Source: Pirellulales bacterium (GTDB taxonomy: Bacteria; Planctomycetota; Planctomycetia; Pirellulales; DATAWG01). From it: DNA of 63,992 nt. Under the pieces are notes generated by a model, which was given only the letters and a program-made list of their open reading frames with translations, did not search any database and had not been told where the DNA came from. The translations under genes and the position numbers were made by a program. The DNA is taken from positions 1 through 63,992 of the forward strand of contig DASZFO010000123.1 in assembly GCA_035939775.1 (NCBI GenBank), in the 5' to 3' direction. Position 1 is the stretch's first letter; each line of letters opens with the position of its first letter. Of this stretch, positions 1 to 63,992 are shown in pieces.

Positions 1-866
1 ACCGCCGCGCGGTCGGATTGCTGGCGTTCGCTGAGCGGTTGGCGGCTGGGGCCGAGGTGGATGCCGCGGAGTTCGACTGCGGCGCGGAAGCCTTCGGGGA
101 AGTCGGCCGAGTAGAGCATCGCGTCGAAGAGTTCGAGCAGGCGGTATTGGAGCTTCATCGCCTCTTCGGTCCGGCCAGAGCGGGTCAGGTCGTAGAGCGA
201 GCACATCACTTCGGGGACGACGCCGGCCGTGGCGTGCGTGCCGCCATCCACGCCGATCAATAGCGATGGAACCAGGAGCGCTTCCCAGCCGGTGAGGAAC
301 GCAAAACCGGGGCGCGCTGGCCGGACCGCGGCGATCATCCGCATCATGAAGGTCAAGTCGCCGGAGGAATCTTTGATCCCCGCGATCCGCGGCAGCTCGG
401 CCAGGCGGCGGATCGTCGGCACGTCGATCGGGCTGGCGAATATCGGGATGTTGTAAAGCGTCACGTCGATCGGGCTGTTCAGGGCGATCTCGCGGAAGTA
501 GGCGTAGACCGATTCCGGGCCGAGCCGGTAGTAGAATGGCGAGACAATGGCGACCGCCCGCGCCCCGAAGCCGGCGTAGGTCTCGCAGGCTCGGATCGTT
601 TCGCGGGTGTTGGCCTCGGCCGCGCCGGCCAAGACGAGCACGCGGCCCGCCGCCTGCTCGCACACAATCTGCACCACGCGCCGCCGTTCCTCCGCGGTGA
701 ATCGCGTGAACTCGCCGGTCGAGCCGTTCGGGTACAGGCCGTGGACTCCCTTGGCGATGAGCCAGTCGATGTATCGCCGCAGCTCGGTCTCGTCGATCTG
801 GCCGGCGTTGTCGAGCGGGACCATGTGCGGGACGAAAATGCCCTCGATTTTTGGTGCGGCGGTCAC
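1..866 (-). CDS. DapA/NanA-family aldolase (dihydrodipicolinate synthase-like), partial
   Basis: The reading frame runs from a GTG at 866 and is still open at the left edge, so the C-terminus is missing. GGAG lies about 6 bases upstream of the GTG. The translation carries the marks of the class I Schiff-base aldolase family: NGSTGEF at residues 47-53 (the GTTGE-type substrate loop), Tyr138 in YNIP (catalytic tyrosine) and Lys165 in GIKDSSGD (Schiff-base lysine). Family members condense or cleave pyruvate with an aldehyde, as in lysine synthesis (DapA) or sialic acid degradation (NanA). Planctomycetes often have several paralogues and the specificity residues do not settle which one this is. 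The gene lies 40 bases downstream of nadD on the same strand. The fold is secure, the exact substrate is not. Confidence 0.85.
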
Positions 867-906
867 GGGTATCTCCTTTTTGGGCAACGGCGGAAAGATG
901 CCGCCG

Positions 907-1530
907 CTACGGGCTTGTTGCCGGCGCGCGGTAGAGGCCGTTCGCCTCGATGTATTTCTCCACGGATCGAGGAGTGCGGTAACGGATGCTCAGGCCGGCG
1001 GCAACGCGCCGGCGGAGGTCGCTCGCGCTCAAGTCGATGACTGGCATCTCGACGCGTAGCCGGCGGATGGCTTCGAGGCGGTCGGCCGGCACGAGCGGAG
1101 CGAGGACCGCGTAATCGGGCTCGGCGGCCCCGGCGCGTCGGACGACGATCGGCGGCGCCAATTTGCAAATCCGGCCCGGCTCGCGCCACGTGCCGAATTC
1201 GGCGAGTGAATCGCCACCCATCAGGAAGAAGAGTTCCGCCTCGGGCTGCTGCCCGCGGACCGATTCGAGCGTATCGACCGTGTAGCTCACGCCGCCGCGC
1301 TCCGTTTCGATCGTCGAGACGGCGAACGCCTCATGCCCGCCAGTCGCCAGTTTGAGCATATCGACGCGGGCGGCGGCCGATGCGACGGCGCCGCGTTGCT
1401 TGTGCGGCGGCACCGCGGCCGGCACGAACCAGACCTGATCGAGCCGGCACTGTTCCCGGCAGCATTCCGCGAGGAGCAGATGCCCGAAATGGACCGGATC
1501 AAAACTGCCGCCGTAGATGCCGAGCCGCAT
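907..1530 (-). CDS. nadD: Nicotinate-nucleotide adenylyltransferase
   Basis: A 207-residue protein that should adenylylate nicotinate mononucleotide with ATP to form deamido-NAD, a cytoplasmic step of NAD synthesis. The N-terminus [17 protein letters not shown] contains the nucleotidyltransferase signature GGSFDPxHxGH. The C-terminal [10 protein letters not shown] followed by [12 protein letters not shown] matches the ISSTxIR region and final helix of NadD. The frame extends to 1584, but the ATG at 1530 starts exactly at the first beta strand of the family and gives the usual length, so it is preferred. The gene lies upstream of the aldolase gene and may be co-transcribed with it. Confidence 0.93.
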
Positions 1531-1703
1531 GGGAGCATTAGACAGTCGGCGCGGCGGGTTGTCTAATGGTCGCGGGATGGGCAACCGAAACTGTCGCAGC
1601 GGACTTCGCCAGAATTCCGATGGCGAGCCGCGGCGACCGGATTTCTGGCGAAATCCGCTACGAGATGTGCTCCGACTCGCACGATGTGTACAATTGAATA
1701 GTT

Positions 1704-3986
1704 ATGCCACAGCAGAATTTGTTCGAGATCGAGCCGGTCGCCGCTTGGGAAGATGACGATGCGCGCGAGCGGTTGGTGGCGAGCGTCATTTTTCCGAGCG
1801 CTCCGGATCGCCCGTTTGATTACCTGGTGCCGGACGATATGCGCGATCGCCTGACCGGCGGAATGCGGGTGCGGGCGCCGTTTGGCCGCGGGAATCGCGC
1901 GGTTGTCGGCTATTGCGTCCGGTTGACCAATCAGGCCGACGTGCGGCGGAAGTTGAAACCGCTCGCGGACGTGATCGACCGCCAGAGTTTGCTTTCGCCG
2001 GCGATGCTTCGCCTCACGGAATGGATGGCCGGCCGGTATCTTTCGACCTGGGGACAAGCGTTGGAAACGGTGCTTCCGGCCGCGGTTCGCGAAAGAGCCG
2101 GCACGCGGCGCGTGAAGCTGATCTCGCTCGCGCCGGACGCCGCTGGTCGGATCGGTGAATTGAAGTTGTCGGAAAAACAGGCCGCGATCGTGCGATTTCT
2201 CTCCGAGCGCGGCGCGCCGGTCACTCCGAAGGAACTAACCACAGCGCTCAACTGCACCGCCGCCCCGATTGGCACGCTCCAGCGGAAAGGAATCGTCACC
2301 GTCGAATCGCGAATCGCCGCGCCCGACGAAGCGCGCGATCCGCCCGCGCCGCGCGAACCGAACCACGTGCTCAACGACGATCAGCGCCTGGCGCTCGAAG
2401 CGATGCTCGCGGCGATCCATTCCGGCCGGCAGGAAACGCTCCTCGTGCATGGCGTCACCGGGAGCGGTAAGACCGAGGTTTACATCCAGGCGATTCAAGA
2501 GGTCGTGCGTTTTGGCCGGCAGGCGATCGTGCTCGTACCGGAAATCAGCCTCACTCCGCAAACTCGCGAGCGGTTCCGCGCCCGCTTCGACCAGGTTGCG
2601 GTGTTGCACAGCCATCTGCGCGAGGCCGAGCGGCATTTGCATTGGCAGCGAATCGCGCGCGGAGAAGTGTCGGTGGTCGTCGGCGCGCGGAGCGCCGCCT
2701 TCGCGCCGATCCCGAACCTCGGCCTGATCGTCATGGACGAAGAGCACGAATCGACCTTCAAGCAGGAAACCACTCCGCGTTACCATGCCCGCGAAGTGGC
2801 CCTCTGGCGGGCGAAATCGGAAGGGATTCCGCTGATTCTCGGTTCGGCCACCCCGTCGCTCGAAAGCTGGTATCGAGCTCAGCAGGGGGAATTCCGGCTG
2901 ATCGAGATGCCGCGGCGGGTGTTCGATCGGCCGATGCCGCTGGTGGGCACGATCGATCTCCGCGACGAGTTTCACAATCGGCGCACGCGCGGAGCGGTCG
3001 GCCGGCAGATGCACCAGGCGATCGACGCGGCCTTGCGCGACGGCGGCCAGGTGATCCTGCTGCTCAATCGCCGCGGCTTCTCGACGCACATCCAGTGCCC
3101 CAAGTGCGGCATGGTGGTCCGCTGCCCAAATTGCGAATTGGCGCTCACGCATCATCGCCAGGGAGAGTTGGCGATTTGCCACTACTGCGATTATCGCACG
3201 GCCGCACCGCGCGAATGCCCCGAGTGCAGTTTTCCAGGGATTCAATACGCGGGCGTGGGGACTCAAAAGCTCGAGGCGGAGATTGCTTCCCGGTTCCCGC
3301 AGGCGCGTATTCTGCGGATGGACACCGACACCATGCAGTCGCACGGCGCTCATGCCAAGGCGCTCGACGCCTTCCGCGATGGCAAGGTAGATATTCTGCT
3401 CGGCACGCAGATGATCGCCAAGGGGCTCGATTTTCCGCGCGTGACGCTCGTCGGCGTGATCAACGCCGACACGGCGCTGCACCTGCCGGACTTTCGCGCG
3501 GCCGAGCGGACATTTCAACTCGTCACGCAGGTGGCTGGCCGCACTGGCCGCGGCGAGCATGGCGGCCGGGTGCTCGTGCAAACCTTCAGCCCCGATCATC
3601 CGGCGATTAGGGCGGCCGTGCGACACGATTACCCGATGTTCGCCCGGCAGGAGTTGCCGATCCGCGAAGCGCTCTTATATCCGCCCTACTCGGAAATGGT
3701 TCGGATCATCGTCCGCGGGCCGGATGGCAAGGCGACCAAGGAATTTGCCGCCGAGCTGGCCGAGCGATTCAAAGTCGAGTTGGGCCAGGTAGCCACCGCG
3801 TGGCGGATGCTCGGGCCAGCGCCGGCCCCGATCGCGAAGCTCCGCGGCCTGCAACGATTTCACGTTCAACTTCAAGCAACCGACGGCGAAAAACTCCGCG
3901 CAGTCGTTCGCGATGTAATGTCTGCCGCCCCGCGGAATGGCCCGATTCAATGGACCGCCGACGTCGATCCGCTGGATATGATGTGA
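1704..3986 (+). CDS. priA: Primosomal protein N' (PriA helicase)
   Basis: A 760-residue PriA homologue that reloads the replication machinery at stalled forks. The order is: an N-terminal 3'-DNA-binding domain (VIFPSAPDRPFDYLVPDD), a helicase core with Walker A GVTGSGKTE near residue 250 and DEEH near 345, a zinc-binding insert with CxxC pairs from Cys465 onward (CPKC, CPNC, CHYC, CPEC), and motifs V/VI (GTQMIAKGLDFP, QVAGRTGRGE). All key residues are present and the length is normal. A TACAAT hexamer at 1689-1694 ends 9 bases before the ATG with no good Shine-Dalgarno sequence, so a very short or leaderless transcript is possible, though the -35 region is weak. Confidence 0.96.
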   Translation: MPQQNLFEIEPVAAWEDDDARERLVASVIFPSAPDRPFDYLVPDDMRDRLTGGMRVRAPFGRGNRAVVGYCVRLTNQADVRRKLKPLADVIDRQSLLSPAMLRLTEWMAGRYLSTWGQALETVLPAAVRERAGTRRVKLISLAPDAAGRIGELKLSEKQAAIVRFLSERGAPVTPKELTTALNCTAAPIGTLQRKGIVTVESRIAAPDEARDPPAPREPNHVLNDDQRLALEAMLAAIHSGRQETLLVHGVTGSGKTEVYIQAIQEVVRFGRQAIVLVPEISLTPQTRERFRARFDQVAVLHSHLREAERHLHWQRIARGEVSVVVGARSAAFAPIPNLGLIVMDEEHESTFKQETTPRYHAREVALWRAKSEGIPLILGSATPSLESWYRAQQGEFRLIEMPRRVFDRPMPLVGTIDLRDEFHNRRTRGAVGRQMHQAIDAALRDGGQVILLLNRRGFSTHIQCPKCGMVVRCPNCELALTHHRQGELAICHYCDYRTAAPRECPECSFPGIQYAGVGTQKLEAEIASRFPQARILRMDTDTMQSHGAHAKALDAFRDGKVDILLGTQMIAKGLDFPRVTLVGVINADTALHLPDFRAAERTFQLVTQVAGRTGRGEHGGRVLVQTFSPDHPAIRAAVRHDYPMFARQELPIREALLYPPYSEMVRIIVRGPDGKATKEFAAELAERFKVELGQVATAWRMLGPAPAPIAKLRGLQRFHVQLQATDGEKLRAVVRDVMSAAPRNGPIQWTADVDPLDMM

Positions 3987-3998
3987 GGCAATTCAATC

Positions 3999-4412
3999 AT
4001 GACTCATGTCACGGGAATCTTGGAAACGGCGTTGTACATAGGCGATCTGGTCCGCTCCGTTCGGTTCTATCAAGAACTGTTCGGTTTCGAGCAGATCGAA
4101 GGGGACGAGCGATTCCGTGCGCTGGATGTCGCCGGGCGGCAAGTGCTGTTGCTATTCCGCGAGGGCGCCTCGACGAGTGGGGCGAAGACCTCCGGCGGAT
4201 TCATCCCGCCCCACGACGGCCACGGCCATTTGCACCTGGCGTTTTCGATCAATGCCGACGATTGGGATGCCTGGCTAGCGCGCTTGGCGGACCAGAACAT
4301 CGCCGTCGAAAGCCGCGTCGATTGGCCCCGCGGCGGCCGAAGCATCTACTTCCGTGACCCCGACGGCCATTTGGTCGAACTCATCACGCCGGGGTGTTGG
4401 AAGACTTATTGA
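3999..4412 (+). CDS. VOC-superfamily (glyoxalase/bleomycin-resistance fold) protein
   Basis: A 137-residue cytoplasmic protein with paired beta-alpha-beta-beta-beta modules. The N-terminal half reads ILETALYIGDLVRSVRFYQE and the C-terminal half ends YFRDPDGHLVELITPG, the typical second metal-ligand strand with Glu. His at HGHLHLAF and Glu at LVELITP are plausible metal ligands. Members include lyases, dioxygenases and resistance proteins, so the substrate cannot be assigned. It begins 12 bases after the priA stop and is probably co-transcribed with it. Confidence 0.85.
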   Translation: MTHVTGILETALYIGDLVRSVRFYQELFGFEQIEGDERFRALDVAGRQVLLLFREGASTSGAKTSGGFIPPHDGHGHLHLAFSINADDWDAWLARLADQNIAVESRVDWPRGGRSIYFRDPDGHLVELITPGCWKTY

Positions 4413-4440
4413 TTCGTAATCCTGACAGAAAGTCCGCGCT

Positions 4441-4959
4441 ATGCATTTTCTCACGCCAACCGAATGTTCCCAATGGTGCGAGGGCATGGAGTCGCCATTG
4501 GATGAGAGCCGGCGCCCGACGAGAGAGTTGAACTGCACTCATCGACTTTGCTGCCGCTTTCCACCGTCTTTCACGCAGTTGCAATGGTTCAGCCGTTGCA
4601 TCGAGTCCGCGATGTTGCCGCGCCGGGAGTGTCTGCTGTGGGTGACCGATTGGGGTATCTCTCACTCGATGGAGAACCTCCACGCTTATTACCGTTTCCG
4701 CCAGTCGTACGGCGATTTACGATTGCTGCACGAGGCGCCGGGCCATCTTTGTCTCGACTACGAGCGGCCCGAGGTGGTTACTCTGATTCATTATTGCGTT
4801 TTGTTCGCTTGGGACGTTCATTTGATTCCGAGCGTTGGTTTTGGCCGAGCCTTTGTTTGTCATGACGAATGGGTCGAACTTGGTTTCACCGATCGGAGAT
4901 TGTTCGAGGAGACGAAGCGACAACTTGAGACCGCAAAGCTCAAGGTTTCAGTCTTGTGA
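4441..4959 (+). CDS. Uncharacterised protein
   Basis: A 172-residue protein I do not recognise. It has no signal peptide or membrane segment. The middle (CLLWVTDWGISHSMENLHAY) is rich in Trp, Tyr and His, and the rest looks like a compact alpha/beta cytoplasmic protein. It follows the VOC gene by 28 bases on the same strand. The absence of a competing opposite-strand gene and a plausible composition support it being real, but there is no clear Shine-Dalgarno sequence, so the start is uncertain. Confidence 0.6.
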   Translation: MHFLTPTECSQWCEGMESPLDESRRPTRELNCTHRLCCRFPPSFTQLQWFSRCIESAMLPRRECLLWVTDWGISHSMENLHAYYRFRQSYGDLRLLHEAPGHLCLDYERPEVVTLIHYCVLFAWDVHLIPSVGFGRAFVCHDEWVELGFTDRRLFEETKRQLETAKLKVSVL

Positions 4960-5062
4960 TGCAGCCCAATGTTGCACCGGAGCTTCCTCGAGATATGCGT
5001 CCGGAACGGTCGCTCGGGCGCAGGCGAGGTTGCTGCGGGCCCTGTTGAGCCATTCGCGCGGG

Positions 5063-5434
5063 TCATTTGGCCGCAGTCGCTTTCGCGGCATACACGACTT
5101 TGCCTTCCCTCAATGCCGGATAGATCACTAGACAGAATTCGTCCCGATAGCGCTCAACCTCTTCTGGGGTGACGACGATGACGTCAACCGCTTCGGCCGC
5201 CCCATGCATACCGAGGTAGATTCTCTCGACGAGCTGGCCGCGATCGAATCGCCCGCGCTTGATCACCAATAGATCGACGTCGCTGTTCGGTCCCATCGAT
5301 CCCCGCGCAGCCGAGCCGAACAGAATAATCTTCTCGGGTTGCGCAACATCAACGACTCGCCGGACAATGTCGCGGAGGACCGCCCGTTTCACCGTTTTCG
5401 TTTTGGAATGGTCGTTAGTGCGGGAGCGAGGCAT
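5063..5434 (-). CDS. MNT-type nucleotidyltransferase domain protein
   Basis: A 123-residue protein with the minimal nucleotidyltransferase signature: ILFGSAARG, then NSDVDLLVI, giving the GSxxxG and DxD catalytic pattern. Family members transfer nucleotides to RNA or protein and often act as antitoxins for HEPN toxins. No HEPN-like gene is adjacent here, so a toxin-antitoxin role is not supported. The longer frame to 5569 has no family similarity. The ATG at 5434 is preceded by GAGGAG at good spacing and was chosen for that reason. Confidence 0.8.
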   Translation of the reverse strand: MPRSRTNDHSKTKTVKRAVLRDIVRRVVDVAQPEKIILFGSAARGSMGPNSDVDLLVIKRGRFDRGQLVERIYLGMHGAAEAVDVIVVTPEEVERYRDEFCLVIYPALREGKVVYAAKATAAK

Positions 5435-5613
5435 GATCTCCTCAGGGAGAGATGACCCGCGCGCGGTCTTGCGGCAAGTCGCGCGGAGAACCAATTGTGG
5501 CCGGCAGTGCCAGTATATCTTGCAAGCTGCGAGCGGGCAAAAAATCCGCGCCGTTCGCTGTGGTGTCAAATAACCGCGCCGAACATCGACGGACTGAAAT
5601 ATTTAACGTCCGG

Positions 5614-7746
5614 TCATCCCGTCGACACGAAGCAAACTAGCGAGCGGCCTTCGAGTTCGAGCATGGAGGTTGCGGGCGCAACCGGGCCATCTAGTTGCGG
5701 ACAAATGTCGTTCGGCGGGGCGGCGGCGGTGTCGATGAATTGCCGCCAGGCGATGCCGCGGACTAGTGATGGGATCGTGAAGGTGCGCGGATTTGGCCCG
5801 GCGTGGAACAGGAGCATCACGTGCCGGCCCGGGTTGCGGGCGTCTTCTGGCTTCCCGGGCGCGCCGAATACGCAGATCAAGCTCGGATCGTTCCGCTCCC
5901 AGATCATCGCCGTCCCTTCGGCGCTAAACCAGCTCACGTCGGGGAATTCCCCCGGCCGGGTCGGCTCGCCGCGGAGGAAATCTTTGCGGCGCAATGTCGG
6001 ATTCGCCCGCCGCATCGCGATCAATCCAGTGACAAACCGGACCAGATCGGCGTGTTTCTCGATCAGCTTCCAATCGAACCACGAGGTTGGATTGTCTTGG
6101 CAATAGGCGTTGTTATTGCCGCGCTGCGTGCGGCGGAATTCGTCGCCCGAGAGCATCATCGGCACGCCTTGACTGAGGAGCAGCGTAGCCAGAAGGTTCT
6201 TGACCTGCCGCTCGCGGAGTAGCTCGATGTTGCGGCGGCGCGTCGGGCCCTCGATCCCATAGTTGTCGCTGTAGTTGTTGTCGTCGCCGTCGCGGTTTCC
6301 TTCGCCGTTTTCCTCGTTGTGCTTTCGGGAATAGCTTACCAGATCGTTCACCGGAAAGCCGTCGTGCGAGGTGATGAAATTGATGCTGTGATACGGCTGC
6401 CGGCCACCGGCTTGATAAAGGTCGGCCGAGCCGGCGATCCGCGTGGCCAGGTGGCCCGTCATGAACGACTCGCCGCGCCAATAGCGGCGGATCTCGTCGC
6501 GAAACTGGCCGTTCCATTCCGACCACCGCAGCTTGCCGAACGAACCGACTTGATAGGCGCCGGCGGCGTCCCAGGCCTCGGCGATGATCTTCGTGTCGGC
6601 CAGGAGGGGGTCTTCGGCGATCCGCTCGACCAGCGGCGGATTGGGCACGAGGTCGCCGTTCCGATCGCGGCTCAAGATCGAAGCCAGATCGAAGCGGAAG
6701 CCGTCGATGTGAAAGTTGTGCACCCAGTGCCGCAGGCAGAGAAAGATCAGCTCGCGAACGATCGGGTGATTGCCGTTGATCGTGTTGCCGCAGCCGGAAT
6801 AGTTTCGATAATAGCTGCCGCCGTTGCCGAGCATGTAGTAGACGCGGTTTTCGAGCCCCTTGAAGCTCAGCGTCGGACCGAGTTCGTTCCCTTCGGCCGT
6901 GTGGTTGAACACGACATCGATGATCACCTCGATCCCGGCGCAGTGCAGCGCCTGCACCATCTGCTTGAACTCGACCACCTGCGCGCCTGGCTCGCTGCTG
7001 GCGGAATACCCATGATGCGGCGCGAAGAACGCCAGCGGATCGTAGCCCCAATAGTTCGGCCGGGCCAATTCGTGCCCGTGCGGACTTTGCATCGGGAAGT
7101 CGTGCACCGGCATCAATTCGACCGCCGTCACTCCCAGCGATTTGAGATAAGGGATTTTTTCGATCACGCCGAGATAAGTTCCCGGATGATCGACGCCGCT
7201 AGTCGCGTCGCGGGTGAAGCCGCGGACGTGCAATTCGTAAATCACACTGTCCGACAGGTTGCGGCGCAAATGCCGATCATCCTGCCAATCGAAGTGATCG
7301 TCGATCACGACGCATTTCGGCGGGCGGACGACGCCGTCGGGCGATGGCAGGAACCGGCCCGCCAGCGCGCGAGCGTAAGGATCGATCAGCCGCGCGCGAC
7401 CGTTAAAGCGCTGCCCGCGTTCGGGGTCAAATGGCCCGTCGGCCTGAAAATGGTAGAGTTGCCCCGGCGAGACGCCCGGAATATAGATGCTCCAAACGTC
7501 TCCCCAGCGGTCGGTGTCGCGATCGAACGGGATCACCTCGGCCGGCTCTGGATCATCTTGGTGGTTGTAAAGCAGCAGCCGCATGGCGGTCGCCGAACGG
7601 CTGAACACGACGAATTGGACCCCACCTTCGTGGAGAATCGCGCCGTAGGGAAGCGGATAGGTAAACTGCAACGCCGGATGCGGGTGAGGGGCGGCTTTGA
7701 GCACGGTTCCATCCATCTCCAAGGGGTGAGCTTCTGAGTCGTGCAT
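5614..7746 (-). CDS. glgX: Glycogen debranching enzyme (GH13 isoamylase type)
   Basis: About 710 residues. It should hydrolyse alpha-1,6 branches of limit dextrins in glycogen breakdown. An N-terminal CBM48/isoamylase domain (FTYPLPYGAILHEGGVQF) is followed by a GH13 barrel with all four conserved regions: DVVFNHTAEG near residue 276, GFRFDLAS with the nucleophile Asp near 349, IAEAWD with the acid/base Glu near 387, and FITSHDG near 457. The C-terminal part contains the PTSWFDW and SWFSAEG segments of GlgX. The frame opens at a TTG at 7800, and ATGs at 7761 and 7746 are the realistic starts; neither has a strong ribosome binding site. It stands alone, without other glycogen genes nearby. Confidence 0.93.
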   Translation of the reverse strand: MHDSEAHPLEMDGTVLKAAPHPHPALQFTYPLPYGAILHEGGVQFVVFSRSATAMRLLLYNHQDDPEPAEVIPFDRDTDRWGDVWSIYIPGVSPGQLYHFQADGPFDPERGQRFNGRARLIDPYARALAGRFLPSPDGVVRPPKCVVIDDHFDWQDDRHLRRNLSDSVIYELHVRGFTRDATSGVDHPGTYLGVIEKIPYLKSLGVTAVELMPVHDFPMQSPHGHELARPNYWGYDPLAFFAPHHGYSASSEPGAQVVEFKQMVQALHCAGIEVIIDVVFNHTAEGNELGPTLSFKGLENRVYYMLGNGGSYYRNYSGCGNTINGNHPIVRELIFLCLRHWVHNFHIDGFRFDLASILSRDRNGDLVPNPPLVERIAEDPLLADTKIIAEAWDAAGAYQVGSFGKLRWSEWNGQFRDEIRRYWRGESFMTGHLATRIAGSADLYQAGGRQPYHSINFITSHDGFPVNDLVSYSRKHNEENGEGNRDGDDNNYSDNYGIEGPTRRRNIELLRERQVKNLLATLLLSQGVPMMLSGDEFRRTQRGNNNAYCQDNPTSWFDWKLIEKHADLVRFVTGLIAMRRANPTLRRKDFLRGEPTRPGEFPDVSWFSAEGTAMIWERNDPSLICVFGAPGKPEDARNPGRHVMLLFHAGPNPRTFTIPSLVRGIAWRQFIDTAAAPPNDICPQLDGPVAPATSMLELEGRSLVCFVSTG

Positions 7747-7878
7747 CGTACCCACTACCATACCACTTGAGTCGCGGCGCGGCGGATCGCCGGCGAACAA
7801 CTGACCGTGGTTTCGGAGATTCTTTGACGGATCAACTCGGTTAGCGAAAGTAGAACGGCTGATGAAACCGGGAAGGAA

Positions 7879-8667
7879 TCATCGGCGAAAAACTCGATGA
7901 CATTCCTCGCACGATTTTGATAGTCGCGCGAATGCCTGCCGGGTCCCTTCGGCATCGCCCGCATGAATTGCCCGATTGACGCCACCGGCCGCGTCGCGCA
8001 TCTCAAAGCAGTATTGCTCCCAATTCGGGATATCGGCGGGCTTCTTGATGGCATCGTGGTCGGTCGCCGCCTCTTGGGCAATGACGGCGAGCGCGGCCGC
8101 GGCCCCAGCCGAGGTTTTCGTCTGGGCCTTGAATCGTTCCGGCTGCACGGCCCGTTTGAGATTGCTATTGATGATCGGCACTTCCTTCATCAGCAGGCCG
8201 AGCGGGGCGACCGGATGCCAACGAAGTTCCGGCGCGGCTGAGGCCTGCGATGGCTTTCCGCCGGCTGCCAGCTTCAGGCTATCGATTGCCGTGCGGGCTG
8301 CGGCAAAGTCAGCGGCTTTCGCCAGCGATTGCGCGGCCGACAAAATCGACGAGGCCGACCGCTTCAGCGCGTGATCTTGGTCGCTCATCCCAAGGCCCAG
8401 CGCAATCACGGCCGCGACGTCGGCTTCCTTGGCGATCCGACTTTGGAGCGCGTCGTCAAAATCGTCTGGCTTGGCCAGCGATTCGTCGACGCGAGCGATT
8501 ATCGAATTGAGCTGGTTCGCGAGGTCTTCCGCCGGGGCGAAACTGGAGACCTTCGCGCCGGCCGAGGGATTATCTGGCGCGGCCGGGGACGCGCCGCGGA
8601 GAATGATTGCAAATAGCCCGGCCGTAGAGATCATTCTTAAAACTAGAAACCGAATCGAGTTGCTCAT
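7879..8667 (-). CDS. Exported cytochrome c'-like protein, single C-terminal CxxCH
   Basis: A 262-residue protein with an N-terminal signal (MSNSIRFLVL then a hydrophobic stretch ending at Ala) and a single haem c motif CEECH five residues from the C-terminus. A motif at the extreme C-terminus of a helical protein is typical of class II cytochromes c'. The length is about twice that of a cytochrome c' domain. The N-terminal half is also helical and has Ala-rich helices of similar type but no CxxCH, so it may be a degenerate duplicate. GAGG lies about 9 bases before the ATG at 8667. Likely periplasmic; the electron-transfer or gas-binding role is not determinable. Confidence 0.78.
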   Translation of the reverse strand: MSNSIRFLVLRMISTAGLFAIILRGASPAAPDNPSAGAKVSSFAPAEDLANQLNSIIARVDESLAKPDDFDDALQSRIAKEADVAAVIALGLGMSDQDHALKRSASSILSAAQSLAKAADFAAARTAIDSLKLAAGGKPSQASAAPELRWHPVAPLGLLMKEVPIINSNLKRAVQPERFKAQTKTSAGAAAALAVIAQEAATDHDAIKKPADIPNWEQYCFEMRDAAGGVNRAIHAGDAEGTRQAFARLSKSCEECHRVFRR

Positions 8668-9153
8668 CGTTGCCTCATCATTTGGCGTGACGGCGATCAA
8701 TAGGTCGGCAAGGCCCTATCGTGCATTCGGCCGCTAGCGTGTGTCAAGCGTTCGCCAATGGGTGTTCGCTTGCGAATGACGTGTGCTGCTCTCAAACCGA
8801 GTTGGAACGGCGATGGCTGATAGCAGACCGCTGCGGCTCTCCCCAATCAGATTGGCCCGGACAAACTCAGCGCGGCCAAGCCCTGGCCACGGTCGCAGAG
8901 CAATCAAGGGCAGAGAATCTGGTCGCTCGAGAAGTCGCAACCACCGCGAGCATGGCCCTTTTCGCTAGCGGCCCGCGAAACCAGAGCTGTCATCGCTTCA
9001 GCCGGAGGCGAGCCATGCGGCACGGAACGCCGATTGCAGAGCATCCGGTCTAATCGCTTGACGCGCCGCTATTTTTGGGCTGGCGGCGATTTCAAGTGGG
9101 CGGGCGGAATTGTAGCGCACACGATCCGTATGCCCAACAGAAGGAGCATGGAA
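8668..9153. other. Intergenic region between divergent genes, no gene seen
   Basis: This 486-base stretch separates the divergent cytochrome c'-like gene and the DUF4142 gene. Open frames across it lack family similarity, ribosome binding sites and credible composition. I see no tRNA or strong terminator. It should hold the promoters of both flanking genes, but no convincing sigma-70 pair was found. Confidence 0.5.
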
Positions 9154-9942
9154 ATGAGAAGTTTTGTAGCAAGCACATGTCTCGCGGTCGCCGTTGCCGC
9201 CCTGGCGCTCGGCTTTGTCAGTCAAGCTGTGGCCCAGCGGAACGACCGGAACCAGAACCAGGATCAACAAAGGAATCAACAACAAAGACAGGATCAAGGC
9301 CAAGACCCCGCCCAGCCCGGCCAAAACAGCCAGGCCCACATTGACAAAATGGCGGCCAACGCCATGCAGCAATGCAGCCAGCAAGAAATCGACCTCGCCA
9401 ACTTCGCCTTGAAGCATACTCAGAATGAGGAGGTGCGCAAGTTTGCCCAGAAGGCCATCGAAGACCATACGAATCTGGACAATCAATTGCAGCGCTTCAC
9501 CAGCGCGGAAGGCCGCGGGCAACCCGGCAATCAGACAAGCGCTCAGCCGGGCACTTCTGCTGCCGCGCAGCCGGGCACCGAAACCGTCGGTCAACCTGGA
9601 ACTCAGCCGGGCGCCCCAGCGAGCACCGAGCCGGGATCGAAGGCGAACGAATTTGAAAAGATTCGCCAGGAGATTGGCAACCAAGTCGTCCAGAGCATCG
9701 AACGTGAACTCGGTCAGTATCAGGGAAGCGATTTTGACCGCGCTTATGTTGGCCAGCAATTCTGGGCTCACGTGGTGTTCATCGCCTCGGCAACGGCCGG
9801 GGGAAACCACGTCTCGCCAGACCTGAAGCAAGTCGTCGACCAAGGGACCAAAACGGCTCAGATGCATCTCGACGACTGCCGCAAGCTGATTCGAGATCTT
9901 TCGGCCAACGTGGCCCGAAGCGCGGGAACGACCGAGCGGTGA
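9154..9942 (+). CDS. Exported DUF4142-type (ferritin-like fold) protein
   Basis: A 262-residue secreted protein. The signal peptide runs through ALALGFVSQAVAQ. A Gln/Asn-rich linker follows, then the DUF4142 pattern QEIDLANFALKHTQNEEVRK and a second helical pair near the C-terminus (FIASATAGGNHVSPDLKQ). Two Pro/Gly/Gln linkers (QPGTSAAAQPG, QPGTQPGAP) separate the helical halves. DUF4142 proteins are periplasmic or outer-surface four-helix proteins of unknown biochemical role. Three in-frame ATGs lie close together; the one at 9154 is chosen because AAGGAGC lies at correct spacing, whereas for 9148 that sequence is too close. A strong terminator follows at 9980. Confidence 0.82.
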   Translation: MRSFVASTCLAVAVAALALGFVSQAVAQRNDRNQNQDQQRNQQQRQDQGQDPAQPGQNSQAHIDKMAANAMQQCSQQEIDLANFALKHTQNEEVRKFAQKAIEDHTNLDNQLQRFTSAEGRGQPGNQTSAQPGTSAAAQPGTETVGQPGTQPGAPASTEPGSKANEFEKIRQEIGNQVVQSIERELGQYQGSDFDRAYVGQQFWAHVVFIASATAGGNHVSPDLKQVVDQGTKTAQMHLDDCRKLIRDLSANVARSAGTTER

Positions 9943-9979
9943 CAAACGGCCTGTGGGGCCAATAACCGCCCGCCAAATC

Positions 9980-10024
9980 GAGCGGCCGCTCCGGGATGTA
10001 TTCATCTCGGAGCGGCGCTCTTTT
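9980..10024 (+). terminator. Intrinsic terminator of the DUF4142 gene
   Basis: The stem GCCGCTCCG (9985-9993) pairs with CGGAGCGGC (10008-10016) and is extended by GAGC/GCTC with one bulged G. It is followed by TTTT at 10021-10024. It lies 37 bases after the DUF4142 stop in the right orientation. Confidence 0.8.
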
Positions 10025-10032
10025 GCGCTCGC

Positions 10033-10131
10033 GGGACTGTCCCCCTTTGCGCGGGCACCGTCGCCGCGATGGTCGGCGGAGCAAAACGGAGACTGTCCCG
10101 TTTGCTAGGCGGTTCTCTATTAGGCTCTAAC
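10033..10131. repeat. GGGGACAGTCCCC-type element, subtype A, degraded copy
   Basis: Two GGGACTGTCCC-like palindromes flank a centre containing GCCGCGATGGTCGGCGGAGC. This centre is the reverse complement, with one change, of the centre of the element at 35230-35349, so the copies lie in opposite orientation. The right outer arm (GGCGGTTCTCTATTAGGCTC, 10108-10127) matches the arm of the 60393 copy. The left arm is hardly recognisable, so this looks like an older or truncated copy. Confidence 0.75.
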
Positions 10132-10775
10132 CAAGGCAGGACTGGTGGCGGGTTCGCGTGGTCACCACGACTTCCCACTGAACTGACCCAAGAACCGGTG
10201 GTTTTGTGTGAGAACGCAAAGAATAACGGATTCTTCCCACGAGTTCGTGCAAACGACGGCGGATTGGCCGACCGTGTTTCAACGGCGGTCGATCCGAGCG
10301 ACGTAGTTTCGCGCCCTCGGTGGTTCGAACCGACGGGCCGGATCCCCCAAAAACAGGAGCGGTTGGCGTTAACGACGGCTCAAATCCCGTCGTCTCGGCT
10401 TCTTTGAGAAAAAAGCTATTCGGCCAAAACGTCGAAGGGCTTTCTTCCTTGATTTTCTGGCTCTTTTAGCACATCGAGCATAGTTCAACCCGATTTGATC
10501 TGACGTAGTGGCGTTCTTGCGCGTTCGCCGCAGCCCAAATCGGACTTCCCTCTTTCGACGGTTCAAACGGCTTGGAACTGGTAGCTAACGCATCTTGGGC
10601 CATATATAATCGCTGTCAATTGCATTGCCGGATGTTCGTAGCGACGTGCGTTGGCTAGCTCGGTAATTCATCGTCGCGGCTCGGCGAAATGTCACGCGGA
10701 AGAATCTGGGGCCAACAAGGTGCGACACAAACCGGCCCGGTGACGTCGCATTCACACAGCGAGGATGAGTACTCC
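10132..10775. other. Intergenic region upstream of the sulfatase gene
   Basis: About 640 bases without a convincing gene. A minus-strand frame at 10369-10566 would encode a 65-residue peptide with an extreme share of Arg and Lys and no known family; I regard it as non-coding. Two tRNA-like T-arm sequences (GGTTCGAACC near 10322 and CTCAAATC near 10379) were examined, but no cloverleaf can be built around either. The 3' part must contain the sulfatase promoter. Confidence 0.45.
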
Positions 10776-13196
10776 ATGAAGCGAACAACGACCGCGTTGG
10801 TAATTCCGGTCTTGGCGTGCGGTGTCCTGCTCGGCTGGCTCACCGCCGACGGGGGGCCGGCGTCGCTCTTGGCCCAGGACAGGCAACCGCCCCAAGGATC
10901 GACGGTCCTGCCCTTCCCGCCCACGCCGTCCGCGTCGACGGCCGGGCTGACAATGAAGGACTCGAACTACAAGAAGCGCGTTGAGCCAAAGCACCTGGCT
11001 GCGGATGCGCCCAACATTCTCATCATCCTCATGGACGATGTCGGCCCGGGACAGGCCTCGACGTATGGCGGCGAAATCAACACGCCGACGCTCACCCGCG
11101 TCGCGCGGATGGGCATCTCCTACAACCGTTTTCACTCCACGGCGATGTGCTCTCCCACGCGCGCGGCGCTTCTCACGGGGCGCAATCACACGCGCGTCTG
11201 CAATGGCCAGATTGCCGAACTGGCCAACGACTTTGACGGTTTTAGCGGCAGCATCCCGAAGTCGGCGGCGACCGTGGCCGAAGTGCTCAAGGATTATGGC
11301 TACAACACCGCGGCCTGGGGCAAATGGCACAACACGCCCGCCCAATTGACGACATCGAAAGGCCCATTCGATTACTGGCCCACCGGCTATGGCTTCGAGT
11401 ATTTCTACGGCTTCCTTGCGGGAGAGGCGTCGCAGTACGAGCCGCGTCTGGTGCGAAACACTACCGTGTTGGACCCGCACACATATGAGCACCCGGGTTA
11501 TCATCTCTCCGACGACATTGCCACCGACGCCATCAAATGGCTGCGCGAACAGCAGGCCTTCACGCCCGACAAGCCGTTCTTCATGTATTGGGCTCCGGGG
11601 GCGGCGCACGGCCCACACCAAGTCCCTAAGGAGTGGGCCGACAAATACAAGGGCAAGTTCGACGACGGCTGGGACAAATATCGCGAGCGCGTCTTCATCA
11701 GTGCCAAGGCGAAGGGTTGGATTCCGCAGAATGCGCAGGACACTCCGCGCGCCAAGACAATGGCTTCCTGGGACTCCATTCCCGAAGCGGAAAAGCCTTT
11801 CCAGCGCCGCCTGATGGAAGTCTACGCTGGCTTTGCCGAACACGCCGACTACCATGCCGGCCGCGTCATTGATGAAATCGAAAAGGAAGGGAAACTGAAC
11901 AACACGCTCATCTTCTACATCTGGGGCGACAACGGCGCGTCGGCTGAAGGTCAGGACGGCACGATCTCCGAACTGCTCGCACAGAACGGTATTCCAAGCA
12001 CGATTCAGCAGCATATCAAGGCGCTGAACGAACTTGGCGGGCTCGAAGCGCTCGGCTCGGCGAAGACCGAAAACATGTACCACGCCGGGTGGGCCTGGGC
12101 CGGTGGCACGCCTTACAAGTCCACCAAACTCGTCGCCGCGCATTTCGGTGGCACGCGCCAGCCGATGGCCGTTTCGTGGCCGGCAAAGATCAAGCACGAC
12201 GACACTCCGCGCCCGCAGTTCCATCATGTCATCGATATCGTGCCGACGATCTACGATGTGGTGGGCATTACCCCACCGCGCGTGGTCAATGGAATCGATC
12301 AAATGTCAATGGATGGCGTCAGCATGGCCTACACTTTCGCCGATGCGAAAGCCAAGGGCCGCAAGACGACGCAGTTCTTCGACATCATGGGCAGCCGTGG
12401 CGTCTATCACGACGGTTGGTATGCCTGCACTTTCGGACCGCGCATTCCGTGGGTGTCGGGATTGCCCAAGGGCATCGCCACCTGGAACCCGGAGAACGAC
12501 GTGTGGGAGCTTTACAACCTCGATGACGACTGGTCGCAAGCGGACGACCTCGCCGAGAAGATGCCGGAGCGGGTCGCCTACATGAAGAACCTCTTCCTAA
12601 TTGAGTCGGCGAAGAACCAGAATTTGCCCATCGGCGGCGGTCTGTGGACGGCAGTGTTTCATCCGGAAGACGCGCCCTCCACACCCTATACCGAATGGAC
12701 GTTCAGCGGACCGATCGTTGGGATGCCGGAGTTCGCCGCGCCGAAGCTCGGGAAACTCGACAACACCGTCAGCATGAAAGTCGAGGTGCCCGCGAACGCC
12801 AACGGAGTGCTCTACGCCCTCGGCGGATTTTCCGGCGGCCTGTCCTGCTACGTGAAGGACGGCGTGCTGTGCTACGAATACAATCTGTTCGAGATTGACC
12901 GGACGCATATCAAGGCGAAAAGCAAGCTGCCGGCTGGCAAGGTGCGGATTGAAGTCGAGTCGAAGCTCGCCGCGCCACACCGAGGCGCCCCGCTGGACGT
13001 GACGCTGAAGGTGGATGGCAAGGTCGTGGCGCAAGGTCGGGTGCCGATCACGGCCGCTCTCGCCTTCACCGCCAACGACTGCCTCGACATCGGCAGCGAC
13101 CTTGGCTCGCCTGTGTCGATCGACTATTTCGACCAGGCGCCGTTCGCCTTCAATGGGAAGATCGTCACGACGAAGATCATGTATCCAAAAAAATAG
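10776..13196 (+). CDS. Exported arylsulfatase (type I, formylglycine-dependent)
   Basis: An 806-residue secreted sulfatase that should hydrolyse sulfate esters, probably of sulfated polysaccharides. The N-terminal signal is MKRTTTALVIPVLACGVLLG. The core begins PNILIILMDDVG with metal ligands Asp87 and Asp88. The signature CSPTRAALLTGR places the formylglycine cysteine at residue 125. Further family segments are GKWHNTP, YHAGRVIDEI and WGDNGASAEG. The C-terminal 200 residues form an added beta-rich domain typical of large AtsA-like sulfatases. Maturation needs a formylglycine-generating enzyme, not seen here. The ATG at 10776 is preferred over 10689 because it begins the signal peptide. Confidence 0.94.
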   Translation: MKRTTTALVIPVLACGVLLGWLTADGGPASLLAQDRQPPQGSTVLPFPPTPSASTAGLTMKDSNYKKRVEPKHLAADAPNILIILMDDVGPGQASTYGGEINTPTLTRVARMGISYNRFHSTAMCSPTRAALLTGRNHTRVCNGQIAELANDFDGFSGSIPKSAATVAEVLKDYGYNTAAWGKWHNTPAQLTTSKGPFDYWPTGYGFEYFYGFLAGEASQYEPRLVRNTTVLDPHTYEHPGYHLSDDIATDAIKWLREQQAFTPDKPFFMYWAPGAAHGPHQVPKEWADKYKGKFDDGWDKYRERVFISAKAKGWIPQNAQDTPRAKTMASWDSIPEAEKPFQRRLMEVYAGFAEHADYHAGRVIDEIEKEGKLNNTLIFYIWGDNGASAEGQDGTISELLAQNGIPSTIQQHIKALNELGGLEALGSAKTENMYHAGWAWAGGTPYKSTKLVAAHFGGTRQPMAVSWPAKIKHDDTPRPQFHHVIDIVPTIYDVVGITPPRVVNGIDQMSMDGVSMAYTFADAKAKGRKTTQFFDIMGSRGVYHDGWYACTFGPRIPWVSGLPKGIATWNPENDVWELYNLDDDWSQADDLAEKMPERVAYMKNLFLIESAKNQNLPIGGGLWTAVFHPEDAPSTPYTEWTFSGPIVGMPEFAAPKLGKLDNTVSMKVEVPANANGVLYALGGFSGGLSCYVKDGVLCYEYNLFEIDRTHIKAKSKLPAGKVRIEVESKLAAPHRGAPLDVTLKVDGKVVAQGRVPITAALAFTANDCLDIGSDLGSPVSIDYFDQAPFAFNGKIVTTKIMYPKK

Positions 13197-13403
13197 GCCC
13201 GGTTTGCCCTTGCGAGCCGTCGCAAGACGGCAGGTGCGACGGGGGGTGTCGTGGACATCGGATTTCGCGCGCGACGCGTAGGCGTTTGGTTCGTCGCCGG
13301 ATGGCCTTTTACTGACTCCGCACGACGCCACTGTGCGCACGATCCGACAGACGCGCGCACGCCGTGCGGTGTAGACTTCGGCGACACTGTCGAATCGCGG
13401 TCC

Positions 13404-14267
13404 CTAGGCCGCCCCGTATTTCTTGAACCATTCGAGCATTCGCTGCCAGCCGTCTTGGGCAGCCGCTTGGTTGTAGCTAGGGCGATAATCGGCGTTGAAG
13501 CCGTGGTCAGCGTCCGGATAGACGTGGATTTCCGTCGGCTCCTTCGACTCCTTCAGCGCCGAGCGCATCTTCTCGATGCTGTCGGCGGTGATGCCCTTGT
13601 CCTTGCCGCCGTACAGGCCGAGCACGGGCGCCTTGAGCGACCCAGCCATATCGATCGGGTTCTTCGGGTGGAGGTCGTCGGCTTGCCCGACAAGCCGGCC
13701 GTACCAAGCTGCGCCGGCCTTGAGGTTCGGATTATGGGCGGCATAGAGCCACACGATTCGCCCGCCCCAACAAAACCCCGTGATCGCTAACTTGCCGACG
13801 TCGCCCTTGCCGGACTCCTTGGCCCATGCCACCGCCGAATCGAGATCGGACATGACCTGCGCATCGGGCACTTTGGAAACCACGTCCTTGATGATCTTCT
13901 GAAAGTCGCTGACCTTCGATACGTCTCCCTGCCGCGCATACAACTCCGGCGCGATTGACAAATAGCCGAGTTTTGCCAGTCGGCGGCAAAGATCCTTGAT
14001 ATGCTCATGGACGCCGAAGATTTCCTGCACGACGAGCACGACGGGAAACGGACCTCCCTTATTTGGCATCGCCCGATAAGCCGGGATTTGTCCATCCGGG
14101 ACCGGGATTTTCACCTCGCCCGCTTCGAGACCGGCCGAATCGGTTGTGATGGTCTCGGCCGAAATCGGCTGCACCGCCAGGGCAAAGCCGGTGGCCAGCG
14201 TCGTAACCACGAATTCGCGTCGCGAGAAATCACTCTTCGTCAAAAAGCTACGTGCGTCGTCGTGCAT
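13404..14267 (-). CDS. Tat-exported dienelactone hydrolase family protein
   Basis: A 287-residue alpha/beta hydrolase. The N-terminus [17 protein letters not shown] is a twin-arginine signal, so the folded protein should be exported by the Tat system (a tatC gene lies at 33.7-35.1 kb). The mature domain has the dienelactone hydrolase triad: Cys166 in GFCWGGR, Asp223 in GGKDKG and His255 in DADHGFN, plus [15 protein letters not shown] near the N-terminus. Family members cleave dienelactones or related esters; the substrate here is unknown. Planctomycete genomes commonly carry exported members. It is convergent with the sulfatase and divergent from the HlyD operon. Confidence 0.9.
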
Positions 14268-14448
14268 GATCCGGTCCTCCTATCAGTTGATGGCTTGGGC
14301 ATTGAAGCGAGCAAAACGAGACCCGACGGGAACAACGTGCGCATGATACTGAAACCATCGGCCGCTGTCCAAGTTCCGATGCTGGATCGCGGCCTCCCGA
14401 TGAGTCGGAATTGACGCCCGGTGCTCGGCCCTATCTAATCAAGCGAGT

Positions 14449-15711
14449 ATGGCAACCGAAACGAAGACCGACCGCGATCCAGTTCCGCCGACCGAACGCG
14501 TGGCGCAGCCCGTGCAGTCGTCCGGCGGTCATCATGCTGCCGCAGGGCGACGCGCCGCCGATGGCAGTTTGCTATCCGACCGCGTGAAATCGCTGCAACT
14601 GCCCGCGAATGTCACCGCCGGCCGCTTCCGCTGGCGGTCGCTCATCAAATGGCTGGTTGTACTGGTCGTCATCGGCGGCGCGATCGTCGCCGGCCAGCGA
14701 ATTCTCGGCGGCGGCAAGACCGACGATGCTAAATCGGCCCCCGTCTCCCAAGCGGCTGCGCAATCCGCCGGCCAACCTGGTGCGACGGCGCCGGATCCCG
14801 CTGCGGGGGACGTCGTCCTCGAATCCAAGGGCTACATCATTCCCGTCCACGAGATCCTCGTCAGCCCGAAGATCTCGGGAATGATCGAGAAGCTCGACAT
14901 CATCGAAGGCCAGCATGTAGAGCAAGGAAAGGTGCTGGCGGTATTGGAGAGCGTCGATTACAAGGCCGACATGGATCATTGGCAGGCAATGCTCGACAGC
15001 GCCAAGCAGCGGCTCTTGGAACTGGAGCACGGCAGTCGGCCGGAGGAGATTGAAGAGGCCCGCAACGACGCGGCCGAAGCGAAAGAGCAGCTCACCCAGT
15101 TGAAGTCAACCTGGGAGCGAACCAAGCGATTGCACGACACGGGCACTCGGGTGGTGACCGACAACGAATACGAAATCTCGGAGAGCGCGTATCTGGCGAT
15201 GGTACGGCGCGTCGAGCGATTGACAAGCGCTTACAACCTGATGAAGCTCGGCCCGCGGGTCGAGAAAATCGATGCGGCCCGCGCCGACGTCGCGCTCGCT
15301 CAGGCCGACTACGACAAAGCTAAATGGCGATTCGACAATTGCATCGTTCGCGCGCCCGTCTCGGGCACGGTCCTCAAGAAGAACGCCGAGGAGGGGAACA
15401 TCGTCAACCCGATCGTGTTCAATGGCTCCTACAGCATCTGCACGATGGCGAACCTCGCCGATCTGGAAGTGGACCTGACCATTCAGGAGCGCGACATCTC
15501 GAACGTATTCGTCAACCAGCGCTGTAAGGTCCACACCGACGCCTATCCCGATCGCATTTGCGACGGCTTCGTGTCGCGGCTGATGCCGACAGCCGATCGG
15601 GCCAAGGGAGCGATCCCCGTGCGCGTGAAGCTCAAGATCCCGCCCGAGGAGGAAGGCGTCTATCTCAAGCCCGAGATGGGCGCGGTCGTGTCGTTTTACA
15701 AGAAGGGCTGA
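14449..15711 (+). CDS. HlyD-type periplasmic adaptor subunit of an ABC exporter
   Basis: A 420-residue membrane-fusion protein. A charged, disordered N-terminus of about 60 residues precedes one membrane helix (WLVVLVVIGGAIVAGQ). Then come the first biotinyl-lipoyl half (GQHVEQGKVLAVLES), a helical hairpin with the conserved segment GSRPEEIEEARND, the second lipoyl half (FDNCIVRAPVSGTVLKK) and a beta-barrel region with IQERDISNVFVNQRCKV. It is the first gene of a four-gene operon with an ABC ATPase and two permeases. This matches DevBCA/MacAB-like exporters, where the adaptor bridges inner membrane and envelope. Confidence 0.92.
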   Translation: MATETKTDRDPVPPTERVAQPVQSSGGHHAAAGRRAADGSLLSDRVKSLQLPANVTAGRFRWRSLIKWLVVLVVIGGAIVAGQRILGGGKTDDAKSAPVSQAAAQSAGQPGATAPDPAAGDVVLESKGYIIPVHEILVSPKISGMIEKLDIIEGQHVEQGKVLAVLESVDYKADMDHWQAMLDSAKQRLLELEHGSRPEEIEEARNDAAEAKEQLTQLKSTWERTKRLHDTGTRVVTDNEYEISESAYLAMVRRVERLTSAYNLMKLGPRVEKIDAARADVALAQADYDKAKWRFDNCIVRAPVSGTVLKKNAEEGNIVNPIVFNGSYSICTMANLADLEVDLTIQERDISNVFVNQRCKVHTDAYPDRICDGFVSRLMPTADRAKGAIPVRVKLKIPPEEEGVYLKPEMGAVVSFYKKG

Positions 15712-15712
15712 G

Positions 15713-15827
15713 GCAAGTACGAAGTGCGAAGTACGAAGTACAAAAACGGAACGCTCGGCCGTCATTACTTCCGGTCGTTCGCTCTTCGAATCATCGTCCA
15801 AATTCGTACTTCGCGCTTCGTGCTTGC
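15713..15827. repeat. Intergenic-filling inverted repeat (GAAGTACGAAGT type)
   Basis: The arms at 15713-15734 and 15806-15827 are reverse complements over 22 bases with two mismatches; the core motif is ACGAAGTGCGAAGTAC. The element begins one base after the HlyD stop and ends directly at the ATG of the ABC ATPase, so it fills the whole spacer and occupies the ribosome-binding-site position. A half-copy of the same motif (GTACTTCGCACTTGGTACTT) lies at 37793-37812, just before moxR. Confidence 0.8.
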
Positions 15828-16535
15828 ATGAATATAGTTCGGGTTAGCGGCGTGCATAAGTTCTTCACGCGCGGGAGCGAGCAGGTCGACGTGCTCAACG
15901 ATCTGACGCTCAGCGTGCCCGACGGCGAGTTCATGGCCCTGATGGGCCCGAGCGGCTCGGGGAAGACTACGCTCTTGAACCTGATCGCCGGGCTCGATCG
16001 GCCGAGTCAGGGAGAGGTTTGGGTCGGCGAGGAGTTGATCTCGCGGATGTCGGAGAGCCAATTGGCCCGCTGGCGCACCCGGCATATCGGCTTCGTGTTT
16101 CAGTTCTATCATTTGCTCTCGGTGCTGAGCGCTTATGAGAACGTCGAGCTGCCATTGCTGTTGCTGCCGATCTCCGCGTCGGCGCGGCGGCGGCAGGTGC
16201 TGACCGCGCTGGAACTTGTCGGCCTCGGCCATCGCATGCACCATCGACCCGGCCAGCTTTCCGGCGGCCAGCAGCAGCGCGTCGGCATCGCACGCGCGAT
16301 TGTTACCGATCCGACCCTGATCGTCGCCGACGAGCCGACCGGCGATCTCGATGCCAAAAGCGCCGAGGAGATTCTCGATCTTCTGACGGAACTGCACACC
16401 ACGCTGCAAAAGACCATCATCCTTGTCACGCACGATATCCGCGCCGCGAATCGCGCTCACCGCATTTTGCACCTGGAAAAGGGTCAACTCGTGGCCGACG
16501 AACCGACCCGGATCATGGCGTCGCTGGCGCCGTGA
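15828..16535 (+). CDS. ABC transporter ATP-binding protein (MacB/LolD type)
   Basis: A 235-residue ATPase. Walker A is GPSGSGKTT near residue 40, the Q-loop is FVFQFYHLL, the signature is LSGGQQQR near 143, Walker B with catalytic Glu is [12 protein letters not shown] near 164, and the switch His is in LVTHDIR. These match the MacB/LolD branch, which powers FtsX-like permeases. The frame is open upstream from 15558 but this part overlaps the HlyD gene and repeat; the ATG at 15828 gives the normal N-terminus [13 protein letters not shown]. It has no Shine-Dalgarno sequence because a repeat abuts the start, so translation may depend on upstream ribosomes. Confidence 0.94.
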
Positions 16536-16604
16536 CGGTTTGCGAGTGGCGACTTGCAAGTGATCGGTGAGACTGGGCGACCGCGGCGAGGCCTCGGTAT
16601 TTCT

Positions 16605-16637
16605 CCCTCTCCCTCTGGGAGAGGGCCGGGGTGAGGG
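16605..16637. repeat. Widespread CCCTCTCCC/GGGAGAGGG hairpin repeat
   Basis: A 9-base-pair stem, CCCTCTCCC (16605-16613) with GGGAGAGGG (16617-16625), continues into GCCGGGGTGAGGG. The 20-base core GGGAGAGGGCCGGGGTGAGG recurs in reverse orientation at about 53868-53887. It lies between the ABC ATPase stop and the first permease start. Confidence 0.8.
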
Positions 16638-16660
16638 GCTGCATCGCCGTTGGCTTAACT

Positions 16661-17908
16661 ATGCAATTCATCCGCCTCATCCTGAAAAACCTTCGCCGCA
16701 ACCTGCTGCGAACAACGCTGACCTCGCTCGGCACGATATTGCTCGTGTTCGTGGTGACGCTGGTCTGGTCGATCCTCTCGTTTCTCGATCAGGCGACGGC
16801 CGAGAAGAGCAACAACTTCAAGGCGATCATCACCGAGCGCTGGCAAATCCCCAGCCGGATGCCATTCGCCTATGCCGCGGCGCTCGCCGACGGCGGCGCG
16901 CGGCATCCCGAAGACGTCCGCCCGCTGGATTCGATGAGCTGGCAGTTCTACGGCGGCACGGTCGATCCGGGGAAGATGACTCGCGAGAGCATGATGTTCG
17001 CCTTTGCTCTCGAACCGAAGAAGCTGGCCACGATGATGGACGACCTCGATTCGCTTCCGCCCCCCGAGGCCCGCGAGTTGCAGGAGAACATCAAGAAGCT
17101 CGAGACGAACAAGCGCGGGATCATCATCGGCAGCGAGCGATTGACGGCGCTCAATAAGCGCGTCGGCGAGCGGGTCAAGATCTTCAGCATGAATTACAAG
17201 GACATCGATCTGGAGTTCGACATCGTCGGCACGTTTCCCGACGGCCGTTACAATCAAACGGCCGCGATGAATCGCGACTACCTAAACGACGCGATCGACG
17301 ACTATCCGCGGACCCACGCCGGCCAGCGGCATGCAATGGCCGACAACAGCCTGAATCTCGTCTGGCTCCGCGTGGCCGATTCGAATTCATTCCAACGGAT
17401 TGCCGGTCAGATCATGGCATCGCCAAATTTCACGAGCCCGGCCGTGAAGTGCGAGACGGCATCGTCGGGCATCGCTTCGTTTCTCGATGCGTACAAGGAC
17501 CTGATCTGGGGCATGCGCTGGCTCCTTTCGCCGGCCATCTTGTTCACGCTATCGCTGATCCTGGCCAATGCGATCAGTATCAATGTGCGCGAGCGGCGAA
17601 TGGAGGTGGCCGTGTTCAAAGTGCTTGGCTTCCGGCCGGGGCACATCCTGGCGCTGGTGATCGGCGAGGCGGTGACGATCGGCGCGCTTTCGGGCTTGAC
17701 GAGTGCCGCCGCGACTTACTTTGTAATCAATAAGGGGCTCGGCGGGCTGAAATTCCCGATCGCCTTTTTCCCAGCGTTTCTCATCCCGATCGAAGCGATC
17801 TGGTGGGGTTTGGCGATCGGGGCGTTCACGTCGCTAGCCGGTAGCATCCTGCCCGCCTGGACGGCTTGTCGGATCAGAGTGTCGGAGGTGTTTGCGAGAG
17901 TGGCGTGA
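16661..17908 (+). CDS. FtsX/MacB-type ABC permease 1
   Basis: A 415-residue inner-membrane protein. The N-terminus MQFIRLILKNLRRNLLRTTL precedes the first membrane helix (TILLVFVVTLVWSILSFL). A periplasmic MacB-like domain of about 230 residues follows, then three C-terminal helices including SPAILFTLSLILANAISINV and the FtsX motif RERRMEVAVFKVLGFRPGHI. It should form a dimer or heterodimer with the second permease at 18065, powered by the ATPase just upstream. The ATG at 16661 starts the conserved N-terminal helix; the upstream in-frame ATG at 16631 lies in a repeat and is unlikely. Confidence 0.92.
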   Translation: MQFIRLILKNLRRNLLRTTLTSLGTILLVFVVTLVWSILSFLDQATAEKSNNFKAIITERWQIPSRMPFAYAAALADGGARHPEDVRPLDSMSWQFYGGTVDPGKMTRESMMFAFALEPKKLATMMDDLDSLPPPEARELQENIKKLETNKRGIIIGSERLTALNKRVGERVKIFSMNYKDIDLEFDIVGTFPDGRYNQTAAMNRDYLNDAIDDYPRTHAGQRHAMADNSLNLVWLRVADSNSFQRIAGQIMASPNFTSPAVKCETASSGIASFLDAYKDLIWGMRWLLSPAILFTLSLILANAISINVRERRMEVAVFKVLGFRPGHILALVIGEAVTIGALSGLTSAAATYFVINKGLGGLKFPIAFFPAFLIPIEAIWWGLAIGAFTSLAGSILPAWTACRIRVSEVFARVA

Positions 17909-17917
17909 GAATTCCTT

Positions 17918-18051
17918 GTTCCCAGGCTCCAGCCTGGGAACACGATGCCCGGCAGGCTCTGCCTGCCATGCAGTGTCAGTTGACGTCGACCGCCGAGCGA
18001 TCGCGAGGCAGAGCCTCGCAGGCAGTGGGTTCCCAGGCGGAGCCTGGGAAC
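17918..18051. repeat. Nested palindromes (GTTCCCAGGC family)
   Basis: Four palindromes lie in a mirror arrangement between the two permease genes. The outer pair is GTTCCCAGGCT/AGCCTGGGAAC at 17918-17941 and GTTCCCAGGC/GCCTGGGAAC at 18029-18051. The inner pair is GGCAGGC-TCT-GCCTGCC at 17951-17967 and GCGAGGC-AGA-GCCTCGC at 18003-18019. Such palindromes can be mobile REP-like elements and can form strong RNA hairpins in the operon transcript. Confidence 0.85.
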
Positions 18052-18064
18052 GAGAGGATTTCGA

Positions 18065-19633
18065 ATGAATATCGCCCCCCTTGCGTTAGCACCGCTCGAC
18101 CTCACCCCCGCAGTCTATATGCGCGTGGCGGGGTTCATCGGCATCTGCGCGGTCTGGCTAATCGCGGGCAAGATCCCCTTCAAATACAACCTCCGCAATC
18201 TGGCCGTGCGCTGGCGGACGACGCTCCTCACGGCGCTGGCCTTCACGCTGGTCGTCGCCCTGCTGGTCGTTATGCTGGCCTTCGTCAACGGCATGACCCA
18301 ATTGACCGAGCAAAGCGGCCAGCCGGGTAATGTGATCGTGCTGTCCGACGGCGTGACCGACGAGCTGATGAGCAATTTGGGGTACGCCGATTCCGCCGAT
18401 GTGGCGCTCCAGCGGGGCGTGCTTCGCGACGAGCGGAATCGGCCGCTGGCCAGCCGCGAAGTGTATCTCGTCGTCAATCAGCCGATCGCGCATAAAGCTC
18501 CAGAGACAATCCCGCCGCCGAGCGAAAGCGCGACCAACGCGCGGGGACTGCCGCAGTTGGTGGAAGCCGCCGAGAAGAAAGGATCGGTGCTCCTCGCCGC
18601 GAACACAAACGAACGGGAACTCTCGCCGTTTGTGGAACCCTCGAAAAAGAGCGGGACTTCCACTGTCGTTAAGCAGTCTAATGCAGACGCAGTCGCCAAG
18701 ATGCTCTCACAATCCGGCGCGGGGAAGCGGCGGTTCGTGCAGGTCCGCGGCCTGGAAGACCCGACGATGGCGGCAAAGGTTCACGGTCTCGCCCTCTTCC
18801 CTGGCGGTCGGTGGATTTCCGATTCGGGCGTGGTGCGGTTGCGGCCTCCCGGCGCCGACCACGATGAGGTTGCCTTCGAGGCGGTGCTCGGCGAAGGAGT
18901 CGCCGGCGAATTGGGCAAAGACCGCGGCAAGGAACAGCTCCAGGTCGGCGATCTGTTCGATCTCGGCCCGCGGAAATGGATCGTCGTTGGGATCATGCGC
19001 TCGTCCGGCTCTACGTTCGGCTCGGAAGTCTGGGCGAAAGCCGCGCTCGTTGGCCCCGAATTCGGCAAGCCGAACCTGTTCACTTCGATCGTGCTCCGCA
19101 CCGCCGACGCGGCCGCCGCCGAACGGCTGGCCACGGACATGAAGAACTATAAGAAGGCCGCCCTGCAAGCGATGACCGAGACCGAATACTTCTCGAAGCT
19201 CTCGGCCACGAACAAGCAGTTTCTCGTGGCGATCATCTTCGTCACCGTGGTCATGTCGGTCGGCGGGGTGTTCGGCGTGATGAATACGATGTTCGCCGCG
19301 ATCGCCCAACGCACCCGCGATATCGGAGTTCTACGGTTGATGGGCTTCGCCCGCTGGCAGATTCTCTCGTCGTTCTTCATCGAATCGATGGCGATCGCGA
19401 TCGTGGGCGGCTTGGCGGGCTGTGCGCTCGGTTCGTTGGTCGACGGCTGGACGGCCACGAGCGTCGTCAGCGGCGGCCAAGGCGGCGGCGGCAAATTCGT
19501 CGTACTGCAGCTCATGGTCACGACCGACACTTTGGGCCTCGGCATGCTCGTCACACTCTTGATGGGCGGCCTCGGCGGATTTCTCCCCGCCCTCTCCGCC
19601 GTGCGGCTGACGCCGCTGGAGACGCTGCGGTGA
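18065..19633 (+). CDS. FtsX/MacB-type ABC permease 2
   Basis: A 522-residue inner-membrane protein. Two hydrophobic segments lie near the N-terminus (VAGFIGICAVWLIAG and TALAFTLVVALLVVMLAFVNG), followed by a periplasmic domain of about 270 residues and three C-terminal helices. FtsX features include AAIAQRTRDIGVLRLMGFAR and LMGGLGGFLPALSAVRLTPLETLR. It is longer than permease 1 and only weakly similar to it by eye, which suggests a heterodimeric exporter. It is the last gene of the operon; the spacer before it is made of palindromic repeats. Confidence 0.92.
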   Translation: MNIAPLALAPLDLTPAVYMRVAGFIGICAVWLIAGKIPFKYNLRNLAVRWRTTLLTALAFTLVVALLVVMLAFVNGMTQLTEQSGQPGNVIVLSDGVTDELMSNLGYADSADVALQRGVLRDERNRPLASREVYLVVNQPIAHKAPETIPPPSESATNARGLPQLVEAAEKKGSVLLAANTNERELSPFVEPSKKSGTSTVVKQSNADAVAKMLSQSGAGKRRFVQVRGLEDPTMAAKVHGLALFPGGRWISDSGVVRLRPPGADHDEVAFEAVLGEGVAGELGKDRGKEQLQVGDLFDLGPRKWIVVGIMRSSGSTFGSEVWAKAALVGPEFGKPNLFTSIVLRTADAAAAERLATDMKNYKKAALQAMTETEYFSKLSATNKQFLVAIIFVTVVMSVGGVFGVMNTMFAAIAQRTRDIGVLRLMGFARWQILSSFFIESMAIAIVGGLAGCALGSLVDGWTATSVVSGGQGGGGKFVVLQLMVTTDTLGLGMLVTLLMGGLGGFLPALSAVRLTPLETLR

Positions 19634-19692
19634 GTCGAATCTTCGTAAGCCAACCGCGTGCGCTGTCTGCCCAGTTGTCGTACCTTTAATTC

Positions 19693-19926
19693 ATGGTCAA
19701 CGTTCAACTCGACGATGCCGTCGCCGCAGCTCTGAGCGCGAAAGCCGCCGCCGAAGGATTGATGGTTCGGGCGTATTTGCAGACCGTCTTGCTCACCGCC
19801 AAGCGCCCGCCGGGGCCGCGTCTGTCATTGGAGGAGCTTGAACGCCTCCTTGACGAGGAGGCAACGATCGGCCCCTCTCCATCCGATTACTCTTCAAGGG
19901 CCGATCTCTACAGTGATCACGACTGA
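19693..19926 (+). CDS. Antitoxin-like protein of a PIN-type toxin-antitoxin pair
   Basis: A 77-residue protein. The N-terminus MVNVQLDDAVAAALSAKAAA looks like a small DNA-binding or dimerising segment. The C-terminus ends in the acidic tail ERLLDEEATIGPSPSDYSSR then LYSDHD, a form often seen in planctomycete antitoxins paired with PIN toxins. A GTG at 19913 overlaps its 3' end and opens a broken PIN-like frame (see next entry), which supports this reading. Assignment is by pattern and context only. Confidence 0.55.
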   Translation: MVNVQLDDAVAAALSAKAAAEGLMVRAYLQTVLLTAKRPPGPRLSLEELERLLDEEATIGPSPSDYSSRADLYSDHD

Positions 19927-20025
19927 TAGCGTGCGTAATCGACACCGGCGTCACGGTGCGTGTCGATTGGCAAGCGAATTCCTGTTGGATTGATTCCACA
20001 GTTGATTGGTCAAGCGCGTCAAAAC
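19913..20025 (+). pseudogene. Remnant of a PIN-domain toxin gene
   Basis: A GTG at 19913 overlaps the antitoxin stop by 14 bases and reads VITTDSVR. One base later, in the next frame (from 19935), the sequence reads VIDTGVTVRVDW, which resembles the beta1 strand and first catalytic Asp of PIN domains. Removing one A near 19937-19938 would join the two as VITTDSVRIDTGVTVR. The frame then degenerates and runs into the 3' end of the neighbouring toxin gene. It is best seen as a frameshifted, truncated toxin, with modest support. Confidence 0.35.
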
Positions 20026-20331
20026 TCAGCGGCGGCCGAGCCAATAATTGGGCTCGCGGCTGGCATGGGCGACGGCCGTGACCACGATTTCGTCCGGGAG
20101 GACTTCGTACACGACCGCGTAGCGAAACGCTTTGAGCAATGCACGGCGGTAAGGTTGATTGTCAGGCAATGTTTCGAGCTTGGCGAACCGAATTGGAGCA
20201 GTAGCGATGTCATTCAGCCGCTGCGTCAGATCATCGAGAAAGCGCCCACCCAAATCGGGCGACTGCTCGTTCAAATAGCGACGAGCGGCATCGATTTCCG
20301 CTTCCGCTTCCGCGAGGATGCGGAGGATCAT
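20026..20331 (-). CDS. RelE/ParE-family toxin
   Basis: A 101-residue protein with the ParE pattern: ILAEAEAEIDAARRYLNEQS at the N-terminus, RFLDDLTQRLNDIATAPIRF, and the core YRRALLKAFRYAVVYEVLPD followed by IVVTAVAHASREPNYW. Family members either poison gyrase (ParE) or cleave mRNA on the ribosome (RelE); the overall form is closer to ParE. Its ATG overlaps the antitoxin stop by 4 bases (ATGA), so the two are translationally coupled. Confidence 0.85.
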   Translation of the reverse strand: MILRILAEAEAEIDAARRYLNEQSPDLGGRFLDDLTQRLNDIATAPIRFAKLETLPDNQPYRRALLKAFRYAVVYEVLPDEIVVTAVAHASREPNYWLGRR

Positions 20332-20609
20332 TTCGCCGCCTCGCCCGCTTGCTTTCGCCGTTGGTCCGCGAGTACGTCAGCCCCAGGTCGGGCCGTCGTC
20401 GCCCCAATCCGGTACGCCTCAGAACGACGCTGTAATTCGCGTAAGAATTCATCGCCGGAAACTGCGTCCGGGCTGGTCGCCCCAACGGCATCCGGAATAT
20501 CGTCCGCGGTTGGCGGTTCGAGACTCCGCTCCAGTGCGGCCACCACGAAAGCCCGATCCTCCGGCGGCAAGGCGAGAGCCTCGTGCAATACGTGTTCGCG
20601 TAACGTCAT
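20328..20609 (-). CDS. Antitoxin of the ParE-type pair (addiction module component)
   Basis: A 93-residue protein. The N-terminus MTLREHVLHEALALPPEDRA followed by FVVAALERSLE matches the putative addiction-module component family, in which a short helical N-terminus precedes a toxin-wrapping tail. The tail here is Ala/Asp/Arg-rich and probably disordered until bound. The frame extends upstream to 20786, but the ATG at 20609 is preceded by GGAG and starts the family motif. It lies just upstream of the toxin, the usual order, and would be expected to repress the operon. Confidence 0.78.
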   Translation of the reverse strand: MTLREHVLHEALALPPEDRAFVVAALERSLEPPTADDIPDAVGATSPDAVSGDEFLRELQRRSEAYRIGATTARPGADVLADQRRKQAGEAAK

Positions 20610-20700
20610 GGCGAAAACTCCATTTGATTCCCTGATGACGCTATTTTCCCACGCTTTGCTACTGCTGTCGAGTTGTCCTGCTAATTCTTGCTCAAACTGC

Positions 20701-20729
20701 TTGACAGCGTCGCGTACCCTTGCAATAAT
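20701..20729 (+). promoter_or_regulatory. Sigma-70-type promoter for the MORC-like ATPase gene
   Basis: TTGACA (20701-20706), a 17-base spacer and AATAAT (20724-20729) form a near-consensus promoter pointing toward the GHKL ATPase gene. The leader to the ATG would be about 200 bases. The rest of the 20610-20935 gap shows no gene and must also contain the divergent toxin-antitoxin promoter. Confidence 0.55.
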
Positions 20730-20935
20730 CTCGCGAGCGAGGCTGATCGCGTTCCGGCTTGATGTCGGGATGAAAGCGAGCGGCACTACGCGGGCCTGGA
20801 TCAGGAGCCTTCTGCTCGGTCCGATCTCCCCTCGCCAATGACGCGGATTTTAATTGCGCGCAATTCGTGCGTGGTCCGCATCGTTTGTTCATTTCCGGTC
20901 CCGGCTAAATGTCGGGCAGAAAGGAAGTGTGTGTT

Positions 20936-22597
20936 ATGGCGTCGGATTATTCCATCGTGAGGCAGGATCGGTTCATAGAAGCGACGCGTGATAGTGGCTA
21001 CAAGGGTACCGACAGTGCCCTGTCGGAGTTGATCGACAACTCCATTCAGGCCGGAGCAACCGCCGTTACAATCAATATGCTGACCGCCGAACCGGAGCCG
21101 ACCGGAATTGGCCGACCGGCCATGCCGCGCGTGGTCGAGGTGGCAATCGGAGACAACGGTCGCGGAATGAGCGTGGAAACGCTTCGTCGGGCGCTTCGCT
21201 TCGGCGACAGTTCCCGCTTCAATGACCGGACGAGCTTGGGACGCTTCGGCATGGGCTTACCCAACGCAAGCGTGAGCCAATGCACGCGAGTTGAAGTTTA
21301 CTCGTGGCGGCGCGGGTGCAAGCCAATATGGACCTATGTTGATGTTGATGAAATCTCGAAAGGCAAAATGACGGAGGTCCCTGAGCCTCGTGAGGCGGCG
21401 ATTCCGCCAGCTTATGCCGCATTGTTCGACTCTCCGTCGGGCACGGTTGTGATCTGGAAGAAACCCGACCGTCTCGACCATGACCAAAGATGTGAGACCT
21501 TGATACGCCATCTCCGGCCCTCGCTTGGGCGTATATTTCGGTACTTCTTAATTCAGGATTTTGAGCTCACAATCAACGGTGCTCAGATCGGGCCGTTTGA
21601 TCCACTCTATCTGCTTCCCCAAGCGCGACTCGATGGCGATCTGCTGGCGACAAAGCATGGTGACACGCTTACGTTCGATGTCCCGATTCCCGGACAACCG
21701 GGGCAGATCTCGGCGGTCGAAGTCACGATCTCACTTCTGCCGGAAGAATGGCAGGTTAGATTTGGGCCTGGAAAGACCAAAGATCAGAAGGAGGCGCTTA
21801 GGCTTCGTCAGATCGAGACAACGGCAGGGTTTAGCGTCGTGCGCGCAAATCGTGAGATCGATTTGATTCACAGCCCATACCATGCGCGCCACTGGAAGGA
21901 CCGCTGGTATCGAGTGGAAATACGCTTTGAGCCAGAATTGGACGAGGTATTCGGTGTTACCCATACAAAGCAACATGCTCGAATCGTGCGCGGTTCACCG
22001 CTCTTTAATCAAATGGAGACAGCGATTAAGGCCAATGTCAACACGCTCCTGGACATCATCGAGCATCGAAAGCCAACAAGACGTTTGGCCGATCCTACGC
22101 CAGCGGAGGAGTTGGTCAAGCGAATCGAGCCGCGTTTGAAGCCGTTGGAGGGCATTGAGGATAAACCAAGCGGGAAGATTCGTGACGAGATTAACGCGTT
22201 CATCCAAGAGCGGGTGGCAGCCGGTGCGACCGGCGACGTCGCGGACCAACTTGACCGGCGACTCTCGCAGTTCCCCGTGATTGTAGAACTCGAACAATTG
22301 CCCGGGGCACCGGTCTACCGGATTAAGGTGGTCGGCCGCACGATTGTCGTGATGCTGAATACGGCGCATCCATTTTATGAGCGCGTCTATCAGCGCCTTG
22401 AAGAGCAGTCCAATGTCGGCAAGACCGGAGTTGACCTCCTGCTCATGTCACTCGCCCGTAGCGAGGTCGGCGGCTCGGACGAAGCTCGCGAATGGTACGA
22501 TGCGCAACGGCAGAATTGGAGTCAAAACCTTAAGTTGTTTACCTTGCAGCTTCCAGAATTCGAACGTGAAGCGAATGGGAGCGGCGATGACAAGTAA
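20936..22597 (+). CDS. MORC-like GHKL ATPase
   Basis: A 553-residue cytoplasmic ATPase of the GHKL (Hsp90/MutL/histidine kinase) fold. The N-box is ALSELIDNSIQAGA near residue 31, the G1 box GDNGRGM near 72 and the G2 box LGRFGMGLPNAS near 101. A second domain of the S5 type follows (TVVIWKKPDRLD region), and the C-terminal part is helical with TRRLADPTPAEELVKRIEP. MutL-related MORC ATPases of this form usually sit in restriction-like operons with Z1 helicase, PD-(D/E)XK or Vsr nuclease genes. None is present here. By eye its base composition is less GC-rich than its neighbours, suggesting transfer. The ATG at 20936 is preferred over 20909 because AAGGAAG lies upstream. Confidence 0.8.
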   Translation: MASDYSIVRQDRFIEATRDSGYKGTDSALSELIDNSIQAGATAVTINMLTAEPEPTGIGRPAMPRVVEVAIGDNGRGMSVETLRRALRFGDSSRFNDRTSLGRFGMGLPNASVSQCTRVEVYSWRRGCKPIWTYVDVDEISKGKMTEVPEPREAAIPPAYAALFDSPSGTVVIWKKPDRLDHDQRCETLIRHLRPSLGRIFRYFLIQDFELTINGAQIGPFDPLYLLPQARLDGDLLATKHGDTLTFDVPIPGQPGQISAVEVTISLLPEEWQVRFGPGKTKDQKEALRLRQIETTAGFSVVRANREIDLIHSPYHARHWKDRWYRVEIRFEPELDEVFGVTHTKQHARIVRGSPLFNQMETAIKANVNTLLDIIEHRKPTRRLADPTPAEELVKRIEPRLKPLEGIEDKPSGKIRDEINAFIQERVAAGATGDVADQLDRRLSQFPVIVELEQLPGAPVYRIKVVGRTIVVMLNTAHPFYERVYQRLEEQSNVGKTGVDLLLMSLARSEVGGSDEAREWYDAQRQNWSQNLKLFTLQLPEFEREANGSGDDK

Positions 22598-22805
22598 CGA
22601 GACGGAGTTTTTTGACGCCGACCCGAGACGCCGGCCGAAAGTTGGGTACTTTCGGCCGGCGTTCGTTAATCCCGTCAAAAGAACGATCGCCGGTCTAGAT
22701 CGCCAATTCTTCGAGGCGCCGTATCGGACTCTCATCAATTTTGAGACTTCGTCATCAGAGAATTGTCGTGCAAGCGAAACGCGATATAAGAGCGTCAAGA
22801 CTTAG
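22587..22805 (+). CDS. Short frame overlapping the GHKL ATPase 3' end
   Basis: A 72-codon frame starts 11 bases inside the 3' end of the ATPase gene, an arrangement typical of translational coupling. The peptide starts MTSNETEFFDADPRRRP and has no recognised family. It contains a perfect 15-base-pair hairpin (22628-22662), which argues that this DNA is a terminator rather than coding sequence. Either it is the stump of a lost partner gene or it is not a gene at all. Confidence 0.25.
   Translation: MTSNETEFFDADPRRRPKVGYFRPAFVNPVKRTIAGLDRQFFEAPYRTLINFETSSSENCRASETRYKSVKT
22628..22662 (+). terminator. Perfect 15-bp hairpin after the GHKL ATPase gene
   Basis: ACGCCGGCCGAAAGT (22628-22642) pairs perfectly with ACTTTCGGCCGGCGT (22648-22662) around a 5-base loop. 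It is followed by TCGTT, a weak U-tract. It lies 30 bases after the ATPase stop and is the best candidate for that gene's transcription end. Confidence 0.6.
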
Positions 22806-22940
22806 TCCTCTGAAACGATTGGACATAAGAAGTTCATCAGGGCATAATCAGAGCTTCGTTTGCCCGCCTGCATCTTCCCGCCTCGGGGAATTCCGAGTTC
22901 TACTGGCCCGATTCCATCCCATTCGACAGGGTGCATTGCC

Positions 22941-25900
22941 ATGCCCACGATTCGACAGTTGCGTTCCGCTCAGTCCCGATTTCTCTTCGTTGCGATAGCG
23001 GTCTTTGCCGTTGGCGCATTGTTCGGGCTGAACACGATTCTCAGGTCGGCTGACGATGCAAAGCCGCCCGCGACGCTGGAGATTCATCCAGGCGACCATA
23101 TCTGCCTGATCGGTAATACGCTGGCTGATCGGATGCAGCATGATGGTTGGTTGGAGACTTATCTCTACAGCCGATTTCCCAAGGAAAACCTCGTTGTCCG
23201 CGATTTGGGATTCTCGGGAGACGAATTGACGCTACGGCTGCGGTCGGCGGGGTTTGGCAGTCCCGACGAGCATCTATCGATCCAGAAGGCCGACGTGATT
23301 TTTGCTTTCTTCGGATACAACGAATCGTTCGCCGGCGCCGAGGGGATCGAGAGATTCAAGCGCGATCTTCAAGGCTTCATCAAGCACGCGCTCGGCGAGA
23401 AGTACAACGGCCATGGCGCTCCGCAGCTCGTTCTCTTCTCGCCCATAGCGCATGAGAACTTGCACGATCGCAATCTGCCCGACGGGACGGAGAACAACCG
23501 CCGGCTCGCGCTCTATACGGCCGCAATGGCCGAGGTCGCGAAAGCCAACTACGTGCCATTCGTCGATCTCTATGAGCCGACGCTCAATCTGTACGCCAAG
23601 GCCGACAAGCCGCTCACGATCAACGGGATCCATCTCAATGACGAGGGCGATCGGCAGCTTGCCCAAGTGATCGACCAGGACCTGTTTCCCGGCCAGCCGA
23701 CGCCGCCGCGCGATCCGGCGGCGATGGAAAAACTGCGGCAGGCGATCGTTGACAAGGATTTCATCTGGTTCAACCGCTATCGAACGGTAGACGGCTATTC
23801 GATCTTCGGCGGCCGGGCCGATTTGAGCTTCCGCGACGGGCAGACCAATCGCGTCGTCGCCCAGCGCGAGATGGAGGTGCTCGACGTGATGACCGCCAAC
23901 CGCGACAAGCGGGTTTGGGCGGTCGCCGGCGGCGGCGATCTTGCAGTCGATGATTCCAACACTCCGCCGTTCATCCCGGTGAAGTCGAATTTCCCCGGCA
24001 AGAATCCCGATGGCACGCACGTGTTCGTCGATCCCGAGGAAGAGATCAAGTTGATGACGGTGGCCAAGGGGATGAAGGTGAACCTGTTCGCCTCGGAGAA
24101 GGATTTCCCCGAGCTGGCCAAGCCCGTGCAAATGGCGTTCGATCCGAAGGGGCGGCTGTGGGTCGCCGTCTGGCCGACCTATCCGCATTGGAAGCCGAAA
24201 GAGGAGATGAACGACAAGATTCTGATCCTCGAAGACACGAAAGGGACCGGCCGCGCGGATAAGTGCACGGTGTTCGCCGATCATCTGCACTGCCCGACGG
24301 GATTCGAGTTTTACAACGGCGGCGTGATCGTGGCTCAAACGCCTGACGTCATGTTCCTCAAGGACTCGCGCGGCGGCGACGTATGCGACACGCGCGTCCG
24401 CGTTCTCGACGGCATCGACTCGGCCGACACGCACCACACGGCCAATAGTTTCGCGCTCGATCCGGGCGGGGCCCTCTATTTCCAAGAGGGCACGTTCATG
24501 CACACGCAGGTTGAAACGCCCTATGCTCCGACGCTCCACAACGTCGACGCCGGCGTCTATCGCTACGAGCCGCGCACGCAGAAGTTCGAGGCCTACGTCA
24601 CGTATCCCTTCGCCAATCCGCACGGCCACGCCTGGGACCACTGGGGCCAGGATTTCGTCTTTGACGGCACTGGGGCCAATCCATATCACGGGGCGCTCTT
24701 CTCGGGGCACCTCGACTATCCGGACAAGCACAACCATCCGCCGCAAGTTTATCAGCAGCGGACCCGCCCTTGCCCGGGGGCCGAGATCATGTCGAGCCGG
24801 CATTTCCCCGATTCGATGCAGGGAAACCTGCTCGTGGCCAACGTGATCGGTTTTCAGGGCATCTTGCAATACAAGCTCAATGACGACGGGGCAAGCTTCC
24901 ACGGCACCGAGGCCGAGCCGATCGTCTCCTCAACCGATTTCAATTTCCGCCCGTCCGACCTGAAGATTGGTCCCGACGGCGCGATCTATTTCCTCGATTG
25001 GCACAATCCGATCATCGGCCACATGCAGCACAATCTCCGCGATCCCAATCGCGATCGAACGCACGGGCGAGTCTACCGCATCACCTACGAAGGCCGCCCG
25101 CTGTTGAAGCCGGTCGAAATCGCCGGACAGCCGATCGAAAAGCTGCTCGATTTGCTCAAGGAGCCGGAAGACCGCGTGCGCAATCGCGTGAAGATCGAGT
25201 TGGGCGGGCGCGACAGCGATCAGGTGACGGCAGCGGCGCAGAACTGGGCCGCCGCTCTCGATACCAAGGATCCGAATTACGAGCACAACCTGCTCGAAGC
25301 GCTCTGGATTCATCAATACCACAACGTCGTCAGCGTCGATCTCTTGAAGCGGCTGCTGGCCTCGCCCGATTTCCATGCTCGGGCGGCGGCGACGCGCGTG
25401 CTCTGTTACTGGCGCGATCGGGTGCCTGAAGCGCTCGAGTTGCTCAAGAAAATGGCGGCCGACGAGAGCCCGCGAGTGCGGCTCGAGGCGATCCGCGCGG
25501 CGAGCTTCTTCAAAGTGCCCGAGGCGATCGAAGTCGTGCTCGTCTCGCAAGATTTTCCGACCGACGAATACATCAACTTCGTCCGCGGCGAAACGCTGCG
25601 AGCGCTCGAACCGCACGTCAAGCGGGCGATTGCCGGCGGCGTTGCGATTCAGTTCACGACGCCCGCCGGGGCTCGCTACTTTCTCAAGAACGTCGGCACC
25701 GATGACCTGCTAAAGATGAAGCGCAGCCAGGCGGTCTTTGTGGAATTGCTTTCTCGGGCGGGAGTTCGCGATGAATTTCGCCAAGAGGCGGTCGCCGAAT
25801 TGGCCAAGCTCGAGAACAAAAGCCAAGTGCGCGTGCTGCTCGATGCGATCCATAGCCAGGACGAGCAGCAGATTCATTTGGACGGCAGCGTGCTCTTCGA

Positions 25901-27932
25901 TCTGGTGCGAACGCTGACAGCGCACGGCTCGGCGGAATTGGCGAGCGTCCGCGGCGAACTGGAAAAGCTCTGCACCGGCGCCAAGCAAGCGGTCACGCGG
26001 CAGCTTGCCTTCGCCGCCTTGATCGCGGCCGACGGAAATGTCGAAGGCGCGTGGACGCTCGCCACGAAATCGCTCCGAAGTCTACAAGACCTCGTGACCG
26101 CTATGCCGCTGGTCCGCGATCCGAACCAACGGGCGGCCCTCTATCCGAAGGTGCAGCCGCTCTTGAACAACCTGCCGAAAGAACTCGCCTCGGCGGGCGG
26201 CGGCAAGCCGAGCATGGGCCGCTACGTCCGCGTCGAGCTGCCCGGCCGCGCACGGACGCTAACCTTGGCGGAAGTCGAGGTCTACAGCGAAGGCCGCAAC
26301 GTCGCGCGGCAAGGAAAGGCGAAGCAAATCAGCACGGCCTTCGGCGGCGACGCTAGCCACGCGATCGATGGCAACACCAGCGGCGATTTTAGCCGCGGAG
26401 GCCAAACGCACACCACCGAAGACGTTCCCGATCCGTGGTGGGAGGTGGACCTCGGCTCGGAGTTCCCGATCGATTCGATCGCCGTCTATAACCGAACCGA
26501 TGAAGATTTTGGAAACCGGCTCAATGGGTTCACGCTCAAGGTGCTCGATTCGACTCGCAAAATCGTTTTCGAGAAGCGCCGTATCCCGGCCCCGAAGCCG
26601 GAGGCCGTCTACGAGGTCGGCGGCGCCGCCTCGGAAGCGCTCTTGCGGCGTGCCGCGATGAACGCGCTGGTGACCGTTCGCGGGCAAGAGACGGCGACAT
26701 TCAAGGCACTCGAAAAGTTCGTCGGCGACGATGCCGAGCGGCAGGCGGCAATCCAGGCGATCGCGCGGGTTCCCACGAGCTATTGGCCAAAGGAAGACGC
26801 CCGTCCGCTCTTGGATACGCTCTTGGCCTATATCCGCAAGGTGCCGATTCCCGAGCGGACCTCTCCCGCGGCGGTCGACGCGCTGCAAATGGCCGATACG
26901 TTGGCGGCGCTCTTGCCGCGCTCCGATGCCAAACTGTACCGCAAGGAATTGGGCGAGTTGGGAGTCCGCGTAATCCGCTTGGCCACCATGCCCGATCAGA
27001 TGCTGTTCGACAAGGAGCGGTTCGCCGTGCAGGCGGGCAAGCCTGCGGAGATCGCTTTCGACAATACCGATATCATGCCGCACAATCTCGTCGTGTCGCG
27101 GCCCGGATCGCTGGAAGAAATCGGCGGCCTGGCCGACAGCACTGGCACGCAACCCGGCGCGATGGATCGGCAATACGTTCCCGCTTCGCCCAAGATTCTG
27201 TTTTCGAGTCAACTGTTGATGCCGCGCGGCGCGCAAAAGATCGACTTCACCGCTCCCATGCAGCCCGGCGTCTATCCGTTTGTCTGCACGTTCCCCGGCC
27301 ACTGGCGGCGAATGCACGGGGCGATGTACGTCGTCGCCGATCTCGACGAATACCTGGTCGATCCGGAGGCCTATCTCGCCAAGAATCCGCTGCCGATCGC
27401 CGATGAACTGCTCAAGTACAATCGGCCACGGACGGATTGGAAGCTCGCGGAACTCGCGCCGCTAGTGAAGGAGACGGACCACGGTCGCTCATTCACCAAC
27501 GGCAAGCAGCTATTTACCGTCGCCAACTGCATCGCCTGCCACAAGCTCAACGGAGTGGGGACCGTGGTCGGTCCCGATCTGGCGCAACCCAATCCGAAGA
27601 AGCAGCCGGTCGACGTTCTCCGTGATATCCTTGAGCCTTCCTACGAGATCAACGAGAAATTCCAGAGCTACATCCTCACACTGGACGACGGCCGGCAGGT
27701 GACCGGGTTGATTACCGAGGAAACTCCGGACGTAGTGAAAGTGATGGAAAACCCGTTAGTCAAATGCGATCCAACCGTCGTGAAGAAAGCAAGCATTAGC
27801 GAGCGGCTGAAATCGCCCAAGTCGATCATGCCGGAGGGTTTGCTGAGCCAACTCACGCGCGAGGAGATTCTCGACCTAGTGGCATATGTGGCCGCGCACG
27901 GCGATGCGCAAAGCAAGTTGTTCTCAAAATAG
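22941..27932 (+). CDS. Giant PVC-type CxxCH protein (SGNH - propeller - HEAT - discoidin - cupredoxin - cytochrome c)
   Basis: A 1663-residue exported protein. The order is: signal anchor (FLFVAIAVFAVGALFGLN); SGNH/GDSL-like hydrolase region (GDHICLIGNTLADR, Asn at FFGYNES, NGIHLND near the end); PVC membrane-bound dehydrogenase-type propeller (VQMAFDPKGRLWVAVWPTYP); HEAT-like repeats from about residue 730; an F5/8C-like domain (YVRVELPGR to WWEVDLGSEFP); a cupredoxin-like segment with candidate copper ligands in MPHNLV and CTFPGHWRRMHGAM; and a terminal cytochrome c with CIACH (Cys1530, Cys1533, His1534). The set suggests a periplasmic redox enzyme acting on carbohydrate or lipid. ATG 22941 starts the signal; the upstream extension to 22860 is unlikely. 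Confidence 0.92.
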   Translation: MPTIRQLRSAQSRFLFVAIAVFAVGALFGLNTILRSADDAKPPATLEIHPGDHICLIGNTLADRMQHDGWLETYLYSRFPKENLVVRDLGFSGDELTLRLRSAGFGSPDEHLSIQKADVIFAFFGYNESFAGAEGIERFKRDLQGFIKHALGEKYNGHGAPQLVLFSPIAHENLHDRNLPDGTENNRRLALYTAAMAEVAKANYVPFVDLYEPTLNLYAKADKPLTINGIHLNDEGDRQLAQVIDQDLFPGQPTPPRDPAAMEKLRQAIVDKDFIWFNRYRTVDGYSIFGGRADLSFRDGQTNRVVAQREMEVLDVMTANRDKRVWAVAGGGDLAVDDSNTPPFIPVKSNFPGKNPDGTHVFVDPEEEIKLMTVAKGMKVNLFASEKDFPELAKPVQMAFDPKGRLWVAVWPTYPHWKPKEEMNDKILILEDTKGTGRADKCTVFADHLHCPTGFEFYNGGVIVAQTPDVMFLKDSRGGDVCDTRVRVLDGIDSADTHHTANSFALDPGGALYFQEGTFMHTQVETPYAPTLHNVDAGVYRYEPRTQKFEAYVTYPFANPHGHAWDHWGQDFVFDGTGANPYHGALFSGHLDYPDKHNHPPQVYQQRTRPCPGAEIMSSRHFPDSMQGNLLVANVIGFQGILQYKLNDDGASFHGTEAEPIVSSTDFNFRPSDLKIGPDGAIYFLDWHNPIIGHMQHNLRDPNRDRTHGRVYRITYEGRPLLKPVEIAGQPIEKLLDLLKEPEDRVRNRVKIELGGRDSDQVTAAAQNWAAALDTKDPNYEHNLLEALWIHQYHNVVSVDLLKRLLASPDFHARAAATRVLCYWRDRVPEALELLKKMAADESPRVRLEAIRAASFFKVPEAIEVVLVSQDFPTDEYINFVRGETLRALEPHVKRAIAGGVAIQFTTPAGARYFLKNVGTDDLLKMKRSQAVFVELLSRAGVRDEFRQEAVAELAKLENKSQVRVLLDAIHSQDEQQIHLDGSVLFDLVRTLTAHGSAELASVRGELEKLCTGAKQAVTRQLAFAALIAADGNVEGAWTLATKSLRSLQDLVTAMPLVRDPNQRAALYPKVQPLLNNLPKELASAGGGKPSMGRYVRVELPGRARTLTLAEVEVYSEGRNVARQGKAKQISTAFGGDASHAIDGNTSGDFSRGGQTHTTEDVPDPWWEVDLGSEFPIDSIAVYNRTDEDFGNRLNGFTLKVLDSTRKIVFEKRRIPAPKPEAVYEVGGAASEALLRRAAMNALVTVRGQETATFKALEKFVGDDAERQAAIQAIARVPTSYWPKEDARPLLDTLLAYIRKVPIPERTSPAAVDALQMADTLAALLPRSDAKLYRKELGELGVRVIRLATMPDQMLFDKERFAVQAGKPAEIAFDNTDIMPHNLVVSRPGSLEEIGGLADSTGTQPGAMDRQYVPASPKILFSSQLLMPRGAQKIDFTAPMQPGVYPFVCTFPGHWRRMHGAMYVVADLDEYLVDPEAYLAKNPLPIADELLKYNRPRTDWKLAELAPLVKETDHGRSFTNGKQLFTVANCIACHKLNGVGTVVGPDLAQPNPKKQPVDVLRDILEPSYEINEKFQSYILTLDDGRQVTGLITEETPDVVKVMENPLVKCDPTVVKKASISERLKSPKSIMPEGLLSQLTREEILDLVAYVAAHGDAQSKLFSK

Positions 27933-27964
27933 ACCGACGATTTGATGAAATGACTTGTCGCAGA

Positions 27965-28366
27965 TTATCGCGACGAGAGCAGCGACTCGATCACTGAATA
28001 TCGTTCTTCAATAGCACCTCGATCGGCAGTGAGCGCCTCCGTCAATCCCCGTTCCGTCATTACGGCGAACGAGATGCAATCGGTCAGCGACCATCCCTTG
28101 TCCGGACGCCGGGCGTAAAGGTCAAGTCCGCGATCCCAAAGTTCGTGCGACGACGAAATGACCTCCGTCTTCGGATCGGCTCGCAGTTCCTCCAGTAGCT
28201 TGACCGTTTTCTCGCGGTGCACCGGATGCGATAGAAAATTCGCAACCTCAGTCAGCACGTCTTCGGTCGTTATGACACGACCGGTAAATGAACCGGCGAA
28301 CTGCCGGGCGATCAAGTGGTTCTGATCGCGCGAGCTGGATAGCGCGATGTAGAAGGCCGCGTCCAA
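27965..28366 (-). CDS. PIN-domain toxin (VapC-like)
   Basis: A PIN-fold ribonuclease toxin. The first catalytic Asp lies in LDAAFYIAL, further acidic residues in TEDVLTEVANF and SLTDCISFAVM, and the terminal pair in ALTADRGAIEE. From the TTG at 28366 the protein has 133 residues, but this leaves the Asp at residue 2 and removes the first beta strand. The codons upstream read IRIVF and reach an ATA at 28381 that overlaps the antitoxin TAA as ATAA, the position where an ATGA coupling is expected. A non-canonical ATA start is therefore plausible. The toxin follows its antitoxin directly. Confidence 0.82.
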   Translation of the reverse strand: MDAAFYIALSSSRDQNHLIARQFAGSFTGRVITTEDVLTEVANFLSHPVHREKTVKLLEELRADPKTEVISSSHELWDRGLDLYARRPDKGWSLTDCISFAVMTERGLTEALTADRGAIEERYSVIESLLSSR

Positions 28367-28377
28367 AAAAACGATCC

Positions 28378-28611
28378 TTATCGCTTGGGCTGGCCGTACA
28401 GATAATGTTTCAAATTAACGGACGCATCTTCGGGAAGGTCGTCGATCGTGCCGACCAGCGGCCTCAATCGATCGAGAAGGGTTGGTCCGTCGCCTGAAGC
28501 TGGCTCAGGCGAAGGTTCCAGGATTTCAACCTGCACAGCCGCCCCTTCCGGCAATTCTTGCGGCTCGTCGAGCACGATCAAGCCGTTTTTCACGTGCGCC
28601 TGGAGCGTCAT
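28378..28611 (-). CDS. Antitoxin of the VapC-like pair
   Basis: A 77-residue protein. The N-terminus MTLQAHVKNGLIVLDEPQEL followed by PEGAAVQVEI is the short beta-rich AF2212-like/VapB-type DNA-binding form. The C-terminus (LLDRLRPLVGTIDDLPEDAS) should be the toxin-binding tail. It is first in the operon and its stop touches the toxin start. It is expected to autoregulate with its toxin; no operator was identified. Confidence 0.78.
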   Translation of the reverse strand: MTLQAHVKNGLIVLDEPQELPEGAAVQVEILEPSPEPASGDGPTLLDRLRPLVGTIDDLPEDASVNLKHYLYGQPKR

Positions 28612-28775
28612 AGCCCATCACTCGAGAAAATCATTTCACGCAATGGAATCATGCCCTTGCGAAATAAGCCTTCTCTATTCTAGTCCGTGCTCGCGAATTT
28701 CAAAAGACGCGAGTGAAATCGTGTCGCAGCTCTTTAGCGACATACGTGTGAACCGTTGATCAATTCCCCGGGCAG

Positions 28776-30644
28776 TTACTTCCGAATGAAAACGAAATCG
28801 CCGCCGGATTCGCTGCCGCGCAACAGGCCGTTGCGGGGGTCCGTTTCATCGCTATCGACTGCCACGAACCAATGCGGGATCGTCAACACGTCGCCCGGCT
28901 TGGCCGCATCGAGCATTGCGATCAGCGGCTTCGCAAATGGTGAGTGCTCGCCGCACTGTCCGTCGGAGGCCGTGTGCCTCCCGACCGACGCCAGGTACGC
29001 GCAGCAGCGATGCTGCATTTTTCTGGCGACCAGTGCCGCCTTTGGCATCGGCGTCAGTTCGTCGTCGTGGCCGCGCGAAACTTGATTGGTGGCCGTGTCG
29101 AAGTCGAACATTCCACCGAAGCAGGTGTCGAGGACGAGAAACACGTGCCGGCAGCGCAGGGCCGTCTTTTCCATGTCGTCGTGCAGCTCGGCCAGCGAAT
29201 AATAGCTCCTAATCCGATCGTTGATGCTCTCGGTCGACGCCAACGAGTCGGTCGCCACCAAGTAACCCTTTTGTTCGATTTTTTCTCCGTGGCCGGCGAT
29301 GTAAATCAGGAGTTGATCGTTCGGTTGGAAATCCTTATTGCGATACTCGCGCACTTTGTCGAAGAACCGATTGTTAGTGTAGTCGGCGCCGATGCAGGGA
29401 TCGACGATGAATCCATATTCGTCGCGAAGAATCTCGGCGATCCTGCGCGCATCGCTCTCGGCGTTGCAGAGCTTCGGCCAATGCTTGTATTCGTCGCCGG
29501 CGAAGATCAGGGCATAGTTCTTGCCACCGTGGACGTCGATCGGCTCGCCCGCCGTATCGGCCGAAACTTTCACGAATTCGAGTCCACGCGGTTTCGGATC
29601 GGGCGGCGTTTGGTAAACGTATAAGTACAACGGCAAGCCGCAAATCAAAACCAGCGCGGCAGCGGCCATCGCCCAGCGCGGCGATGGCCGCGCGCCGCGA
29701 GCCCGGCTCCAACGCCGCACGATGCCGAGCACTTGGCGATCGGAGAGCTTCGTCCCTTGCCGCGGCGCGGCGACGAGCGTGTGGCCGAACGGCTTTCCAT
29801 CAAACCAAGGATCGCGCTTGGCCGCCGCCGCATCGCACGTCTCTTCCGCAGCTTGCAGCAAATCGGCAAGCGATTTGATCGGCAGCCGCTGGATGGGATC
29901 GGTCGTGAACACCCATTGCCGCGGCCCCCATTGCACGGCCAGAAAGATGAACGGCTGCGTGGCGGCGGAATCCTTTTCGCTCCGGCTCCATTGCTTGAAG
30001 AGCAGGCTTTTCGGCTGTCTAAGCACCAGCGCTCGCCCTTGCGGCGGCCCGCCCGGAATACTCACGATCCATTGCTCGCCGCGGCGGAGGTCATGGCCAT
30101 AGACGGCGCGGTCGCTCGCCAAGAAGGCCCGCTCGCGGGCAAACTCGGCCCCCTGGGCAAAGAGCGACGAAGCAAACGGATCCTGCCCGGCGGCTGCTGC
30201 CTGCAAGATGGCCGCTGCCATCCGCGACCAATCGGCGGCGAACCGCTCGCCATTGGCGGCGTCCGCCAGATTCTCGCCCGCTGCGCTGCGGATCGCCAAG
30301 TAGGTTCCTTCGAGCGACGTTTCGAGCGAAATCTTGCTCGGCGTCAGCCCTTCACGAACGAGCGCCGCATACCGGGCGAAAGCCTCTAATCCGGTGGGCA
30401 ACTGCCGGCCGGCGAGCAACTCATCGGCGATCGTGGCCGCCAGCATCTCATCGAGCGTCGGATCGGCCCCGACGACGATCTGCCGAATCGGACCTTCCCC
30501 TTGGCGGAGCGAGGCAACGCCGCGCTTGAGCACGAGCGTCGCCAGGTCCAATCGCTCCTGATGCTCTGCCCCGGCCGCGTGCATGTAGAGCGTTCCAGCC
30601 GCGGGCGATTCAGATTCAGAAATCGGACGAAAGACCAAATTCAC
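28776..30644 (-). CDS. Membrane-anchored caspase-like (C14) protease with unknown N-terminal domain
   Basis: A 622-residue protein. The N-terminal 300 residues belong to no family I recognise; they include KRGVASLRQGEGPIRQIVVG and a region with Trp-rich GPRQWVFTTDP. One membrane helix (WAMAAAALVLICGLPLYLYV, about 321-341) is preceded by a basic stretch (RRWSRARGARPSPR). The C-terminal caspase fold starts at GKNYALIFAGDEYK and has the dyad His452 (YIAGHGEK) and Cys508 (LDTCFGG). Basic residues before the helix suggest that the N-domain is cytoplasmic and the protease faces the periplasm. The frame opens at a GTG at 30704 inside a repeat; the GTG at 30644 is preferred. Confidence 0.82.
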   Translation of the reverse strand: MNLVFRPISESESPAAGTLYMHAAGAEHQERLDLATLVLKRGVASLRQGEGPIRQIVVGADPTLDEMLAATIADELLAGRQLPTGLEAFARYAALVREGLTPSKISLETSLEGTYLAIRSAAGENLADAANGERFAADWSRMAAAILQAAAAGQDPFASSLFAQGAEFARERAFLASDRAVYGHDLRRGEQWIVSIPGGPPQGRALVLRQPKSLLFKQWSRSEKDSAATQPFIFLAVQWGPRQWVFTTDPIQRLPIKSLADLLQAAEETCDAAAAKRDPWFDGKPFGHTLVAAPRQGTKLSDRQVLGIVRRWSRARGARPSPRWAMAAAALVLICGLPLYLYVYQTPPDPKPRGLEFVKVSADTAGEPIDVHGGKNYALIFAGDEYKHWPKLCNAESDARRIAEILRDEYGFIVDPCIGADYTNNRFFDKVREYRNKDFQPNDQLLIYIAGHGEKIEQKGYLVATDSLASTESINDRIRSYYSLAELHDDMEKTALRCRHVFLVLDTCFGGMFDFDTATNQVSRGHDDELTPMPKAALVARKMQHRCCAYLASVGRHTASDGQCGEHSPFAKPLIAMLDAAKPGDVLTIPHWFVAVDSDETDPRNGLLRGSESGGDFVFIRK

Positions 30645-30670
30645 GGCGATTCTTGCCCACAGGAATACGC

Positions 30671-30743
30671 GTAGGGTGCGTCGAGCGAAGCGCTGACACA
30701 CCACAAGCGCCGGTGCGTCAGCGCTGCGCTCGACACACCCTAC
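30671..30743. repeat. Hairpin repeat GTAGGGTG...CACCCTAC
   Basis: The arms at 30671-30702 and 30712-30743 are reverse complements over 32 bases with three mismatches, around a 9-base loop. The arm reads GTAGGGTGCGTCGAGCG then AGCGCTGAC. It lies between the DUF1080 stop and the caspase gene start, both on the minus strand. Confidence 0.85.
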
Positions 30744-30782
30744 ACAACTACGTCCAACCGGCCAGCAAGGTTCGTTGCACCA

Positions 30783-31457
30783 CTACTCGTCCAGCGGCTT
30801 GACGAGAATCTCCTTGAAATACGTCTTGCTCCCCGGATCGTGCCCTTGCAGCGCGAAGGTGCCGTGCTGGAGAAAGCGGCCGGAATGACCTTGCGGCGGC
30901 TTGAAATCGGCCGGTTGGGTCCAGTCGCAGACCGTCTGGCCGTCGATCTTGAGCAGGACGTGATCTCCTTGGACGATGATCTCGTACAAGAACCACTTGT
31001 TGTCTTCATGATGCGGATCTCGGACGTTCACGACGTCATAGAGGCTGCCGGTCTTCTTCCAGTCGCTGTGCGTCGCGTTCACTTGGGCCTCGAAACCCTG
31101 ATTCGGCCAGTTCGACTCCTGGTACTTCGTGTGGAAGTAGATTCCCGAATTGGCATGGGGGAAGGTCATCACCATCGCCTTCAAGTGGAAGTTCTTGAAG
31201 TCGTGATTGTGCACCGGGCCGTCGTAGAACAGATGGGATGGGCCGGGACCGTTGACCACGATCATCCCATCCTGCACCTTCCACGATTCGGCGTTCTTGC
31301 CGACCTTCCAGCCATCGAGCGATTTACCGTCGAAGAGACTATAGAACCCGTCCTTGTCCGGCTTCGGCTCGGAAGGCTCGGCGACATTCGCCGCGAAAGC
31401 ACCCGTCGCGGAAAGAATTGCCAGCACAGAAATAGATAACAGCACTCGCGGTTTCAT
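30783..31457 (-). CDS. Exported DUF1080 (3-keto-disaccharide hydrolase-like) protein
   Basis: A 224-residue secreted protein. A signal peptide (VLLSISVLAILSATGAFA) precedes a concanavalin-like beta sandwich with the DUF1080 hallmarks FYSLFDGKSLDGWKV, GIYFHTKYQESNWPNQGFEAQ and HSGRFLQHGTFALQGHDPGS. Some members of this family hydrolyse 3-keto-glycosides; planctomycetes have many paralogues and most are untested. The ATG at 31457 has GAGG upstream and starts the signal, so the longer frame to 31652 is rejected. Confidence 0.9.
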   Translation of the reverse strand: MKPRVLLSISVLAILSATGAFAANVAEPSEPKPDKDGFYSLFDGKSLDGWKVGKNAESWKVQDGMIVVNGPGPSHLFYDGPVHNHDFKNFHLKAMVMTFPHANSGIYFHTKYQESNWPNQGFEAQVNATHSDWKKTGSLYDVVNVRDPHHEDNKWFLYEIIVQGDHVLLKIDGQTVCDWTQPADFKPPQGHSGRFLQHGTFALQGHDPGSKTYFKEILVKPLDE

Positions 31458-31800
31458 GGAAGCGCCTCTGGTGAATTCATGGTTAGTTGTTTTACCGACG
31501 GACCTCGACCCAGCACAGACCATAATACCTAGACGCGAAACTGCTGCCAATTCGTGCTCGGCAAACCGTCTCGCCTGGTTTCCGGCACTGAGGGGGCCGC
31601 GGTTGCGGGCGGCCGCGGCCCGACGCGTCGCGAGAAATCTCAATGCAAACAAAGAGAATTCTCATAGCCAAGGTTTCACGGAACCCTCATAATTGTGTGT
31701 GGTGGGCGACTTGTTGTCGAGAGAACTCAAACTCCTCGGAGGCGGTCGCCGTCAATCTCATCTCGAAATCTGGCCATTCGGCAGGCGCGAGGAGTTCGCT
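31458..31800. other. Intergenic region between divergent DUF1080 and DUF1559 genes
   Basis: A 343-base divergent spacer. No gene is seen. It should contain both promoters, but no clear -35/-10 pair stands out. The ribosome binding site GAGGAG of the DUF1559 gene lies at its right end. Confidence 0.5.
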
Positions 31801-32847
31801 ATGAATTCATCGATAATCAAGCGGCACATCGCCAGGCACCGAGCGTTCACGCTCGTGGAACTGCTCGTCGTCATCGCTATCATCGGCATCTTGATCGCGC
31901 TATTGCTGCCGGCGATCCAGGCCGCGCGGGAAGCAGCGCGGCGCGTCCGCTGCGCGAATAACCTGAATCAGCTAGCCTTGGGGTGCCTCAATTTCGAGTC
32001 CGCGGAGAAGCTGTTTCCGTATGGCCGAAAATATGACAGTTGGGACACCTTCACTTGGACCGAGCTGATTCTGCCGCAGATCGAGGAAAAGGTTGTCTAC
32101 AACGGCTACGATCAGCTCCCGAAACGCGGCTTTGCCCAGGCGTCGCCGGGGGCGAACGGGCCGATTGGCCCTGACCCGCAGATGGAAATTGCGCGAATGA
32201 CGCTGCTGCCCATTTTCTGTTGCCCCAGCGATCCCACTTGCCCGGCGAAGGATGAATTTGCCCCGCCCCCGCCCAACAACTCCTACGGGTTTTACCGGAT
32301 GAGCTACCGCGCCTGCACCGGCAGCGGAGACATGTATGGCACGAAGACCGATACGACTTCAGGGCCATGGGGTCGCGGCATCTTCGGAGTTATCCCCGGG
32401 CAAAGTTTCGACATTCGGCGGCCGGGGACTCGGGTCAAAGAGATCACCGACGGGACGTCGAAGACGTTATTGCTCTCCGAGGGTTTGACGACCGGCGTCC
32501 CCGGCTGGGGCGGGCCGATCAGCGAAACGATTTATGGCAACATGGGGGGCGGGCTGTTCTCGGCGAGCTTGACGCCAAACTCCACCGCGCCGGACCGAGT
32601 CATCGGGCCCTGCCCCCGCGATCAGGGAGACACCGACTATAAGCCCCCCTGCTTGAGCCTGGGTTCAAACGCCTGGTACACTCCGAGCGCCGCCGGCGCT
32701 CACGCCGCCGCGCGCAGCGACCATCCGGGCGGAGTCAACGTGGCCATCGCCGATGGTTCCGTTCGTTTCGTCGACGAGCTGGTTGATACGTCAGTTTGGC
32801 GCGGCCTGGCGACCAAAGCCGGCGGAGAATCCGTTACGTTGCCGTAG
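31801..32847 (+). CDS. DUF1559 protein with prepilin-type N-terminus
   Basis: A 348-residue protein. The N-terminus [20 protein letters not shown] is a class III (type IV pilin-like) signal, processed before Phe by a prepilin peptidase. The DUF1559 body follows: [20 protein letters not shown], and at the C-terminus the H-X9-DG signature [18 protein letters not shown]. This family is expanded by the dozen in planctomycetes and its members are thought to be pseudopilin-like surface or envelope proteins. GAGGAG lies 7 bases before the ATG. It is followed closely by a lipoprotein gene, a common pairing. Confidence 0.95.
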
Positions 32848-32860
32848 GATTAGAATCGCC

Positions 32861-33349
32861 ATGGGAAGTTCGTTGCCTGCCTATTCTGGCCAGTTATTTG
32901 CACGAGTCGGTCGCATGCGCTTTGTTCTGGTGGCCGGCGCCGCCGCCATCCTCTTCGTAACGATAGGCTGCGGAAAGACGACTTCGATCTCCGGGAGTGT
33001 TACGTTCGAGAGCAAGGCCGTGGGCAACGGCTCGATCGTATTTCAGCCGGCCGACGGCCAAGGACCAACCGCGGGAGCCGCGATCAGCGATGGTCGATAT
33101 CAAGTCGAACGTCTCACGCCGGGAAAGAAAATCGTGCAAATCATTGCCGTGAAGAAGGTCAATTTCGCCGCGAGCAATGAAGAAATGGAGCGGCAAGCCA
33201 AGGAAAATGCGAACCGCGGCGACGCGACCGGCATCGTCGAGCGCGCCGATGAAATCCCCACCGATGCCGTTGGGAACAACCGCGAAATCGACGTGCAACC
33301 AGGCAAGCAGACGGTCGACTTCGATTTGAAACGCAAGGCCGGTTCTTAG
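32861..33349 (+). CDS. Lipoprotein with carboxypeptidase-regulatory-like domain
   Basis: A 162-residue envelope protein. The second ATG (32915) begins RFVLVAGAAAILFVTIGCG, a lipobox ending at Cys, and either ATG is possible; AGGA upstream slightly favours 32861. The mature part reads ISGSVTFESKAVGNGSIVFQ and GAAISDGRYQVERLTPGKK, the transthyretin-like beta fold common in small planctomycete lipoproteins encoded after DUF1559 genes. A strong terminator at 33614 probably ends the two-gene transcript. Confidence 0.85.
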   Translation: MGSSLPAYSGQLFARVGRMRFVLVAGAAAILFVTIGCGKTTSISGSVTFESKAVGNGSIVFQPADGQGPTAGAAISDGRYQVERLTPGKKIVQIIAVKKVNFAASNEEMERQAKENANRGDATGIVERADEIPTDAVGNNREIDVQPGKQTVDFDLKRKAGS

Positions 33350-33613
33350 GAACCCTTACAAAACCGTCTGGGACTGTCCTGGGCCGTTTTCGGAGATACG
33401 GGCGCCCGTTTCGCACTGATTCCGGGGCTCAGGGGGCCGGGCAGATTGCCGGGTTGTGAACTCCCAAGAGCCCTAGCGCTCAGCCCTTGCCGCGCGGCGA
33501 GACACGAGCCCCAGTGCTCACCCCTCGCCGCACCCTTAAATCAAGAACGCCGGCTCCGAAAGCCAGCCGCAAGTCACCAACAGGATCGGAAATCGAGCGA
33601 TCGATTTCACGAG

Positions 33614-33653
33614 ACGCGGCCTCGCTGTGCAATCAGCGAAGCCGCGTTGTTTT
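33614..33653 (+). terminator. Intrinsic terminator after the DUF1559/lipoprotein operon
   Basis: ACGCGGC and TCGCTG (33614-33627) pair with CAGCGA and GCCGCGT (33634-33647) with one internal mismatch, followed by TGTTTT. The 33350-33613 stretch before it has no gene; it contains GC-rich sequence with AGCCCTAGCGCTCAGCCC-like repeats. Confidence 0.8.
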
Positions 33654-33658
33654 CATGG

Positions 33659-35056
33659 TCACTCGCCGCCGATGCCCGTGGGCTTGCGGCGGGAGGCGTA
33701 TTTGCAGAGCAGGATGCCGCCGAAATAGAGGGCCGTCATCGGGACGGCCATCAGCAACATGCTGTAAGGATCGGGAGATGGATTCAGGATCGGCGCCAAA
33801 ACGAAGATCACCAAAACCGCTACCCGCCAGCCGCGCAGGTATGCCTCCACTGTGATCAAACCAATCCGATTCAGGAACAACATCACTAGCGGCAACTGAA
33901 ATCCGATCCCGAACGCCAACGGCAAGAACAGCACGAAACTGAGCCATTCGCCGATCCGCGGCTCCGGCGGGATGCCGAGCCAGTCGTTGAAGCTGAAGAG
34001 GAAGTGCAGCACCGGGGGAAATGCCGCGAAGAATGCCAACAGCGCCCCGCTCACGAACAACACGACGCTGAACGGCAAAAAGATGTGAACATATCGTCGC
34101 TCGTGAGGATAAAGCCCGGCCGCCACGAATAGCCACAGCTCGCGAAAAATCATCGGGCTGAAGATAATTAAACCGGCGATGAAGGCCGCCTTCATGTAGA
34201 TCACAAACGCCTCGGTGGCGCTCATCGCCTTGGGGCGGATTCGCTCGTCCTCGCTTCCGGGCCGCCAGATCGTCAGCGCGGCCAGGTAGGGATGCGGCGG
34301 TCCGATGGCGTCCGGCGCGGCGGCGGCCAGGAGCAGCCAGTTCAGCCGCTGCACTTCGTTTGGCTTGAGATCCTTTCGCCGCGCGAGCAGCAACGCCACC
34401 GTCGAATCTGAAATCGCGGTCGCGGGGAAATCCTCCTCCGGATCAGAGAAATCCGAGCTGGAAACCAATCGACTCAACGCATCGGCCAGTTGCGCCACCT
34501 GCTTGGGATCGGGATCGGCGTCTTTGTTGTCCGCGATCGCGGTCGCCAACTTCCGGTCGGCCGGTTGCAGCTTCTCCCAGATTCTGCGGGCCGGCGTGGG
34601 CTTGGCTTCGTCGGCACTCGCCGCCTGGATCGTTTCGGCAAGCAAACGCGGGTTCGTGATGTCCGTCGCCGTCAAGCGATATGTCGGGAGTCGGATCGCG
34701 GCAGGAGCGGCATCGGGATTCACACCGCTCAGGGCGTCGATCAGCTTGCTGGGTTGGACATTCACCTGCTCAGCGACGAATCCTTCCTTCATCAACTCGA
34801 CGTCTTCGGCCGGAAGTTGGTCGCCGAACTTGGCCTTCAATGCGACGTCAGCTTTGTCGGCGTAATACTCGGCGAGCGACTTGGTCAGCGGGCTTTCGAT
34901 CAGATGAACGACCTGCCGCCCGATGAACAGTCCGACGACCAATCCGACCACGAGCCAGATAACCGCTCGAAACAGCCGCCGACGCAGCTCCTCGAGGTGC
35001 TCCCCGAAGGTCATCGTGCTTTGGCGAAACAGATCGTCTTCGTGAGGCTTGAGCAT
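33659..35056 (-). CDS. tatC: Sec-independent protein translocase TatC with a long periplasmic insertion
   Basis: A 465-residue membrane protein. The cytoplasmic N-terminus MTFGEHLEELRRRLFRAVIW matches the conserved TatC signal-binding region. The later helices are standard: FIAGLIIFSPMIFRELWLFV, ERRYVHIFLPFSVVLFVSGA, FGIGFQLPLVMLFLNRIGLI and APILNPSPDPYSMLLMAVPM. Ordinary TatC has about 250 residues; here roughly 230 extra residues lie between helix 1 and helix 2, on the periplasmic side. The insertion is charged and helical. The window contains Tat substrates (13404 and 48996 genes) but no tatA/B. The ATG at 35056 gives the best N-terminus; the longer frame to 35167 is unsupported. Confidence 0.93.
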   Translation of the reverse strand: MLKPHEDDLFRQSTMTFGEHLEELRRRLFRAVIWLVVGLVVGLFIGRQVVHLIESPLTKSLAEYYADKADVALKAKFGDQLPAEDVELMKEGFVAEQVNVQPSKLIDALSGVNPDAAPAAIRLPTYRLTATDITNPRLLAETIQAASADEAKPTPARRIWEKLQPADRKLATAIADNKDADPDPKQVAQLADALSRLVSSSDFSDPEEDFPATAISDSTVALLLARRKDLKPNEVQRLNWLLLAAAAPDAIGPPHPYLAALTIWRPGSEDERIRPKAMSATEAFVIYMKAAFIAGLIIFSPMIFRELWLFVAAGLYPHERRYVHIFLPFSVVLFVSGALLAFFAAFPPVLHFLFSFNDWLGIPPEPRIGEWLSFVLFLPLAFGIGFQLPLVMLFLNRIGLITVEAYLRGWRVAVLVIFVLAPILNPSPDPYSMLLMAVPMTALYFGGILLCKYASRRKPTGIGGE

Positions 35057-35229
35057 CAAGGAAAGACTAGCATCCGGGCAAGCCGGACGGGGAGGAGCAG
35101 GGGCGGGAACGCGGGGGATTTTGAGAAAAATCAATAATAGCAGCGCCTCAATGGAGCGGCAACGCATCGGCCGCGCGGTGCAGCGCTATCCAAGCTTTCT
35201 TTCCCCACGCTTTGGCCGCTCGTATACTA

Positions 35230-35349
35230 AGAGCGCCTAACAAATCCGGCGGGGAGAAGGGGACAGTCCCCGTTTTGCTCCGCCGACCATCGCGGCGATG
35301 GTGCCCGCGCAAAAAGGGGACAGTCCCCGCCGGACTTATTCGGCGCTCT
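35230..35349. repeat. GGGGACAGTCCCC-type element, subtype A, complete copy
   Basis: A 120-base element. Outer arms of 21 bases (35230-35250 and 35329-35349) are reverse complements with three mismatches; they contain AGAGCGCC and TCCGGC. Inside are two exact GGGGACAGTCCCC palindromes (35259-35271 and 35316-35328) around the centre GCTCCGCCGACCATCGCGGC. It lies in the divergent spacer between tatC and the PQQ gene, 20 bases before the latter's ATG. Confidence 0.9.
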
Positions 35350-35368
35350 GAATCCGAGGAATCTCTCG

Positions 35369-37744
35369 ATGAGAACGCCGGAATCTGTTATGCGAGCAGT
35401 TGCCGCGGCGTTGACGTTGCTGGCGGCGTTTCTGTCGGCAGGTCGCGCGGCGGCGCAATTCAGTGCGCCCCCGCCCTCCGATCTCTCGGACGCAGTGCAG
35501 GTGGATGAGATCAACTCGCCCACCAAAGCGCTGCTCGAACGGGCAAAGGCCAATTCGGTCGAAAAACAGTGGGACGAGGCGATCGACACACTTCGTCAGG
35601 TGATGGAGCACGACGGCGGCAAACTGATCCAGATCGATTCGCGGCGTTTTGTCGCTGTTCGCGAGTATTGCCAAATGCAGTTGGCCGAAATGCCGCCGGA
35701 AGGCCGGGCGCTGTATCGCAGCCGCGTCGACGCGCTCGCCAAGCGCTGGTACGACGCGGGCCTCGCCAATCGCGACGCCAGCTTGCTCGGCCGCGTGGTC
35801 GATCAATTCTTCGTCAGCAGTTGGGGCGACGCGGCGCTCATGGCGCTCGGTGAAATTGCGTTGGAACGCGGCGATTACCAGGAGGCCCGCTGGTGCTGGG
35901 AGCGGATCAGTCCGGGGCTGCGCGCCGCGGACGGTCAGCCGCTGCGGCGCAGTTTGCGGGTCGGCCAATCAGCGCCGGCCGAGCCGCGGAATGGGAGCGG
36001 CGAGCTTGGCGCGCCGAACGAGGTTGCCGCGCAATCGCCTCGCTGGCTGGCGTATCCCGACACGAAGCTGAATCTGGCCGACGTGCGCGCCCGACTCGTG
36101 TTGGTTTCCATCATGGAAGGTTCGCTGGCTCGGGCGCGCGTCGAGTTGGCCGATTTTGTCCGGCGGCATCCAGAGGCCAAAGGGCGCATGGCGGGCCGAG
36201 AGGCGCGATATGCTGACACGCTCGCGCGATTGTTGGCCGACGCGGAGGCCCGGCCCCAGTCCCCTGCAATGAAAGATTGGACCACCTTCGCCGGCTCGCC
36301 GGCCCGAACGGCCATTTCCGCCGAGCCGAAGTCGTTGGGAAATCTTGCTTGGGAAATTCCGCTCGGCGATGGAAAACCATTTCAAGCCGATGCCAACTCC
36401 CTGCACTCCTGGCCGAGGAACCGAGTGGCCGAGGAGCAATCGGCGCTGTTGAGCTACCATCCATTGGTTGTCGGCAACCTAGTTCTCGTCAACAACGTGG
36501 ACAAGGTCTTTGCCTTCGACTTGCGAACGGGCGAGCCGGCCTGGCCGGTCGCGGCGCAGCAGTCGCCTGACGCCCCAGCTCGGGAGCCAGGAGAGATTTA
36601 TTGCGGCACGAAAGTTCAGGAGCTGCAGCAAGACCTGGTAGGGGACGAGAATCTGTTTCGGGCGCTCGGCGTCCCGCGATTCACGATGACCGCGGCCGGC
36701 GACCGTCTCTATGCTCGTCTTGGATCGCCGGTCACGGGTCATCCGGCAGCAGCACCGTTCGGCAGCGGCTCCAGCTATCTAGTCTGTCTCGATCTGGCGG
36801 CCCAGGGACTCTTGGTATGGCGCGTGCCGGGAGATAAAGCGCGAAACGAACGCTGGGCTTACGAAGGCGCGCCGGTCGTCGCCGGGAACAATGTCTTTGT
36901 CGTCATGCGTTATAGCGACGTGCGGCCGCAGGTTCACGTCGCTTGCCTCGATGCGCGAACCGGCGCGCTCCGCTGGCGGAAGCTGATCTGCGCCGCCGAA
37001 TCGCTGGCCCAAGGTCAAGCCGAGGAAATCACCTCCAATCTGCTGACCCTCGCCGACGACACGCTCTATCTGAACACGAACCTTGGAGCAATCGCGGCAC
37101 TTTCCGCCACCGATGGGGAAGTCCGCTGGGTTAGCACATACCCTCGCGCGAGGCGAACGGCTGGGGAGCCGTTGCGAATCAGCGCCAACTGTTACCGGGA
37201 TCTGAACCCGGCCGTTTACTACCGCGGCAGCTTGTTCGTTGCCCCCAGCGACGCTCCTGGCATAATAGCGCTCGACGCGGCGACGGGCGCCTTGCTTTGG
37301 AAAAGCAACTTCGATCTGCTCGGCCCGATCGTGCATTTGCTGGGGATCGGAGCAGACAATCTGATTGTCTCGGGCAAGAGAATCTGCTGGTTCGACGCGG
37401 TCACTGGCAAGGTCGTGAACTACTGGCGCGACGATACGACCAGCGGCTACGGACGCGGCGTGCTCGTTGGCAATGAGGTATACTGGCCAATGCGCACCCA
37501 AATCCGCCGCTGCAAGCAGCAAATCGGCGACCATGGCGAACTCGACGCCGACGAGCCGATCGAACTCGGCCGTTTCGATCCGCCGCTGACCGGAGGAAAT
37601 CTCGTCGCAGCCAATGGAACCTTGTTGATCGCCACTCCAACGAAACTGATCGCCCTCGGCCCCGGCAAGTCGGCCACTCCACCGGCTGAGGCTATTTTGA
37701 CGCAAGCCAACGCGGCGCCGAGGAAGAATGCAAGCGCCCCGTAA
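35369..37744 (+). CDS. Exported PQQ-like beta-propeller protein
   Basis: A 791-residue secreted protein. A signal peptide (AVAAALTLLAAFLSAGRAAA) is followed by a helical TPR-like region (KALLERAKANSVEKQWDEAI) and from about residue 300 by a PQQ-like propeller with repeated blades such as VFAFDLRTGEPAWPVA, VACLDARTGALRWRKL and IIALDAATGALLWKS. Such proteins lack enzymatic PQQ residues in many cases and may act as scaffold or carbohydrate-related proteins. ATGs at 35369 and 35390 are both possible starts. A second, related PQQ gene lies at the right edge of the window. Confidence 0.88.
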   Translation: MRTPESVMRAVAAALTLLAAFLSAGRAAAQFSAPPPSDLSDAVQVDEINSPTKALLERAKANSVEKQWDEAIDTLRQVMEHDGGKLIQIDSRRFVAVREYCQMQLAEMPPEGRALYRSRVDALAKRWYDAGLANRDASLLGRVVDQFFVSSWGDAALMALGEIALERGDYQEARWCWERISPGLRAADGQPLRRSLRVGQSAPAEPRNGSGELGAPNEVAAQSPRWLAYPDTKLNLADVRARLVLVSIMEGSLARARVELADFVRRHPEAKGRMAGREARYADTLARLLADAEARPQSPAMKDWTTFAGSPARTAISAEPKSLGNLAWEIPLGDGKPFQADANSLHSWPRNRVAEEQSALLSYHPLVVGNLVLVNNVDKVFAFDLRTGEPAWPVAAQQSPDAPAREPGEIYCGTKVQELQQDLVGDENLFRALGVPRFTMTAAGDRLYARLGSPVTGHPAAAPFGSGSSYLVCLDLAAQGLLVWRVPGDKARNERWAYEGAPVVAGNNVFVVMRYSDVRPQVHVACLDARTGALRWRKLICAAESLAQGQAEEITSNLLTLADDTLYLNTNLGAIAALSATDGEVRWVSTYPRARRTAGEPLRISANCYRDLNPAVYYRGSLFVAPSDAPGIIALDAATGALLWKSNFDLLGPIVHLLGIGADNLIVSGKRICWFDAVTGKVVNYWRDDTTSGYGRGVLVGNEVYWPMRTQIRRCKQQIGDHGELDADEPIELGRFDPPLTGGNLVAANGTLLIATPTKLIALGPGKSATPPAEAILTQANAAPRKNASAP

Positions 37745-37814
37745 ACGGGGGGCGAAATGAATGCGTGCTAAATGATCTCCATTCGTCCTTTGTACTTCGC
37801 ACTTGGTACTTGAA

Positions 37815-38867
37815 ATGCCCGACGACGATCTGCAAGCCGTACAGAGACTAAGCGACGCCTATCGCCGCATCACCGGCGAATTGGGCAAGGTAATCGTCGG
37901 CCAGCAGCAAGTGATCGAAGAGTTGATGGTCGCCCTGTTCGCCCGCGGGCATTGCCTGCTGGTCGGCGTGCCTGGCCTGGCCAAGACGCTGATGATCCGC
38001 ACACTGGCCGATTCGCTTTCGCTCAAGTTCAACCGCATCCAATTCACCCCCGACCTGATGCCCTCGGACATCACGGGGACCGAGGTGATTCAGGAGGACA
38101 AGGCGACCGGTACGCGAGCGTTCAAGTTTCTGGAAGGGCCGGTGTTCGCCAATGTGATCCTCGCCGACGAGATCAATCGCACGCCTCCCAAGACTCAGGC
38201 GGCGCTGCTCGAGGCGATGCAAGAGTATCAAATCACGGTCGGCGGCACGCGGCACAAGCTGGCCGAGCCGTTCTTCGTCCTCGCCACGCAGAACCCGATC
38301 GAGCAAGAAGGGACGTATCCACTTCCCGAGGCGCAGTTGGACCGCTTCATGTTCAATATCTTCGTCGACTATCCGGATGAGGAGGAAGAGTTCCAGATCG
38401 TGAAGCAAACGACGGCCGACGTGCCGACGAACGTCACTCGCACCCTCACGGCTGAGGAGATTCTCGGGCTCGCGCGGATCGTCCGCCGGGTGCCGATCGC
38501 CGACCACGTGACTCGCTACGCCCTGCAATTCACTCGGCTTACGCGCAAGGAAAAAGGCAAGGTGCCCGACTTCATTCGCGAGTACGTCAGTTGGGGCGCG
38601 GGTCCGCGGGCCAGCCAGTATTTGGTGCTGGGGGCGAAGGCCCGCGCCGTTCTCCAGGGACGATATTTCGCCACTTGCGACGACATCCGCGCGGTTGCCG
38701 CCCCCGTGCTGCGGCATCGCATCGTGACTAATTTCAATGCCGAGGCCGAGGGAATCAGGCCGGACGACATCGTGCGGCGGCTCATCGAAACCATCCCGGC
38801 CGACGAATTCGAGAAGAGCGCTGGTGGAAAACTTCCAGAAGTATTTAGACCCGCGAACGCTGGCTAA
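37815..38867 (+). CDS. MoxR-family AAA+ ATPase
   Basis: A 350-residue ATPase. Walker A is GVPGLAKT near residue 50, Walker [10 protein letters not shown] near 114, sensor 1 [20 protein letters not shown], and the arginine-rich sensor 2 region lies near the C-terminus. MoxR proteins act as chaperones that activate or insert VWA-domain partners. It is the first gene of a cluster with DUF58 and two VWA proteins and overlaps the DUF58 gene by 44 bases. The ATG at 37815 follows a half-copy of the GTACTTCGCACTT repeat. Confidence 0.95.
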
Positions 38868-39726
38868 GCTCCAGGGCCTCGAGTTGCGAGCCCGGTTGAT
38901 CGTCGAAGGCTACGTGTCGGGCGTGCATCGCAGCCCGTTCCACGGCTTCTCGATCGAATTCGCCGAGCATCGCGAGTACGTGCCGGGCGACGACCTGCGG
39001 TACGTCGATTGGAAGGTGTTCGGCAAGACCGACAAGTATTATCTCAAGAGGTACGAGCAAGAAACGAACCTCATCAGCTATCTGTTGCTCGACACGAGCC
39101 AGAGCATGTCGTACCGCGGCCCCGACGCGGCGCTCTCGAAACTGGAATACGCCCAGTGCATCGCCGCGTCTTTGGCGTATTTGGTCTTGCAGCAGCAAGA
39201 CAGCGTCGGACTGGTCACATTCGATCAGGAGGTGCGAACGCTCGTGCGGGCGAGCAGCAACCCTTCGCACCTGAAGCAACTGCTGCACGTGATGGAGGTG
39301 ACCGCGGCCGGGAGGAAGACTGCGACCGGGCCCATCTTCCACGATCTGGCGGAGCGGCTCAAGAAACGCGGCGTCGTCGTGATCCTGAGCGACCTGTTCG
39401 ACAAAGTGCCGTCGCTCTTGGCCGGGCTCAAGCATTTTCGCCATCGTCGCCACGAGGTGATCATCTTCCACGTGCTCGATCCGGCCGAACTGGATTTCCC
39501 CTTCCAGCGAACGACGCTCTTCAAGGGCCTCGAGCAATTGCCCGACGTGCTGACCGAGCCGCGCTCGCTCCGCCGGGCCTATCTGGGGCAATTCAACCAG
39601 TTCCTCCGCGAAGTCAAACAAGGCTGCCGCGAGCACCGTATCGATTATGTACCCATGCGCACCGACCAGCCGTTGGACATTGCGCTTTCGGCCTACTTGA
39701 CCTCGCGGCTGGCGAAGACCGGCTGA
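38824..39726 (+). CDS. DUF58 domain protein
   Basis: A 300-residue protein starting at a GTG that overlaps the MoxR 3' end. The DUF58 hallmark is [20 protein letters not shown] followed by [17 protein letters not shown]-like fold with the MIDAS-type DTSQSMS near residue 95 follows. Partners of MoxR in this family bind metal ions and are thought to be substrates or adaptors of the chaperone. No membrane helix is seen, unlike some DUF58 proteins. It is tightly coupled to its neighbours. Confidence 0.93.
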
Positions 39727-39738
39727 CGAAAATGACGA

Positions 39739-42042
39739 ATGTCTAACCCACTCTTTGGCTTTGGTTTGACTCAGATCGGCATGCTTTGGTGGCTGGCGGC
39801 TGCCGCGGCGCCGCTGTTGATTCATCTCTTGAGCCGGCGGCGGTATCGAGAGGTCCCTTGGGCGGCGGTCGAATATCTTTTGGCCGCGCTGCAGAAAAGT
39901 TCGCGACGTTTGCGTGCCGAACAGTTGATCCTGCTCTTGATCCGCACGTTGACGATCATCTGCGTCGTCGTGGCCGTCGCCGGGCCCTATCTCGAGCAAC
40001 TCGGTGGAACGTTTGTCGCGGGCCAGCCGGTTCACCGGATTCTCGTGATCGACGGCTCCTATTCGATGGGTTACAAGCCGGGAGAAAAGAGCCGGTTCGA
40101 GTTGGCGAAGCAGGTTGCTCGCGACATCGTCGGCCGCAGCTCGTCGGGAGACGGTTTTTCGCTCGTTCTGATGAGCGATTCGGCGAGGGTGATCGTCGGC
40201 ACTCCGGCGTTTGTTTCCGACGAGGTGCGTAGTGCGCTGAAGCGTTTGAGCAGCGCGTCGTCGGGCGACGACCTTTCCGACGCCCAGCGCAAGGTCGACG
40301 AAGACGATTTACTCAAGGAGATTCGCGATCTCAAGCTGCCGCACGGCAACGGTAATCTGGCCGACGCGCTCGAGCGAATCGAGGAGCTGGCGGCGCGAGC
40401 CAAGCTGGAGTATCCACGGTTGGCTTACACCGAGATCTACTATCTCACCGATCTCGGCCGCACGAGTTGGGACCTGAACGCCGTGGTTGCCGGCCGGCAT
40501 ATTCGCGACAAGTTGACCCATCTGGGCGAATCGATGCGGATGGCGGTCGTCGATCTCGGCCAGGAGCATTGTGAGAACCTGGCGATCACCGGCCTGCGAG
40601 CGAACCAGTCGATCGAGACTACGAAGAGCCCGACCAGCTTTCAGGCCGAGGTTCACAACTTCGGCGCCCGGCCGCATCATGCCCAGCTCGAACTACTGAT
40701 CGACGGCCAACGATTTCAGGAGCGGCCGATCGACATCGTGCCCGGTGCGCAGCAAACGGTTTCATTTGCGCATCGGTTCGAGGCGGCGGGAGATCATTCG
40801 GTCGAAGTGCGTCTCACGGGCGACCCGCTCGACGCGCTCGATATCGACAACCACCGCTGGCTATCGGTGCCGGTCAAGGAATCGCTCGAAGCGCTCCTGG
40901 TCAATGGCGAGGGATCGCACGAGCAGGCCCGCTACCTGTTCAACGCGCTCGATCCTTATCGCGATGGATCCGGGTCGCCGGCGGTGCACGTCGAGGAAAC
41001 ATCCGATGGCCGGTTGTTGGAGATCGACCTGCACCGGTTCGACTGCGTGTTCTTCTCGAATGTTAGTCAGTTCACACCCGCCGAAGCCCGGATTCTGGCC
41101 GATTATGTCAAGGGGGGCGGCGGTCTCGTGTTTTTCCTTGGCGATCGCGTCGATCCGCAAAACTACAATCAAGAACTCGGCGGCGGACGCCCCGGCGCAA
41201 CCCGTTTGTTGCCCACTTTGCTGGACGGTCCCGCCGACGTCGCGCAATACAGCTTCGATCCGCTCGGTTACAAAGACCCGATCGTTCGCGAGTTTCAGGG
41301 AAACGAGCGGGCGGGGCTTTTGAGCACTGCGATCAGGCGGTACGTCAAGCTCAAGCATCCGGATCCCACCGACGCGAAGGCGCGCGTCTCGCTCGGCATT
41401 CGCCAGACCGGCGATCCGGCGATTGTGGTTGCGCCAGTTGCCGCCGATTCGGCGGCCCGCGGTGGGTGGTCGATCCTTGTCGCGGTTCCCGCTTCTTTCG
41501 CCTCGGTCGATCTGGAATCTAAAGAGCCGTGGTCGAACTGGCCGCTCAAGTACAGCTTTCAACCGGTGGTGCAGAACGTCTTACTGGCGGCGATCGGGCC
41601 GCAGGGAGCCGATCGAAACGTGCTCGTCGGTAAGTCGCTCGGATCGATGTTGCCCGCCGCCCAGACCGCGAATTCTCTCACGCTGGAAAGGCCCGACGGC
41701 CGGAAGGAGCAGATTCGTATCGCAACGCGCGAGGACGGCAACCGTTGGTCGTATGCCGACACCTGGCAGAGCGGCATCTACCGAGCGGATTTTTCGTCGG
41801 GCGGCAATGGTCGCCTGTTCGCGGTGAATGTCGATACCCGCGAAAGCGACCTGGCGAGGATTTCCGCGGATGAATTGCCAGAAGGGTTGACGGTCGTGGC
41901 CGGTTGGAACGGCCTGAATGAGCGGCCGGCGGTCGAACTCGGCAGCCGGATGGGACAGCAGCGCTGTTTCCTCTACGCGGCCCTGGGTTTATTGCTGTTG
42001 GAAACGGTCTTGGCCTGGTGGTTCGGATACCGAGCATCATGA
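39739..42042 (+). CDS. BatA/VWA-type membrane protein 1
   Basis: A 767-residue protein. The N-terminal BatA-like domain reads LWWLAAAAAPLLIHLLSRRR and is followed by a second helix (LILLLIRTLTIICVVVAVAG). A VWA domain with the MIDAS motif DGSYSMG near residue 103 follows, then a long periplasmic beta-rich part and a glutamine-amidotransferase-like segment (VDPQNYNQELGGG). A C-terminal helix (CFLYAALGLLLLETVLAWWF) closes it. It begins 12 bases after the DUF58 gene and overlaps the next gene by 4 bases (ATGA). Confidence 0.9.
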   Translation: MSNPLFGFGLTQIGMLWWLAAAAAPLLIHLLSRRRYREVPWAAVEYLLAALQKSSRRLRAEQLILLLIRTLTIICVVVAVAGPYLEQLGGTFVAGQPVHRILVIDGSYSMGYKPGEKSRFELAKQVARDIVGRSSSGDGFSLVLMSDSARVIVGTPAFVSDEVRSALKRLSSASSGDDLSDAQRKVDEDDLLKEIRDLKLPHGNGNLADALERIEELAARAKLEYPRLAYTEIYYLTDLGRTSWDLNAVVAGRHIRDKLTHLGESMRMAVVDLGQEHCENLAITGLRANQSIETTKSPTSFQAEVHNFGARPHHAQLELLIDGQRFQERPIDIVPGAQQTVSFAHRFEAAGDHSVEVRLTGDPLDALDIDNHRWLSVPVKESLEALLVNGEGSHEQARYLFNALDPYRDGSGSPAVHVEETSDGRLLEIDLHRFDCVFFSNVSQFTPAEARILADYVKGGGGLVFFLGDRVDPQNYNQELGGGRPGATRLLPTLLDGPADVAQYSFDPLGYKDPIVREFQGNERAGLLSTAIRRYVKLKHPDPTDAKARVSLGIRQTGDPAIVVAPVAADSAARGGWSILVAVPASFASVDLESKEPWSNWPLKYSFQPVVQNVLLAAIGPQGADRNVLVGKSLGSMLPAAQTANSLTLERPDGRKEQIRIATREDGNRWSYADTWQSGIYRADFSSGGNGRLFAVNVDTRESDLARISADELPEGLTVVAGWNGLNERPAVELGSRMGQQRCFLYAALGLLLLETVLAWWFGYRAS

Positions 42043-44465
42043 GCGGCGTTTTACCTCACTGGCTGGAAAGCTACTTCGGCGTCGAAACCGGCGCCGCCGG
42101 AGAAGGCACGATCTGGCGGCTCGATGACTCCTGGACGTGGAACCCGTCGATCACGATCCTGTTTGTGCTGTTGGTGATTGTGCTCGTCGTGGCCGTTTAC
42201 AAATCTGAGATCGGCAGCGCGGGGCGCCTGCTGCGCGGTCTCTTGATTATGCTGCGGCTGACGGCGATCGGGCTGGTCCTGGGCATGATCGCCCAATGGA
42301 TCCTGAAGCTCAATCCAACGCAGCTTCCTTATCTGGTCGTGCTCGTCGACGATTCGGAGAGCATGCGGATCAACGATCACTATGCGAATGAAAAATTCCG
42401 CGCCGATATCGAGCGCCGCGTCAAACAGCTCGGTCTCGATGGCGTCACGCGGCTCAATCAGGCCAAAACGCTGCTGCTGGAGAATGATGCGGCCCTGTTG
42501 AAAGGCTTCGACAAGCGTTACAAGCTCAAGGTCTTTTTCTGCTCGGAACTTGCCCGGCCGCAGTCGAACGATTTTGCGGAACTGCGCAAAGCGATTCGCG
42601 GGCTCGAACCGACCGGCAAGGCGACGCGGCTCGGCGACAACCTGCGCGCCGTGCTCAGCGACCAGGGGCTGACCGGGATCGCCGCCGTCGTTCTGCTCAC
42701 CGATGGAGTCACGACCGACGGCGAACGGCTCCTCGGTCAATCGGCCGCTTCGAGCGCGGATCAACCGGCGGTCGCCGAAGGGGGCGCCGCCGATTTTGCC
42801 CGCCTGAAGGGAGTCCCGCTGTTCACGATCGGCCTGGGCAGCGACGAGCCGACGAAGGACGTCGAATTGAGTGATCTACGGGTGCCCGAGGTCACGTTCG
42901 TCGACGATATACTCGCCTTCAAATTCAATCTCTCCGCGAGCGGCTTCGCGGGACGGGACATCGAAGTGCGTCTTAAGGACAAGAAATCCGGCGCCGTGCT
43001 GGCCAAGCAGATTGTGAAGATTGCCGCCGACGCCAAGCCGCAGGAGATGACACTCACGTTCCGCCCCGACAAGATCGGCGACTACGATTTCGTCGTCGAG
43101 ACCGACAGCCTGCCCGATGAAGTGCGCTTCGACAACAATCGGCTCGAGCGGCAGGTGAGCGTTCGCCAGGCGCAGATCCGGGTGCTGATGGTTCAAGCCT
43201 ATCCGAGCTACGAGTTTCGCTACCTGAAGAATCTGCTCGAGCGCGACAATACGATCGAGGTACATACGGTGCTGCAAGACGCCGACGTGGATTACACATC
43301 GGAGGACAAGACGGCATTGCCTGTCTTTCCGGTCCGCCGCGAGGACCTGTTCGCCTACGACGCGGTGATCTTCGGCGACGTGAATCCCGCGCTGTTGAGC
43401 AACGCGGCGATGAGCAGTTTATCGGAGTTCGTGCTGCAAAAAGGGGGCGGGCTCGTTTTCATTGCCGGCCCGTCGTACGATCCAATGGCGCTGCGCGGCA
43501 CTCCGCTGGCCAATCTGCTCCCGATCGATTTGGCGACCGTCGTCGTTCCCGATTCACGGCAACCAATTGCCGATGGGTTCGTCGTACAGCCGACCGCCGA
43601 CGGATTGAACTATCCCAACATGCAATTGGGCGATACGCCCGCGGAGACCCGCCAGATCTGGCAGACGCTGCCGCCCGTCTATTGGCTTTTGGAAGCGCAA
43701 AAGAAGGAAACGGCCGAGGTCTTGGCCGAGCATCCCACGTTGCGAACGGCCGACGGCCGCAAGGCGCCGGTGATCTTGCAGCGCCGCACGGGCGCCGGCA
43801 TGGTGCTTTTCCATGCCACCGACGAAACCTGGCGCTGGCGGTTTCAGGTGGGGGATGTTTACTTCGCCCGCTATTGGATCCAGACGATCCGCTACCTGAG
43901 CCGCACGAAGCTGCTTGGCAAAGACCAAGCGGCGCGTTTGGCGAGCAACCGCAAGGAATACGCGCGCGGCGAGCCGATCCGGCTCCGATTAGAATTCACC
44001 GACGAGCGTCTTTCGCCCCCCGAAGATCGCGGCGCCGTCGCGATGCTGCGCCGTGGCGACCAACCTGAGCGGCAAATCACCCTGCACCGCAATCCGACGC
44101 ATCGCGAGGTGTTCGACGCTACGCTCGTCGAACTCCCCCAAGGCGACTATCACGCCTGGGTGATCGATCCGGTGCTGCCGGGCGAGCCATCGACGAGCTT
44201 CCTCGTGAAGGTCTCGGAGGCTGAATTCGAACGAACGCAAATGGACCTCACCGAATTGGAAGGGGCCGCCGCCAAGACGAAAGGGCGTTTCTATCGCATT
44301 GACACGGCCGCCAAACTGCTCGACGACTTACCCTCTGGCCGCCATGTGCCGATGAAACCGACCAATCCGCCCGTGGAACTTTGGAACCAATGGCCCGTGT
44401 TATTGGTCCTGCTGCTGGCGCTGGCGATTGAATGGATGCTCCGCAAAAGGAGCGGAATGTTATAA
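42039..44465 (+). CDS. VWA-domain membrane protein 2
   Basis: An 808-residue protein. Two N-terminal helices (ITILFVLLVIVLVVAVY and LIMLRLTAIGLVLGMIAQWI) precede a VWA domain with MIDAS DDSESM near residue 102 and TDG at VVLLTDGVTTDG. The periplasmic part contains a glutamine-amidotransferase-like domain (GGGLVFIAGPSYDPMALRGT) and beta-rich segments. A C-terminal helix (WPVLLVLLLALAIEWMLRKR) anchors it again. It has the same plan as the preceding protein, so the pair probably forms a heteromeric complex. Its ATG overlaps the previous stop. Confidence 0.9.
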   Translation: MSGVLPHWLESYFGVETGAAGEGTIWRLDDSWTWNPSITILFVLLVIVLVVAVYKSEIGSAGRLLRGLLIMLRLTAIGLVLGMIAQWILKLNPTQLPYLVVLVDDSESMRINDHYANEKFRADIERRVKQLGLDGVTRLNQAKTLLLENDAALLKGFDKRYKLKVFFCSELARPQSNDFAELRKAIRGLEPTGKATRLGDNLRAVLSDQGLTGIAAVVLLTDGVTTDGERLLGQSAASSADQPAVAEGGAADFARLKGVPLFTIGLGSDEPTKDVELSDLRVPEVTFVDDILAFKFNLSASGFAGRDIEVRLKDKKSGAVLAKQIVKIAADAKPQEMTLTFRPDKIGDYDFVVETDSLPDEVRFDNNRLERQVSVRQAQIRVLMVQAYPSYEFRYLKNLLERDNTIEVHTVLQDADVDYTSEDKTALPVFPVRREDLFAYDAVIFGDVNPALLSNAAMSSLSEFVLQKGGGLVFIAGPSYDPMALRGTPLANLLPIDLATVVVPDSRQPIADGFVVQPTADGLNYPNMQLGDTPAETRQIWQTLPPVYWLLEAQKKETAEVLAEHPTLRTADGRKAPVILQRRTGAGMVLFHATDETWRWRFQVGDVYFARYWIQTIRYLSRTKLLGKDQAARLASNRKEYARGEPIRLRLEFTDERLSPPEDRGAVAMLRRGDQPERQITLHRNPTHREVFDATLVELPQGDYHAWVIDPVLPGEPSTSFLVKVSEAEFERTQMDLTELEGAAAKTKGRFYRIDTAAKLLDDLPSGRHVPMKPTNPPVELWNQWPVLLVLLLALAIEWMLRKRSGML

Positions 44466-44473
44466 TTGTGGCG

Positions 44474-47400
44474 ATGCCCCATCTGCTTCAAATCAAGCTC
44501 GCGGCGACACGCCGACGCGTTCGGCGATTGCTCCTCGTTTACGGCCTCAGCCGGATGGCGACCGTCGTCTTGCCGGCGCTGTTGCTGTTGGGCGGGATCG
44601 ATTTCTGGCTGCGTTTTGAGGATCGTGGCGTGCGGGCAATCTGGTCACTCGCCGCCTTTGGCATCGCGGTGTGGGGATTTGTCCGCTTTATGTTGCCGGC
44701 GTTGCAGCGGCGTTTGGACGAGGTAGCGGTTGCCCAGCGGATCGAATCGAATCTCAGCGGATATGGCGACCAGCTTTCTAGCGCGATCGAGTTTCTCGGC
44801 GAGCGATCCGATGACCCCTTGGCCGGCAGCGCGGTGCTTCGCCGGGCCGCGGTGGCTCAGGCCGAGGCTCGCATCGGCCAGCTCGATTGGTCGGCCGCCG
44901 TCGATCGCCGGCCAGTCTTCCGCGCGGCGGCGTTGGCGGGCGCGATCGCGCTCCTTGCCGCCGCGACCTGCGCGCTCCGCCCCGCCGATTCGCTTCTGGC
45001 CGCCGTTCGATTGGTCAATCCGTTGGGAAGCACAGCTTGGCCCCCCTTCAACGATTTGACTTTCACTCACCGCGTCGAGCGGCTGGCCGTCGATCAGCCA
45101 TTTGAGGTTGAATTGGTTGATCTCAATCGACATTTGCCCGACGACGTGCGGATCGAATACCGTACCACAAGCCAGTCCGGCGCCGAACAAGTCGAGCGCG
45201 AGAAGATGCAGCCCGTGGGCGACATGATGGTTGCCCGCAAGGAAAAGGTTGTGCAGTCGTTCGAATATCGGGCGGAAGGGGGCGACGATCACAAGATGGC
45301 GTGGATCCATGTCGATGTCGTTGAGCCGCCGCGAATCAAGTCGCTCGAGATCACGCTTCATCCGCCCGCTTACACCGGCCGGCCAGTTCAATCGGCGGAG
45401 CGGCGAATCGTCGCCTTGCGCGGCACGGCGGTTGAGATGCACGCAATCGCCACGAAGCCGCTTGTCTCGGCGGTGCTGCGCCAAAAGAATGGCCCCGACG
45501 TCGCGGCCCAGGTCACGGATGATGGCCGCGGATTCGTCCTTCGCCCCGATTTACCAGGTCAAACTGCCGGTTCCTCGCCGCCGACGGATTCTTCGGACAA
45601 AGATCCCGGCGGCGCCCGCGGCAAATCACGCGCTACGTCTTTAGTGATCGATAAATCCGGCCCATATTGGTTCGAGCTGCGCGATCGCGAAGGACTGGTC
45701 GCCGGGCCGGAAGACCGTTGGGAGATCCAGGCCATCACCGATCAGCCGCCCTCGATGGATTTCCAGCAGCCGAATGAAAACCTGCTGGTCACGGCCGGGG
45801 CGGTCGTGCCGATCAAGATCGTGGCCAAGGACGATTTGTCGATCCACACGATCGACCTCGTCTACACGCGCTCGGATCACACCGAGATCGGCGAAACGGC
45901 AATACGGCTCTTCACTGGACCAGACCGCGCGACCGCTTTCGCTGCTCCCGCCGCCGGCCGTTCGCTCGAAGGCGAGACCGATTCGATCGACTATCCATGG
46001 GAACTCGGGCCGCTCAAGCTCGCTCCCGGCGCGCATGTGCTGCTCACGGCAACGGCCTCCGATTATCTGCCGCAAACCGGCGCCAGCTTGCCCCGGCGAC
46101 TGACGATTATCACGCCCGCGGAACTTGAAGATCATCTATCCCAGCGCGAGATGCTGATCTTCAATGAACTCTCCCGCATTCTAAAAATGCAACAAGCGGC
46201 GCGGATGGAAATTGGCACGCTGGAATCGACGTTCGACCATGTCGGGCGATTTCAAAAGAGCGACGTCGACCGGCTTCGCCGAAATGAATTGGACCAGCGG
46301 CAAATCCGCCGCTCGCTGGTCAGTCCGACCGAAGGAGCGCGGGCCCAGATCGTCGCGCTCTTGGGAGAACTCGCGAGCAATCGCGTCGCCAATCCGGAAC
46401 TCCAGGGGCGAATGCAACGCTTCGCGGACGAAATCGCACGACTCGATCGAAACGAGTTGGCAGCCATCGAGCGCGAACTCACGGCAGCCGTGAAAGGCGC
46501 CGACGATCTCAAGGCACTCCCGTCGCACGCCTTGAGAGAGTCGCTGGCCGACGTGGGACGCACGCAAAGTGACGTTTCCGCGACACTCGAAGAGATGCTC
46601 GGCCATCTGGCCGAATGGAATAGCGTTCGCGGAATCGCGCGCGCGCTGGCCGACATCCGCCGCGATCAAACCATTCTGGAAAGCGACACTAAGGAATTGG
46701 CCGCCCGGACGCTGACCAAGGACCCTCAGGACTTGAGTCCAGCGGAGCAATCGGATTTGCGAAGAATCGCCGGCCGTCAACTCGACCTGGGGCGGCAGTT
46801 CGAGAAGATCGAGCAGCGGATGGGGCAGGTGGCCGAGCAGCTTAAGTCAACCGATCCGGCCTCCGCCGATTCGATCGCCGACGCCGCCCGCGCGGGGCGC
46901 GATGCGGGGATCGGCGGTTTAATGCGCGAAGCCGGCGAAATCATCGAGCAGAACCAAATCGGTCAGGCACTCGGTCGTCAGTCGTCCGCCGGTCGGGGAT
47001 TGGACGAAATGCTCGACGTACTCTCCAATCGCCGCGAACGGGAACTATCACGTCTCGTGAAAAAATTGCGCGATGCCGAGCACACGTTGTCCGAACTGAA
47101 GACACAGCAGGAGGGGTTGCGGAATCAGATACAAGAGGCCGGCGGGAACCAGGACCAGACCGAGCGGCGAAAGGAGCTTGAGCGCCTCAGTCGGCGCGAG
47201 CGAGAGTTCCAGGATGAGGCCGATCGGCAGTCCCGCCAGCTTCAGCGGTTACAGGCCGACAAAGCTTCGAACAGCCTCGCGCGGGCGGCCGGGCAAATGG
47301 GCTCAGTCCGTAAAGCAGCCGCCAGCGGCGACCACGCCGCGGCCGATGATCACGCGGCAACCGTGAAGGAAGACCTTGACGACGCCCAGCAGCAATTGGC

Positions 47401-48073
47401 CGACGCCCGCCGCAAGGCCGAAAGCGATTTGGCCGACGAGCAATTGGCTCGATTGGATGACAATTTGAAGGGACTCGTTGATCGACAACGCCATGCGAAC
47501 GACGAGACGGCCCGCTTGGAAAAGCTCCGCGCCGATCAGGGGCAATCGACGCGCGCCCAATCGCAGACGCTGCACGACCTATCGCGCGATCAGCGGGGCC
47601 TGGCCGATGAGACGGCCCAGTTGGGCGAGAAGTTGGCCGGGGCCGAGGCATTTCAATTCGTCCTCGACGCCGCTTCGCAAGAGATGACCAGCGTAGCCGA
47701 TCGGTTGCAGGATCGCGACACCGGCTCCGCCACGCAACAATTGGAACAAGATGCGCTCTCGCGGTTAAAACAGTTGGTCGAGGCGATGAAGGAAGATAAG
47801 CCTGCCGGCGGCGATCCGCAGGCCGGGACGAGCGGCCAAGGGGGCAGCGGCGACCCAGCCAACAGCCAGCAAGGCAACACGATCCGCACGATGGCCGAAC
47901 TGCGGTTGATTCGGCAGATGCAAGAGGATGTGAACCGCCGCACGCAGCGGCTCACCGAAGCGGTCGGCGATCGCCACGCCACGGACGATCAGCGTGCCGA
48001 GTTTTCACGCTTGGCGAAGGAACAAGGACGGTTGGCCGATTTGATGCTCGGTCTTAGTGGCGGCAAGCAATAG
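44474..48073 (+). CDS. Large membrane protein with long coiled-coil domain (DUF4175-like layout)
   Basis: A 1199-residue protein. Two membrane helices lie near the N-terminus (TVVLPALLLLGGIDFWL, SLAAFGIAVWGFVRFML) and a third near residue 160 (AAALAGAIALLAAATCAL). A beta-rich periplasmic part of about 350 residues follows, then from about residue 560 a very long charged coiled coil (DRLRRNELDQRQIRRSLV; ERRKELERLSRREREFQDEA). The layout resembles the DUF4175 family, whose role is unknown. Its start lies 8 bases after the previous stop. The coiled coil could span the periplasm or bind the VWA proteins. Confidence 0.82.
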   Translation: MPHLLQIKLAATRRRVRRLLLVYGLSRMATVVLPALLLLGGIDFWLRFEDRGVRAIWSLAAFGIAVWGFVRFMLPALQRRLDEVAVAQRIESNLSGYGDQLSSAIEFLGERSDDPLAGSAVLRRAAVAQAEARIGQLDWSAAVDRRPVFRAAALAGAIALLAAATCALRPADSLLAAVRLVNPLGSTAWPPFNDLTFTHRVERLAVDQPFEVELVDLNRHLPDDVRIEYRTTSQSGAEQVEREKMQPVGDMMVARKEKVVQSFEYRAEGGDDHKMAWIHVDVVEPPRIKSLEITLHPPAYTGRPVQSAERRIVALRGTAVEMHAIATKPLVSAVLRQKNGPDVAAQVTDDGRGFVLRPDLPGQTAGSSPPTDSSDKDPGGARGKSRATSLVIDKSGPYWFELRDREGLVAGPEDRWEIQAITDQPPSMDFQQPNENLLVTAGAVVPIKIVAKDDLSIHTIDLVYTRSDHTEIGETAIRLFTGPDRATAFAAPAAGRSLEGETDSIDYPWELGPLKLAPGAHVLLTATASDYLPQTGASLPRRLTIITPAELEDHLSQREMLIFNELSRILKMQQAARMEIGTLESTFDHVGRFQKSDVDRLRRNELDQRQIRRSLVSPTEGARAQIVALLGELASNRVANPELQGRMQRFADEIARLDRNELAAIERELTAAVKGADDLKALPSHALRESLADVGRTQSDVSATLEEMLGHLAEWNSVRGIARALADIRRDQTILESDTKELAARTLTKDPQDLSPAEQSDLRRIAGRQLDLGRQFEKIEQRMGQVAEQLKSTDPASADSIADAARAGRDAGIGGLMREAGEIIEQNQIGQALGRQSSAGRGLDEMLDVLSNRRERELSRLVKKLRDAEHTLSELKTQQEGLRNQIQEAGGNQDQTERRKELERLSRREREFQDEADRQSRQLQRLQADKASNSLARAAGQMGSVRKAAASGDHAAADDHAATVKEDLDDAQQQLADARRKAESDLADEQLARLDDNLKGLVDRQRHANDETARLEKLRADQGQSTRAQSQTLHDLSRDQRGLADETAQLGEKLAGAEAFQFVLDAASQEMTSVADRLQDRDTGSATQQLEQDALSRLKQLVEAMKEDKPAGGDPQAGTSGQGGSGDPANSQQGNTIRTMAELRLIRQMQEDVNRRTQRLTEAVGDRHATDDQRAEFSRLAKEQGRLADLMLGLSGGKQ

Positions 48074-48121
48074 TCACAAGCCGCCGGTCGGTTGCTGCCT
48101 TGACATGGAATCGAGTTACGT

Positions 48122-48958
48122 ATGCAAACCACTTCACGACAGATGACGATTTTGGCCGTGATGATCGGGCTGTTGCCGGCCGGTGTCGCGACCGCCGACA
48201 CCGGCAAAACGAATGCGAACAATTCGCCGGCGCCGGCGAAGAGTTCGCTCGACGATGAATTGCTAAAGAGCCTCGACTCCAATCCGCTCGAAAAGCCCGC
48301 CGATCGGCCGAGCCTGCCGGCGAATAAACCGATTGACAAGCCATCGGGCGACACGGTCGAAAAGCCCACCGCCAAGCCACCGGCGAAAAAGTGGAAGTCT
48401 TTTGATCGTTTGGAGGAGGAATTGCGGAAGTCGCTCGGCGCCGACGATCTGGGCAGCGCCGGCGAAGATCTCGGCCAGAACCAACTCACGAAGATCATGC
48501 GTGAAATGCGCTCGGTCGAACAGCGATTAGCTCAGAGCGATTCGGATCCGACCACGCGGAAGCAGCAGGCGCAAATCGCGTCCGAATTGGCGGCGCTCGT
48601 CGATCAGTTGCAACAGCAGCGGGCCGCGCAGTGCAAATCCGGCTCGTGCGATAAGCCCGGCAGCTCCGGCTCGAAACCGGGTCAGCCGAAGCAGGCGGGT
48701 GGAAAATCCCCCGCCGCCGGCGCGTCGAACCGGCCGCCCCGCGACAGTTCCAAAGACAAACGCCCCAACCACAGCGATCGGCCCGATCCGCAGGCAACGC
48801 ACGAATTGCTCGCAAAGATCTTGGATGGCCTATCGCTGCCGGCAAAAGACCGCGATCAAATGCTGCAAGCGTCCCCCGACGAGTTTCTCCCCAATTACGA
48901 ATTCGCGATCAAGAAATACTTTGAGCGGCTGGTCGAGGAGGAAGGGGCTGGGGACTAG
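48122..48958 (+). CDS. Small exported protein of the MoxR/VWA cluster
   Basis: A 278-residue protein. A signal peptide (MTILAVMIGLLPAGVATA) is followed by a low-complexity Lys/Pro/Ser region and a short helical domain at the C-terminus (TKIMREMRSVEQRLAQSDSD, and ATHELLAKILDGLSLPAKDR). I do not recognise a family. Its helical part resembles that of the coiled-coil protein just upstream, so the two may interact. The last codons (EEEGAGD and TAG) are formed by the left arm of a GGGGCGAGG repeat, so its 3' end may have been altered by insertion. Confidence 0.75.
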   Translation: MQTTSRQMTILAVMIGLLPAGVATADTGKTNANNSPAPAKSSLDDELLKSLDSNPLEKPADRPSLPANKPIDKPSGDTVEKPTAKPPAKKWKSFDRLEEELRKSLGADDLGSAGEDLGQNQLTKIMREMRSVEQRLAQSDSDPTTRKQQAQIASELAALVDQLQQQRAAQCKSGSCDKPGSSGSKPGQPKQAGGKSPAAGASNRPPRDSSKDKRPNHSDRPDPQATHELLAKILDGLSLPAKDRDQMLQASPDEFLPNYEFAIKKYFERLVEEEGAGD

Positions 48959-49080
48959 GGGCGAGGGGCGAGGGACTTTGACGCGAAGGACTAACATGCA
49001 CTTACGATCATTGGACGATTCTGACCGGCGAGCAAGGTGCTCGGGCAAGCTCTCGCCTCTTGCCCCTCGTCCCTCGTCCC
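48943..49080. repeat. GGGGCGAGGGACGAGG-type inverted repeat spanning a gene boundary
   Basis: The left arm (48943-48976, GGGGCTGGGGACTAGGGGCG then AGGGGCGAGGGAC) ends the preceding gene. The right arm (49059-49080, TTGCCCCTCGTCCCTCGTCC) is its approximate reverse complement and lies inside the next gene. A related single arm (GGGACTGGGGGCTCGGGG) lies at 50149-50166, after the next gene. Confidence 0.65.
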
Positions 49081-50138
49081 TTTCTCCCAGCCGCCGCCGT
49101 TTCTTGGCGCAAGCAGCGTTATGGGCGGCCGGATGCTGTGCTCTGCGGCCGGCCCTGAACCTCGCGCGCGATCGGGCGACGGATACGGAGAAATCCGGCG
49201 CGGAGATGATCACTCCGAAGACCGCCCAGGCGATCAAGAAGGGGCTCGATTACCTTGCCGCCCGCCAGCATGACGACGGCGCTTTCGGCAGCGGGTACGG
49301 CCGCAATGTGGCGGTTTGCGGACTGGCCGGGATGGCGCTGATCGCTTCGGGGAGCACGCCGGATCGAGGCCCATACGGCCAGCAGGTCGATCGCATCCTC
49401 GATTTCATTCTTGCCAATACGGCCGAAAGCGGCTTCATCGATGTCCCCTCCGCCGCGAGCCACGGCCCGATGTATGGCCACGGCTTCGCCACGCTCTTTC
49501 TCGCTGAATGCTACGGCATGACGCAGCGGGCCGACATCCGCGATAAGCTCACCAAAGCGGTTCAGCTCATCGTCAACACGCAAAACGATGAAGGGGGCTG
49601 GCGCTATCAGCCGGTCCGCAGCGAAGCCGATATTTCCGTCACCGTGTGCGAAGTCATGGCGCTGCGTGCGGCCCGCAACGCCGGCCTGTTCGTGCCCCGC
49701 GAGACGATGGCCAAGAGCATCCAATATGTCAAGAAATGCCAGAACGAGGACGGCGGTTTCATGTATATGCTCACCGGCACGCCCAGCGCCTTCCCGCGAT
49801 CCGCCGCCGGAGTCGTGGCGCTCTATAGCGCCGGGATCTACGAAGGGCCGGAGATCGACAAAGGGCTCAACTACTTGATGGCCCAAATCCCCCGCGGCGA
49901 CGATATCAGCCAGCCGAACAATCATTATTTCTACGGCCACTATTACGCCGTGCAGGCGATGTGGCACGCCGGGGGCGACTATTGGACCCGCTGGTATCCT
50001 GCCATTCGCGACTCGATCCTTAAGCTCCAGGCGGACGATGGCTCGTGGTTCGATGCCTATAGTCCCGAATATGGCGCCAGCATGGCGTGCATCATCCTCC
50101 AAATGCCGAACAATTATCTGCCGATTTTTCAGCGATGA
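48996..50138 (+). CDS. Tat-exported alpha/alpha-toroid protein (prenyltransferase/squalene-oxidase repeats)
   Basis: A 380-residue protein. AAGGA lies 5 bases before the ATG. A twin-arginine signal SRRRFLAQAALWAAG lies at about residues 32-46. The mature part has repeats of the terpene-cyclase-like alpha/alpha-toroid: GLDYLAARQHDDGAFGSGYG, VNTQNDEGGWRYQPVR, VKKCQNEDGGFMYML, LKLQADDGSWFDAY. No DxDD catalytic motif and no CGEQ thioester motif is visible, so neither cyclase nor complement-type chemistry is supported. In this cluster it is more likely a periplasmic binding or scaffold protein. Residues 20-30 (LSPLAPRPSSL) are encoded by a repeat arm. Confidence 0.88.
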   Translation: MHLRSLDDSDRRARCSGKLSPLAPRPSSLSPSRRRFLAQAALWAAGCCALRPALNLARDRATDTEKSGAEMITPKTAQAIKKGLDYLAARQHDDGAFGSGYGRNVAVCGLAGMALIASGSTPDRGPYGQQVDRILDFILANTAESGFIDVPSAASHGPMYGHGFATLFLAECYGMTQRADIRDKLTKAVQLIVNTQNDEGGWRYQPVRSEADISVTVCEVMALRAARNAGLFVPRETMAKSIQYVKKCQNEDGGFMYMLTGTPSAFPRSAAGVVALYSAGIYEGPEIDKGLNYLMAQIPRGDDISQPNNHYFYGHYYAVQAMWHAGGDYWTRWYPAIRDSILKLQADDGSWFDAYSPEYGASMACIILQMPNNYLPIFQR

Positions 50139-50214
50139 GGCAGGAAGGGACTGGGGGCTCGGGGCTGGGGACGCGCGAGGCGGAGCATTGAGGTTTTGGC
50201 AAAGGTGCAAAGCG

Positions 50215-51489
50215 ATGTCCGCAATTCGGATAATCATAGCCGCAATCGCAGGTTGCATCGTTTCCGTCGCGAGTGCGATTGGCGCGGAATTGCTGCCGTT
50301 TTCGGACGCAGTGCTGATCGAGGGCACTCCGTTTCGAGCGCGGTTGCAGTCGTTGAACGCCGACGGAATGGCGACTTGGACGCTGCCGAGCGGTGAGACG
50401 AGGAATCTCTCGTTAGCCGATCTTTGCTGGTGGGGCAATTGGGTTGGGACGCCCGCCCAGCCGCAACTGGTGCTGGTCGATGGCTCGGTTATCGTGGCCG
50501 ATGTGACGAGCCTCAACAAGGAGAAGCTCTCGATCGGTTGGGGACTCGGCGGCGAATTGAAGCTGCCGCTGGAATGGGTCGGCGGAATCATCTTCGCACC
50601 GTCGGTCGATCGGCAGGAATCGGATCTGATGAGATTTCGGCTGCGTGGCGACGGCCATCCAGACGTGTCTGCTCACTCCCAACCCGCCTCCCAAAAAGAG
50701 AGAGTAGAAAACGCGCCAGACGGCGACCGACTGATCCTGCTTAACGGTGACGAGCTTCAGGGCGAGGTTTTGGCGCTCGATGAAAACGTGATTAAATTCC
50801 GCACGCTGGCCGGGGAGGTGAGCATCGGCAGGGAAAAGATCGCCGCGCTCCGGTTCAATCCATCTCTGGCCGCCAAGCCAAATTCAAAGGATGGGCAGAT
50901 CTGGATTGGCTTTCAAGACGGCTCGCGGCTCTTGGCTTCAACGCTAACAATCGACCGCAGCCAGGCGAAGATCAAGCTACCTGCCGGCATCGAGTTCGAC
51001 GTCTCAGCAGCCAAGATCAACGCGATCCAGCCGCTCGCCGGCCGGACCAAATATCTTTCCGATCTGAAACCATCAGGCTATCAGCACATTCCATTTCTCG
51101 ACCTCGCGTGGCCCTATCATGCGGATCGCAACGTCGCCGGCTCGCAGCTTCGCGCCGGTGGAAGGCTCTATCTCAAGGGGCTGGGAATGCACAGCGCGGC
51201 TCGGCTGACCTATGATCTAACCAAGCCGTATCGCGCATTCAAGGCCGAGGTGGCCATCGACGATCAAACCGCCGGCCGCGGCAGCGCCCTGTTCCGCGCG
51301 TACACGAACGACGGCTCCGGCAAATGGCAGATCAAGTACGAAAGCCCGATCATTCGCGGCGGCGCGGCGCCGGCGCCCATTTCGGTCGATCTCACGGGCG
51401 CCAAGCGCCTCAGTCTGCTCGTCGATTTCGCCGACCACGGCGACGAGCAAGCCCACGCAGATTGGCTCAACGCGCGGCTCTTGCCCTGA
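50215..51489 (+). CDS. Exported NPCBM/NEW2-domain protein
   Basis: A 424-residue secreted protein. A signal peptide (IRIIIAAIAGCIVSVASA) precedes two beta-rich modules typical of planctomycete envelope proteins (LVLVDGSVIVADVTSL and LILLNGDELQGEVLALDE) and a C-terminal NPCBM domain (AWPYHADRNV, GGRLYLKGLGMHSAARLTYD, FKAEVAIDD). NPCBM domains are found next to glycoside hydrolases and are thought to bind carbohydrate. It is the last gene of the 37.8-51.5 kb co-directional cluster, 76 bases after the toroid gene. Confidence 0.87.
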   Translation: MSAIRIIIAAIAGCIVSVASAIGAELLPFSDAVLIEGTPFRARLQSLNADGMATWTLPSGETRNLSLADLCWWGNWVGTPAQPQLVLVDGSVIVADVTSLNKEKLSIGWGLGGELKLPLEWVGGIIFAPSVDRQESDLMRFRLRGDGHPDVSAHSQPASQKERVENAPDGDRLILLNGDELQGEVLALDENVIKFRTLAGEVSIGREKIAALRFNPSLAAKPNSKDGQIWIGFQDGSRLLASTLTIDRSQAKIKLPAGIEFDVSAAKINAIQPLAGRTKYLSDLKPSGYQHIPFLDLAWPYHADRNVAGSQLRAGGRLYLKGLGMHSAARLTYDLTKPYRAFKAEVAIDDQTAGRGSALFRAYTNDGSGKWQIKYESPIIRGGAAPAPISVDLTGAKRLSLLVDFADHGDEQAHADWLNARLLP

Positions 51490-51602
51490 CTCGTACCTCA
51501 TCGCCGGCGTTGCCATCGTCGGCGGGCGCAATCCTTGCTGTCGCACGGAGGGTGGCATTTGCCGCTGGCGACGACGCTTCTGGGCCTCGCGCTTTTTCTT
51601 GC

Positions 51603-51647
51603 TTGACATCGCCGACGAAATCGTTATGCTGTACTATTACCGTAGTG
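51603..51647 (+). promoter_or_regulatory. Promoter and candidate GntR operator
   Basis: TTGACA (51603-51608) and TATGCT (51625-51630) have a 16-base spacer. Directly downstream, TACTA (51632-51636) and TAGTG (51643-51647) form an imperfect inverted repeat over the expected transcription start. YtrA-type GntR proteins bind such short palindromes at their own promoters, so autoregulation is likely. GGAGG lies just before the ATG at 51665. Confidence 0.65.
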
Positions 51648-51664
51648 CAGCAGTGGAGGCGACG

Positions 51665-52063
51665 ATGTTCTTTCAAATCGATCCTCACAATGGTCTGGCC
51701 ATTTACGATCAGATCGTGCGGCAGATCAAATTCGCCGTGGCCTCGGGCGTATTGAAATCGGGCGAGATGATCCAATCCGTTCGCGAATTGGCCCGCGAGC
51801 TGGCCATAAATCCCAACACGATCGCCCGCGCCTACCGGCAACTTCAGGACGACGGAGTCTTGCAACCGGTCCGCGGAACCGGGCTGGAAGTCACCATCGG
51901 CGCCGGGGAACGTTGCCGAAGCGAGCGGCTCAAGCTCATCCGCGCCCGCTTGCGCCAAGTGCTCACCGAAGCCAAACAAAGCCGTCTCGATCCGCACGGC
52001 CTGCGCGAACTCGTCGAGAAGGAAATGCGCATGATTGAAAGAGAATCAAATTCGGGTTTATGA
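51665..52063 (+). CDS. YtrA-subfamily GntR transcriptional regulator
   Basis: A 132-residue regulator. The winged helix covers residues 1-70 (LAIYDQIVRQIKFAVASGVL, QSVRELARELAINPNTIARA, GVLQPVRGTGLEVTIG). The short helical tail matches the YtrA subfamily, which lacks a large ligand domain and usually controls an adjacent ABC transporter. The adjacent genes are indeed an ABC ATPase and an ABC-2 permease. The ATG at 51665 is preceded by GGAGG; the upstream frame to 51599 overlaps the promoter and is rejected. Confidence 0.93.
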   Translation: MFFQIDPHNGLAIYDQIVRQIKFAVASGVLKSGEMIQSVRELARELAINPNTIARAYRQLQDDGVLQPVRGTGLEVTIGAGERCRSERLKLIRARLRQVLTEAKQSRLDPHGLRELVEKEMRMIERESNSGL

Positions 52064-52125
52064 GGAAGCCAGGAAGGCAGGAGAGGGAGTTGTTCTTTAT
52101 CCTCCTGCCTTCCTGGTCTCCTCAT
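52060..52125. repeat. Inverted repeat abutting the GntR stop codon (CCAGGAAGGCAGGAG type)
   Basis: The arms at 52060-52083 and 52102-52125 are reverse complements over 24 bases with two mismatches; the core is CCAGGAAGGCAGGAG. The TGA of the regulator gene (52061-52063) is part of the left arm. The hairpin lies between the regulator and the ABC ATPase and could act as an attenuator or as a stabilising structure in the mRNA. Confidence 0.82.
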
Positions 52126-52207
52126 AAAAACTCGTTCGGTTTCAGCCGGAGGCCGTCGCGCATCTCGTCAGGTGTGCAGTGCAAATCCATATCATCGGAA
52201 CCTGAAC

Positions 52208-53140
52208 ATGGAACCTGTCATTCGGTTGCAAAACGTCACGAAGCGTTACGGTTCGCAAACGGCGCTCGACCGTGTGAACCTCGAAGTATCTCCGGGAGTG
52301 GTCTGCGCCTTGCTGGGCGAGAACGGCGCCGGCAAGACCACGGCCATTCGGATACTTCTCGGGCTGACCGACCCCGACGCAGGGCAGGCCACCGTGCTGG
52401 GGATCGACAGCACGCGGCACGGCCGGGAAGTTCGCGGCCGCGTGGGCTACGTGCCGGAACGCCCCACGCTTTACGAATGGATGACGGTCAGCGAAATCGG
52501 CTGGTTCACCGCCGGCTTCTACGGCAGCGGATTCTTCGAGCGCTATTTGCACCTGGCCGCCGATTATCAACTGCCGCTCAAGCGGAAGATCAAGGGGCTG
52601 TCGAAGGGGATGCGGGCCAAGGTTTCGCTCGCGTTGGCCCAGGCGCACGAGCCGGAATTGCTGATTCTCGACGAGCCGACCTCGGGGCTGGATACGCTAG
52701 TGCGGCGCGAGTTTCTGGAAGGGATGGTGGATATCGCGGCGGCCGGGCGCACGGTGCTCTTGTCCAGCCATCAGATCGGCGAGGTGGAAAGAGTGGCGGA
52801 CATCGTAGCGATCCTGCGGGCGGGGAAGCTGCTGTTGGTCGAGCGGCTCGAAAACCTCAAGGACCAGATTCGCGAATTGAACGTCACGCTCGCGGAAAAC
52901 GCCTCGGACCTGCCGCCGCTCGCCGGCCAAATCCTGTCGCAGCGGAGGCATCGCCAGCAGTGGCAAGTGCTCGTGCGCGGGATGAGCGAAGCGAGCCTAA
53001 CCGCGCTGCAAGGCCAAAGCGGCGTGGAGGAACTGCGAATCCGCACTCCGAGCTTGGAAGAGATTTTCGTCGCGTACCTGAAGTCTTCGGAACCGACGGC
53101 AAGCGGCGCGAGCGCCGCGCAGGAGGTGGTTGCGCCATGA
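52208..53140 (+). CDS. ABC transporter ATP-binding protein (CcmA/ABC-2 type)
   Basis: A 310-residue ATPase. Walker A is GENGAGKTTA near residue 38, the Q-loop region VGYVPERPTLYEWM, the signature LSKGMRAKVSLALA, Walker B LLILDEPTSGLD and the switch His in LLSSHQIGE. The C-terminal 90 residues form the usual extension of ABC-2 ATPases ending SLEEIFVAYL. It overlaps the permease by 4 bases (ATGA). With the YtrA regulator it forms a typical ytr-like or antibiotic-response exporter operon; the substrate is unknown. Confidence 0.94.
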   Translation: MEPVIRLQNVTKRYGSQTALDRVNLEVSPGVVCALLGENGAGKTTAIRILLGLTDPDAGQATVLGIDSTRHGREVRGRVGYVPERPTLYEWMTVSEIGWFTAGFYGSGFFERYLHLAADYQLPLKRKIKGLSKGMRAKVSLALAQAHEPELLILDEPTSGLDTLVRREFLEGMVDIAAAGRTVLLSSHQIGEVERVADIVAILRAGKLLLVERLENLKDQIRELNVTLAENASDLPPLAGQILSQRRHRQQWQVLVRGMSEASLTALQGQSGVEELRIRTPSLEEIFVAYLKSSEPTASGASAAQEVVAP

Positions 53141-54582
53141 ACGCCACAATGTTCCTGCGACTCATGTGGAAAGAATACCGGGCGGTCCGACTCTTCTGGC
53201 TATCGGTCATCGTGCTAGTGGGATTAATCCAATGGCTGGCGGTGCTGTTTTCGCAGCAACACGCCGAAACTTTGAAAATCGTCTTCAACTTCGCCCTGGG
53301 AGCGCCGGCGTTCTTTGCGATCGGCTGCGCAGGCGCGGCATTTGCCGCGGAGCGTGAAGAGGGGACGTTCGATTTCCTCCGCGCCTCGCCGGTTGCTTCG
53401 GTTGACGTGCTGGCCAGCAAATTGACCCTAGTGGCGCTTGCCACGGCGGCCATGTATTTCGCGCTTTTGCCCCTGGCCCAGTTCATTACCGGCGCTCGTC
53501 TGCCGGATGTCGTGGAGTGGCGGGGCATGTTGGGGCTGTGGCTGGTCGCGGCTGTGGAAGCGATCGTTTGGGGCACGCTCTTCTCATTGCTCGGCGCGCG
53601 GCCGCTCCTGGCGGTCGTGCTGGCGTTGGTCGCGGCTTCGACCTGTGCCCACACATTGGCGTGGACGCAGAGGGAGATGCCGAATCTCACGTTTGAATGG
53701 CCGGCTTATCTTCGGGCCGCTCCGTGGCGCGGATTGCTCGCCCTGGTCGTATTGAGCGCGGATGTTTATGTCGGCTTGCGCTGGTTGGACGGAGAGAGCC
53801 GACGAAAAAAGAAACGCGCGTCGTCACGTCGGAGAATGACGGCGACCGACTCTACACTGCCGACAGCCCTCACCCCGGCCCTCTCCCAAGGGGAGAGGGA
53901 GAAGGACTTGCGGCCGCTGCTTGCAAAGCGGGATTGCAGCGCCATGCTGGGCCATCTGCTCTGGCAGCATTGGCGACAGTCGTGGCGCTTGATGCTGACG
54001 ATGGGGATCCTCTGCCCACCCTTGTCGTTGCTCGGAATTAGCATGACCGACTCGAATCACCACAGGGCAGTTTGGCCGATTGCAGTTTTTGCAACGCTGA
54101 TGGGTGCCATGGTTTTCTTACCCGATCAAGAGCAGCGTCGGTATCGTTTCTTCGCCGAGCACAACGTGCCGCCGCGGCTGGTCTGGCTCGCTCGACAAGT
54201 CCCCTGGCTCGTCACGTTGTTGATCTCAATTTCGGTGCTGTGCCTTGTGTGGCTGTTCGTTCTCGGCGACGGCAGCGAGTTGTTGCGAGTGATCGAAACC
54301 GTCACCAATCGCCAACGATTGGAAAACTATGGCTACTATGGCGGCGACTTACCGCCAGAAGGCTTGGCAATCGCCGTCGCTATTGTCGCCTATGCCGCGG
54401 GTCAATGGGTTTCGACCCTCGTGCGAAGTGGCATCATGGCGGGGTTCTTGGCGCTGCTCTTTAGCGGCGTACTTTGCGGCTGGATCACGTTGATGCACGC
54501 GATGCAAGTTAGTTTCCTCTGGTCGGTTTGGCCGATTCCGCTAGTTCTGCTCTGGGGCACATGGCTGCGCGCGCCAGATTGA
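53137..54582 (+). CDS. ABC-2 type permease, cut by an in-frame TGA
   Basis: A 481-residue membrane protein. A strong AGGAGGT precedes the ATG. Two six-helix-like halves are present: MWKEYRAVRLFWLSVIVLVG to LVVLSADVYVGLRWL, and LLWQHWRQSWRLMLTMGILC to FLWSVWPIPLVLLWGTWL. The linker (about residues 230-275) contains a dispersed repeat translated as ALTPALSQGERE, inserted in frame. The frame ends at a TGA (54580-54582), but the next 17 codons stay open and in frame with the large frame that follows. Replacing TGA by TGG (Trp) would give one protein of about 1014 residues, so the stop may be a nonsense mutation or sequencing error. Confidence 0.88.
   Translation: MNATMFLRLMWKEYRAVRLFWLSVIVLVGLIQWLAVLFSQQHAETLKIVFNFALGAPAFFAIGCAGAAFAAEREEGTFDFLRASPVASVDVLASKLTLVALATAAMYFALLPLAQFITGARLPDVVEWRGMLGLWLVAAVEAIVWGTLFSLLGARPLLAVVLALVAASTCAHTLAWTQREMPNLTFEWPAYLRAAPWRGLLALVVLSADVYVGLRWLDGESRRKKKRASSRRRMTATDSTLPTALTPALSQGEREKDLRPLLAKRDCSAMLGHLLWQHWRQSWRLMLTMGILCPPLSLLGISMTDSNHHRAVWPIAVFATLMGAMVFLPDQEQRRYRFFAEHNVPPRLVWLARQVPWLVTLLISISVLCLVWLFVLGDGSELLRVIETVTNRQRLENYGYYGGDLPPEGLAIAVAIVAYAAGQWVSTLVRSGIMAGFLALLFSGVLCGWITLMHAMQVSFLWSVWPIPLVLLWGTWLRAPD
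53867..53905. repeat. CCCTCACCCC/GGGAGAGGG repeat inside the permease gene
   Basis: CCCTCACCCCGGCCCTCTCC followed by CAAGGGGAGAGGGAGAAGG is the reverse-orientation copy of the repeat at 16605-16637. It adds the peptide ALTPALSQGEREKD to the cytoplasmic loop between the two permease halves without breaking the frame. Confidence 0.85.
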
Positions 54583-54630
54583 ATCGGGGAAAACAAACGC
54601 TGGAGCGCCCGAAGCCGGCTGGCGGCTGCC

Positions 54631-56181
54631 TTGCTAGTCCCCGCCATTCCGCTCTTGATCGCGGTGCCCTTGTATCGAGTTCATCAAGTGCCGATCGTTT
54701 CGCCCGGATTCGATCCTGCACCGTATGAAGCAGAAATCAAAGTAAATCTCGCTGCGGGCACTGTCACGGCGGACTTGTATCGCCGGGCGAGTGATTTGAT
54801 GAGGTCACATCCGCGCTACACCGAAGCCGCGGATTCTGCTTCAAATTGGAATGAACGCGAGTTCTCGCGGCCACCCATTCAAGCCGACCAGCAATGGCTT
54901 AGAGACAACTCGGCCGCCCTGGCTCTGCTATTGGAAGCCAGCGAGCGGCCGATTTGCATGTTCGGCGATCCACGGAAAGAAAACAATTGGCCAAATTTCC
55001 ATGACAACCAGGGCGCACAATGGCCGCCGGACTTAATGCTGGTCAGCGCGCGGCAGTTGGAGGGCGAGGGCAAGCTGGACGCGGCGCTTGACCGCTACTT
55101 TGCGACGCTGCAAGTTGCTTCACACTTGGGCGAGGTTGGGGGTAGCGATAGTTTTCCGGAGTTATTCCGCCAATTTGCGTATTGGGGGGCGCAGCCAGGG
55201 CAAACGCGCGAGCGGATTGGCGGCGCCCTGAAACGGTTGCAAGCGATCGATCCGCAAATTCTGCGGTTGGACGAATGCATAAAATCGGACTACATCCTTG
55301 GCCACCGCATGGCGTTTGGCAATCCAGCGGCGATGTGGAGGATCAATCGCTACTTCGTTGACACGGACGTTCTTTGGCTGAAGTTGATGCCGTGGGAATC
55401 GGACCGGGCGGTCCGCGTGCTGAATCTACTGTCGCAAACGGCACTTGAGCGATTGCAAGAGATGCGTTTGGCCCTCGATCGAAGCGCCAAGGGGAACATT
55501 GAGTATAGCGACAGCGGAAATATCGAAGGCGCCGTTCGCAACTTCTGTCTAGATCGAAATTATTACGCGATCCCAAATGGATTTTTCGAAACCAGGCTTA
55601 AATCCGACTGGGAAAGAGCTGCGAGCAAAAAGGCCGAATGGCTCGAGACAACCGTGCCAGATTTAAGAGGCATGGGCTACGCCGGCTTCGAGGTTGCCAA
55701 TAATCTAGCGGCGTTCGAAACGCAGCGGCGGGCCGTAATGATCGTTCTGGCGCTGGAATCCTATCGGCTCGATCACGGCGAGCTGCCAAATTCGCTTGGC
55801 GAGCTCAAGGGACAATACCTCGCCGCCGTGCCGCTCGATCCATACTCGGGGATGGAATTCCAGTATTTTCGAACTGGATTGCCGGCCCCGGAGACCGAAA
55901 TCGACAACAATGGATTCCGTCGGGCTCGACACGACGAATTGGGCTGGCCAGGAGGGCCGATTGAATACGGTGTGCCGGCAGTTTGGAGTACGGGGCCTCA
56001 ATTGGTGCCCGCAACTTATCTTCCCACTCGGCCGGACGGCACCGCTGCGGAAAATCGCGAAAAATCCCAAATTATCGTCGGCTATTCACTCGGCTGGGGC
56101 CGAGCTTGGCGCGCCTTATCAAAGTCGGACGCCTGGGAATATGGATATTGGTTTGGTGTTCCCTACAACCGTTCGAAGTGA
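54631..56181 (+). CDS. C-terminal half of the split permease, or separate anchored protein
   Basis: The frame continues directly from codon 54583 after the permease TGA; the first possible start is a TTG at 54631, with no ribosome binding site. The sequence begins with a membrane helix (LLVPAIPLLIAVPLYRVHQV), then a large soluble periplasmic-type domain and a C-terminal segment IVLALESYRLDHGELPNSLG with PLDPYSGMEFQYFRTG. That last module is common at the C-termini of planctomycete anchored proteins. The lack of a start codon, the same frame and the membrane helix at the junction all suggest that this is the C-terminal half of one long ABC-2 permease. It could still be expressed by readthrough. 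Confidence 0.7.
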   Translation: MLVPAIPLLIAVPLYRVHQVPIVSPGFDPAPYEAEIKVNLAAGTVTADLYRRASDLMRSHPRYTEAADSASNWNEREFSRPPIQADQQWLRDNSAALALLLEASERPICMFGDPRKENNWPNFHDNQGAQWPPDLMLVSARQLEGEGKLDAALDRYFATLQVASHLGEVGGSDSFPELFRQFAYWGAQPGQTRERIGGALKRLQAIDPQILRLDECIKSDYILGHRMAFGNPAAMWRINRYFVDTDVLWLKLMPWESDRAVRVLNLLSQTALERLQEMRLALDRSAKGNIEYSDSGNIEGAVRNFCLDRNYYAIPNGFFETRLKSDWERAASKKAEWLETTVPDLRGMGYAGFEVANNLAAFETQRRAVMIVLALESYRLDHGELPNSLGELKGQYLAAVPLDPYSGMEFQYFRTGLPAPETEIDNNGFRRARHDELGWPGGPIEYGVPAVWSTGPQLVPATYLPTRPDGTAAENREKSQIIVGYSLGWGRAWRALSKSDAWEYGYWFGVPYNRSK

Positions 56182-56582
56182 GAGGACTTGGCAGTTGCTT
56201 GTAAAGGTCCGAATTTCTGGCCTTCACAAGTCTGCCCGCTTTCGCATCGTCGGCTGCATTGGAAGCGGGCAAGGACGGCTGGCTGATTCACTCCAATCGC
56301 GCGTCGCGGCATGGTGCTATTTTTCGTAAGTCTAGCCTGATTAAGCCGGTTGCGATGGGCGGCAGGCCTCGTTGACGGCCGCTGGCACAGTGATTGCTAT
56401 CTCATCGGCCGTCAATCGGACTGCGGCACCAAAAACAAGTCGCATAATCGGAGAGCTGAAAGCCACGAATCACCCTTGGATGCCATTCGCGTCCGGTGAT
56501 CGAGCGACTGCGAGATTGGGCGGGTCGGGCCGGCGGTCGGCTCCCTCGCAGCGACAAACGAAATCTTGGAAACGCGTGTGCG

Positions 56583-56685
56583 GGTGTGTCGCAAGTTGTG
56601 TACGGGAGAGAGTTGGGCGTCTCCCGCTGGGTCGGTGGGTGGGATGGTCTGGCCTGGAGCAACTTGCGACACACCATTTTTCTTT
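56583..56685 (+). ncRNA. Candidate structured RNA or hairpin element
   Basis: The outer arms GGTGTGTCGCAAGTTG (56583-56598) and CAACTTGCGACACACC (56660-56675) are perfect reverse complements. An inner hairpin CGGGAGA/TCTCCCG lies between them, and ATTTTTCTTT follows the right arm, as in an intrinsic terminator. This could be a small RNA or a MITE-like element. No known RNA family was recognised. Confidence 0.35.
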
Positions 56686-56772
56686 GGCTTTCCCTCGAGC
56701 GCCATGCAGTTCGCCACGAGCGCGCAAGGAACTTCGCCACGAGAACTTCGGTCCTTGCCTGGGCCAGAAGGA

Positions 56773-56827
56773 TGCCCCAACGGCTTGGGTGGGTGTTCCG
56801 CCTAGCTCACCCAGGCCGGGGCGTTTT
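56773..56827 (+). terminator. Strong intrinsic terminator
   Basis: GCCCC and GGCTTGGGTG pair with CACCCAGGCC and GGGGC, and TTTTTT follows at 56822 onward. It faces the plus strand and would end a transcript from the ABC operon or from the structured element upstream. A small hairpin GCAAGGA/TCCTTGC precedes it. Confidence 0.75.
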
Positions 56828-56829
56828 TT

Positions 56830-56905
56830 CGGAAGTCGGAGGTCGGAAGCCAGAAGTCGGCGCGGCGACTTGACCTGTCATCAGATCTCTGACCTCCGAC
56901 TTCCG
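56830..56905. repeat. GAAGTCGGAGGTC inverted repeat
   Basis: CGGAAGTCGGAGGTC (56830-56844) and GACCTCCGACTTCCG (56891-56905) are perfect reverse complements. Internal copies of the 6-base unit (GGTCGG, GAAGTC) give it a tandem look, similar to the GAAGTACGAAGT and AGGAAGGCAGGA repeats elsewhere in the window. Confidence 0.8.
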
Positions 56906-57006
56906 ACCTCTCACCCAAAGTTCCGAGCGGATTTGTCGGCGGGCGACGACTTCATGCAAACCTCTTGAGCCGCGGCCCCTGCTCGACTACGATCTAAAAG
57001 GCAACC

Positions 57007-57087
57007 CAAGAACCGCCGAAGGAGAAGGGGACAGTCCCCTTTTTTTCCGAAGACTCCACAAAAGGGGACAGTCCCCGGCGGTTCTTG
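57007..57087. repeat. GGGGACAGTCCCC-type element, subtype B, complete copy
   Basis: An 81-base element with perfect 12-base ends CAAGAACCGCCG (57007-57018) and CGGCGGTTCTTG (57076-57087). It contains two exact GGGGACAGTCCCC palindromes (57027-57039 and 57064-57076) and a centre TTCCGAAGACTCCACAAAA. It sits just upstream of the P-II gene. The same centre, with two changes, is found in the copy at 60393-60491. Confidence 0.92.
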
Positions 57088-57112
57088 ACCCAGGCACGGA
57101 GCGTTGCGACCG

Positions 57113-57460
57113 ATGAAGCTGATAATCGCCATCATTCAGCCCAGCCGCCTCGAGGCGGTCAAGGCCGCTCTGACCGAGGTCGAGGTGTTCCGCCTCACCA
57201 TCATGGACGTGCAAGGCTTCGGCCGCCAGAAGGGGCATACCGAGGTTTATCGCGGGCACGAGATTTCCGTCAATCTGCTACGGAAAGTGCAACTTCAGAT
57301 CGCGGTGAACGAGGAATTCGTCGAGCCGACGATCAACGCGATCATCAAAGGGGGCCGCACCGGCAAGGCCGGCGAGATCGGCGACGGCAAAATCTTCGTC
57401 CTCCCGCTGGAAGACTGCATCCGCATCCGCACCGGCGAACGGGGCGGCGAAGCGATTTAG
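57113..57460 (+). CDS. P-II family nitrogen regulatory protein lacking Tyr51
   Basis: A 115-residue trimeric signal protein of the GlnB/GlnK family. Family features are MKLIIAIIQPSRLEAVKAAL, the T-loop start GFGRQKGHTEVYRGHE, the B-loop GGRTGKAGEIGDGKIFVLP and the C-terminal RIRTGERGGEAI. P-II proteins sense ATP/ADP and 2-oxoglutarate and bind targets such as AmtB or GlnE. The usual uridylylation site Tyr51 (RGAEY) is Ile51 here (RGHEI), so uridylylation at that site is excluded, although Tyr46 is kept. No amtB, glnA or glnD is adjacent. Immediately upstream is a GGGGACAGTCCCC element and immediately downstream a perfect hairpin. Confidence 0.93.
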   Translation: MKLIIAIIQPSRLEAVKAALTEVEVFRLTIMDVQGFGRQKGHTEVYRGHEISVNLLRKVQLQIAVNEEFVEPTINAIIKGGRTGKAGEIGDGKIFVLPLEDCIRIRTGERGGEAI

Positions 57461-57541
57461 AAAAAGGGGACATTCTACTTTTTAGCTTTGCGGCTCGACT
57501 TGCTACGGGCCGTCGCGTAAAAAGTAGAATGTCCCCTTTTT
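57461..57541. repeat. Perfect 24-bp inverted repeat, likely bidirectional terminator
   Basis: The arms 57461-57484 and 57518-57541 are perfect reverse complements over 24 bases (core GGGGACATTCTACTTTTT) around a 33-base loop. It begins directly after the P-II stop and ends one base before the stop codon of the convergent minus-strand gene. The terminal A and T runs make it suitable as a terminator in both directions. Its GGGGACA start resembles the GGGGACAGTCCCC elements. Confidence 0.9.
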
Positions 57542-57542
57542 T

Positions 57543-58979
57543 CTACCGCGAGCGCAGCGAGGTTAGCACGCCCTGCAATCGGGCAACGACTTGCGAATCG
57601 ATGAGATGCTTCGTCGCCAGCGGCTTGATTTCTTCCAGACGCTTGTCGAGCCAGGCTGCCGCGGCCGCATCGGAGGCCGCGGTTGGGAGGGCCGCTCGGC
57701 GGTCGTCGATCGATTTCAGAAATGATTCCGAGGTCTTCAGAGTTTTCAGCGTTCCGAGCGTCCGCTCTGCCTCATCAAGGTCGCCGCGAACGAGCTGCCG
57801 CTGGAAACGGGCTTCGAGGACCGTTTGTTGGGCCACGAGGTCGATCAGTTCTTCGCCGAGCCGGGCCACCAACTCGCCGGTCTCCAGCCGCCGCCCATTG
57901 TCTTGCACCTCGACGACGACGCGCTTTTCGACTCCCGGGGCCAGCGGAAACCGGGCTAACAATTCGCCCCCGCTGCGGACCGACACCATTTCCAATTCAA
58001 TTCCACTCGCCGCTTCGATCTTGATTGCTCCTCGTTCGTCGGTGCGGCCGAGCGGATGGGGCGTCTTCTCGATCGGACTCTGCCCGAAGACTTCCAAGTC
58101 CTCGAGCGGGATTCCGTCCGGCCCGCGAGCTTTGATCATGAGTTCCGTCGACGAATTCGTGGGAGCGGCCGTGCGGATTCCCAGATACTCGGTTCGCCCG
58201 TCGTATTTGAGTTCCAACGGGTCCTCGACACCTGTGAACAGCCGGCACTTTGCCGTCGCGCCGGTCACATCTTCGACATTCAGCAACGTCCAAGCCACCG
58301 GGAAGACACCGTCGCCGAGGGTGCGCCCGTTTCTGTCGAAATGCCGGGTGATCGGCCGCAGGGCCATTCCCGGAGAGACCAGCTCGAGCCGCCGCATGGC
58401 CGGCGGCAAGTCGCCGCCGCGGACGCGAGCGGTCACGGTCCCCTGCTCGGAAATCTCGTCGATTCGCACGAGCGGCCGAAACGCTTTCCACAACGCCCGC
58501 AATGCCTCTTGGGCGAAGTCGCTTCCCGGCCGCGGCACTTCGACATACGCCGGCCCCCAAATCCTTGTGCGCACGTCGAACTCGCGGACTTGAAATTGAT
58601 GCCGTCCACTCCCGGGTGATAGAATCCCAAGCAGCATCACCTTGTCGTGGTCGAGCGCCGCTTGCGGGATCGAGTCCGTTGCAACGCTTTCGATCTCGCT
58701 GGCAGTATTCCATTTCAGTTCGGGCGGCGCGTCGACGACTTTTAACTGCCAGAGGCCGCCGATCAGCGATTGCGACTGACTCCGGATCTCGGTCAACAGG
58801 TTCGCCCGCCGGTCCGTTCTCCATTCGGGGGCCGGATCGAGTAATACGTAGACCAGAATCCGATACGGCGAATTCTCCCAACTCACCGGTCGCGCTGTCG
58901 CTGAAGCCGTTGACTCGGTAGCCGGCGGCGACGTTGCAGTCGCATCGGACGCAGAAACGATCCGCGCGCCAAATAGCAC
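57543..58979 (-). CDS. Exported protein of the PQQ/solute-binding operon, start uncertain
   Basis: A protein of roughly 480-500 residues I do not recognise. The coding body is clear from about 58930 to the stop: PYRILVYVLLDPAPEWRTDR, ALDHDKVMLLGILSPGSGRH, a beta-rich middle (GVEDPLELKYDGRTEYLGI), and a helical C-terminus (ERTLGTLKTLKTSESFLKSI). A signal-like stretch AACSAALLSCVLFGARIVSA lies at the N-terminus, but no ATG, GTG or TTG stands before it in a normal position; the GTG at 58979 would cut it short, and a TTG near 59107 would add residues from repeat sequence. The 5' end was probably disturbed by repeat insertion. Confidence 0.7.
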   Translation of the reverse strand: MLFGARIVSASDATATSPPATESTASATARPVSWENSPYRILVYVLLDPAPEWRTDRRANLLTEIRSQSQSLIGGLWQLKVVDAPPELKWNTASEIESVATDSIPQAALDHDKVMLLGILSPGSGRHQFQVREFDVRTRIWGPAYVEVPRPGSDFAQEALRALWKAFRPLVRIDEISEQGTVTARVRGGDLPPAMRRLELVSPGMALRPITRHFDRNGRTLGDGVFPVAWTLLNVEDVTGATAKCRLFTGVEDPLELKYDGRTEYLGIRTAAPTNSSTELMIKARGPDGIPLEDLEVFGQSPIEKTPHPLGRTDERGAIKIEAASGIELEMVSVRSGGELLARFPLAPGVEKRVVVEVQDNGRRLETGELVARLGEELIDLVAQQTVLEARFQRQLVRGDLDEAERTLGTLKTLKTSESFLKSIDDRRAALPTAASDAAAAAWLDKRLEEIKPLATKHLIDSQVVARLQGVLTSLRSR

Positions 58980-59030
58980 ACAACTGAGTAATGCCGCCGA
59001 GCACGCGGCACGAACGGTTAGTACACCTAA

Positions 59031-59345
59031 TAAACGCGGCCGGGCAAACAGTCTTCGGCCTGAAAGGCCGGCGTAGCCCAGCCCGGGGTGCAGCGACGTT
59101 CTCCACAAGGAGAATTGAGCGGAACCCTGGGACAGCCACCCTCCCTCGCGGGCTCGCGGCCTGAAAGGCCGCCGGAGAGAACGCACCCCAACGGCGCGCT
59201 TGGTGAGATTGATGGCGGAGTTCCATCGCCCTTTCAGGGCTAGGAGCGCTTTGGGGATCGCAAACCCAGGGTTTCGTTCGCCCGTCCTAACGGACGATCT
59301 CACTTCACCCTGGGCTGGGCTCCGGCGGTCTTTCAGACCTAATCT
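59031..59345. repeat. Composite repeat region (GGCCTGAAAGGCCG type)
   Basis: A 315-base spacer made of repeat sequence. GGCCTGAAAGGCCG occurs at 59057-59070 and 59158-59171, and weaker CTTTCAGGGC and CTTTCAGACC forms near 59231 and 59331. Blocks such as AGCCCAGCCCGGGGTG and ACCCTGGGCTGGGCTCC are related in inverted orientation. Frames through it give low-complexity peptides without family similarity. It lies between the solute-binding protein gene and the exported protein gene. Confidence 0.75.
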
Positions 59346-59353
59346 GATTCTGC

Positions 59354-61465
59354 TCATTCGTTGGATCCCGCCGTGGTCAGGCTCCACTGCTCGATATTCT
59401 GATACAGCGTAAGGGGACGCCCGCCGATACCTTCTAATCCACGCTGGTACGCCGCGTAGTTGCTCAGTCGCCAGAGCGGAATCGCGAGCGCTTGCTCGCG
59501 GATTATTTCCTCGAGTTGCCCAGTGCGCTCGCCCGCTCGGTCCGGTCGGGCGGCGAGAGCGTCTCGGAGTCGCCGCTCGACGAGTGGACCGGCGTCGCCC
59601 CCCAGCCCTCGCCGACCGATGAGCCGGGGCAATTCGGCGAGCGGATCCAGCGGCGTCCATTCGACGTAAATCAAATCCGCATCGCTCGAACCAGCAGACA
59701 TATCGCCGGCGGACATCTCTTTGAGTTTCAGCGACATGCCGGCCGCCCTCAATTCCTGGCCGATCGCCTGACACGCCAGTCGAGCTACTTCGTCGGCTGG
59801 ATGCGCCAAAGTCAGCTCGGTGGAAGGAATCGCCGTTCGGTCGCCGCTCCCATGAGCGCTCTCAGTGAATTGCGCAAGCGAGAGTCCGGCCAGCAGCTTG
59901 GCCGCGCCCGGATCGAAACGAAGCTCGGCCGATCCGTCAGCGGCGGCGGACCCAGGTCCTGCGATCAGCCGGTCGGTCAGTTCGCAGCCAGCCTGCAACT
60001 TTCCGCGCGAAAGCTGGTCGATGAGAATTCCCGACCGGTCCATCGCATGCGCAACCGCGCGACGAAAGGTCGGATCGTTCATCAGTGGTCGCCGCAGGTT
60101 CGGCACCAGGACGTGCAGGCTCGTTACCATGTATGGCTGAACGACGAAACGTTCGGAGTTTGCCAGCGCGGCCGCATCCCAGGGACCGATTCGATCCACG
60201 GCGGTGATTTCGCCGCGCCGCAGCGCGCGTAGGGCCGAGGCCACGTCGGGAAAGCGCCGCTCGACGATCTGCTTCGGCTGCTTTCCTCCGGCGGCGAAAT
60301 AGCCCTCGACCGCGGCAAAACGAATCTCGTTGGAGTTCGCCGATTCCACTCGATACGGACCATGAGCGTTCGCGCCAGCGTCGGTTGGCTCAGAGCCTAT
60401 CCGAGAACCGCCCGCGGAGAGGGGGACAGTCCCCTTTTGTTCCGAGGACTCCGCAAAAGGGGACAGTCCCCGGCGGATCTCGGATTGGCTCTTAGCATGG
60501 GCGTTCGATTCGAACAGCAATCGACGGTCGCGTCGCCCTTCCCAAGAGTCGGTCGCCGCGATGCCGGGAGGCGGAAGCGACGTCACTCCAACGACCACTT
60601 CCGGATATTGGCTTTGGATCGCCTGGACGAGTTCTTTTCCCCCGGCGACTTCCGGCCATGCGGAGAGCGCTTGCCGCATGGTTCGGCTGGCCTCGGAGAA
60701 TTGCCTGGCCGCGACCTGTTCCCGCGCTTTGGCCACGAGCGCGGCAGCTTTGCCGTGTAGTTTCTCATCCCAAGTCGCCGCCAAAGGCTGAGCGCGGTCC
60801 TTGAGGCGATCGGTCGCTTCGCGCAGCAGACCCCGCGCGGCGGTATAGTCTTCCTCCGCAAACCGGCGATCGATCAGCTTTGCCAACAGCCGCAGAATGC
60901 CGGTCGAGGCTCCGGAAAACTCTGGAACGCGGGAATGCAGCTCCCACAATAGGGCCAGCGCCTCTTCGTATTTCTCTTGCTGGAAGGCTTCTTTTGTCCC
61001 GGCCATGAGGAACTTGTTATACGACTCAGCCAGTCCGGCCATCGTCGGAAAGCGATGCTCGAGAAACTCGTAGAACGGGTAGGCATCGTCAAGCTTCTTG
61101 GACTCGACAAGCGCTTCCGCCTCATCGAGAACTCGCTGTTCGAACAACTTGACCTCGACGACATGCTCCCAAGCGACCTTGTAGACCTTTCGCGGCCGAT
61201 CCAAGAGATGAATCTCCAATTCGTCGCTGGGATCCGGCTTGGCGGGAATTAAGCGTCCGGGAAGATCGAGCAGGCGAACCTTCAATTCGACGTTCCGATT
61301 GGCCGCGTCGAGCTTGATCGTGTCGTAGGGCTGTTGTTGATAAAAGGGTGCGTCGTCGGCTCGCGCGAATGGAATGCTGAGCGATGCGAACCAGATCGCC
61401 AGAACCGACGGCGTGACGAGAAGCCGCCCGGGGCAAAGGATGAATTGGATGCAGTGCCGCTTCAT
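59354..61465 (-). CDS. Family-5 solute-binding protein with N-terminal helical region, carrying an in-frame repeat
   Basis: A 703-residue exported protein. The signal peptide ends ASLSIPFARA. Residues 40-290 form helical, TPR-like repeats (DAYPFYEFLEHRFPTMAGLA). The C-terminal part belongs to the SBP_bac_5 (peptide/nickel-binding) fold: YRVESANSNEIRFAAVEGYF, FRRAVAHAMDRSGILIDQLS, and IIREQALAIPLWRLSNYAAY. The typical domain is interrupted by RRGLSPFAESSEQKGTVPLS, which is the translation of a GGGGACAGTCCCC element (60393-60491). No ABC permease is nearby, so transport is uncertain. Its ATG overlaps the upstream PQQ gene stop by 4 bases. Confidence 0.85.
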   Translation of the reverse strand: MKRHCIQFILCPGRLLVTPSVLAIWFASLSIPFARADDAPFYQQQPYDTIKLDAANRNVELKVRLLDLPGRLIPAKPDPSDELEIHLLDRPRKVYKVAWEHVVEVKLFEQRVLDEAEALVESKKLDDAYPFYEFLEHRFPTMAGLAESYNKFLMAGTKEAFQQEKYEEALALLWELHSRVPEFSGASTGILRLLAKLIDRRFAEEDYTAARGLLREATDRLKDRAQPLAATWDEKLHGKAAALVAKAREQVAARQFSEASRTMRQALSAWPEVAGGKELVQAIQSQYPEVVVGVTSLPPPGIAATDSWEGRRDRRLLFESNAHAKSQSEIRRGLSPFAESSEQKGTVPLSAGGSRIGSEPTDAGANAHGPYRVESANSNEIRFAAVEGYFAAGGKQPKQIVERRFPDVASALRALRRGEITAVDRIGPWDAAALANSERFVVQPYMVTSLHVLVPNLRRPLMNDPTFRRAVAHAMDRSGILIDQLSRGKLQAGCELTDRLIAGPGSAAADGSAELRFDPGAAKLLAGLSLAQFTESAHGSGDRTAIPSTELTLAHPADEVARLACQAIGQELRAAGMSLKLKEMSAGDMSAGSSDADLIYVEWTPLDPLAELPRLIGRRGLGGDAGPLVERRLRDALAARPDRAGERTGQLEEIIREQALAIPLWRLSNYAAYQRGLEGIGGRPLTLYQNIEQWSLTTAGSNE
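60393..60491. repeat. GGGGACAGTCCCC-type element, subtype B, in frame inside a gene
   Basis: A 99-base element with 20-base outer arms (60393-60412 and 60472-60491) that match with two mismatches, and two GGGGACAGTCCCC palindromes (60422-60434 and 60459-60471). Its length is a multiple of three and the frame of the solute-binding protein continues through it. ATGAGCGTTCG (60362-60372) and ATGGGCGTTCG (60497-60507) flank it as an imperfect direct repeat. Confidence 0.92.
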
Positions 61466-63992
61466 GGAAATGCAATGAATAAGAGACTACCATCGGCGGC
61501 GACAACCACGAGGCGTTTGTCAAACAGCGTCGGCCCGCTCGCCAGCGGTTGGCCAACGTCGAGTTTACCTTTTTCGACACCAGTCTCGCGATCGACTCGC
61601 CAAATCGTGCCGGTCGCCGACGCTAGGACTAGTTCGCTGCCGCGCACGAGTGGCTCGCCTATCGGCGGACCATCGGGAAGCGACTTTTTCCAGCGCAATT
61701 CGCCTTTGGCGTCGGAACAAAGCAATTCCCGATCTGTGGCCGAAAGTACGGTATCGCCGTCGTGAATCGGTCCCCAGAGTGCGCGGACGCCCAGCGGCCA
61801 GCTCTTCGCCGACATCGGAACTTCCGGTGGCACGGGCGCTTCGAGCAATGACGGCGGCGCCGAATCGGACGCGATTAGCGAGGCCATGTGCAACACTTGT
61901 GGGTTCGAGGGAACGGTCGCGAGGTCGATTTCGCCAATCAACGGATGGCTCACGCGCAAAGCCTTCCCATCGGCCTCGACCAGCGGAGGATTCATCAGCC
62001 GGGCGCCAAGCGCCGTCTCCCACTTCGATTCGCCGGTCTGCGGATCAAGCGCCGTCACCCAAACGCCCGGCAGATCGTGGCGCGTTCTGGCGACGATCAA
62101 GAGATTCCCGCCGAGCGCGGGAGATTGAATGATCGGGTCTCCGGCAAACCGCTGCCAAACAAGACGCGGCGCGCCTCCGCCGGCCGCGAGTTCGTAGTTC
62201 GCAATCCCATTTCCGCCGAGCCAAATCCGGCTGCCTTGGGCCGTAAGAAACCGCGGCTGCGGTGGGCCGTCAGCCGGCGGCAATTCGGCGATCTTGGAGA
62301 GCGGGCCATTCGCGGCGCCGCTGGTCGCGAGCGCGGCCAGCGCGCCCCGGTCGGTTGCCACAATCAGTCGGCCGGCTTCGACAATCGGCGGCACATTCAC
62401 CTGACCCGGGAGCGAGATTGATTGCAGCGATTTGATCTCGCCCGCCGCACCGCCGAGCGCGAAAATCCGCAGAACGCTGTTTTCCCAATCTTCGCGCTGG
62501 ATCACCGCCAGGCTGTCCGCGATCCATACCGGGGCAATGGCCATCGAGTTCGCCTCGTCAGTGAACTTCTCCGCGGCTCTCGGATGGAGGTCTTTCGCGG
62601 CCAGAATGAAAAGGTTGCCACGATGCGACACGAGCGCGATCTTTCTTCCGTCGGCCGAGACGGCTGGCGGGGAGCGGAATCGTTCAGCGAATTCGGCCGA
62701 CCGCAGGATGGCGCCCGACTCCAAATCGAGCGCGACTAGCCGCCCCGACTGGGTTGTAGCGAACACGCTGCCGCCCGAGATCACGGGCGGTCCGGCGAGC
62801 GGTCCGCCGATTGGCTGTCGCCAGCGAAGTTTTGCCGCGCTAGCGCTCACCCGCGCGATTTCTTGATGCACGGCGTCGACGACGATGAAGTTCTCGCCTT
62901 TCGAGGAATCGATCGTCAAGGGCAAGTTGCTGTCATATCCGAGAAACCGCCGGCCGAGCAGCGTCCCGTCGGCCTTGCCCAACCAGTGCGCGGTTCCCTC
63001 GCTGAAAATCGCCACTGCCGCTCCGTCAGCGCCGCCGGCGGGCTGCGCCACGGCCAGCGAGCCCGACGCCAATTTGTCGTTACGTGCCGCGTACACGATC
63101 GTCGAAACGACCGGGGTCGCGCGCGGCTCCGTCTGGGCTTGGTGCTGCTCGCGATCGACTCTGGTGAACTTCGCTTCGCCTTCGACTAATTCCTGATCGA
63201 GCGACTCGACCATCGCGTCGGACCGCAGCTCGGGGAAACCTTCGCAGAGCTGGTCGCGGCGGGCAAACGCGGCCGCAATCCGACCGGCGGCAATCGACGA
63301 ACGGATCTCCGCGGCGGCATTTTCGAGTTCGGTGTCGCGATCGACCGCCCGAGCGAGCCCGGCGATGTCGTCCGCCGTCGCTTGCAGGAGTGCCCACGGC
63401 TTCTGCGAGTCGGGCGTGTAGCGTGGATCCTTGGCCAGCGTCAATCCCTCAAGGGCCGCTTGCGCCTGTCGGCGGCGCTGATCGAGCGGACCTTTGGCGC
63501 CGTCCTTGGCTTGCCTTGCCAGACCCGCCACCAACTGCGAGAGGATCTTGCCGATAGCATCGCGCACTTTGGCGAAATCCGGCAGTTCGACGATCCTGGG
63601 CAAAATGTCGCGGGCCACGGCCAACGCCTGCTCCCAGTTGGTCTTCGCCGCGACGGTCTGCCGCAGCCGGGCGGTCTCGCGATAAACCAGGGCGGTCCCC
63701 GAGCGGGGATGATTCGGAAACGAATCTAGAAACGCATTGAGCCTGTTGATCGCATCACGATCCATTCCGGCGGCGAAATCCTTCTCGGCGAGAAGCCACT
63801 CTGTGTCGCCATTGGTGTGGAGGACCGCGATCAGCGCGGTGGCAGTCACGAACAAGAGAACGCCACTGACGCTTGCAGCCATCCAGATTCTATGGGGCGC
63901 TTTCGAGCGTCGTCTGCCGGCCAGCGCGACCGAACTGCTTTGCGACTCCGAACGTGACTCACCCTCCGCCAATAAATCATCCAGGAACGCAT
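61462..63992 (-). CDS. PQQ-like beta-propeller membrane-anchored protein, partial
   Basis: At least 843 residues. The frame is open to the right edge, where it reads FLDDLLAEGESRSES, so the N-terminus probably lies outside; the TTG at 63972 is an unlikely start. A membrane helix (IWMAASVSGVLLFVTATALI) follows a basic stretch, then a helical TPR-like region and a PQQ-like propeller with blades such as VFATTQSGRLVALDLESGAI, IWLGGNGIANYELAAGG and WVTALDPQTGESKWETALG. It overlaps the solute-binding protein gene by 4 bases and heads the operon seen here. The function is unknown. Confidence 0.85.
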   Translation of the reverse strand, partial: AFLDDLLAEGESRSESQSSSVALAGRRRSKAPHRIWMAASVSGVLLFVTATALIAVLHTNGDTEWLLAEKDFAAGMDRDAINRLNAFLDSFPNHPRSGTALVYRETARLRQTVAAKTNWEQALAVARDILPRIVELPDFAKVRDAIGKILSQLVAGLARQAKDGAKGPLDQRRRQAQAALEGLTLAKDPRYTPDSQKPWALLQATADDIAGLARAVDRDTELENAAAEIRSSIAAGRIAAAFARRDQLCEGFPELRSDAMVESLDQELVEGEAKFTRVDREQHQAQTEPRATPVVSTIVYAARNDKLASGSLAVAQPAGGADGAAVAIFSEGTAHWLGKADGTLLGRRFLGYDSNLPLTIDSSKGENFIVVDAVHQEIARVSASAAKLRWRQPIGGPLAGPPVISGGSVFATTQSGRLVALDLESGAILRSAEFAERFRSPPAVSADGRKIALVSHRGNLFILAAKDLHPRAAEKFTDEANSMAIAPVWIADSLAVIQREDWENSVLRIFALGGAAGEIKSLQSISLPGQVNVPPIVEAGRLIVATDRGALAALATSGAANGPLSKIAELPPADGPPQPRFLTAQGSRIWLGGNGIANYELAAGGGAPRLVWQRFAGDPIIQSPALGGNLLIVARTRHDLPGVWVTALDPQTGESKWETALGARLMNPPLVEADGKALRVSHPLIGEIDLATVPSNPQVLHMASLIASDSAPPSLLEAPVPPEVPMSAKSWPLGVRALWGPIHDGDTVLSATDRELLCSDAKGELRWKKSLPDGPPIGEPLVRGSELVLASATGTIWRVDRETGVEKGKLDVGQPLASGPTLFDKRLVVVAADGSLLFIAFP

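Follow-up and report, generated by a model that had tools for sequence, protein, structure and literature searches.

In the window, by which we mean the whole 63,992-nucleotide stretch of DNA analysed here, the gene of a solute-binding-like protein carries a short mobile element that is read in frame. We consider it likely that two events together explain this locus: the insertion of an IS5-type MITE and the loss of about 100 residues of the host protein. The copy in the window is one of a large family in a planctomycete genome, and members of this family are read in frame in many other genes. Below, we describe the host protein, the element family and its probable transposon class, and we weigh other explanations of the locus before turning to comparable systems.

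A replaced segment in the host protein

The host gene (59354..61465, minus strand) encodes 703 amino acids with a long helical N-terminal region. It was identified as a family-5 extracellular solute-binding-like protein from its open reading frame, PF00496, its orthologues and a Foldseek match to the SBP fold; searched by sequence, the protein had no match among solved structures at E 0.001. The MITE copy spans 99 bp from one terminal inverted repeat (TIR) to the other (60393..60491; minus-strand, in-frame reading ..SEIRRGLSPFAESSEQKGTVPLSAGGSRIGS..). Its minus-strand translation contains the peptide SPFAESSEQKGTVPLSAGG and no stops, and its tryptic-type peptide is GLSPFAESSEQK. An earlier note on this DNA had read the 99-base copy in just this way, in frame and without a stop, and we agree: the 703-codon frame is open, and no frame error that breaks the gene is seen.

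The loss of host sequence is apparent from the spacing of conserved anchors. We aligned 33 Planctomycetota orthologues, the nearest of which are only about 35-39% identical to the window protein (a same-family genome, the only one compared, yielded no orthologue). Between the anchors RRDRRLL (residue 311; RRxxRLL in the alignment) and GPY (residue 369; G-PY), the window protein has 58 residues, of which about 34 derive from the element, whereas the orthologues have 119-193 residues (median 127; 33/33). By this spacing, the junction (60362..60507, minus strand) lacks about 100 host residues that are present in every orthologue aligned, and a search of the whole genome, at E values up to 10, did not recover the missing segment in another place. 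The SBP_bac_5 domain (PF00496) is also incomplete. Residues 359-605 of the window protein match only positions 109-348 of the 368-position profile, with positions 16-108 absent, and the orthologues' match begins at position 16-21.

The AlphaFold2 model of the window protein shows the element peptide as disordered (pLDDT 29-36), with residues 321-365 below 50; the model of one orthologue (L014) has eight ordered strands and helices there (residues 341-427). Compared with the solved binding protein 7kz8, the orthologue reaches a target-normalised TM-score of 0.85 and the window protein one of 0.56. A lobe segment is replaced here, with about 100 ordered residues gone, rather than a loop being enlarged as the earlier note had proposed. 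Its prediction that an alignment with orthologues would show a gap exactly at the peptide was borne out in part: none of the 33 orthologues carries the peptide, but the window protein is also missing a segment of its own. Insertion of the element would have been combined with the loss of host residues, and the peptide would now bridge a deletion in the first lobe. Which of the two events came first, and what they did to function, are matters that we infer; the window protein has probably ceased to be a normal binding protein, having either changed its role or begun to decay into a pseudogene.

A repeat family with inverted ends and a 3-bp duplication

The genome to which the window belongs is a draft of 6.39 Mb in 384 contigs. 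Judged by its protein relatives, which are Planctomycetota and Pirellulales records, the host is taken to be a planctomycete. BLAST returned 73 matches of the repeat within it, reverse-strand self-matches included, and the core of the repeat matched 44 times (exact to 3 mismatches). The arm motif AAAGGGGACAGTCCC, allowing at most 1 mismatch, had 452 matches in the genome compared with 1 for its reversed control; at roughly two arm motifs per copy, we estimate that there are 200-300 copies. The earlier view of the repeat as mobile is upheld by these genome-wide copies. Relatives of the 60393-60491 element across the genome are 85-95% identical to it, and 107 distinct copies were read with their flanks, a sample biased towards copies near the query.

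Family members are 99-118 bp long and have 20-bp TIRs, with consensus ends GAGCCTATCCGAGAACCGCC and its complement. Immediately beyond the TIRs, three bases are directly repeated, in most cases TTA or TAA, within the context CTNAG. These 3-bp flanks are identical in 32 of 52 clean copies and non-identical in the other 20, whereas 100,000 shuffles gave 10.5 identical pairs on average and never more than 22. Since the flank triplets match in inverted form in only 1 of the 52, we take them to be a duplication rather than an extension of the palindrome. At the window copy, the left TIR is GAGCCTATCCGAGAACCGCC (60393..60412, plus strand), and the right TIR is GGCGGATCTCGGATTGGCTC (60472..60491, plus strand), which departs from the family form GGCGGTTCTCGGATAGGCTC at two positions. 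The sites of the 3-bp TNA target duplication are occupied by TCA on the left (60390..60392, plus strand) and TTA on the right (60492..60494, plus strand); that is, the duplication is imperfect here. Folded as single-stranded DNA, the window element reaches -41 kcal/mol compared with -20 +/- 2.8 for shuffles (z -7.6).

Many copies are incomplete. The right end is lost in 19 copies and the left end in 5. In many copies in or beside genes, the outer right repeat is missing and the copy ends sharply at GGCGGTTCTCG (L066, L063, L068, L101, L110, L114, L120, L130, L132, L136, L138 and the copy at window position 57085). The genome also contains a sister MITE family, which has the hairpin core in common but ends in GAGCGCCTAACAAATCCGGC; several of its copies have TAA or TTA duplications.

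Further copies are present in the window. One lies at 56993-57101 (end GGCGGTTCTTG), about 3.4 kb from the 60393-60491 copy, and closely precedes a P-II gene (ATG at 57113; PF00543). As it adjoins the start of that gene, it may sit in the P-II leader. A sister MITE at 35231-35348 has ends GAGCGCCTAACAAATCCGG, flanks TAA/TGA and the common core GGGGACAGTCCCC, and no mention of this core was found in the literature searched. A degenerate copy in the opposite orientation lies at about 10030-10131, with the right end ..GGCGGTTCTCTATTAGGCTC.

Transposon class and autonomous partner

Because of its ends and its target duplication, we assign the repeat to the non-autonomous MITEs of the IS5 family, IS1031-like group. 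Members of the IS1031 group have GAACCTGTCTAG-type ends, target TNA and leave a 3-bp repeat (PMC12016507). Like elements of that group (e.g. ISLrh, PMC12016507), the repeat has a 3-bp TNA duplication and ends of the type GAACCTGTCTAG / GAGCCTATCCGA; unlike them, it is only 99-118 bp long and lacks a transposase gene.

A 903-bp IS in another genome (L163:941-1843, genome G052) carries a DUF4096-type transposase in two overlapping frames, ends in GAGCGTCTAACAAAAC and has a TTA duplication. The ends of the sister family (GAGCGCCTAACAAATCCGGC) resemble those of this IS, and the IS5-type class is thus well supported; the 903-bp IS is likely to represent the type of the autonomous partner. An autonomous IS with exactly the ends of our element (GAGCCTATCCGA) was not found at the loci checked. 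In the window genome there is only a truncated DDE_Tnp_1 reading frame without matching ends, and no DUF4096 protein was found in this draft assembly, which may lose repeated IS copies. A search for the ends in plasmids gave chance-level matches only. ISAs1-like and other transposases near copies were considered as the partner and rejected, the genome's DDE_Tnp_1 loci having no matching ends.

From this, a mechanism can be proposed. A putative DDE transposase from the IS1031-like group of the IS5 family, acting in trans, would recognise the 20-bp ends GAGCCTATCCGAGAACCGCC. The hairpin element would then enter CTNAG sites, with duplication of TNA. The autonomous partner to expect would be a DUF4096/DDE IS with ends GAGCCTATCCGAGAAC and a TNA duplication.

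Alternative explanations of the window locus

The element lies exactly at the deletion junction, a position that would also result from homologous recombination between two direct MITE copies, deleting the host segment and leaving a single copy as a scar. Such a scar would fit the TCA and TTA triplets, which differ as expected of ends from two insertions, and copies are dense in the genome, with another only 3.4 kb away. However, differing triplets are common in the family (the 20 clean copies above) and can be simple decay, and recombination of this kind needs two insertions in one gene. We regard it as possible, if somewhat unlikely. The short-read assembly could also have jumped between MITE copies and dropped the host segment, given a draft of this many contigs and 100-bp repeats that, at about 90% identity, can mislead. 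On the other hand, both halves of the gene match one orthologue in the correct order and frame, and no other contig carries the lost segment, which makes an assembly artefact improbable.

The earlier note had pointed to two 11-base direct repeats as a possible target duplication, in an insertion that enlarges a loop. These repeats do exist: ATGAGCGTTCG (60362..60372, plus strand) and ATGGGCGTTCG (60497..60507, plus strand), each read as NAH on the minus strand, with starts 135 bases apart. Yet they are placed asymmetrically, the right one starting 5 nt past the right TIR and the left one ending 20 nt before the left TIR. An 11-mer repeat of this kind (at most 1 mismatch, 40-nt flanks) occurs at 1 of the 107 copies, the window copy alone, and in 1.2% of random flank pairs. 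For these reasons we regard the 11-bp repeats as a chance repeat and reject them as a target duplication, the family's own being the 3-bp TNA beside the TIRs. With about 100 host residues missing as well, a simple insertion is extremely improbable. Finally, the repeat is palindromic and of high copy number, and four Y1_Tnp genes are present in the genome (L053-L056), as would suit a REP-type palindrome that depends on a RAYT (Y1 transposase) for its movement. But no element copy was found beside the Y1_Tnp loci in the sequence covered, either in a search of RAYT loci allowing 1-2 mismatches or by BLAST at all four, and the terminal inverted repeats of the element are long and accompanied by a 3-bp target duplication. 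REPs are not known to have a target duplication. We consider this origin very improbable. Insertion of an IS5-type MITE combined with loss of the host segment is the reading we retain.

In-frame copies in other genes

A mobile repeat that stays open in a reading frame had been called uncommon in the earlier note; here, it is a recurrent event. According to a Pfam scan of copy-spanning frames, at least 14 of the 107 copies are read in frame in Pfam-supported genes. The genes bearing copies include those of KdpA, a trypsin-PDZ protease, methionine synthase, lipoamide dehydrogenase, HD hydrolases and altronate dehydratase, and further ones encode a TrpE/PabB-type chorismate-binding enzyme, UbiD, GH116, GH127 and a transglutaminase.

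Six in-gene copies are additive when compared with solved proteins. In KdpA (L008:614-2701), where the copy is flanked by a perfect TTG/TTG triplet, query residues 355-408 correspond to 315-318 of the solved protein, and in lipoamide dehydrogenase (L099:175-1653), residues 135-165 correspond to 125-127. The solved methionine synthase has a gap at the peptide (L095:486-2399). The corresponding ranges, query against solved protein, are 256-318 and 227-242 in the altronate/galactarate dehydratase, 238-322 and 159-174 in PabB (TrpE/PabB-type), and 196-252 and 210-235 in UbiD. Besides the three loci already given, the six comprise L059:642-2459, L091:508-2121 and L132:354-2150.

The length of the element offers a reason for this recurrence. 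An element of 99 bp and a duplication of 3 bp add up to 102 bp, or 34 codons, and four of the element's six consensus frames contain no stop, so that a copy entering a gene will often leave the reading frame intact. Such insertions would survive where the peptide falls in a tolerant surface position. The four open frames are used unequally by 16 in-gene copies (10, 5, 1 and 0; chi-square p 0.0014), a bias that is only suggestive because the copies were chosen by ORF length. We also asked about enrichment of the frame-preserving length class in genes and discarded it, as the difference was not significant (5/6 vs 28/55, p 0.2; the six include L094, whose ends are spurious).

Copies also adjoin or join genes in other ways. 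At L063 and L101, the right end of the copy abuts an ATG, that of a zinc-type alcohol dehydrogenase-like frame and of an IMPDH/CBS gene, respectively. At L114:622-2937, a copy lies between LPG_synthase_TM and glycosyltransferase-2 domains in one open frame, a possible gene fusion through the element.

Comparison with known systems

At the scale of the genome, this planctomycete IS5-type MITE family might be a standing source of insertions of 34 residues or similar in core enzymes, given its length, its duplication and its stop-free frames, and the sub-form ending at GGCGGTTCTCG may use a second, undescribed entry route. Taken as a whole, we offer this proposal as a rather doubtful one. Insertions in well-studied proteins such as KdpA, methionine synthase and lipoamide dehydrogenase make it testable whether the peptide is tolerated, removed or used. 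The window copy itself is of lesser weight, being the mark of a binding protein that has been damaged or remodelled.

Among MITEs, QMITE1 and QMITE2 of Coxiella burnetii include copies that are in frame in ORFs (PMC5896051). They resemble our element in being bacterial MITEs of which some lie in frame in ORFs, but differ in their ends, their lengths and their direct repeats (2-3 nt and variable, or 7-11 nt), and the likeness is weaker than that to the Rickettsia palindromic elements (RPEs). The latter are palindromic, about 100-150 bp long and multicopy, and lie in frame in unrelated metabolic genes (Ogata et al. 2000, 2002, as summarised in PMC10969869 and cited in PMC5896051). As described there, they have in common with our element the palindrome, the many copies and the recurrent in-frame insertion with a shared peptide. 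Unlike them, our element has a host in another phylum, a planctomycete by its relatives, and is an IS5-type MITE by its ends and duplication; the likeness is one of behaviour. The element works like an RPE, and we do not claim RPE membership for it. It was through Rickettsia that in-frame protein insertion by palindromic mobile DNA became well known, and it is reported to be unusually frequent there, and the window genome provides an independent case, in a phylum of free-living type, with an identifiable transposon class and many copies for comparison.
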